From Acidobacteriota bacterium (lineage in GTDB: Bacteria; Acidobacteriota; Terriglobia; Bryobacterales; Bryobacteraceae): a DNA stretch of 41,540 bases. The notes under the pieces are model-generated. The model made no database searches. It worked only from the letters and a program-made list of their open reading frames with translations, and was not told the origin of the DNA. Each line of letters begins with the position of its first letter. Positions within the stretch are counted from its first letter, which is position 1. The stretch spans positions 1-41,540 of the forward strand of contig VFZP01000004.1 of assembly GCA_016871115.1 (NCBI GenBank), written 5' to 3'. Shown here in pieces: positions 1 to 41,540 of this stretch. The translations under genes were made by a program, and so were the position numbers.

Positions 1-318
1 ACGCCCGGGCTGGCCCAATTGCAGGCGCGTGCGCCGGTACGCATCGTGAACGGCCGAGTACATCTTCATGTTGAAACGCGCCAGGCGTTCCTGCGCCGCC
101 TTCATGAAATCAAATGGGGCCTGCTCGCCGAACTCGATGCGGCACCAGCGGATGCCCAGTTGCTGGAGGAATAGAAGATCGTCATCGGTCATGGAGCGGA
201 TGGGCATGCGGTGCGACAACTTCACATTCGCCGGATCGTATTCATCGATCACGGGAGCAGCGAACGCGGCCGTTGCACCCAGCGGCAGCGCGGAGAGGAA
301 AGCACGGCGAGCAAACAT
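1..318 (-). CDS. Mannonate dehydratase (UxuA)-like protein, N-terminal part; 3' end lies beyond the window
   Basis: Not in the ORF track because there is no stop in the window. Reverse complement from ATG at 318 reads MFARRAFLSALPLGATAAFAAPVIDEYDPANVKLSHRMPIRSMTDDDLLFLQQLGIRWCRIEFGEQAPFDFMKAAQERLARFNMKMYSAVHDAYR, with a Tat/Sec-like leader and a mannonate dehydratase-like N-terminus. Confidence 0.65.
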   Translation of the reverse strand, partial: MFARRAFLSALPLGATAAFAAPVIDEYDPANVKLSHRMPIRSMTDDDLLFLQQLGIRWCRIEFGEQAPFDFMKAAQERLARFNMKMYSAVHDAYRRTRLQLGQPGR

Positions 319-334
319 CGCCGTCACGATATCA

Positions 335-1831
335 CTACCGTGCCACTTGTGACCACTCACGGTCGTAGTACCGCACCAACACCTGATCGTTAAGGCGGTT
401 GGCCTGCGCGTCCACGCGTTGCATGTCTCGTGGGAACTCAAACAATTGCGGCAGCGCAGCGAGCGTCAGGAAGCGCAGACCCGACGGCAGTTGTTCGGGC
501 ATCGCCAACGCCTCTCGCCCGGCCAGTACGTAGCCCCACTCGCCGAAGCTCGGCACGTAGATGTGATACGGCTTCGCCTTCCAGCCTGCGTGTTCGAGCG
601 TGGCGACGATGCACCAGTAGGATTGGCGTGCAAACAACGGTGACGTGCTCTGGACGGTGATCAGTCCGTGAACCGAAACATGCCGCGACAGCATCCGGTA
701 GAAGGCCGTGGTGTAGAGCTTGCCGAGCGAGAAGTTGGTGGGGTCCGGAAAGTCGATCGCGACGAAGTCGAATTGTTCGGTGTTGGAATCGAGCCAGACG
801 AAGGCGTCGTCATTGACGACGCGCACGCGGGGGTCGGCGAGCGAACCGCTATTCAGGCGCTTCAGTAGATGATGATCGCGGAACAAGCCTGTCATTTCGG
901 CGTCCAGGTCCACCAGCGTTACCTGCTCCACTGTGGGGTAGCGCAGGATCTCGCGCACCGCGAGCCCATCGCCGCCGCCCAGCACCAGGACGCGGCGCGC
1001 GCCGGGGAGTGCGGCGAGGCCCGGATGCACGAGCGCTTCGTGATAACGGTATTCGTCGCGCGAGCTGAACTGGAGGTGCGAATTCAAGAACAGCCGCAGG
1101 TCGTCTTTCCAACGCGTGACGACGATGCGCTGGTAGCGCGTGGTGCGCGTGAGCACGATGTCGTCGGCGTAGAGATTCTCTTCGGCGAGCGTGTTGATCT
1201 TGTCCGCCGCGGCAAAGCCTGACAGGAGCGCGCCGATCACTAGAATCGCTGAAACGCGCTGCGCCAACGGACGGCGGATCTCGGCCGCAAATAGGAACGT
1301 GGACCACAGCGCCACGCCCGAATTGAGCAGCCCGAACAGCAGTGCGCTACGGATGAGCCCCAAGCGCGGAACCAGCAACAGCGGAAACAGCAGCGAGGCG
1401 CCCAGCGCGCCGAGATAGTCGAAGGTGAGCACGTGCGCCACCAAGTCGCGAAATTGAATGCGGTCTTTCAAAATCCGCATCAGCAGCGGGATTTCGAGGC
1501 CCACCAGCGTGCCGATGACAATCACCGTGCCGTAGAGAACGAAGCGGAAACTTTCGGTGTAGGCAAAGGCCAGAAAGAGGAGGCTCGACGAGAACCCGCC
1601 GACGAAACCGACGAGCAGTTCAATGGAAATGAACCGCTCCACCAGTTGGCCGCCGATGAACTTCGACAACCAACTGCCAATGCCCATCGCAAACAGGTAG
1701 CTGCCGATGACGGTGGAAAACTGCAGGACGCTGTCGCCGAGCAGGTACGAAGCGAGCGTACCCGCTATCAACTCATAGATGAGCCCGCAAGCGGCGATGA
1801 GGAAAACCGATATGAATAGGGCCGTGGACAT
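335..1831 (-). CDS. speE: Membrane-fused spermidine synthase (polyamine aminopropyltransferase with N-terminal TM helices)
   Basis: Hydrophobic N-terminal half, then VLVLGGGDGLAVREIL ... VTLVDLD ... DFPDPTNFSLGKLYTTAFY, typical of spermidine synthase. Confidence 0.88.
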   Translation of the reverse strand: MSTALFISVFLIAACGLIYELIAGTLASYLLGDSVLQFSTVIGSYLFAMGIGSWLSKFIGGQLVERFISIELLVGFVGGFSSSLLFLAFAYTESFRFVLYGTVIVIGTLVGLEIPLLMRILKDRIQFRDLVAHVLTFDYLGALGASLLFPLLLVPRLGLIRSALLFGLLNSGVALWSTFLFAAEIRRPLAQRVSAILVIGALLSGFAAADKINTLAEENLYADDIVLTRTTRYQRIVVTRWKDDLRLFLNSHLQFSSRDEYRYHEALVHPGLAALPGARRVLVLGGGDGLAVREILRYPTVEQVTLVDLDAEMTGLFRDHHLLKRLNSGSLADPRVRVVNDDAFVWLDSNTEQFDFVAIDFPDPTNFSLGKLYTTAFYRMLSRHVSVHGLITVQSTSPLFARQSYWCIVATLEHAGWKAKPYHIYVPSFGEWGYVLAGREALAMPEQLPSGLRFLTLAALPQLFEFPRDMQRVDAQANRLNDQVLVRYYDREWSQVAR

Positions 1832-2044
1832 TTAATGCACGGCGGCGGCGATGATGATGCACATGCCGATTGACATGCAACCCACCATCACGGCAAGCGC
1901 GAGATTTTTTTCCTCCACAATCTCCTTCCAAAGCGCATAAGGCGTCATCTTGTCAATGACGATGAAGCCGGCCGCGAAAAGCAAAATTCCCAGCAAGGCG
2001 AAGATCGCCGCGTTCACCAGGGCATTGATATGCAGCATTTCCAT
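1832..2044 (-). CDS. DUF350 (YjfL-like) small membrane protein
   Basis: 70 aa, two hydrophobic segments (AAIFALLGILLFAAGFIVIDKMTP ... LALAVMVGCMSIGMCIIIAAAVH); abuts speE. Confidence 0.8.
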   Translation of the reverse strand: MEMLHINALVNAAIFALLGILLFAAGFIVIDKMTPYALWKEIVEEKNLALAVMVGCMSIGMCIIIAAAVH

Positions 2045-2068
2045 AGAATTCGTTCTCCTCGGGCGGCG

Positions 2069-2257
2069 CTATTTGCCGCCCATGTAGCGTGGATAGGTTC
2101 CGTAGTGCGAGCGCCATGCGCCCGGATTATCGCGGATGGATTTCGGCACGTTCTTGCGCTCGTTGATCGGCTGCAAGCTCATGCCGTACCACTGGAAGCC
2201 GTTGACGGCCGTCAGCAACAGCAGGCCGTAACCAAGAAAGATCGGATGCTTAGTCAT
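2069..2257 (-). CDS. Small single-TM hypothetical protein
   Basis: MTKHPIFLGYGLLLLTAVNGFQWYGMSLQPINERKNVPKSIRDNPGAWRSHYGTYPRYMGGK. The ATG at 2257 overlaps the stop of the upstream gene and is preferred over the ORF-track start at 2305. Confidence 0.65.
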   Translation of the reverse strand: MTKHPIFLGYGLLLLTAVNGFQWYGMSLQPINERKNVPKSIRDNPGAWRSHYGTYPRYMGGK

Positions 2258-4181
2258 CGCTCCCTCCAGAACTGTAGTCACTCTCATTCCAGCGCGCGGT
2301 TTCAAAAGCCAGGCCGCGCACGGAGATCACAATGGCGGGAATCAGCAACAGAATCAGCGCCACAAAGTAGGGCCACGACACCGTTACATCCCGCCGCAAG
2401 GTCAGCGTGTAGTGTACCGGGGATGCCACCGCGCTGCCGCCCGGCTGTGCTTCCCACTGCGGCTCAACCAGCAGATAGTATTGCCCGGCGGGGACATGGC
2501 CCACGCGCGTCGTGTCGTTGCGGCCGCCTTCGCTCCAATAGCCATCGCTATCGAGCCCTTCATAAAAACTCACCTCGCGGCCCCAGTCAATCGACTGTCC
2601 GGTCTGTTGGTTGATGAGCGAAAGATTGAAGTAGACCCAGTTGTTGGAGACGTCAGACTCGATGCGCGCTTCAACGTTGGCCGCGCGCCCGGTGAGCTCA
2701 AACGTGGACGTGACAAAGCTGGCTTCAGCCTGGCTATTGGGATCGAACGTATAGCGCTGCGCAAAGACCTCGCGGTTCCCCTGCATCATGCGCGACAGCA
2801 TCAGGGAGCCGAACAGCAACGCCGCCAGCGCGGCAAACGTCGTCCACGCGCTGCGCGCGCTGCCTTGATGCGGCGACGGCTGATTGGCAAACACGCCCTC
2901 CGCGCGCGGCGGCGGCGTCTTCAGGGCAAACCGTTGCCAAATGTCGGCCGCCGACGTGTATTCGCTGTGCGACCACGAAATCTCATTCAGCGTGCGCTCG
3001 GCCGAAAGCATGTAGGGAGGCGACACGAAATCGTCTGCCCCCACCCGTTCGCCCACCTGCACGCGCCACGGAAATTCGCCCAAAACAAAATCGGTCTTCG
3101 CCGTGGCGGTCTGAAAATGTTTGTAGGTAAGCCCCATCCACGACATCGCGCGCTTGCCGCCGGCTGTCGTTTCCGTGGGTAGGTGCTTCACCGGCTTTAC
3201 GTCATTCCAGTGGCCGTTATATTCGGTGAGGTAACGAAAGCCGCGAAAGTCGTTGAACAAAACATACTCGCGCCAGGCGTAGTTGACGTTGTCCAAGGTA
3301 ATGGAGCGTACCTGGTACCCGATGTTCTGCCACCACTCGCCCTCGAACTTGCCCTTGGCGCCGAGCGGAATCGCGGACTGACCGAACTTCTGGGCGTCTT
3401 GCGCGGCGCGCAGCAGTCGCAGCGATGGCGTGGTGGCATCGAGTACGGCGGCGCAGTTGGTGCAAGCGATGGTGACGGCTTGCCCCTTCGCGCGGATCTC
3501 CACGCCCGCGCCGCAATTGGGACAGTTGATCGCCGAAGCCTGCGCCTTGGGTTCATCGGCGCCGCCCCCTTGCTTGAGGTAGGTGAGTTTGAGCGCGGCG
3601 AAATCCACCGCTTCACCGAAGAACAACAACGGGGGCGATTCGCTGAAATCGATCGTGGCGAAGTCAGGACCGGTGGAACGCAGGTCCACGAACGTGACGT
3701 CGTTCTTGTCCCAATATTCAAATGGCAGTTCGCCTTCGACGCCGCGATAGTGCGCGCGCGTGGTGCTGGCCACGGTGAACTCGCGGCCGCCAATTGCCAC
3801 TTTGCGTCCGGCGAAGAACTCATCCGGCGTGACACCCGCCGACGGAAACGGCGCCGCGCGCGTCACTGCGTATTCGGCCTGTGCATCGCTCAGCCAAGCG
3901 TTGCGGCCGTCCTGGAACACGATGTGCCACTCGTTCCAGCGTCCCTGCTCCCAGTCGTAAATGATGCGCCCGGCCACCCAGAACGCCTGGCCCTGATACT
4001 GGCCCTCGGTGCCGATCTGCACGGGCGACATGCTGGGCGGGAGTTCGGCCACCTGGCCCACTTTGCGAATGTCGGCATCCTTGCGCACCAGGATCGACTG
4101 ACAGTAACCGCACGTAGTCTGCACGGTGTTGCCGAAACGGAACTCCACGCCGCCGCCGCAGTTGGGGCAAAACGCCTTCAT
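2250..4181 (-). CDS. Tandem zinc-ribbon/DUF4178 protein with C-terminal TM segments
   Basis: Two CxxC...CxxC units (CPNCGGGVEF..TTCGYCQS and CPNCGAGVEI..IACTNCAA), each followed by a DUF4178-like domain (GTEGQYQGQAFWVAGRIIYDWEQGRWNEWHIVF; GAKGKFEGEWWQNIGYQVRSITLDNVNYAWREYVLF); hydrophobic C-terminus. Confidence 0.82.
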   Translation of the reverse strand: MKAFCPNCGGGVEFRFGNTVQTTCGYCQSILVRKDADIRKVGQVAELPPSMSPVQIGTEGQYQGQAFWVAGRIIYDWEQGRWNEWHIVFQDGRNAWLSDAQAEYAVTRAAPFPSAGVTPDEFFAGRKVAIGGREFTVASTTRAHYRGVEGELPFEYWDKNDVTFVDLRSTGPDFATIDFSESPPLLFFGEAVDFAALKLTYLKQGGGADEPKAQASAINCPNCGAGVEIRAKGQAVTIACTNCAAVLDATTPSLRLLRAAQDAQKFGQSAIPLGAKGKFEGEWWQNIGYQVRSITLDNVNYAWREYVLFNDFRGFRYLTEYNGHWNDVKPVKHLPTETTAGGKRAMSWMGLTYKHFQTATAKTDFVLGEFPWRVQVGERVGADDFVSPPYMLSAERTLNEISWSHSEYTSAADIWQRFALKTPPPRAEGVFANQPSPHQGSARSAWTTFAALAALLFGSLMLSRMMQGNREVFAQRYTFDPNSQAEASFVTSTFELTGRAANVEARIESDVSNNWVYFNLSLINQQTGQSIDWGREVSFYEGLDSDGYWSEGGRNDTTRVGHVPAGQYYLLVEPQWEAQPGGSAVASPVHYTLTLRRDVTVSWPYFVALILLLIPAIVISVRGLAFETARWNESDYSSGGSDD

Positions 4182-4546
4182 GATGCCGAGGGCCTCCCGT
4201 CATAGCGCCGCTCGTAGCACCGAACGCACACATGCGCGGCGCCGAATTCGGCGGTGAGATACGCGCAGAAATCCCACTCCGGGCGCGGGCGGCAGCAGAA
4301 CAGGTTCACCGTCATCGAGCGATGCTCGGGGAACGTGTGAACGGCAAAGTGCGACTCAGCGAGCAGGCACAACCCCGTGACGCCGCTGCCGCCCTGCGCA
4401 AACTTGTGCCAGAGCGGCGCGCCGACCGGGTGCAATCCGAGCTCATCGACCAGCCTAGCGAGAAATGCGTCGAGCCTAGCAGGATCGGCCACTGCTTCGG
4501 GATCGCAATCGTAGGCCTCAACCATCCATTCGAGACCGGATGCCAT
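4178..4546 (-). CDS. speD: S-adenosylmethionine decarboxylase proenzyme
   Basis: MASGLEWMVEAYDC...GGSGVTGLCLLAESHFAVHTFPEHRSMTVNLFCCR. The AESH..IHT(W/F)PE-type motif contains the Glu-Ser self-processing site. ATG at 4546 preferred over 4612, which overlaps the upstream gene. Confidence 0.87.
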   Translation of the reverse strand: MASGLEWMVEAYDCDPEAVADPARLDAFLARLVDELGLHPVGAPLWHKFAQGGSGVTGLCLLAESHFAVHTFPEHRSMTVNLFCCRPRPEWDFCAYLTAEFGAAHVCVRCYERRYDGRPSAS

Positions 4547-4553
4547 TTGCGCG

Positions 4554-5576
4554 TTACGCCTGCGGCTTGCCGCACTCAGAGCAGAACTTGGCGGCACGGG
4601 AGATGCGCGCACCGCACTCCATGCAGAACTTCGTTTCGCCGGCGACGGCGGCAGTGGCGGCCACGGGCGGCGCTGCGGCTACGGGTGGCGGCGGAGCTTG
4701 CGGTTGCTGCTGCATCATCTGCCCCATCGAACTCATCATTGCCTGCGCCATGCCCATGCCCGCGCCCAGGCCCGCGCCAATGCCCGCTGCGCCGCCGCCT
4801 TCGTTGGCCGCGGCGATCGGGATCGATTGCGCCACCTGGAACTGCGTGTACTTGTTCATGTCGCCGACCATGTTCATGCCGACACGCTGATCGAGGATCT
4901 TCTGCAATTCCTCGGGCAGCGAAAGGTTCTCGACGACGAAGCTGTCGAGCATCAGGCCCAGTTCAGCGAACGTGGGCTCGATGTGCTCGGCGACCTTCGC
5001 AGCGAGTTCCATCTGGTTCGCGGCCATGTCGAGGAACGGCACGCCAGACTCGGCGAACGTATCGCTCATGCGCGCGATGATCGTGTTGCGCAGTTGGCCT
5101 TCCAGGTCCGCCGCGCGATAGAGTTCCTGCGTACCCGAGACCTTCGAGTGGAATGTCCGCGGGTCGCTGATGTGGTAGCTGTAGATGCCGAACACGCGCA
5201 GCCGCACCATGCCGAAATCCTTATCGCGGATGGTGATGGGTTGCTGCGTGCCCCACTTCTGATTCAGTTGCTGGCGCGTGGAGAAGAAGTAGACATCGCT
5301 CTTGAACGGCGACTGGAACGCCTTGTCCCAATTGCGCAGGTAGGTGAGAATCGGCAGCGTCTGCGTGTTCAGCACGTAACGGCCGGGCCCGAACGTATCG
5401 GCCGCGCGCCCTTCGTTGACGAACAACGACATCTGCGACTCGCGCACCGTCAGGTTTGCGCCGTCCTGGATTTCCATGTCCTGCATGGGGAACCGGTAGG
5501 CGAGGACGCCCTCCTCCGGCTCGGTCCAGTGAATAACGTCAATGAACTGCTTCTTGAAAAAGCTACCCAATCCCAT
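4554..5576 (-). CDS. SPFH-domain protein with C-terminal zinc ribbon (YdjI/virion-core-like)
   Basis: MGLGSFFKKQFIDVIHWTEPEEGVLAYRFP...; SPFH-type core, Ala/Gly/Gln/Pro-rich linker, terminal KFCMECGARISRAAKFCSECGKPQA. Confidence 0.87.
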   Translation of the reverse strand: MGLGSFFKKQFIDVIHWTEPEEGVLAYRFPMQDMEIQDGANLTVRESQMSLFVNEGRAADTFGPGRYVLNTQTLPILTYLRNWDKAFQSPFKSDVYFFSTRQQLNQKWGTQQPITIRDKDFGMVRLRVFGIYSYHISDPRTFHSKVSGTQELYRAADLEGQLRNTIIARMSDTFAESGVPFLDMAANQMELAAKVAEHIEPTFAELGLMLDSFVVENLSLPEELQKILDQRVGMNMVGDMNKYTQFQVAQSIPIAAANEGGGAAGIGAGLGAGMGMAQAMMSSMGQMMQQQPQAPPPPVAAAPPVAATAAVAGETKFCMECGARISRAAKFCSECGKPQA

Positions 5577-5650
5577 GTGAGAAGACCTCCATGCAAATCG
5601 AACGAACTAAAGCTTGAAGAGTAATAACGTGAACGCGGCGAAAAAGTTCC

Positions 5651-5875
5651 CTACGGGGTCGCGGGCACTTTCTCGCTGATCCATGCCAGCAACAGCATCA
5701 CTATGAGGAAGCCCATGAACAGGCTACCATTTGGAGTTTGAGTACCGCCAGCACAATCCAACTCGGCACAAAGTCGCGGCGCGGGGAGTAGTTCGTGCCC
5801 ATCCAGCAACCCACCCAGGAAACAGAATTCCAGCATCAGCACCATCAGCCGGAGCCGCCGCTCGCCGTGCGTCAT
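5651..5875 (-). CDS. Small membrane hypothetical protein
   Basis: 74 aa, two hydrophobic stretches, starts 4 nt after the stop of the upstream gene; no family recognised. Confidence 0.45.
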   Translation of the reverse strand: MTHGERRLRLMVLMLEFCFLGGLLDGHELLPAPRLCAELDCAGGTQTPNGSLFMGFLIVMLLLAWISEKVPATP

Positions 5876-5879
5876 GCCC

Positions 5880-6152
5880 TCAAATGAACGCCGTCGTCTT
5901 GATGCCGCTCACGTCGAAGCGCTTGCGGCACTGCAGGTTCCGGCACATCGTCTTGTCGTCGATCAACACCATATACGACGCGCACTTGGCGAATTTCGCC
6001 CGGTCGCGCTCGTCGGCGCTGCGCGGCAGTTGATTCTTCTTCGTGCGGATCAGCCACTCAAGGTCATGCTCGGTGGTCTCGCGGCAGTACGGGCACGTCA
6101 GCCGCATGGACTTCCTGGCCCGGGATTCGGTGAAGTAGTCGCGTTCTTCCAT
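5880..6152 (-). CDS. Small zinc-ribbon-like hypothetical protein
   Basis: MEERDYFTESRARKSMRLTCPYCRETTEHDLEWL...TMCRNLQCRKRFDVSGIKTTAFI; CPYC...CRNLQC cysteine pairs; 8 nt from the aminotransferase stop. Confidence 0.65.
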   Translation of the reverse strand: MEERDYFTESRARKSMRLTCPYCRETTEHDLEWLIRTKKNQLPRSADERDRAKFAKCASYMVLIDDKTMCRNLQCRKRFDVSGIKTTAFI

Positions 6153-6160
6153 ACCGTCCT

Positions 6161-7471
6161 CTAGTCCAGCGGTACGGCGACGAAGGCGCGATCGAGGCGC
6201 GCCAGGAATTCATCGACGTCCGGCTTTTCGATATTCAGCGGCGGCGTGATGCGCAGTGTGTTGCCGTAGAGTCCGCCCTTGCCCACGAGAATGCGCTGCG
6301 CGCGCGTGGCTTCGAGAACCGCGGCACATTCGCGCGGCGCAGGCTCTTTCGTACGCCGGTCGCGCACCAGTTCGAGCGCCTGCATCAGACCCATACCGCG
6401 CACTTCGCCAATGAGCGGGTGCTTCTCAGCCAGCGCTTCCAGGCCCGCGCGCAAATGCTTGCCCATCGCGTCGGTATTCTCGCGCAGCTTGTTTTCTTCA
6501 ATGAAATTCAGCACAGCGAGCGCCGCCGTGGACGTCACCGGGTTGCCGCCGAAGGTGGAAATCGTGGGCGTGGGGAACTTCGCCGCCACCTCCGGCTTCG
6601 CCACCGTAAGCCCGATCGGCGAGCCGTTGGCAAGCCCCTTGGCGCTGGTCATGATGTCGGGCACCACGCCATATTGCTCGATGCCGAACCACTTCCCGCC
6701 CCCGGTGCGCCCCCACGCCGTTTGCACTTCGTCACTAATAATGACGCCGCCGTGCTCGCGCACGATAGCCGCCACGATACCGAAATACTCCTTCGGCGGC
6801 GTAATGAACCCGCCCACGCCCTGGATCGGCTCGCCGATGAAGCCCGCCACGCGCCCGGGCGTTGTTGTTTGAATCAATTCCTTCACATCCTGTGCGCAGC
6901 GCACATCGCAGGAAGGATAGGTGAGCCCGAACGGGCAGCGATAGCAATAGGCGTTATGCGCAAACACCACACCCGGCTGCGGCCCGCCCGACGTGCGCCA
7001 GGTGTGGTTGCCGGTGAGCCCCGCCGCTAGGTTCGAACGCCCGTGGTAGGAGTGCCGCAGCGCGATGATGTCGCTCGAACCCGTGTAGCACCGCGCCGCC
7101 ATGATGGCCGTCTCGTTCGCCTCCGTGCCGCTGTTGGTGAACATCGATTGCGACAGTGCCCCGCCACCCGGCGTGATCGACGCAATGCGTTTGGCCAACG
7201 CCACAGCGGGCTCGGTCACGTAGACGGTGGAGACGTGCTGCAGCGTATCGAGCTGCGCATGCACCCGTTTGTTCACAAACTCGTTGCAATGCCCCACCGA
7301 GACGGTGAGAATGCCGCCGAAGAAGTCGAGGTACTGATTGCCGTCGGCGTCCCACACCCACTGATCCTTGGCGCGCGTCACCACCAGCGGCTCACGAAAG
7401 TAGTGGAATAGCGCCGGGAAAAGGAACTCCCGGTCCGCCAGCAAGATCTCTTGCTTGGTCATCTTCGCCAT
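6161..7471 (-). CDS. PLP-dependent class III aminotransferase (AGXT2/4-aminobutyrate transaminase-like)
   Basis: TNSGTEANETAIMAAR, HSYHGRSNLA, GVIISDEVQTAWGRTGG, PLP lysine in TSAKGLANGSP. Confidence 0.9.
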   Translation of the reverse strand: MAKMTKQEILLADREFLFPALFHYFREPLVVTRAKDQWVWDADGNQYLDFFGGILTVSVGHCNEFVNKRVHAQLDTLQHVSTVYVTEPAVALAKRIASITPGGGALSQSMFTNSGTEANETAIMAARCYTGSSDIIALRHSYHGRSNLAAGLTGNHTWRTSGGPQPGVVFAHNAYCYRCPFGLTYPSCDVRCAQDVKELIQTTTPGRVAGFIGEPIQGVGGFITPPKEYFGIVAAIVREHGGVIISDEVQTAWGRTGGGKWFGIEQYGVVPDIMTSAKGLANGSPIGLTVAKPEVAAKFPTPTISTFGGNPVTSTAALAVLNFIEENKLRENTDAMGKHLRAGLEALAEKHPLIGEVRGMGLMQALELVRDRRTKEPAPRECAAVLEATRAQRILVGKGGLYGNTLRITPPLNIEKPDVDEFLARLDRAFVAVPLD

Positions 7472-7495
7472 GGTGACATAAAATTAGGAGCAACC

Positions 7496-9061
7496 TTGGC
7501 TACTACATCGAGTGCGGTAAATCATCTCGTCGGCGCAGCTCGCCGGCGCACGCTGGCCAACCTCATCGGCGAGCAACTCAGCGTGGGCCTGATTGCCGCG
7601 ATGGGCGGCGCCATCGTGCTCCTGCTCATCGGCACGCAAATTCTCGATTGGTGGTGGCCGATGGTACTGTTTCTCGGCGGCGCGGGGTTGAGCGGGTGGC
7701 GCGCCCGGCGCGCCTCGCCTTCGCCGTATAGCGTGGCGCAAACGGTGGACCAACGGCTGGATCTGAAAGACGCCATTTCGACCGCCTTCCACTTTCAACA
7801 ACCCGACGGCCGCGCGGGGTCAGCCCAGTTGATCGCCGCGCAATGTGCGCAGGCCGAAGAACTCGCGGTCCGGGTCTCGGCCGCCGAAGCGATCCCGTGG
7901 CGTGTTCCGAAGCAACTGATGCCCGCACTGCTTTTCACCGGCGCCGCCGTGGCGTTGTTCCTGATTCGCTACGGGACCTCCTGCAGCCTCAGCGTGCAAA
8001 AGCCGATCGTCGAAGCCGTCTCCGATTTCTTCCAACTCGCGCCTGAGACCACGCTGGCGAAAAAGGGCAAAGGTCCCAAGATGCCCGGGCAAGACCCGCT
8101 CGGCATCGACATCACCAACCCGGATCAAGACCCGAAAGACCAACTCGACAAAGCGTCCGACGATGCACTGGAAGTAGTGGACACGCCCGACCCGAATGCG
8201 GGCACCGATCAGCCGAGCGCACAGACGCATCAACAGCAGGTGAAGACGCAAGGTCAGGAAGGCTTTGACAAGGAAGGCCTGGAGGAGCCGTCCGAGGAAG
8301 GCGAGAAGACCGCCGCGAATCCGAATGACAAAGAAGGCTCCGGCGATTCCTCCAAGGGCGGCGATGAGGCCGCGAAGAATCAGAAGAACGACGCGGGCAA
8401 GCAGGCGGGCGACAACGCGAGCCTCATGGACAAGATGCGCGATGCGATGGCGAACCTGATGGCCAAGCTCAAAATCCCGCAGCAACAGCAGCAGGGCGCC
8501 GGTAAGCAGCAGACATCGAATCAAAAGGGCGGGCAGAAGAAGGCGGGCGACCCGTCAGGCGGCGGGCAAAAGGGCGAGAAGGGGAAAGGCGACCATTCGG
8601 CCAAGGGCCAGCCGAGCGACGACCCCAACCGCGAAGGCGAACAGAGCGAGCAGCAGGCGCAGGCGGGCCAGGGCCAGTCGAACGACAAAGGCCAGGAAGG
8701 CGGTTCTCCGAATGAAGCCAAGAGCGGCATGGGCAAGCAGGACGGCGCCAAGGACCTCAAGGACGCCGAGCAAGCCGCCGCGATGGGCAAGCTGAGTGCG
8801 ATCTTCGGCAAGCGCGCCGAAAACATCAAGGGCGACGTGATGGTGGAGGTCACCAGCGGCAAGCAGCAAAATCTGCGCACGGGCTACACGCAGCGCGGCG
8901 CGCAGCACACAGACGCGGGCAGCCAGATTCACCGAGACGAAGTGCCGCAGCATTTGCAGCACTACGTGCAGCAGTATTTCGAGCAGGTGCGGAAGGGTGA
9001 GAAGATGCTGGCGGCGGCGCCGCCGCCCGCCAATGCCGGCGCGGAGCCGGCGAAGAAATAG
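7496..9061 (+). CDS. Membrane protein with long low-complexity Gly/Lys/Gln/Asp/Glu-rich region, hypothetical
   Basis: ORF-track start 7451 lies inside the divergent aminotransferase. TTG at 7496 (LATTSSAVNHLVG...) has AGGAG at 7486-7490, a good spacing. Hydrophobic segments near the N-terminus, then a charged repetitive region. Confidence 0.7.
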   Translation: MATTSSAVNHLVGAARRRTLANLIGEQLSVGLIAAMGGAIVLLLIGTQILDWWWPMVLFLGGAGLSGWRARRASPSPYSVAQTVDQRLDLKDAISTAFHFQQPDGRAGSAQLIAAQCAQAEELAVRVSAAEAIPWRVPKQLMPALLFTGAAVALFLIRYGTSCSLSVQKPIVEAVSDFFQLAPETTLAKKGKGPKMPGQDPLGIDITNPDQDPKDQLDKASDDALEVVDTPDPNAGTDQPSAQTHQQQVKTQGQEGFDKEGLEEPSEEGEKTAANPNDKEGSGDSSKGGDEAAKNQKNDAGKQAGDNASLMDKMRDAMANLMAKLKIPQQQQQGAGKQQTSNQKGGQKKAGDPSGGGQKGEKGKGDHSAKGQPSDDPNREGEQSEQQAQAGQGQSNDKGQEGGSPNEAKSGMGKQDGAKDLKDAEQAAAMGKLSAIFGKRAENIKGDVMVEVTSGKQQNLRTGYTQRGAQHTDAGSQIHRDEVPQHLQHYVQQYFEQVRKGEKMLAAAPPPANAGAEPAKK

Positions 9062-9082
9062 CGGCAGCCCGCGCCGGGTACG

Positions 9083-9664
9083 CTACTTTTTCATGTGGAT
9101 GGTGAATTTCGTTTTGCCGCTCTGCGACTTGGCGAGCAGTCGCACGGTCTTCACGTGGCGTCCATCGGCGAAGTTCAGCAGCTCGTAGATACCGGACTTG
9201 TAGACGCGGTCATTGAAGTCCACCACCTGCACGTTGCCGTTCTCAAACGTCACCTCGGCAAATTCGAGTTGCGCGCGGCCGTCGACCTGGAGGAACAACG
9301 CGTCGCCACGCCGGTCGACGCCGAAGTTCGAATCCACCCACTCCTCATCGCGTTCGATCGTCTCGGCATCTTCCCAGATCAGCCGGTCACGCGGAGGCAG
9401 CGGCACCATCGTCGCGCCCCATACCACGGCGGGTAAGAACACGAGTGGCGCGCCGACCACGACACGCGTGCGTGCCGGACGCACCACCACCGTGCGCGTG
9501 ACAGAGCGGCGGATGGGATGCCCGGAATGCACCACCACCGCGGTTCGGCGTACCGCCGGGCCGCGGCGCACCACTACTTTGCGCGCGCTCAGTTCCTCAG
9601 GATGGACAAACAGCATCGCCAGGGCGGCGGCGGTCAGGCAGGTTGCAACTGTTCGGTTCAACAT
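9083..9664 (-). CDS. Secreted hypothetical protein with Arg/Val-rich N-terminal region
   Basis: ATG at 9664 (MLNRTVATCLTAAALAMLFVHPEELSARKVVVRRG...) is preceded by GGAGG; signal-peptide-like start. ORF-track start 9739 seems too far upstream. Confidence 0.6.
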   Translation of the reverse strand: MLNRTVATCLTAAALAMLFVHPEELSARKVVVRRGPAVRRTAVVVHSGHPIRRSVTRTVVVRPARTRVVVGAPLVFLPAVVWGATMVPLPPRDRLIWEDAETIERDEEWVDSNFGVDRRGDALFLQVDGRAQLEFAEVTFENGNVQVVDFNDRVYKSGIYELLNFADGRHVKTVRLLAKSQSGKTKFTIHMKK

Positions 9665-9785
9665 TTTCAAGATCCTCCAAACAGGCAATCGGAAACGCGG
9701 TCTGCCGCGCATCATGCAATCGCACTTCTGACCAGACAAACCCGTCGGCGCGGCAGGAGTTTCGGCGAAAAAGCACGGAGCAGGA

Positions 9786-12700
9786 TTGGGACAGTATGAA
9801 ATAATGATGTTGCCGGTTCCTATGCAACGTCAACAGTTTCGCCGCCGTACGATTCTGCCCGCCCTCGGGTTGCTCAGCCTGCTGGGCATTGCCTGGATCC
9901 AAGCCGCCGAAAACGCTCCGGCCGCGCTTGAGCCGGCGTTTGCCAAGTCGGTAGCGCCTTTCCTCAAGAAGAACTGCCTCCAGTGCCACAACACCGAAAC
10001 CGCCGTAGCCGGCGTGCGTCTTGAGGCTCTCAACGCCTCGCTCGAGGATCGCCACCTCACCATCTGGGAGCACGTGGAGAAGAAGATCGCCGACGGGTCC
10101 ATGCCGCCCAAAGGGCTGCCTCAGCCTTCCGCCGAAGAACGTAAGGCTGTGATCGAGTGGATCACGCGCGCGCTCGAAGTAGCCCGGGCACGGCCCACGC
10201 CAAAGAACGGCATGGCGCGGCGGCTCACGATTGCGCAATACCGTAACACCCTGCGCGACCTGCTACTCCTTGACGACAACGACCTCACCGAAGCCTTGCC
10301 TCCCGACGCGGTCTCCAAAGACGGCTTCGTCAACAACAAGGAAACGTTGCAACTGAACCCTCTGTTGACTGAGGCGTATTTTGAGATCGCCGAAGAAGCC
10401 CTGAGCCGCGTGATCGTCAATCCCGACGTCAAGCCCGCGATTCAGAAATTCCGTTTGGACCTTGGCGAGGGCGTGAACCCGAACCCGATTCCCGAGAAGT
10501 TGATTCTCGGCGCCGGCAGCGAGTTGCTCGAAAACAAAGACGTGCTCATCACGCAGCCCCGGCCCGTGAAACCCTTTCCGTTTGAGCCCGTGGCGATGCG
10601 CACCAAGTTTCGCTTCATCGAAGGCTATCAGGGCAATGACACAGTACGCGGGTGGCGCGAGTACGACAGCATCTACCACGCGGTCTTCGCCGATGTGCGC
10701 GGCAGCCATGGTTACCCCAAGGGCCAAGCCTACAGCACCGCGCCCGAAGGGCTACTCCTGCGCCCCGCGATTCCGAACGACGAGATTTTCACCGCCGACG
10801 GGACCTACGGTCCCAAAGCCAACTTCAAGATTCCGGTACGCGAGTTGCCTAATCACGGCCGCTTCCGTGTAACGGTCAACGCCGCCAAATATGACGACGG
10901 CCTGCTGCTGGACGAAGACGCCGCGTCGCGCCCCGAGGGCTCGGCGGGCGCGGTCACGGCGCGCGGAACCCGAACGGGGCAGACGGTGGAGATCCCGACC
11001 GCAGGCCTTTACCAAGTGGATGTCTACAAGGGCACGCGCGGCGACACGCCGCCCTCACCGGACGCATCGCGCCTGAGCGAAGGCCTTGGCGGCGAATGGA
11101 AGTTTGAATCGCCAGACGGCCTCACCATGGAAGGCAACGCCAAGCTCACCGACGACTCTCCTTTCGGCAAGGCCATCGCCTTCAGCGGCATGGGTACTGC
11201 GGCAGTGGCGGACCGGACACCGGCAATGAATGTGGGCACCGGAGACTTCACAGTGGCCGCCTGGATCCACCCGCGCCAGCAGCGCCGCGCGGGCCTCGTC
11301 GCCGCGGGCGGTTTGAACTGGATGCACGGCTGGCTGTTGATGATCAACGATAACAAGGGCATGCTGCGGTTTGAGGCCTCCAGCGCCGACACGCAATCTG
11401 CTGGCAGCGTCCAGTCTCTGCCCGGTGTGATTCGTCATGATGTGTGGCAACACGTGGCGGCCATTGTCAAACGCGGCGGCAAGAACCAGACGGTTCTGTA
11501 CGTGAACGGCTACGCGGTGGCGAAGGGCGATATCTCCGATGCTGACCTCGACAACGCGAAAATGGCGCTGCGCATCGGCCGTGTCCCCGCCGGTCCGCAG
11601 TTCCGCGGCGACATGGATGAGGTGCGGCTGTACCGGCGCGCGCTTAGCGAAGCCGAGTTGCAGGCGCTCATTGAGCCGGGCCGCGAGTTTGCGATTCCTC
11701 CGCCTGAGAAAGCGCCAGAATTGTCGATGCGGCTCGGCGCACGCCGCTTCGCTGGCACGCTCCACCAGCCCTCGTTTCTCGCCTTGCGCTTGCCGGCCGG
11801 GCCGCTCGAAGTCAAAACCGAAAACACAGGCGTGCGCGACATTGATCGCGTGGTGTTCACGCCCCTCCGCGGCAGCGACCCCATGGAGCGCCGTTTTCTC
11901 ACGTTTGAAAAGCGTGCCCCGCGCGTGGGTGTGCATCTCGGGTTCCGGCGCGATTGCGGCAGCACACTCGCTCCCGTTGGTCCGGCGCAGCAGATGGCCT
12001 CCACCACGCCCGGGCAGTTCGTTTTTGAGGGTTCGATCCGTAACTACCCGAACCCGAATGTCGAAAAGGACAATGTGAACTACCTGGCGGGCGTGCGTGA
12101 AATCGGCGTGCGAAGCGAGTACACAGACGGCCGCGACATGCCGAGACTGGCCATTCAGTCAGTAGAATTCGAAGGCCCCTACTACGATTCCTGGCCGCCG
12201 GCTTCGCACCGCAGTATCTTTATCGACTCACCGGCCAAGGCCAACCCAGCCGTCTATGCACGCCAGATCATCCGCAACTTCGCTACGCGAGCCTTCCGCC
12301 GCCCGGTGACGGCCGCCGAAGAGGCCGCGCTGATCGGGGTGTTCAACAAGACGTACGCGGCAGGCAGGGACTTTGAACGTAGCGTAAAGGATGCGCTCCT
12401 GGTGGTACTCACCTCGCCGCAGTTCCTGTTCCTGGTGGAAAGCAGCGCTTCCCCTGCGCCGGAGCCGTTGAACGCCTATGAACTCGCCTCCAAGCTGAGC
12501 TACTTCCTGTGGAACGCGCCGCCGGACCGTACAACGCTTCGCCTTGCCGCCAACGGGACTTTGCGTGCGCGCTTGGATGCTGAGGTTGACCGCATGATAT
12601 CGAGCCCGCGCGCTTCGCAGTTCATCCGCGAGTTTGCGTCGCAGTGGCTGGCGCTAGACAAATTCCAGGTGCTGGAGCCGGACAAAAAGAGCTTCCCCCG

Positions 12701-13454
12701 CATGACGCGCGACATCCGCGCGCACCTCAAGGATGAACCGGTCGCTTTCATCGAACATCTGCTGCGGAACAATCTGCCTGTGAAGAATCTGGTGGCTTCC
12801 GACTTCATTGTGGCCAACGAAGTGGTGGCCAGCTACTACGACCTCGCCGACAAGACCGAGGATGGGTTCCGTTTTGCCGTGATCCCGCACGGGCGCCCTG
12901 AACTGGGTGGCGTGCTCACGCAGCCCGCCATCATGGCCGGCTTGAGCGACGGACGCGAGTCGAACCCCGTGAAACGGGGCAATTGGATCGCGCGCCGTAT
13001 CGTGGCCGAGCCGCCGGACGATCCGCCGCCGAACGTGCCCGCGCTGAAGGAAGCAGAAAAGGGCATGACATTACGCGAGCGCATCGAAGCGCACCGCAAT
13101 CAGTCGGCCTGCCGCCAATGTCACGCCAAGATCGATCCGTATGGCGTGGCGATGGAAGAGTTCGATGCCGGCGGCCGGCTCAAGACTCACGCGGCGGACG
13201 CGCGCGCCACGTTGCCGGACGACAAGGATGTCGCGGGCTTGGCAGACCTGCAACGCCATTTGATCGAAACCCGGATTGACCAGGTGGCCTTCAGCGTCCT
13301 CAAGCACATGCAGACCTATGCAAACGGCCGCACACTGGCATACAATGAGGTTAACTTTTTGAAGCAAGACGGCTTGAAGTTGAAGCCGGGCGGCTATCGG
13401 ATGAAGGACATGATCCGGTACGTCGTAAACAGCAAAGCGTTCTTGGAGAAGTGA
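9786..13454 (+). CDS. DUF1592-family (DUF1587/1592/1588/1595/1585) c-type-cytochrome protein with LamG-like insertion
   Basis: [17 protein letters not shown] heme site; [48 protein letters not shown]; central LamG-like [12 protein letters not shown]...[25 protein letters not shown]. Exact start uncertain (9786, 9807 or nearby). Confidence 0.88.
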
Positions 13455-13458
13455 GGAA

Positions 13459-14790
<1,332 letters not shown>

Positions 14791-14817
14791 CAGCTTCTCT
14801 GTCATTTTTCCGGCTCC

Positions 14818-14849
14818 GGCCCGATGCTCCTTCGCAGGCGGATCGGGCC
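14818..14849. other. Intergenic hairpin between the DUF1552 gene and cdaA
   Basis: GGCCCGAT (14818-14825) / ATCGGGCC (14842-14849) perfect 8-bp arms with an inner CCT-TCGC-AGG mini-stem; no T-tract follows on the plus strand. Confidence 0.5.
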
Positions 14850-14879
14850 ATTGCTCTTCCTCGCCCTTGCGTTAAACGC

Positions 14880-14885
14880 TACAAT
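14880..14885 (+). promoter_or_regulatory. Candidate -10 element of the cdaA operon
   Basis: TACAAT in cgcTACAATtaaat, about 25 nt before the cdaA ATG; no convincing -35. Confidence 0.35.
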
Positions 14886-14910
14886 TAAATCACCTTAGCA
14901 CCCAACAGTC

Positions 14911-15762
14911 ATGGAACTTTTGCACGAGATGCTCGCCTCCACGGCCGGTCGGCTCACGCCTGCCGCGGTGCTCGACATCGTACTGACTGCATTTCTTCTC
15001 TATCAGTTAATGCTAATGATCAAAGGGCGCCGCGCGGCGCACGCACTGGCCGGCATTTCCGTGCTGACGGGCCTTTACCTGTTTGCGCGGGCGGCCAACC
15101 TTGAACTGCTCCGTACGCTCTTGGCCACGCTGGCGCCCTACACCGCCTTCGGCCTCATTGTGATGTTCCAAAGCGAAATCCGCCGGCTGTTGGCGCGCCT
15201 CGGGAGGCACGACTGGGTGGGCTTTACCAGCCGTCTGAAGCGCCGGGAATTTGTTGAGGAAATCCTGTTGGCCGTGGAGCAACTTTCGCGCACCCACACC
15301 GGGGCGCTGATCGTTTTGGAACGCGACATGGGACTGCGGACATTCGTCGAAAGCGGCGTGCACATCGACGCAGTGGTTTCGCGCGACCTGCTACTTTCCA
15401 TCTTTGAAAACAAGGGCGCGCTGCATGACGGCGCCGTGATCGTGCAGAACGAACGCCTCGCCGCGGCCGCCTGCTTTCTGCCGCTTACCACCAACCCGGT
15501 GATGTCCAAAGCCGGTACGCGCCACCGCGCGGCCATGGGAGGCACCGAAGATAGCGATTGCCTGGCCATCATCGTTTCCGAAGAAACCGGGCGCATTTCC
15601 GCCGCCGGCTACGGGCATCTGCGCAAGGGCCTCAACCTGCAACAATTGGATGAGCTGATTTCCAGCCACTTGAACAACCAGACCGACGAGACCAGCTTTA
15701 ACCAAGGGGCCGCTCGCGTCGCCGTGTCCGCGACGCCCACTCCGGACTCGGTGAACTCGTGA
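14911..15762 (+). CDS. cdaA: Diadenylate cyclase (DisA_N/DAC domain, CdaA type)
   Basis: N-terminal TM helices; LHDGAVIVQNERLAAAACFLPLT ... GTRHRAAMGGTEDSDCLAIIVSEETGRIS (DGA and RHR motifs). Confidence 0.95.
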   Translation: MELLHEMLASTAGRLTPAAVLDIVLTAFLLYQLMLMIKGRRAAHALAGISVLTGLYLFARAANLELLRTLLATLAPYTAFGLIVMFQSEIRRLLARLGRHDWVGFTSRLKRREFVEEILLAVEQLSRTHTGALIVLERDMGLRTFVESGVHIDAVVSRDLLLSIFENKGALHDGAVIVQNERLAAAACFLPLTTNPVMSKAGTRHRAAMGGTEDSDCLAIIVSEETGRISAAGYGHLRKGLNLQQLDELISSHLNNQTDETSFNQGAARVAVSATPTPDSVNS

Positions 15763-16409
15763 TTCAAATCGTCACCAGCAACTGGAAGTACAAGGCGGGA
15801 TCTCTGGTGCTGGCATCGCTGCTGTGGTTGGGCGTGGTGGAGGAGTCAGAACTCGCCACCAGCGTGTTGGCCCCCATCCAATACAAGAATCTGCCTAGAG
15901 ATCTGGAGATGAGTTCCGATGCATCGGATAAGGTGCATTTGGAAGTCCGAGGTCCTGCGTCCAAGCTGAACGCGGCTATGTTGGCCGACGCGCGCGTGCT
16001 GCTTGATCTCAGCGCCGTGGACCAGCCCGGAGATCGTACATTTCCGATTGACCCGTTGTCGCTCGGCTTGCCGTTAGGAGTCTCGTTGGATCGGACCGTG
16101 CCCGCGCAGGTGCGTTTGCATTTTGAGCGGCGTCAAACCAAGGAAATACGTGTAACCATTCGCTTACGCGGGGCTGGTGCCCAGGGCCTGGAGATTCTGG
16201 AACAGACGGCAACGCCTGCCACTCTCCGCATTACAGGACCCGAAACGCGCGTGACGCGTATCGATACGGTAGATACCGATCCTATCGACGTCGACGGGTT
16301 GAAGGCGGCAGTGGTTGATTATCAGGTGCACGCCTATCTGCCAGACCCTCAGGTCCGGTTCGTGGGAGACGGCCGCGTTACGGTGCGTCTCCGTGTTAAG
16401 CGCAACTAA
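15759..16409 (+). CDS. cdaR: YbbR-domain protein, CdaA regulator-like
   Basis: N-terminal TM and YbbR-like repeats; overlaps the cdaA stop by 4 nt and precedes glmM. Confidence 0.88.
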   Translation: MIQIVTSNWKYKAGSLVLASLLWLGVVEESELATSVLAPIQYKNLPRDLEMSSDASDKVHLEVRGPASKLNAAMLADARVLLDLSAVDQPGDRTFPIDPLSLGLPLGVSLDRTVPAQVRLHFERRQTKEIRVTIRLRGAGAQGLEILEQTATPATLRITGPETRVTRIDTVDTDPIDVDGLKAAVVDYQVHAYLPDPQVRFVGDGRVTVRLRVKRN

Positions 16410-16460
16410 GCCCGCAGTTCCGATCAGACGGGCCAGCGAAGGAAAGAGGAGGGAATCAAA

Positions 16461-17825
16461 GTGTCGCGGCAGCTCTTTGGAACGGATGGAATTCGCGGCG
16501 TGGCGGGCAAAGCCCCGCTAGATCCGCGCACAGTGCATGCCACGGGTGCGGCTCTGGGCGCCTGGTGCCGGTCGCATGCGCCAGCCGGGGAAACGCCCGA
16601 AGTGGTCGTCGGTATGGATACCCGTGAATCGGGATCCTGGATCGCGGAACAGGTGGCAGGCGGCTTGGCGCGGGAAGGCGTGCGGGCTCGCTTTGCTGGC
16701 GTCATCACCACGCCCGGCGTCGCCTACCTCACCAAGAATGATACGTTTGTGGCGGGCGTGATGATTTCGGCCTCGCACAATCCGTTTCAGGACAACGGCA
16801 TCAAGATCGCTGGCCACTCCGGCTACAAGCTGCCGGACAGCGAAGAACTGGAGATTGAGAAGGTCATTTTCCGGCTGCTCACCGAGGGCATCGAAGCCAC
16901 CCGGCGGGTGATGGAAGTCGAAGCACGGCTGGATGCGCGGTATCTTGAGTACCTCCTCTCCACTTTCCCCGGACGCCTCGATGGCATGAAAATCGTGCTC
17001 GATTGCGGCAACGGCGCGGCGTCGCGGTTGGGGCCGGAAGCACTCGAACGCCTGGGCGCGCATCTGGTGGTGACGAACGCCGAGCCCAATGGCCGCAACA
17101 TTAACCTCGAATGCGGCGCCACGCACGTGGACAAGCTCCGCGCACGGGTGGTGGCCGAACGGGCCGCGGCAGGCTTTGCCTTTGACGGCGATGCGGACCG
17201 CTGCATTGCGGTGTCGGCGTCCGGCGCGATCGTCGATGGCGACGCGGTGTTGCTGATGATGGCGCGCTACCTGCACGCGCGAGGGCGGCTTCATGCCAAG
17301 GACGGCTCGCCGGTGGTGGTAGCCACAGTGATGTCGAACCTCGGGTTCCAGCGCGCGCTCGAACGCGACGGGATCGGGTTGATCCGCACGGCGGTGGGCG
17401 ACAAGTATGTGCTCGAGGAAATGGTGAAGCGCGGCGCGCCGATCGGCGGCGAACAGTCCGGCCATCTCATCTTCATGGAGCAGGCCACCACGGGCGATGG
17501 ATTGTTGACCGCCCTGCGTGTGCTCGAAGTGATGCAGCAAACCGGCAAGCCGCTTGACGAGTTGACCGAGGGCTTTCACAGCTACCCGCAGAAGCTGGTG
17601 AACTTGCGCGTCAAAGAACGCCGCCCGCTGGCCGATCTCGTGGCGGTGAACGCCGCGATTGAGGCGGCCGAGCAGTCGCTGGGTTCCGATGGCCGCGTGC
17701 TGGTGCGTTTCTCTGGCACCGAGCCGCTTTTGCGCGTGATGGTGGAAGGCCCCACGAACGAATCCGTGGAGAACCACTGCGCCTTGATCGCCGGAGCCAT
17801 TCGCTCCGAACTCGGCGCGTCCTGA
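16461..17825 (+). CDS. glmM: Phosphoglucosamine mutase
   Basis: GTG start; LFGTDGIRGVAG, ISASHNPFQDNGIKI, FAFDGDADRCIAV, RFSGTEPLLRVMVEG. Confidence 0.96.
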   Translation: MSRQLFGTDGIRGVAGKAPLDPRTVHATGAALGAWCRSHAPAGETPEVVVGMDTRESGSWIAEQVAGGLAREGVRARFAGVITTPGVAYLTKNDTFVAGVMISASHNPFQDNGIKIAGHSGYKLPDSEELEIEKVIFRLLTEGIEATRRVMEVEARLDARYLEYLLSTFPGRLDGMKIVLDCGNGAASRLGPEALERLGAHLVVTNAEPNGRNINLECGATHVDKLRARVVAERAAAGFAFDGDADRCIAVSASGAIVDGDAVLLMMARYLHARGRLHAKDGSPVVVATVMSNLGFQRALERDGIGLIRTAVGDKYVLEEMVKRGAPIGGEQSGHLIFMEQATTGDGLLTALRVLEVMQQTGKPLDELTEGFHSYPQKLVNLRVKERRPLADLVAVNAAIEAAEQSLGSDGRVLVRFSGTEPLLRVMVEGPTNESVENHCALIAGAIRSELGAS

Positions 17826-19483
17826 TTGAGTGAAGCTTCGCGCACCAGGCGCTCACACCCGCGCACGGTCAGCGCCATCATCGTCAGCGTCGGGTGGTAC
17901 GAGCCCGTGGTAACAAACGGCCCGCCGCCAAACACGTACACGTTCTTGATGTCGTGCATCCGGCAGTACGGGTCCAGCGCGTTGGTCTTCGGGTCTTTGC
18001 CCATGCGGCACGTGCCCACTTCGTGAATCAGCCCGCCCGGCGTCGAGATGCTGCGGCCCACTTCGCGAATCTCTCCGCCCGCGGCCGTGAAGATTTCCTT
18101 CCTCATGTCGGTGCAGTCCTGCCAGATCGCGCGCTCGTTGTCGCTGAACGTGCAGGTGATCTTCAGCACCGGAATGCCAAAGGCATCCTTGCGCACCGGG
18201 TCAATCTCCACCTTGTTCTCAAAGCGCGGGAGCATTTCGCCGGCCGACATGTAGATGCGCGCCACCGCCGGGTAGTTCTTGCGGATCGACTCTTTCAGAT
18301 CGGCGCCGTAGCCGGGCATCACGAGCGCAAACCCCGGACTCGAAGTCTGCCCGCCGCTCATGTTCATGCAGTAGCCCCGGATGAACTTCGGGTGCTCGTC
18401 TTTGAGGTTGCGGAAATTGGGAATGAATGTGCCGCTCGACTTGCCGTCGTCGTTCCGCGGCGCATTGCCGCGTAGCGCCGGCAGAAAGCCCGTGACGCTA
18501 GCGCCGGACACCTGGTCCATCAAATAGTGCCCCAGCGTGGCACTCGAATTAACGTGGCCGTCCTTGGCGCAGTTGAGCAGAATACACGTGGACTCGAGCG
18601 TCGACGCGGCGACGATCACGAACTTGCCGCGCGCCTCGTAGTCTTGCCGTGTTTGGCGATCAATGTAAGAGACGCCGCGCGCGCGACCGTCGGCGGCCAT
18701 CGTCACGGCGCGCACCACCGAATCCGGCCGCAGCGGCATCCTCCCGGTGGCCGCGGCCACTGGGAGCGTCGACACGATCGAGTTGAACATGGCCCCGATA
18801 TCGCAGCTCTGTATGCATGCGCCGCAGAAGCGGCACGCCGGGCGGCCCTTGTGCGGGCGCGTCAGTTGCGCGAGACGCCGCTGCGTTACCGGCAGATTCA
18901 TGCGCTTGGCCGTGCGGCGGAACAGTTCCTCAGCGCAGTTGTGCGGCATGCCGGGCAGGAACTTGCCGTCAGGCAATGGCGGGAAACCCGCCATGTAGCC
19001 GCTGACGCCGATGTGTTCCTCGACGTGATCGTAAAAGGGCGCAAGGTCCGCGTAGCTGACGGGCCAGTCTTCACCGAACCCATCGCGCGAGGCCGCTTTG
19101 AAATCGAAGTCGCTCAGCCGGTGCGTCGCGCGAGACTAGTGGAGTGAGCGCCCGCCCACCATGCGCGAGCGGATCCACGTGAACGGCTTGCCGGGCTCGG
19201 TGGTGAACGGATGGTCTGGGTGCCGAGCCCACAAGAGCGGCACGCGGTCGCTGGGGCGCTCCGGGCGGCGGCGCTCAGCAGCCAGACCGCGCCCAGGCTG
19301 CTGCCACGGCCATTCGTGGCGCGCAAAGTCCCTGCCGGCCACAGGTATCGGACCAGCGTCCAGCACCAACACATCCATGCCGCGTTCGGTCAGTTCCTTC
19401 GCGGCAAAGCCGCCGCACGGGCCGGTGCCGATGATGATGGCGTCAAACTGGCGCGTGGGCGTATCGCGAGTGATCGTCAGCAT
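17826..19483 (-). pseudogene. GMC-family oxidoreductase, interrupted by an in-frame TAG and lacking its own stop before glmM
   Basis: N-part MLTITRDTPTRQFDAIIIGTGPCGGFAAKELTERGMDVLVLDAG...MVGGRSLH, then TAG at 19136-19138, then in the same frame SRATHRLSDFDFKAASRDGFGEDWPVSYADLAPFY...CGACIQSCDIGAMFNS...GTCRMGKDPKTNALDP...GSYHPTLTMMALTVRGCERLVREAS. The open frame continues antisense into glmM to 17582. Confidence 0.82.
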
Positions 19484-19494
19484 GGTGCGGCTAC

Positions 19495-20032
19495 CTACTT
19501 GGCCTCCTGATGCGCTGGATGCTGGCACGCCAGATATTGCAAAATCGGCACGATGCCTTTGTACTCAAGCTCCTTGAGCAGCCCCACGCTCGAGGTGTAT
19601 TAGCCAGAGATGGTCTGCCGCTTGATGCGCACAAAGAACTACTCGGCGGGTGTGGACGGTTTGCGCTCGGCCGCAGCCCACGCCTGCATCAACTCATGGC
19701 GCTGCGCGGTGGTGCAGGCAGGAAATGCTTTGCCGAAGCGCGCCTGCGCCGGCGTCCACCGCAGCGAGTCCCTCCGTCCACGCCGTTTTGTCACTGGCGG
19801 CGAGGTCTTCGATGAACACCGTGACGCCCGCCTCGCGCGCACCAGGAGAATGCGCGTGGGCCGGAATGATCATCTCGGCGATTTCCTCCACCAGTTTCCT
19901 TTGCGGTGCGGTGAAGAACTTCGCCGTCGCGGCCGCAGCAGCGGCCGGCGCGTGCTGATGCTCCTGCGCCTGCGCCCCCGCTACGCTGCCGCCGCCAATC
20001 ACCACCAGTTGAATTGCTTCTCTACGTTCCAT
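19495..20032 (-). pseudogene. Gluconate 2-dehydrogenase subunit 3-like protein, degraded (frameshift + TAG + TAA)
   Basis: MERREAIQLVVIGGGS...FFTAPQRKLVEEIAEMIIPAHAHSPGAREAGVTVFIEDLAA..GLAAVDA, shift near 19740-19765, then QARFGKAFPACTTAQRHELMQAWAAAERKPSTPAE-TAG(19639-19641)-FFVRIKRQTISG-TAA(19600-19602)-YTSSVGLLKELEYKG...ACQHPAHQEAK*. Confidence 0.8.
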
Positions 20033-20038
20033 TGCTGC

Positions 20039-21302
20039 TCACCATGCCTCACGGTTCGTGATCGTCACACGAAACACGGGCTTCTTGCGTTCCTCTTCGT
20101 CCATCTCGTACACTTGCCCACACCGCCCCGCGTCGTACTCGCGCCAAAACCACGCAAGCGACTCGGGCAAATCCATCGCGCCCTCCGCAATCACATGCAT
20201 GCTGGTGCCGAACCGGAAATGAAAATCATACCCGCGCAGCTTCAACGCGTTCGCCAGGGCCATGTTGCTCAACGGCCAATTGCCCGCGCGGCTCTCTCCA
20301 TCGTCGGCACCGTCTGAAAGCCACACGCGCAGATTGTTCTTCGCTTCGCGATTCACTTTGAACGGCACGATGTAGCCGCCATCGAGGTGCTCTTCCGGTT
20401 TCCACTGCAGAGCGGTGTAGCTGCCGATGTGCGACAGCACGCGGCTGAACTGCTCTTGGTGATACCACGCCACGTTAAACGCAGAGATGGCGCCAGACGA
20501 TGCGCCGGCCACGGCGCGTGAGTACGCATCGAGCCGCAGCTTGGACGTCTACTCCACGTCTGGCAGTACTTCTTCAAGCAGATACTTGCCGCAGATACTC
20601 GCCGTAGGTGCCCGACACGGTGTCGTATTGAATGCTGCGCATTTTCGTGCCGCCCTGGCCCGGTTGAATCAGCACATCCACCATCGGAGGAATCGCGCCC
20701 CGCGCCACCATGTTGTCGGTGACGATCTGCAGGCGCAGCCGCAGCAGATCCACGTTGCCCGCGATCGTCTCGCCGTCCTGCCACACCGTCAGCGGCGTGC
20801 CGTTCACCATGTCGAGGCCGGCATTGGCGTACACCCAGTAATTCGCCCGCACGCCCGGATAGATCGATGACCTGAGCCTTCTCTTCTCCGAGAGCTTCCC
20901 GCGTGCGACGCCGGGCAACGGATACGAATACGGATTGTACGCCGCCACTTCATAGCCGCCCAGCGGTTGGCCCGCGCCATCGAAGTAGTGATAAGAATGC
21001 GTCGCGCCCATGCGCAGCGTCTTCAGCAAATAAAAGTACGGCGTACCGGGAAGAGGCTTAATCGACACAGGCGGTTGCTTATCGATCGCCACCGTCGCAG
21101 GCGTTGCGCTCTCTACGGCAAACAGAAACTCCTGCCCCCACACAAGCGCTCCATCGCGGCCCTTCATCTCCGGAAGCCCGCCCGCGAAAACCTCCGCCAA
21201 CGCAGCCGTGTTGTTCGTGCGCGCCGCGTTCACGGCCTCTTGCAGCGGATGAGTTTGTGCGGCCGCCAGCACCGCAGTCCAGAGCAACGGCGCGAGGCGC
21301 AT
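20039..21302 (-). pseudogene. Enterochelin-esterase-like (Fes/IroE-type alpha/beta hydrolase) protein, degraded
   Basis: N-part frame 20574-21302 (MRLAPLLWTAVLAAAQTHPLQEAVNAAR...DTVSGTYGEYL), 13-bp tandem duplication at 20578-20603 shifts frame, then LEEVLPDVE-TAG(20549-20551)-TSKLRLDAYSRAVAGASSGAISAFNVAWYHQEQFSRV... Confidence 0.82.
20578..20603. repeat. 13-bp tandem duplication inside the esterase pseudogene
   Basis: gcagatacttgcc / gcagatactcgcc adjacent copies, 12/13 identical. Removing one copy restores GTYGEYLLEEVLPDVE. Confidence 0.8.
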
Positions 21303-23274
21303 TACTTCACTCCAAACGAAAAGACCATGCTGCCCACGATAATCGACACTTACTGTTTGTTGTCGAACATGTATGTCATGGGCGAGGTGTGCAGCGGGTC
21401 ATTGAACGGAAAGCTCCACAGCTTGCGGCCCGTCGACGCGTCGGCCGCGGCCAGCAGGCCCGCATCGTCGCCGTAGACCATCAGCCCGCCCGCCGTGGTC
21501 AGCGTGCCCGTCCACGTATCGCCCGGACCGTCCTGCGGAATATCCCACACTACCTTGCCCGTTTCAATATTGAACGCCCGCAGAAACTTCTGCGGCTGGT
21601 CGTTCGGGTCACGCCGCCCGCCGCCGCCGTAATAGTTGCGGCCCACTTCCCATTCCGGCGTCGCCTGCTTCGTATAGATCGCGCAGCGTTCAAGTGTGTT
21701 CACATAGAAAAGCCTCGTAGCGGGGTTGAACGAGGTGGAGAAAAAATTCGCCGCGCCTTCCACAGCCGGGCAAATCAGCGCGCCCTCTTTCGTCGGCACC
21801 GAATTGGGATTCATCACAGGCCGCCCTTCCGGCGCAATCTCTTTCGCCCACGTCAGCTTCTTCACCAGCGGCGTGGCCATCAGCATCTTCCCGTTCGCGC
21901 GATCGAGCACATAGAGGAACCCGTTGCGATTCGCCTGCAGCACCAGCTTGCGCGGTTGCCCGCGCCACACCGCGTCCACCAGCAACACGGGGGCAATCGC
22001 GTCCCAATTCTACTCATCGTGCGGCGTCGGCTGGAAATGCCACTTCAGTTTCCCGGTGTTCACGTCGAGCGCGATGATCGAGCATGTGTAGAGGTTGTCG
22101 CCCTTGCGATTGTCGCCGTTGAAATCGGGCCTGCGTTTTCGGTGGGCCAGATCACGGTTTTCGTTTCGGGGTCGTAGCTGCCAGTGAGCCATGTCGGCCC
22201 GCCGCCATGCTCGATGTCCGAACCGTCCCAGGTCTCTGAGCCCGGTTCACCCTTCGCGGGAATCGTCCAGAAGCGCCACAGCACTTTGCCCGTCTGCTGA
22301 TTGTAGCCCGCAAGGAACCCGCGCACGCCCTGTTCCCCGCCCGCTGTGCCGGCCACCACCACGTTCTCCACCGCCAGGAGCGACCCGGTGGCGTTGTAGT
22401 TCTGGCGATAGTCGGCCATTTCGGTGTCCCACAACATTTGCCCCGTGTGGCGATGGAGCGCGATCAGATGCGCTTGGTCCCTCTGCATGAACACCTTGTC
22501 GCCCGCGATCGAAACGCTGCGGTTGTTGCTCGGCGAACGCGCGTTGCCCACCAGGCCCGCCGTCGATGGTCGCGAGTACTCCCACAGCCGCGCGCCCGTG
22601 CCCGCATCGAGCGCAATCACGCGGTTCGTGTCGGTGACATACATCACGCCTTCATGCACCTGCGGCGTGCCCTGCAAGCGGCCCGCGTTCGGCACCCCAT
22701 ACACGCACTCCACGCCTAACCGGCTCACATTCTTCGGTGTGAGTTGCTTCAGCGCCGACTAGCGGTTGCCATCGAGGCCCCCATGCATGCTCGTCCAATC
22801 GGCTTGCGACGTCACGCGGCGATGCGTGTCACCTGGCGCTTTCCGCAGCAGTTGCAGTCTTTGATCAGCGGTGCGCAGGGCGAGATCGCGCCTAGTTTTT
22901 GAAATCGCGAGGCCCTCCATTTGCGTGCCATCGGTGAGCTTCACCTTAAGCCGCGTGGACTGAAAGCCACGGCGGCGGCGCTCGTGCTGCTGCAGCACGC
23001 GCATGTAGTCGACCAGCGCCACGCGCTCGGCTTCCGGCAACTGCTTGAAGCCAGGCATGCCCTTGGCCGCCACTCCGTCTACGATGATGGCGTTGAGTTC
23101 GGCATCGGTCTTCGCCGCCACCGCGGGCAACACAGACGGTGCATGTTCACCGCCGTTGCCGTCACTGCCATGGCAAACCATGCAATGCGATTCAAATGCC
23201 GCGCGCCCGGCCACGGAATCGGGAGCCTGCGCAAACAGACAGCCGGCGCTGAAAAGGATCAGCACAAACAACAT
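21302..23274 (-). pseudogene. PQQ-dependent dehydrogenase with N-terminal cytochrome c domain, degraded (TAG, frameshift, TAG, TAA)
   Basis: HCMVCHGSDGNGG heme site, ...HGGLDGNR-TAG(22759-22761)-SALKQLTPKNVSRL...GTPQVHEGVMYVTDTNRVIALDAGTGARLW..., frameshift near 22126-22132, [41 protein letters not shown](22010-22012)-NWDAIAPVLLVDAV..., HTSPMTYMFDNKQ-TAA(21350-21352)-VSIIVGSMVFSFGVK* (original-type stop 21302-21304). Confidence 0.85.
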
Positions 23275-23291
23275 AAAGGTCGAGTATAGCG

Positions 23292-24257
23292 TTAGCGTCC
23301 GCCGATACCGCCGCGCAGGTCACGGAAGGCCGACAGCAGCCCCGGCACCAGCGTGACGATGAACAGTGGCGGAAGAATAAACAGCACAATCGGGATCAGC
23401 ATCTTGATGCCCGCCTTGCCGATCGCCGCTTCGGCCCGTAGCCGCCGGCGCATGCGCAGTGCGTCGGCGTACACATTGAGCGCTTGCGCGAGCGAGGTGC
23501 CGAAGCGCTCGGACTGCACAATCATCGCCGCCAGCGATTTGATATCTTCAATGCCCGTCCGCCGCACCAGTTGATTGAAGGCCTTGGTTCGCTCCTGCCC
23601 TGCCTTCACCTGCATCACCACCGTGTAGAACTCCGCGGCCAGTTCCGGATAGATATGCGCCATTTCGTCGCTCACACGCATCATCGCCTGATCGAGCGAA
23701 AGCCCTGTTCCCAGCACGATGCCCAACAAGTCCACCGTGTCGGGCAGCGCTTCTTCCAGGCGGCGCTTGTAGCGGGCCGCGAGGCGATACAGAATTTGCC
23801 GCGGCAGCAGCCATCCAAGAATGAACGCCGCAGCAAGACCCGCTATGATCTTCGCAGGCTCATTGCCGCGCTGCAAATACAACATACCGCCGAGGCACAG
23901 CACCAGGAACCCTGCGTGAAAGAGGCAGTACGCCGCCACCATCTCGCGCTTGCGCACACCGGCTGCACCCAGTTCTTTTTCCGTGTCGCGCAGCCAGTCT
24001 TCCCCGCCCGGCGCCAGACTGATGAGATACATCAGCGAATTCATCACGCCGCCGCCGGCCACATAGCGGCGCTTGCCGCGCAGACCGGCCTGCTGCGCCT
24101 GTCCGCCCGCCGCAACGAGTTCCTCAAGGCGATCGTCAAGCGGCGAGCCTTCCTCGGCCGCAGCGGCAGCGCCGGCAAACAACTGGAAACCGGACCACAG
24201 CATCGCCGCCACTGTGCCGAAACAGAGCAAGAAGAAAACAATCGGGCCGAGCAACAT
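23292..24257 (-). CDS. tadC: Type II secretion system F-domain protein, TadC-like
   Basis: LPDTVDLLGIVLGTGLSLDQAMMRVSDEMAHIYPELAAEF; ERFGTSLAQALNVYADALRMRRRLRAEAAIGKAGIKMLIPIVLFILPPLFIV. Confidence 0.88.
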   Translation of the reverse strand: MLLGPIVFFLLCFGTVAAMLWSGFQLFAGAAAAAEEGSPLDDRLEELVAAGGQAQQAGLRGKRRYVAGGGVMNSLMYLISLAPGGEDWLRDTEKELGAAGVRKREMVAAYCLFHAGFLVLCLGGMLYLQRGNEPAKIIAGLAAAFILGWLLPRQILYRLAARYKRRLEEALPDTVDLLGIVLGTGLSLDQAMMRVSDEMAHIYPELAAEFYTVVMQVKAGQERTKAFNQLVRRTGIEDIKSLAAMIVQSERFGTSLAQALNVYADALRMRRRLRAEAAIGKAGIKMLIPIVLFILPPLFIVTLVPGLLSAFRDLRGGIGGR

Positions 24258-24261
24258 CGCG

Positions 24262-25242
24262 TTAGAACCTCGGATTCGCCATCTTGCGAATCACCAGAAT
24301 GCCCACAATCTCAGAGACAATTCCAGCCGTGAAGAACCAGTTGCCCGTCTCATCGGTGATCAACAGGTTCATCATCTCGGGCCTCAGAATCCAGAACACC
24401 GTGCCCAGCCCAATCGGCAGGGCGCACAAAAGCCCGGCCGACAAGCGTTGCTGCGACGTGTGCGCGCGCATCCTGGCCACCATGTTCAAACGCTCCCGCA
24501 CCAGGAGCGAGAGGTTGTCCAGCACCTCGGTCATGTTCGCACCGGTTTGCCGCTGCAGGATCAGGCCGGTAATGAAAAACTTGAGATCGATCATCGGAAT
24601 ACGCTTGCCGAGATTCAGCAGCGCGGCGTCGATCTGCGAGCCGAGCGATAGTTCCTCAATCACTTTCTTAAACTCGCTCTTCACCGGTTCCAGGGCTTCG
24701 GTGGCAATTGTTTCAAGGCCAGAGTGAATCGTGTGGCCGGCTTTCATCGACCGGTTGAACAGATCGATCGCATCCGGGAACAATGTCTCAAAGCGTCCTA
24801 GCCGCCGCCCGCGCACCTTCATGATGAGGAACAGCGGCACGGAGGCGACCAACAACGAGATGACGAGCCGCAAAATCATCATCTGCAATCCCAGCAGCCC
24901 GAGGAAGAAGAACGTGCCCACCGCCAGCAGCACCGTGACGCCAATCACGTCCACCGCACGGTACTTCAAATCTGCCTGATCGATCATTTCCTGCACGCGC
25001 CGCAGGCTGCCGGACAACGAGAGCCACTCGCCCAAAAACGCAAACGCGCCCGCCTCTTCCCGCCGCACCAGATCCCGTGCCCCGCTGCTCTTGCGCGCCG
25101 CGCCGCCGCCCGAACGCGTGCGCAGTTCGCGCAACCGCGCGGCAATCACCGCCGACTCCTGTTGCTCCGGCACGGTCCACACATAGTAGCCCGCGACAAA
25201 CAGCGCCACCGAAAATATGATGAAGGCCACGATTGCGAACAT
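24262..25242 (-). CDS. tadB: Type II secretion system F-domain protein, TadB-like
   Basis: MFAIVAFIIFSVALFVAGYYVW...FPDAIDLFNRSMKAGHTIHSGLETIA...QTGANMTEVLDNLSLLVRERLNMVARMRAHTSQQRLSAGLL. ATG at 25242 preferred over 25323, which overlaps cpaF. Confidence 0.88.
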   Translation of the reverse strand: MFAIVAFIIFSVALFVAGYYVWTVPEQQESAVIAARLRELRTRSGGGAARKSSGARDLVRREEAGAFAFLGEWLSLSGSLRRVQEMIDQADLKYRAVDVIGVTVLLAVGTFFFLGLLGLQMMILRLVISLLVASVPLFLIMKVRGRRLGRFETLFPDAIDLFNRSMKAGHTIHSGLETIATEALEPVKSEFKKVIEELSLGSQIDAALLNLGKRIPMIDLKFFITGLILQRQTGANMTEVLDNLSLLVRERLNMVARMRAHTSQQRLSAGLLCALPIGLGTVFWILRPEMMNLLITDETGNWFFTAGIVSEIVGILVIRKMANPRF

Positions 25243-25247
25243 AGGCT

Positions 25248-26558
25248 CTATTTGAGCACGTGCTCCTCGTGAAAGATTGAGTTCGGCACGTGAATGCCAT
25301 ACGCCTTCAGCCGTTGCAGGCATTTCGGCTGGTAACCCGTGGCGCGGAACTTGCCCATCACCTTGCCCGACTGCGACATCCCCTCGCGCTGGAGATGAAA
25401 CACGTCCTGAATCTCCGTCGTCTCGCCGTCAGACTCCACCACTTCGGCAATTGTCACGATCTTGCGCGACCCGTCCGGCAGCCGGTTCATGTGCACCACC
25501 AACTGGACAGCCGCGCTCAGCATCCCGCGAATCACGTAGTCCGGCACGTGCTGCGACGCCATCATCACCATCGTCTCCAGGCGTGAAAACGCGTCGCGGG
25601 CGGTGTTGGCGTGCACCGTGGTCATCGATCCATCGTGGCCCGTGTTCATCGCCTGCATCATGTCGAAAGCTTCCGAACCGCGGCACTCACCGATGATGAT
25701 GCGGTCCGGGCGCATGCGCAGGGCGTTGATAACCAGGTCACGCTGGGAGATGCCGCCCGCGCCTTCAATATTCGGCGGGCGCGTTTCCAGCCGCACCAAG
25801 TGCGATTGCTGCATTTGCAATTCGGCGACGTCTTCGATCGTTACCAGGCGCTGTTCGTCGGGAATGAAGCGAGACAGCGTATTCAGCATCGTGGTCTTGC
25901 CCGAGCCCGAACCGCCCGACACGACAATGTTCATCCGCGCCTCGACGCAGCCGCTCAAGAAGTCCAGCATGCCCGACGTCATCGTTTCGATCTTCAGCAG
26001 ATCCTCCACCGACATCAGCTTCTTGCCAAAACGGCGGATGGACATCACTGGGCCAATCAGACTCAACGGCGGAATCACGGCGCACAGACGCGAGCCGTCG
26101 CTTAAACGCGCGTCTACAATGGGCGACGAGTCGTCGATGCGGCGGCCAATGTTCGAAACAATGCGCTCGATGATCATGCGCACGTGCATCTCATCCTTGA
26201 AGCGGATGCCGGTCTCCACCATCTGCCCGCCGCGTTCCACGTAGATGCTCTGGAAGCCGTTCACCATGATTTCGCTCACGGTGGGGTCTTTCATCAATGG
26301 TTCCAGTGGCCCGAGCCCGAAAACTTCGTCGAGAATTTCTTCGATTAGCCGTTCGCGCTCGGCGACGGTCATGGGGATATTCTCTTCGCGGACGAGCCGT
26401 TCTATGCCCGTGCCGATCTGCTCGCGCACGCCGTCCTTGTTGAGCCCGCGCAGTTGCTCAGGCGACAGGGAATTCAGCAGACGCGTGTGGATCTGCGTCT
26501 TGATGCCGAACCAGCGCTCAGCGCCGGCCGTCAGCCGCGGCAGGGGGCGTGTACTCAT
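25248..26558 (-). CDS. cpaF: CpaF/TadA secretion ATPase
   Basis: NIVVSGGSGSGKTTMLNTLSRFIP; TIEDVAELQMQQSHLVRLETRPPN; IIIGECRGSEAFDMMQAMNTGHDGSMTTVHANTARDAFSRLE. Confidence 0.95.
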   Translation of the reverse strand: MSTRPLPRLTAGAERWFGIKTQIHTRLLNSLSPEQLRGLNKDGVREQIGTGIERLVREENIPMTVAERERLIEEILDEVFGLGPLEPLMKDPTVSEIMVNGFQSIYVERGGQMVETGIRFKDEMHVRMIIERIVSNIGRRIDDSSPIVDARLSDGSRLCAVIPPLSLIGPVMSIRRFGKKLMSVEDLLKIETMTSGMLDFLSGCVEARMNIVVSGGSGSGKTTMLNTLSRFIPDEQRLVTIEDVAELQMQQSHLVRLETRPPNIEGAGGISQRDLVINALRMRPDRIIIGECRGSEAFDMMQAMNTGHDGSMTTVHANTARDAFSRLETMVMMASQHVPDYVIRGMLSAAVQLVVHMNRLPDGSRKIVTIAEVVESDGETTEIQDVFHLQREGMSQSGKVMGKFRATGYQPKCLQRLKAYGIHVPNSIFHEEHVLK

Positions 26559-27730
26559 CCGGCCTTCGCCACCTCATCTTTGTTACGGCCGGCCGCTTTG
26601 TCGACGAACTGGCGGAAGACGCGATCGAGGTCGCCCGCGGCCTCGCGATTGACCACAAACGGGCGGCTCTTGTTGATCGACGCAAGCACGGCTGGCGACG
26701 GCGGGATGCCGTAGAACACCTTCATGTTCAGTGTCGATTGAATCTGTTCGAGCGTGGCGTGCTGCGGATCAGCCTTCTTCGAATACCGGTTCACCAGAAT
26801 CTTCACCTGATCCTGGCTGAAACCGAAGCGCAGCAAATAGCCCAGATAACGCTGTGCGTTGCGGATGGACGGATAGTCCTGATCCATCACAAGAAACACC
26901 TGCGAGGCCACCTGCAACGCGCCGAGCGCGAGTTCGGACGTGATGCTGCGGCCGAGGTCGCACACGATGGAGTCGTACTTCTCCACCAGAAAATTGGCAA
27001 ACTCTCGGAACATCGGCTCGGTGAAGTAGGCCTGATGCTCCAAGCCATCCGGCGGCCCCACCAGCAGGAACCCGACCGCATCGCGCGTCACCAGGCTTTC
27101 AAAGAGCTGTTGGTCCATGCGGTCGAGATTCTCGCCCACTTCCATCAGCGTGTACTGCGGTTGTGCGCCGATCTGCATGGCACAGTCATTGGCCGTCCAA
27201 TCCAGATCCAGTAGCACGGTGTTCTGCTTGCGCTGCGCCAGCACGCCCGCGAAGTTCACGGCCAGGGCTGTGGTGCCCACGCCGCCCTTCACACCGAGAA
27301 AGGCATAGACGCGCCCGAGCCGCGAAGCCACCGGGCCGACATGCTTCGGAGCTTTTTCAAATCGCGCCAGCGCCTCGCGCAAATCAAGCCGCCGCACGGG
27401 TTGCACCAAATAGTCATTCGCGCCGGCTCGCACGGCGGCAATCACCGCTTCGCCGTCGGCCTGGTAGTTCGAAGCGATCACGTATACATGAGGCGCAGCC
27501 TGTTTGATCCGTTCAAGGATCTTGATGCCGCCATCGGGGTCGCTGGCCAGATCAAGCACCAGGCCGGCCTCCGGGTGGCGCTCGAGATCCTGCAGCACGC
27601 GAATATACAGGTTGGGCGTCACCTCTGGATACTCGCCCGCCAGGCGCGAGTTTGGGACGTTGACGAGGTTCTCGCGCACCGTCTCGCGGAAGTGTTCATC
27701 GCTCGAAGCCACTAAGATCGCAATCGACAT
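26555..27730 (-). CDS. cpaE: CpaE/TadZ-like protein (receiver-like + MinD/ParA-like ATPase)
   Basis: YAFLGVKGGVGTTALAVNFAGVLAQRKQNTVLLDLDW (deviant Walker A), N-terminal receiver-like region. Confidence 0.9.
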   Translation of the reverse strand: MSIAILVASSDEHFRETVRENLVNVPNSRLAGEYPEVTPNLYIRVLQDLERHPEAGLVLDLASDPDGGIKILERIKQAAPHVYVIASNYQADGEAVIAAVRAGANDYLVQPVRRLDLREALARFEKAPKHVGPVASRLGRVYAFLGVKGGVGTTALAVNFAGVLAQRKQNTVLLDLDWTANDCAMQIGAQPQYTLMEVGENLDRMDQQLFESLVTRDAVGFLLVGPPDGLEHQAYFTEPMFREFANFLVEKYDSIVCDLGRSITSELALGALQVASQVFLVMDQDYPSIRNAQRYLGYLLRFGFSQDQVKILVNRYSKKADPQHATLEQIQSTLNMKVFYGIPPSPAVLASINKSRPFVVNREAAGDLDRVFRQFVDKAAGRNKDEVAKAG

Positions 27731-27737
27731 AGTTTGA

Positions 27738-28253
27738 TTAAGGGAGGCAGCTTTCCGAGCCCGGCAAACAACCGGCGCTCTCCATGGGCAGCGTGGTGGA
27801 AAAATTCGGCAAGCTCACCGGCCCCAGACCAAAGTAGCTGAAAAAGGCCGTGAACTGGTAATTGTTGAGGCGCACGCTCACCACATCTGGCACGCACTCA
27901 CGCGAACATTCCGCACCGCCACAGGTAAACTCTTCGAGCGCTCCGGTTTCGGCGTTGCGTTGAAAATACGCTACGTCGATCTCGACAGCGCCGTCGCGGA
28001 ACTGATCCTGGTCGAACGTCTTCGGCACGTTCGCGCGCATATGCGTGCGAACATTCTCGCCGTTTTGATAGCAGTGCGTGGTGGCGTAGCGCGCGCCCTC
28101 GCGCGTAAACTCCACGGCCGAGTGCCACACCCACATCATCTGCGCCGCAAAGACGATCATGAACGTCAGCGGGAGAATGATGGCGCTGTAGACAAGCGCG
28201 TACTCGAAGGCCGCCTGACCGCGGCGCGCGCGCCTGCGATTACCCGCCACCAT
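27738..28253 (-). CDS. TadE-like pilus assembly protein
   Basis: RRGQAAFEYALVYSAIILPLTFMIVFAAQMMWVWHSAVEFTREGARYATTHC. Confidence 0.78.
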   Translation of the reverse strand: MVAGNRRRARRGQAAFEYALVYSAIILPLTFMIVFAAQMMWVWHSAVEFTREGARYATTHCYQNGENVRTHMRANVPKTFDQDQFRDGAVEIDVAYFQRNAETGALEEFTCGGAECSRECVPDVVSVRLNNYQFTAFFSYFGLGPVSLPNFSTTLPMESAGCLPGSESCLP

Positions 28254-28737
28254 AAGGCACCCTCACTTGCGGACGCAGCGGAATGGGGTCGATATTCATG
28301 TACGGAATCGACAAGCGCATCGGGTAGCCGTCCGGAATCGACACCACCACAAAATCCGGCGGACGCCCGCCCGCTTCCACATCGCAGCCCGTTTGCGAAC
28401 ACTCACACACCGAAAGTTCGCCTGACGCCGGATCGTAGCGTTCAATCCGGACGTTGATCTGATCCGCCGCCAAGCCCTGCATAACCGGCTGGCCATCGGG
28501 GTTCCCGCCGTTCAGCGCAAACGTGATTGAGTCCTGCACCGTCCCGGTGTCCGAACAAAAGTAGGTGCCGAGCCCCGTGCCCACGAGCCGGGCAATCGAG
28601 TACATCATCTTGTGCAGCGAGTAGTAGGTATAGCTCACGCGAGCCAGCTCAATCATGCCCACCAGCAGCAGGACGAGGATGGGAATCCACATCGCTGCTT
28701 CGAGCAGGATCGCAGCACGCCGGCCGTTGCCTCTCAT
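28240..28737 (-). CDS. TadE-like pilus assembly protein
   Basis: RRAAILLEAAMWIPILVLLLVGMIELARVSYTYYSLHKMMYSIARLVG; overlaps neighbours. Confidence 0.75.
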   Translation of the reverse strand: MRGNGRRAAILLEAAMWIPILVLLLVGMIELARVSYTYYSLHKMMYSIARLVGTGLGTYFCSDTGTVQDSITFALNGGNPDGQPVMQGLAADQINVRIERYDPASGELSVCECSQTGCDVEAGGRPPDFVVVSIPDGYPMRLSIPYMNIDPIPLRPQVRVPYGGG

Positions 28738-30143
28738 TGGTGCAGCACCACCTTGCCCGGACCCGCCGCAATCGAGCAGCCCGAAAAGCGCCCCTGCTTC
28801 ACCGGCGAGACGCTGCCAATGTAGAGCGCGTTAAAGCGGCCGTTGGTGTCGAGCGGCGCGATGTTGGTTTGATTCGCGCCGGGCTCGAGCAAAAACTGAC
28901 GGAAGCTCAGCACCGTGAGCGCGGCTGGATCGGTGATGGTTTCCACAATCACAATGGTCAGCACGCGGCGGCCGTTACCCGCATAGGCCGCATAGTCTTC
29001 CACATCCGCAACGTCGGTATCGACCGGGTACCCGGTAATGGCCGCGTCAATTTCCGGTACACTGTCGCATCCGGAGAACGTGCCGGTTTCAAAGCGCGAG
29101 GCAAGGCCGCACAAAAACGCCGTCACCTGCGCGGATACTCGTGCAGGGTTGCACTGCACCGGCGTCGCCGCGGTCCAAACCGATTCCACGGCATTCACGC
29201 TCACGCACGACAGCGCCTCGCTCGTCGTCCCCGGCAAACCACCTGCGCCGATGCGCAGCGCCTGCGTGGATTCGTCCGCAAATGCCGTCGCCTGATCGTT
29301 CACGCGATTGATCAGCAGATACGGCAACCGCTGCGTGGCGGGCGCAAGAGGCTGCGGATTCGGCACGCCAGTGCATTGCTGCCCCAACGTGTAGCGCGTC
29401 CCCGGCACGAGGCCAAAGTTCTCGGTGTCGGCCGCATCGGGCGCCGCAATCGCAATCGACTCAATCCCGCACGCCGTGCACAGCGGCGCGGAAACTCCGG
29501 CAGCGGCCTGCACGCGAATCGGTGTAGTGCCCTGTTGGCCCTGCGCGAGAAATCGCCAGAAAATCAGAGGCGCCTCGGCCGTCACACTGACGCGCACGTG
29601 CCGCAGGGGCGATGTGCCCGTAGCTGCCGTGCCTCCCGTATCGCTGCCGATTGCGCCCTCCGCCGTTTCGAAATACTCCGGCTCTTCCACCACCGAACCG
29701 CTGTTTCCGGCCGAGCCGCCCACGGCGATGCCACCGAAATCCCAGCGCAACTGGAATCCGCCAGCAGAAGCCCGAGCCGTCTGCGCCGCCGTCGACGCCG
29801 AGCCTTGCGCCGCGTCGGTTCCATTTAGCTGCGAGGCCGCGGCGAGCGCGATCGCGTTGGCGCCGCTCTTCAATTCAGCGCGGATCATGTAGAGCCGCCC
29901 CAGATCAACCGCAAAGCCCATGAAGCCGAACAGCACAGCCGTCAACAGCACCAACATCTGAACGGATGTGGCGCCGGACTGCCGCGAGTGAACGCGCAGG
30001 ATGGTCGTCGAATTAGTTCTTCGGCGGCTCTTGATGCCCACGGGGTCCCACGAACTCCGGTTGCTTTTTCGGTTCTTTCCTATCCTTGCTCTTTTTCTTC
30101 GAAGCCGCGTTCTCTTCGGCCACGGTGGGCAGGAAGGTCTCAA
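28734..30143 (-). CDS. TadG-like (putative Flp pilus-assembly) protein
   Basis: SRQSGATSVQMLVLLTAVLFGFMGFAVDLGRLYMIRAELKSGANAIALAAASQLNG. The real start is probably near 29955-30005, since the ORF-track start overlaps cpaC by about 130 nt. Confidence 0.75.
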   Translation of the reverse strand: MRPSCPPWPKRTRLRRKRARIGKNRKSNRSSWDPVGIKSRRRTNSTTILRVHSRQSGATSVQMLVLLTAVLFGFMGFAVDLGRLYMIRAELKSGANAIALAAASQLNGTDAAQGSASTAAQTARASAGGFQLRWDFGGIAVGGSAGNSGSVVEEPEYFETAEGAIGSDTGGTAATGTSPLRHVRVSVTAEAPLIFWRFLAQGQQGTTPIRVQAAAGVSAPLCTACGIESIAIAAPDAADTENFGLVPGTRYTLGQQCTGVPNPQPLAPATQRLPYLLINRVNDQATAFADESTQALRIGAGGLPGTTSEALSCVSVNAVESVWTAATPVQCNPARVSAQVTAFLCGLASRFETGTFSGCDSVPEIDAAITGYPVDTDVADVEDYAAYAGNGRRVLTIVIVETITDPAALTVLSFRQFLLEPGANQTNIAPLDTNGRFNALYIGSVSPVKQGRFSGCSIAAGPGKVVLHQ

Positions 30144-31434
30144 TGGTATCCGGCAGCTTCACGTTCTCGCCAACCGGTGCCGGCTTGACGAAACGCGGCG
30201 TTACCACCACCAGCAACTCATCGGTCGATTTGCGCGTCGCACGGCTCCGGAACAGATTGCCGATGATCGGGATATCGCCCAGGCCGCGAATCTTGGTGAG
30301 CGTCTGCAGCACGCGGTTGTCGATCAAGCCCGCGATGGCAAAACTCTCGCCGTCCTTCAGAATCACTTCCGTCTCCGCCTTGCGCGCGGCGATGGCGGGA
30401 ATCAAGAACCCTTGCAGCGTGACGGCGTTGGTGTAGTCGAGCGAGGTCACCGCCGGAGCCACCTTCAAATGAATCCCGCCCGTGTGCGTCACCGACGGCC
30501 TGAAATCGAGTTGGATCCCGAACCGCTTGAACTGCACCGTCACCACGGGCGCGGTGGCGCCGCCGGTAGTCGTAGCCTGAATGGTCGGGAACGGAAACTC
30601 ACCGCCGGCCAGGAAATTCGCTTCCTTGCCTTCCAGTGTGATCAGGTTCGGCTCCGCCAAAATCTGCAACAGGTTGCGGCTCTGCAGCGCTTTGATCGTT
30701 GCGCCGATGTTCAGATCCGGGCGAAACACAAACAGGTTCAGCAGGTCGGCAAAGTTGATGGACGTGTTCGAAAACGCCTGGTCCTGAAACTGCAGCTGGC
30801 TAAACCGCGGCGGCTGAAACTGCTGCGTGCTCACGCCGCCCAACGTCTTCTCGTTGCGGCTGAAATAGTTGAACCCGAGTTCAGAAAGCCCCACCCGATC
30901 GACGCTGGCAAACCGCACCTGCAACAGAATCTGCCTCGGCTCCGGCGCAGGCGGCACTTCAAGCAGATTCAGCACCTTCTTTGCGTGCGTAGCGGCGAGT
31001 GCCTCGGCCTGCTTGGACTGCTGCTCATCGCGCGCCTTGCCGGTGAGCACAATCGTCTCGGTGTTGCCAGTCACGATAATCTGCGAGTCCGGCAATTGCG
31101 AGGAGATGGACTTCAACACGCCGTCAAAATCGCTCCGGTCAGCCAGCACATTCACTTCGTACCGGTGTGGCATCGCGGCGGCCGCCTCCCACACTACGAT
31201 GGTGCTGCGTCCGGTGGACTTGGCATTCATCATGAGTTCGCGCGGACTCAACACCACCGCGTCCGCAATCTTGGGCTCTGAAACCGCCACCCGCGCAATA
31301 TCGCCCGGAAACTGGATCAATTCGCCGCGGCCCAGCACAAGCGTCACATCTTTCGGCGGCGCAGTCTGCGCCCACACTGCCGAGGCGAGTAATGCGCCGG
31401 TCCAGCGTCGCGCCTGCATTCTCCGAAGGCTCAT
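30013..31434 (-). CDS. cpaC: CpaC/RcpA-type secretin
   Basis: VTLVLGRGELIQFPGDIARVAVSEPKIADAVVLSPRELMMNAKSTGRSTIVVWE (pilus N-terminal domain); VRFASVDRVGLSELGFNYF; ...TKIRGLGDIPIIGNLFRSRATRKSTDELLVVVTPRFV. Confidence 0.94.
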   Translation of the reverse strand: MSLRRMQARRWTGALLASAVWAQTAPPKDVTLVLGRGELIQFPGDIARVAVSEPKIADAVVLSPRELMMNAKSTGRSTIVVWEAAAAMPHRYEVNVLADRSDFDGVLKSISSQLPDSQIIVTGNTETIVLTGKARDEQQSKQAEALAATHAKKVLNLLEVPPAPEPRQILLQVRFASVDRVGLSELGFNYFSRNEKTLGGVSTQQFQPPRFSQLQFQDQAFSNTSINFADLLNLFVFRPDLNIGATIKALQSRNLLQILAEPNLITLEGKEANFLAGGEFPFPTIQATTTGGATAPVVTVQFKRFGIQLDFRPSVTHTGGIHLKVAPAVTSLDYTNAVTLQGFLIPAIAARKAETEVILKDGESFAIAGLIDNRVLQTLTKIRGLGDIPIIGNLFRSRATRKSTDELLVVVTPRFVKPAPVGENVKLPDTIETFLPTVAEENAASKKKSKDRKEPKKQPEFVGPRGHQEPPKN

Positions 31435-32375
31435 TGAAACATTTCCTGCACGTGCTTGTCGCCGCGAAATACGTCCACCACCACCCGCGGCTTGGGCGGT
31501 TCTTTCTTCTCCGGCGCCGGCTTGGCAGCCGCGGCCAACTTCGCCGCGTTCTCGTCGCCAATCAGTTGCGCCCAGGCTTTCGGATCGCGCACGGCGCCCG
31601 GCACGGGCCGCCCTGCTCCGCGCCGCCCTTGCATGGTGCGCTCCAGCAGCAGCGGGTCAATCTCTTCCATCAACGCCGGTGAAACCTGACTGCGTGTGCC
31701 GCTGTCGATCGGGTTCCGCAGCGACAAGCTGATCTTGCCCTGATTGCGCGCCAGTTCCAGCTTCTGCGCCTGATCCGCCGTCACCAGCAGCGTGGCCGTG
31801 CGGTTCTGGTTGCTGGAACCCGCCGTTTTGTTTGTCGTACCAGGCGCGGGCGCCGGGTCTACCACCGTCTTCAGGCCGATCGACAGCACTTCGACGTTCT
31901 CAAGCACCGTCACCGTCATCGCTTCGACAGCATTGCCGGTGCGTGTGAACAGCACATCCACATGCGCGCGCGGTTGAATCAACCCAGAGGCGCCGGAGGC
32001 ATCGGTAAACGGCACCGACATCGCACGCATGCCCTGAGGAATCGTGGCGGCGATGCCCTCAGCGCCGGTCGTCGCGGTGACGCGCGAATTCGAAACCGGC
32101 TCGCCAACGCTCACCGGATACAACACGGCGCGGCCCAGCAGTTCGTTCATCGAAAGCACAGCGCCTCGCGGCACGTCTTTCTCGGCCACGGTAATCAGCT
32201 TGAGTTTGTCTTTATCGATCTTCTCGCCGGCGGCGAGATCGCGCGCGGCGGCCACCACCTTCACGGTCTTGTCCTGCTTGGGCGCAGCCGTGCGCGAGTA
32301 GAGAAACCACGTCAACAGCGCCGCCGAAATCCATGCTGCACCAAAGGTCGTCAGTAGCCGTTGGCGATCCATCAA
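31431..32375 (-). CDS. cpaB: Flp pilus assembly protein CpaB/RcpC
   Basis: RLLTTFGAAWISAALLTWFLYSRT...VKVVAAARDLAAGEKIDKDKLKLITVAEKDVPRGAV (SAF domain). Confidence 0.92.
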   Translation of the reverse strand: MMDRQRLLTTFGAAWISAALLTWFLYSRTAAPKQDKTVKVVAAARDLAAGEKIDKDKLKLITVAEKDVPRGAVLSMNELLGRAVLYPVSVGEPVSNSRVTATTGAEGIAATIPQGMRAMSVPFTDASGASGLIQPRAHVDVLFTRTGNAVEAMTVTVLENVEVLSIGLKTVVDPAPAPGTTNKTAGSSNQNRTATLLVTADQAQKLELARNQGKISLSLRNPIDSGTRSQVSPALMEEIDPLLLERTMQGRRGAGRPVPGAVRDPKAWAQLIGDENAAKLAAAAKPAPEKKEPPKPRVVVDVFRGDKHVQEMFQ

Positions 32376-32382
32376 GATATCC

Positions 32383-33945
32383 TCACTTTAAGCCCGCTTC
32401 GTTCCGATTAGTTCCGCTGGGGGCGGCCAAAAGTACCGCAGTGCTGTCTCGATACATTTCCCGCCATCCCATCCGCGGCAACAAGGCCAGCAGCGAATAG
32501 TTCGGCGGCAGCAAAGCGTGGGTGAATCCGAAGCGTTCTATATGGCGCTCCGCCCCAGGCCGGGCTTGAACCAACTCCGTATAGTGTCGCATGAAAGCCA
32601 AGCCGTAGTAATCGCTCCGCCCGTCGAAGAACACCTTGTGCTGGCCAGCGAAGCGGTAGATGAGGTAGCCACCGAATTTATCGGGTGCAAGAATCCGCGC
32701 ATCGGAAGGAAGCTCCGCCACGGTGCGCGCAGCCGCGGCGACAGGAAACTCCTCCGGCGGAAAGCCCGTGCGCGCGGCCAAAGCCGGCATGTGCAGCAAA
32801 CCCCAGGCGCCGAGCGCTAGCACCGGCGCCCACGCCAAACCCGAGAAACCCGCGTCCATCAGCCGCAAGTTGCCCGAGTAGCGCATCCCTTTGTGCAGCC
32901 GCTTCGCCAAGGCCGGCCGCAACCCCGAACCGTCTCGCAGCGCCGTCGCGATCGCTCCACCCGCCAGCGGGAGCAGCAGCGCCAGCAGAGGCAACGCACG
33001 CGCGGAGCGCAACGCCATCGCCATCACGCCTGCCAGCAGCAGAAAGTGCGCCACATTCCGTTGCCCCAGCGCCAACACCGCACCCACACCCGCCAGCGCG
33101 ACGGTCATGAGAATCTGCAGCGCGCCTTCGGAGTGAAAGTTGAAGGTTTGAAATTCGCCGATCTGCTTCAGCAACTCCGAGTTCACCAGATACTGCGCCA
33201 CATGCTGGTGTAAATTCCAACCATACGGGTTCACCAGCGTGCCGGCCGCCGCACCGCCAGCCACAGCCAAGTACCCAATCGCGCGCGCATGTTCCGGGGG
33301 AGCCTTCAGCGGCCACAGCACCGGACGCAGGATATGCGCCGATGCATACGCAGCGGCCATCACCGGCAGTAGAAAGAAACTCGCATGGAGATTGGCCCAC
33401 AAGGCGCCCATCACACCACCACGCACCCCCTCACGCCACCCAGCCCCGCTTGGCAGGCGATCGAGCCAAAGCAACGATACAAGCAGCATCACCCAGCCGA
33501 CCACATGCGGGCGGGCCAGCCAATGCAGGTTCACCGTAGAGAGCATCGGCGACGCCATCAGGCAGGCCAAAAGGAAATCGCCGCCTGCCACCCAGTGCAG
33601 CCGGAACCACAACCAGGTGCAAGCGGCGATGAGAATCAGATAGAGCCAAGCCACGCCGGCAAGTCCATCGGAGCGATGCAGCCAGCCCATCAGCACGTCC
33701 GCGCCCCACTCCCAGGCAAACCACGTTTCACCCGGTTTCGACCATGAGTAGGGATCAACGCGCGGCAGACTTCCGGTGGCCAGAATGGACTCCCCGGTGC
33801 GTATATGCCAGCCAGTGTCTGAATCGCGAAACAGCCGCTGGCCGCCGTCGTAAAGGAACAGCGCCCAGAAAAGCGTAAGCGCTGAGCCCGAGAGCGCAAG
33901 GTCGGGCACGGCTATTTTCATCAGGCGTGGAGACACAAAGATCAC
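32383..33945 (-). CDS. Multi-TM GT-C/GT39-like membrane protein
   Basis: 520 aa with many TM segments; early RDSDTGWHIRTGESILATGSLPRVDPYSWSKPGETWFAWEWGADVLMGWLHR resembles GT-C-type first loops. Confidence 0.6.
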   Translation of the reverse strand: MIFVSPRLMKIAVPDLALSGSALTLFWALFLYDGGQRLFRDSDTGWHIRTGESILATGSLPRVDPYSWSKPGETWFAWEWGADVLMGWLHRSDGLAGVAWLYLILIAACTWLWFRLHWVAGGDFLLACLMASPMLSTVNLHWLARPHVVGWVMLLVSLLWLDRLPSGAGWREGVRGGVMGALWANLHASFFLLPVMAAAYASAHILRPVLWPLKAPPEHARAIGYLAVAGGAAAGTLVNPYGWNLHQHVAQYLVNSELLKQIGEFQTFNFHSEGALQILMTVALAGVGAVLALGQRNVAHFLLLAGVMAMALRSARALPLLALLLPLAGGAIATALRDGSGLRPALAKRLHKGMRYSGNLRLMDAGFSGLAWAPVLALGAWGLLHMPALAARTGFPPEEFPVAAAARTVAELPSDARILAPDKFGGYLIYRFAGQHKVFFDGRSDYYGLAFMRHYTELVQARPGAERHIERFGFTHALLPPNYSLLALLPRMGWREMYRDSTAVLLAAPSGTNRNEAGLK

Positions 33946-33991
33946 GGCGGCTCTGGACGTCTAGACGACCGGAAGAGCCTGCACGGTTACG

Positions 33992-34195
33992 CTACTGGCC
34001 GGAAGCGCCGATACTGGCCAGGCCCTGCGTGATGCTCGAGTACAGGCTCACAACGGCGGCCGACAACTGGTTCACGGTTACAATCAGCGCAAGACCGACG
34101 GCGGCCACAATCAAGGCGTACTCCACCAGATCCTGTCCCTGCTCGTCGCGCCAAAGGCGGCTGAAGAATTTCTGCATCTTCTTCGTCATCGTCAT
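33992..34195 (-). CDS. flp: Flp-family type IVb pilin
   Basis: MTMTKKMQKFFSRLWRDEQGQDLVEYALIVAAVGLALIVTVNQLSAAVVSLYSSITQGLASIGASGQ; prepilin cleavage G/QDLVEYALI. Confidence 0.93.
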   Translation of the reverse strand: MTMTKKMQKFFSRLWRDEQGQDLVEYALIVAAVGLALIVTVNQLSAAVVSLYSSITQGLASIGASGQ

Positions 34196-35265
34196 TCACT
34201 CCCGTTCAGTTGCGTTGCTTTTCGCGTCTCGGCTTTCTTTTCCCGCGCCGCGGGCTGCTCCGGACGCCGAGTCTCCGAAGTCTTGAAAACGCGGGCCATC
34301 TCGCGGCCCACCTTGTGCCAGGGATTTTCACCAACCGTACCGGAGGCGGCGCGTGGTGTGATCACTCCCACCGGCCTACCGTCCAAGTCAGAAACCATTT
34401 TCAGGTTGGCGAGCGCGGCCGGATGCGCCGGATCGTACCCCAGCGCCAGGCTCAGTTCCCGCCTCGCATCTTTGAAACTTCCCCGTTCGATCAGCAGCGC
34501 CGCGAGATTGCTGTGCGCCGTGGCCTCGCTCGCATTCTTATCAGCGAGTAATGATAGCGCTGCCTGCGGGTCTGTTACACCCAACTCGGCAGCCAAATTG
34601 TTCCGCGCCACTCTATTGGCCGGATCGCGATCGAGGGCCGCCCGAAACTCGCGCACGGCATCCTCGCCGCGCTCTTGCAGAGCCAGGTTTTGTCCCAGAT
34701 TGTTGTGCAGATAGCTTGCGTCCGGCGAACGGTCGAGCGCCGCCCGATGGTGGCGTTCAGCCGTCAGGTGGTGATTGAGCGAGTCCCGGAGAATGCCGGC
34801 CCAGGAGTGGGCCTCGGCCGGCGCCTCCGGATAGGCGGATAGATAGCCCTCCAAACCAGAGGCTGCCTCCGCCGATCGGCCGGCCCGGTGCAGGGATCGG
34901 GCCAAGTTGAGTTGCGCAGCGGACTCTCCCGGAAAGCGTTCAGCCGCCAGCCGGTAGTGTTCTTGAGCGAGTTCAGGCAATCCGAGCGCGTCATAGCGCG
35001 CCCCCAGGCGCAACCGGATCTCCAGATTCTGCGGCCGCGCGGCCAGTTGGTTTCGCAATTGCCGCGCTTCGTAGTCGCCCTCGCCGGCGTCCACAGCGTT
35101 GCGCACTTCGCTTGCGTCGCGCACCTGCCGGTCCATGGCACTCTGGACCTGAGTATTGCGGGCAGCGACAACGGCTGGAGGCGTCGCCACCTTCGCCCGG
35201 CTCACCGAAGTGGAACATCCGGTCAGTCCTACCACCGCCACCGTCGAAGCCAGTACCTTTTTCAT
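34192..35265 (-). CDS. TPR-repeat lipoprotein (TadD-like)
   Basis: MKKVLASTVAVVGLTGCSTSVSRA lipobox; repeats such as LGARYDALGLPELAQEHYRLAAERFPGESAAQLNLARSLHRAGRSAEA. ATG at 35265 preferred over 35358. Confidence 0.82.
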   Translation of the reverse strand: MKKVLASTVAVVGLTGCSTSVSRAKVATPPAVVAARNTQVQSAMDRQVRDASEVRNAVDAGEGDYEARQLRNQLAARPQNLEIRLRLGARYDALGLPELAQEHYRLAAERFPGESAAQLNLARSLHRAGRSAEAASGLEGYLSAYPEAPAEAHSWAGILRDSLNHHLTAERHHRAALDRSPDASYLHNNLGQNLALQERGEDAVREFRAALDRDPANRVARNNLAAELGVTDPQAALSLLADKNASEATAHSNLAALLIERGSFKDARRELSLALGYDPAHPAALANLKMVSDLDGRPVGVITPRAASGTVGENPWHKVGREMARVFKTSETRRPEQPAAREKKAETRKATQLNGSE

Positions 35266-35657
35266 TCGCGCACAAACTCCAGTTGATCGCCGACCGCAGT
35301 CCCGGTGGACGCAATCACGCCCACCGGCACTTCCACCACCGAGTTCGCGCGCAGGCACAGGGAAATGCGGTTCTTCACCATATTCGGGCGAAGCTTCACT
35401 ACCACTCCCTTGCGATTGACAAAGATCACATCAATCGCAAACCTCATGAACAACGTGTGCACTCCCTCGCTCGGCTTGATCCACAATCCCTCGCCCGCCT
35501 CCAGGCTGGTATGTTTCAACAATCCCGTGCGGCGCTTTCCGCTGGTGTCGGCCGGCATCGCATTGTCCGCCAGCACGGTGCCTTTCGTCAAGTTCCGGAT
35601 CAGCAGGCTGTCTCCCCCAACTTCTGCGAGTTCCGCTTCCCAGCCCACCGTCTTCAA
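35262..35657 (-). CDS. DUF192 domain protein
   Basis: TRTGLLKHTSLEAGEGLWIKPSEGVHTLFMRFAIDVIFVNRKGVVVKL-type segment and VVEVPVG; overlaps the TPR lipoprotein by 4 nt. Confidence 0.85.
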   Translation of the reverse strand: MKTVGWEAELAEVGGDSLLIRNLTKGTVLADNAMPADTSGKRRTGLLKHTSLEAGEGLWIKPSEGVHTLFMRFAIDVIFVNRKGVVVKLRPNMVKNRISLCLRANSVVEVPVGVIASTGTAVGDQLEFVRE

Positions 35658-35740
35658 TTCGAAAACCCGCCCAAACTAATGAAGTTGCGGACTGCGCGGC
35701 GAAACTTCTGTCGTTCTAAAGGGTTTAGGGTATCGTAATA

Positions 35741-38731
35741 ATGATGCGTTTGCAATTGCATTGGGCTCTCATTCAGACCGCGATCCTGGCTACGGCTTCC
35801 TTCCTAGCCCCGCCGCCAGCGCGCGCGCAGCAGGTGCTCACCACCATTCCTGGAGCATCCTTCGGTAAGCTGGTAGCCTTTGACGGCCAACCCTCGGAGA
35901 TCGTGCTTGACGAGGCGCGCAAGCGCGTCTATGCCGTCAGTTCGGGCGGGAACCGCGTGCGGATCTTCAACTACGAGTTGATGCAGGTGGCCGGAGAGAT
36001 CGAAGTGGGAACGTTCCCCTCCGGCGCAGCGATGTCCCCGGACGGAAGGTTCCTCTACGTAGCAAACGTGCAGAGTTCAACGCTATCGGTTATCGATCTC
36101 GAGCGCGACGGCGTATCGGCCACCGTGTCGCTGCCCGCCAAGCCGGAAGGCGTGGCGGCGGGCGCAGATGGACGCGTGCTGATCACCACCCAGGGCGCCG
36201 GTACCAACAACGCGCTCAATACGCTGTTGATATTCGACCCCTCGCAGGAAGCCGGTCAACAACTGATTCCCGTGAGTTCGCCCCCGCCCATCGCCACGCC
36301 AGCGCCGTTGCCGGCCGTTTTCGCCGGCCGCCCTGCCACACCGTTCCCCGGCCGTTTGCTGGCCACGCCAGACCGGCAGTTCATCATCGGCATGGTGGCG
36401 ATCAACCAGCAGCTCAACACGGCGCAGACCACGCTGTTCGTCTACGAAACGGCTTCGGGCACGGTGCTGCGGAACCGCACCGTGACGGGCCAGTCCAGCG
36501 TACTGTCGATTTCGCCGGACGGAACGCGCTTTATGGCGGGCTCCACTCTCTATGACACCGCCACGCTGAACGTGATCGGCCAGGTGAACGTCAACAACTA
36601 TCCGTTCATCGTCACCACCAACGCAGCGGGCGCCGTTGCATCCAACCAAGGCATCAACCTCAACAACAACGCGGGCGGAACGGTATTTTCCACGAACGGC
36701 GACACCATCTACGGCGCCTTCAATATCAACCCCGCTCCCGTGAATGCCGGCCGCCCGCTGGCTGACGCGCTGATTCTGATGAGTTCGCGCAACCTTGGCG
36801 TGTGGATGGGCCTACGCATGCCAGAGAGCATTCTCGGCAAGATTGTGCTTACATCCAACGGCGAGACGATGATCGCCAGTTCCGAATCCGGCATTGTCGT
36901 GGTTCCGATCGGCCAACTCTTTGAGCAGCCGCTGCTGGCGCCGGAAACCACCACGGTGTTTCTCGCGAGCGACCTGTGCAATAAGGGCATCGCACGCGCC
37001 ACTGTACGAATCAACAACATCGGCGGCGGCAAACTCACCTACACGGTACCGGCTGTCAGTACCGCCTTGGTCACCGAGGTCGCCAGCGGACTGGCGCCCT
37101 CCTCGGTTAGCTTTGTGATGGAGCCGGGACGGAGCGGCGTGCAACGCCGGCCTGGCACCAATAACTTCGCCAACGCCGCGGCGGGCGGCGCACTGCCCAT
37201 CAACGTCGTGCTGAATTCGCGCGAGGCGATCAACTTTCCCAACGTCATCCGCATCTACATGAACTTCCGCGACGCCGATCAGCGCGGCATTATCTATCCC
37301 GTGGAAACATCGTTGTCAAGCCCCTTCAATCCTGCCGCCCATGAGGGCCTGCAAGAACTGCTTCTCGATGAAAGGCGCCAGCGCGTCTATACCAGCAACT
37401 CCGGGATGAATCGCATCGAGGTGTTCGATATCCGCCGCCAGCGCTTCATTGAACCCATCGACGTGGGCCAACTGCCGCACTCGATGGCGATGTCGCTCGA
37501 TGGCAACACGCTGTATGTGGGCAACACGGGCGGCGAGTCGATTTCCGTCGTGGACCTCGATGCCCGCCGCGTGGTGGATAACGTGATCTTTCCCCCCATT
37601 CCGCGTCTGGGCGCCCAGGGCACCAACCGTCCCGTGGCGCTGGGCATGGCGCTCTCGGGCCTGCAGTTCATCGTCGCGCTACCCAACGGCCAAGGCACGC
37701 TGTGGCGGCTTTTTGGCAACACCGCCACGCCCCGGCCGGCCAGCAGCATCATCAGCCCCACCAACACCACCATCACCACCCTTTCCGCGCCCGCGCAGTT
37801 CTCCCTGGCGCAAACGCCGGGCGGCGCGTATCTGGTGGCGATGGCGGGCAATGGCAACGTGTATCTTTACGACGCCCTGGCCGACTCGTTCACCGTGGGC
37901 CGCACCATCAACCAAAATCCAATCCAGAGCTATTACGGCCCAGCGGCGGGCGCGCCGCGCGGATCGTTCTTCCTGATGAATGGCCTGATCCTCAGCCCTG
38001 CCCTGGCCGTCATCGGCGGCGCGGAGCGGCCCGGTCTGGTGCAGTTCGGTTTCCCGCCGCAACCAGGCCTGCCGCCGACCCAAACCGTCATTAGCACGGG
38101 CCAGCGCCACGTGGCGGCTTTCTATCCGGTGAGCGACACGCAATTCGTCCGCCTCACCTTACCGGTACGCCAGAATCTTGCGTCAGCCGTGCGCGACGAT
38201 GCGCGCCCGGTGCTGGAGCTGGTTGACATCCGCACGGGCGCTGAGTCTGTCGTGGCTGTCGCGCCGGACAACCCGTTCTTTACCATCCAGGGTCAGGCGC
38301 GCATTCTGCAGCCCGCGCGACAGTTGGTGGTGGACTCGAGCAACACCGCCTACATGATCACCATGGCGGGCCTTTCCGTGGTCCCTCTCCAGCGCACCGG
38401 TACGCCGCCCCGCCCCGCCATCACCGGCGGCTCGCGCGGCATCCTGAACGCCAACAACGGCACCACTGCCTTCGGTCCGGGTTCGTTTATCACCGTGAGT
38501 GGCGCGAATCTCGCCGCGCCGGCCACTGCGGATCAAGTGCCCTTGCCTACGGTACTGGGCGGCTCCTGCGTGACGTTGAGCGACGTGCCGTTGACGCTCC
38601 TGCAGAGCTCCAACGGCCAGATCACGGCGCAGATTCCCGAAAATCTGCGGCCTGGACAGTACATCGCGCAGGTTCGGTCATTGGCAACCGCGACGCAGAG
38701 TGAGCCGATTGTGATCACCGTGCAGCAGTAG
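35741..38731 (+). CDS. Large secreted beta-propeller (YVTN-like) protein with TIGR03437-like C-terminal domain
   Basis: Repeated blade motifs (SPDGRFLYVANVQSSTLSVIDLERDGV; SLDGNTLYVGNTGGESISVVDLDARRV); C-terminal FGPGSFITVSGANLA...LPTVLGGSCVTLSDVPLTLLQSSNGQITAQIPENLRPGQYIAQVRS. Confidence 0.88.
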   Translation: MMRLQLHWALIQTAILATASFLAPPPARAQQVLTTIPGASFGKLVAFDGQPSEIVLDEARKRVYAVSSGGNRVRIFNYELMQVAGEIEVGTFPSGAAMSPDGRFLYVANVQSSTLSVIDLERDGVSATVSLPAKPEGVAAGADGRVLITTQGAGTNNALNTLLIFDPSQEAGQQLIPVSSPPPIATPAPLPAVFAGRPATPFPGRLLATPDRQFIIGMVAINQQLNTAQTTLFVYETASGTVLRNRTVTGQSSVLSISPDGTRFMAGSTLYDTATLNVIGQVNVNNYPFIVTTNAAGAVASNQGINLNNNAGGTVFSTNGDTIYGAFNINPAPVNAGRPLADALILMSSRNLGVWMGLRMPESILGKIVLTSNGETMIASSESGIVVVPIGQLFEQPLLAPETTTVFLASDLCNKGIARATVRINNIGGGKLTYTVPAVSTALVTEVASGLAPSSVSFVMEPGRSGVQRRPGTNNFANAAAGGALPINVVLNSREAINFPNVIRIYMNFRDADQRGIIYPVETSLSSPFNPAAHEGLQELLLDERRQRVYTSNSGMNRIEVFDIRRQRFIEPIDVGQLPHSMAMSLDGNTLYVGNTGGESISVVDLDARRVVDNVIFPPIPRLGAQGTNRPVALGMALSGLQFIVALPNGQGTLWRLFGNTATPRPASSIISPTNTTITTLSAPAQFSLAQTPGGAYLVAMAGNGNVYLYDALADSFTVGRTINQNPIQSYYGPAAGAPRGSFFLMNGLILSPALAVIGGAERPGLVQFGFPPQPGLPPTQTVISTGQRHVAAFYPVSDTQFVRLTLPVRQNLASAVRDDARPVLELVDIRTGAESVVAVAPDNPFFTIQGQARILQPARQLVVDSSNTAYMITMAGLSVVPLQRTGTPPRPAITGGSRGILNANNGTTAFGPGSFITVSGANLAAPATADQVPLPTVLGGSCVTLSDVPLTLLQSSNGQITAQIPENLRPGQYIAQVRSLATATQSEPIVITVQQ

Positions 38732-38752
38732 GACGCGCCGCGCGCGCACGCC

Positions 38753-39784
38753 TCACAGCGGTTTCTTCAGCGTCGGCGGGCGCGACGGGCCGCGGCGCGG
38801 CCCGACCGCCGGCCCTTTCGCCGGTGCTGCGGGTTCCTCGATCACCGGGGGAGGCTCGGCCAATTCAGTCGCTTCTGGGCGGCACACGCCAGCGCTCACC
38901 TCGAAGGCCGCCACGCGCTCCCAACGTTCGCCCACACGCCGTTCCACGCCGTGAGCCTTCAGCTTGGCATCGCCTTGCAGCCGCCAGTCTGCCGCCGGCG
39001 CCGCGACGGGTTTGATCTTCAGCGGCCGAGCGCTGACTTCCCGAACCATCCACGAGTCGCCGCCGGTCATCGTCTCATGGCGCTCGTAGCGGCTTCCGCC
39101 TCCGGCGCCCGCGCCGCGATCGATCACTATCACTCCGGCCGTCTTCGAGTCGAACGTATACTGCTCCACGGCGCCGATCCCGCCGTCAGCAAACACTGCT
39201 CGCTGGCGCCACGTCTTGCCGCCATCGGTTGTAAGCAGGAAAAACGGATCGCGGGGCAGCGATTGCTGGAGTACACCAGTCACCCAGCCCGTTTCGTTGT
39301 CGGCAAACTGGAAGCGCTCTAGTCCCGCGGCCGGAATGCGCGCGGCTGGCTCGGCGAACGTGTTGCCGTTATCCTCTGACACCAGCAGCACTGAATACAG
39401 CGTCGTGGACTCGCTGTGCAGATTCCCCGCCAAGTAGATCCGGCCGTTTAATCCATACACTGAGGAGAGCTCCAGAAAAATCGCGCAAGGTTCATCGGCC
39501 GTGCAGGCCATGCCGAACGTGCTGATGTCCTGATCGGTGCAGGCAAACGGAATGCGCATCGGCTTGCCCGCGTTTTCGAGCACCACCGGCTTCGGCGCCT
39601 CTGCCGCGACAGGCTGTTTGGGCGCAACCGGCTCCTCTGGAAACGCCGAAGGCAAGCGAAACACGCCGCCCGCTTCCCCGCCCGCGGCGCCTTTCGGCTT
39701 CTCCGGCGGCGCCTGACCGTACACCAGCACCATCCCCCAGCCCAATATCGCCACTGCCGATCGATAACACATTTCGCGCGCCAA
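38753..39784 (-). CDS. Secreted BNR/sortilin-like repeat hypothetical protein
   Basis: Signal-peptide-like N-terminus; [27 protein letters not shown]...[36 protein letters not shown]. Start may be ATG at 39772. Confidence 0.6.
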
Positions 39785-39788
39785 TCAA

Positions 39789-39794
39789 ATTGTA
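39789..39794 (-). promoter_or_regulatory. Candidate -10 element for the BNR-like gene
   Basis: Reverse complement TACAAT within cgcTACAATttgatt, nearly the same context as the cdaA -10 (cgcTACAATtaaat). Confidence 0.3.
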
Positions 39795-39826
39795 GCGTGC
39801 AACGCCATCAATGCTACGATGCCCGG

Positions 39827-41392
39827 ATGAACCACCAGCCGGTTTCTGTGCGCGTGGATGAGCGCGACAATGTCGCCATCGTTGTAGACGCCGAAGGCGC
39901 TGCGGCGGGCGCGAGAATGGCGGGCGGACTCACGCTGGCCGAGGCGGTACCGCAGTCGCACAAGGTGGTGCTGCACGAACTGGCCGCGGGCGAGCCTGTG
40001 ATTCGCTACGGCGAAGCGATCGGCCTGGTCAACCGACGTGTCCGCGCGGGAGCGTGGCTGCGCGAGGAGATGATCGATCTGCCGGCCGCGCCCGCGCTGG
40101 ATGAACTGGCGCTCGCCACGCGTGTGCCGGCCGCGCTCGAACCGCTGGAAGGCTACACGTTTGAAGGCTTCCGCAACGCCGACGGTTCGGTGGCCACGCG
40201 CAATCTGCTCGGCATCGCCACCACCGTGCAATGCGTCGCGCCCACGGTGGAGTACGCCGCGCGGCGCATCCGCGAGCAGTTGTTGCCGCGCTTTCCCAAT
40301 GTGGACGGCGTCGTCGCGGTCACGCATTCTTATGGGTGCGGCGTTGCGATCGACGCGCCCGGCGCGGCAGTCCCCATCCGCACGCTGGGCCACATCAGCC
40401 AGCACGCCAATCTCGGCGGCGCGCCCTTGGTGGTGAGCCTGGGGTGCGAAAAGCTCCAGCCCCAGCGGTTGCTGCCCAGCGCGGCGTTCCAGACCTACAG
40501 CGGCGCGCCATTGCCGGTGTTACAGGGCGACCCCTATGTGCTCCGGCTCCAGGACCGAGACCTGCGCGGCTTTGCCGAGATTGTCTCCGCCATTTTGCGC
40601 TATGCGGAAAGGCGCCTCGAAGAGCTCAACCGTCGCCGCCGCCAGACCGTACCCGCCTCCGAACTGATAGTGGGCGTGCAGTGTGGCGGGAGCGATGCAT
40701 TCTCGGGCGTCACCTGCAATCCCGCCGTCGGCTACGCGGCGGACCTGCTGGTGCGCGCCGGGGCTACCGTCATGTTCTCAGAGGTCACCGAAGTGCGCGA
40801 CGCCGTGCACCTGTTGACCCCGCGTTGCGTCTCGCCGGAGGTGGCGCGCGATCTGATCCGCGAGATGCGCTGGTATGACGAGTACCTTGGCCGCGGCCAG
40901 GCTGATCGCAGCGCTAATCCCACGCCCGGCAACAAGCGGGGTGGACTAGCGAATGTAGTGGAAAAGGCCCTCGGCTCGGTGGCTAAAGCCGGCACCAGCG
41001 CGCTGCGTCACGTCGCCTCGCACGGCGAAAAAGTAGGCGCCGGCCGCGGGCTGGTATTCGCCGCGACCCCGGCCAGCGACTTCATCTGCGGCACGCAGCA
41101 GCTTGCCTCCATGAACATGCACGTGTTCACCACCGGCGAAGGCTCTCCCTACGGAATGGCCATGGTGCCCGTGATCAAGGTCTCCTCCCGCACCGCGCTC
41201 GCCGAACGTTGGCCCGACCTGATCGATCTCGACGCCGGCCCCATCGCCTCAGGCAAAGCCACGATTGCGGACATTGGCTGGGAGCTGTTCCGCCTGCTGC
41301 TGGACTCGGCGAGCGGCCGCCGCCGCACGTGGACCGAGCATTGGGGGCTGCACAACGCACTGGCGCCGTTCAACCCCGGCCCGGTGACCTAG
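39827..41392 (+). CDS. garD: Galactarate/altronate dehydratase family protein (GarD-like)
   Basis: [64 protein letters not shown]-like [26 protein letters not shown]-terminal [17 protein letters not shown]. Start set to ATG 39827 ([10 protein letters not shown]). Confidence 0.86.
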
Positions 41393-41407
41393 TGTCATGT
41401 AATGGAA

Positions 41408-41540
41408 TTAGCGTTCAATAACGGCAGCCAGGGATTCCCGCGCCCTGGTGATTTTTCGGAGGATGTCTTGGCCGTTGGCTTTCCATTTAGATGGCGTCGG
41501 GGCCTCGGCGCGAACGGCCAGAAATTCCTCGATGGCGTCA
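41408..41540 (-). mobile_element. C-terminal end of an IS630-family-like transposase, continuing beyond the window
   Basis: Reverse complement reads DAIEEFLAVRAEAPTPSKWKANGQDILRKITRARESLAAVIER*; resembles IS630 transposase C-termini. Not in the ORF track because it is truncated. Confidence 0.6.

Follow-up and report, generated by a model that had tools for sequence, protein, structure and literature searches.

The analysis of a 41,540-bp stretch of DNA (hereafter the window; contig 4 of a draft genome of 6.33 Mb in 639 contigs, 91.7% complete) revealed four adjacent genes in the minus strand whose full-length homology to intact orthologues is broken by stops and frameshifts. We consider it probable that these pseudogenes are one case of a recent, genome-wide pseudogenisation of accessory genes, and that the lesions exist in the organism itself and are not base errors. 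The named relatives found for comparison were Bryobacterales/Bryobacteraceae and other Acidobacteria.

Pfam searches identified the damaged genes as a cytochrome c-PQQ beta-propeller dehydrogenase (21302..23274, heme motif CMVCH retained), an esterase-like gene (PF00756; 20039..21302), a gluconate 2-dehydrogenase subunit-3-like gene (PF13618; 19495..20032) and a GMC oxidoreductase (PF05199; 17834..19483). Relatives carry stop-free frames orthologous to the first and intact orthologues of the esterase and GMC genes. Both flanking genes, also assigned by Pfam, are intact, as the sequence-only reading had stated: glmM (16461..17825, plus strand) is convergent, and tadC (23292..24257, minus strand) is co-directional and ends 17 bp before the pseudo-operon. 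The tadB and cpaF genes in the window are intact too. Elsewhere in the window (9786-14790, plus strand) an intact gene for a DUF1592/DUF1588 cytochrome protein with a laminin-G-like insert is followed by an intact DUF1552 gene.

Stops were located by three-frame translation of the minus strand followed by frameshift-aware alignment to intact orthologues. All seven stops reported earlier were found at their positions, each on a conserved residue (Tyr three times, Trp twice, Lys and Arg once each). In the PQQ gene these are 22759 TAG (Tyr in orthologues), 22010 TAG (Trp) and 21350 TAA (Tyr); at the last site the orthologue codons are mostly TAC/TAT, with some CAC/CAT and others. The esterase has 20549 TAG (Lys), the subunit-3 gene 19639 TAG (Arg) and 19600 TAA (Tyr), and the GMC gene 19136 TAG (Trp). 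The three frameshifts proved equally real on alignment: a 1-nt deletion at ~22130 in the PQQ gene, a net gain of 13 nt at ~20581-20606 in the esterase, and a shift near 19735 in the subunit-3 gene. The gain in the esterase looks like a diverged tandem duplication (AGATACTTGCCGC/AGATACTCGCCGT), the two copies of which already differ at two bases. Since orthologues of the GMC protein terminate at ...RLVREA and the window frame runs on as REASLNQ... to 17582, antisense over glmM, its natural stop codon has probably been lost, a further point lesion beyond the seven stops and three frameshifts. The density at the locus is 11 lesions in ~5.3 kb, or ~2/kb.

The spacing of the four genes is operon-like. 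The PQQ gene lies 17 bp from tadC, its stop overlaps the start of the esterase (TAATG), 6 bp separate the esterase from subunit 3 and 11 bp subunit 3 from GMC, and the GMC end abuts convergent glmM. This spacing supports a single transcription unit, whereas conservation in relatives gives no such support: nowhere among the relatives was the four-gene linkage found. The best orthologues are 77-82% identical for PQQ (C-terminal part), up to 80% for the esterase and 77-78% for GMC. In two relatives (G246 and G242) they occupy different contigs, and in a third (G136) a single contig carries the PQQ and esterase orthologues at a distance of ~223 kb. General linkage was seen for the subunit 3-GMC pair alone; in Bryobacterales it has the same order as in the window, but the copies there are intact and have no adjacent PQQ gene. 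A trace of the esterase was seen beside such a pair only in G107, where a 39-residue tail with its own stop (ending ...ERKKPVFRVTITNRDAW-stop; G107:C78:7001-23109, 11631-11747, minus strand) lies directly upstream of the intact pair. This remnant indicates at least one further case of linkage of esterase, subunit 3 and GMC, with an independent loss of the esterase in G107. In G136 and G137 the esterase adjoins a PQQ paralogue. The view of the four genes as one functional unit is therefore supported in part, by the spacing and the conserved subunit-3/GMC pair, and not by the PQQ and esterase genes, whose orthologues are unlinked. In another relative (G037, contig C58, 2598-6590) a GMC homologue is split, with ~2.8 kb between its N- and C-terminal parts, which may reflect an insertion, a rearrangement or misassembly.

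Changes at otherwise invariant sites were most numerous in the window copy of all four genes (gene by gene, 19 against at most 12 in the other copies, 10 against at most 4, 33 against at most 15 and 15 against at most 7). They include Trp to Cys, Cys to Ser and Gly to Cys, although the lineage may merely be a longer branch. In branch models the GMC gene had an omega of 0.080 compared with 0.039 on other branches (2dlnL 9.4), and no other tested branch stood out. For PQQ, the esterase and subunit 3, dS was saturated in the codon models and omega was uninformative, so the proposed dN/dS check was of use for GMC and not for the other three. The missense excess, with the same reservation about branch length, and the raised GMC omega agree with the relaxed selection claimed earlier. 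From the seven stops, neutral divergence since loss was estimated at ~4% (1.6-8.5% under uniform or transition-biased spectra). The loss is therefore recent, as had been proposed.

None of the seven stops is TGA, and only 3 of 24 internal stops are TGA in the outer-membrane beta-barrel genes described below. This observation could be explained by read-through or reassignment of TAA and TAG, with the genes remaining functional. We regard such recoding as extremely improbable: the seven sites match four different residues, frameshifts are present alongside the stops, and TAG (424) and TAA (204) end most other genes, against 452 for TGA. No suppressor tRNA was found in the ~15% of the genome scanned. 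With a probability of 0.15-0.25 that seven stops include no TGA, the TGA share is in line with mutational opportunity, and the types of stop codon can be explained without recoding; on this ground and on stop usage it was rejected.

The damage extends well beyond the window. Across the genome, approximately one fifth of copies are broken in two large accessory gene families. Among genes for the outer-membrane beta-barrel PF25183, counted over the whole genome, 14 of 65 carry in-frame stops, 24 in total, while none of 65 does so in the relative G004 (Fisher p 6e-5). Internal stops backed by at least three homologues numbered 36 in 66,407 codons here and 6 in 104,451 codons of relatives (odds ratio 9.4, p 5e-10), in a homology set weighted to multi-copy families. 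Homology-based frameshifts numbered 13 in 499 kb here and 2 in 824 kb in relatives. Both kinds of lesion are thus ~tenfold above relatives. A scan based on coding potential gave 9.3 internal-stop candidates per 100 kb in ~0.96 Mb of this genome, compared with 20 in ~895 kb from six relatives. Genuine gene junctions are among such candidates, and the figures were used for screening rather than counting. In ~30 of 40 scanned genes Pfam domains cross the stop. The families concerned are mostly accessory: outer-membrane beta-barrel, PQQ, glycogen debranching, peptidase S9 and sulfatase, then MFS, MacB, chemotaxis, SNF2, DinB and others.

Other broken copies include a GMC gene on contig C43 and PQQ genes on C38, C85 and C5. 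On C43 (105-4506) TAA/TAG stops interrupt two neighbours, an outer-membrane beta-barrel gene and a GMC gene; the subunit-3 gene that comes next is intact. A glycogen debranching enzyme on C189 (7656-9593) has two in-frame TAGs, and a methyl-accepting chemotaxis protein on C25 (10204-11724) has a TAG inside its signalling domain (GKGFAVVAN-stop-VKELAKE); both are otherwise well conserved.

In contrast to this accessory excess, queries with E. coli core proteins detected no internal stop or frameshift in ~33 core genes (10,337 codons). The accessory rate predicts 4-6 stops in this sample, and zero has a probability of ~0.004-0.013. Two apparent core-gene stops were rejected as lying in antisense ORFs of tuf and rplB, and others as the natural ends of argG and mscL. 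An excess of broken accessory genes over relatives and a spared core are both what early erosion should show, the latter with the modest power of ~33 genes.

These data bear on whether the operon was lost for its own sake, its oxidation function having become useless in an otherwise normal genome. The operon-like spacing, the damage to all four genes and the intact neighbours are in keeping with such selective loss. It nevertheless seems very unlikely, because the genome contains many other broken accessory genes of unrelated kinds and still has intact GMC/subunit-3 pairs and PQQ paralogues elsewhere, and because the four genes form no conserved unit in relatives. The coordinated loss of a single function suggested by the sequence-only reading is not supported, given the approximately one fifth of other accessory family copies that are broken and the GMC, subunit-3 and PQQ paralogues that remain intact.

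A more serious alternative, still an unlikely one, is that the contigs have a high rate of assembly or base-calling errors and that living cells carry undamaged genes. The genome is a draft of 639 contigs and the lesions are spread over many of them. Such drafts may hold errors: a thrS-like match in the relative G246 (C1, ~9180, plus strand) also has an internal stop, possibly a base error or a paralogue. In bacterial pseudogenes frameshifts are expected to be at least as common as stops; here stops exceed frameshifts ~2.5 to 1, which leaves some room for substitution-type errors. However, random base errors should strike all genes alike, and the stops are clustered. In PF25183 they are concentrated by gene (variance/mean 1.74, p 2e-4), and the chance of 24 stops touching no more than 14 genes is 3e-4. 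The seven stops in the window all fall within 5.2 of ~38 kb of coding sequence, which has a probability of ~1e-6 if stops were even over it. The ~33 core genes are clean, and a 13-bp duplication with copies two bases apart would be an unusual read error. Clustered stops and a clean core thus favour real pseudogenisation.

If the lesions are real, a compact four-gene operon would have worked until recently and then become a set of pseudogenes. Selection on it would have ceased, and point mutations, two short indels and a short duplication would have built up unremoved. The same fate would have befallen many accessory genes (outer-membrane beta-barrel, PQQ, GMC, glycogen debranching, sulfatase, transporters and others) while the core stayed clean, presumably because selection weakened or effective population size fell. 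The breadth over unrelated families points to a genome-wide fall in the efficacy of selection or to a change of lifestyle. Loss of the operon need not abolish its chemistry, because other GMC/subunit-3 pairs and PQQ paralogues remain. The chances seem even that this Bryobacterales lineage, whose genome is still large at 6.3 Mb, is at an early stage of erosion in which hundreds of accessory genes are pseudogenes and the core is intact; this would imply that it recently became host-associated or came to live as a small isolated population.

The kind of process is already known. Lesion densities in the Sodalis-allied endosymbionts SOPE and S. glossinidius have been estimated at 2/kb and 4.39/kb (PMC3499248); that of our locus, ~2/kb, is close to the former and below the latter. 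As in those genomes, many recognisable genes are inactivated by small lesions that are overdispersed between genes, and dN/dS is too weak to detect recent loss (PMC3499248). Unlike the genome analyzed here, SOPE and S. glossinidius have a known host switch and a close intact relative (PMC3499248). A further difference from the Sodalis allies is that no insertion-sequence expansion was seen in the 0.96-Mb sample, which held one repeat pair of at least 300 bp, although drafts tend to drop repeats. Insertion sequences multiply in many, though not all, genomes at this stage of erosion. A milder parallel outside hosts is subseafloor Thalassospira, in which pseudogene numbers are raised and the authors link this to small clonal populations (PMC8406185); ~48 pseudogenes per genome were found there, compared with at least about 200 here, as extrapolated from the Pfam-scanned genes with stops. 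A search of the open literature found no report of such decay in Bryobacterales and no paper joining Bryobacterales and pseudogenes.

If the lesions are real, annotation by domains would credit this genome with more oxidative and nutrient-uptake capacity than it has. They would also show gene loss at an early stage in a phylum in which the genomes studied here are large and rich in paralogues, and would allow one to test which families, such as outer-membrane receptors or PQQ and GMC oxidation, lose selection first.
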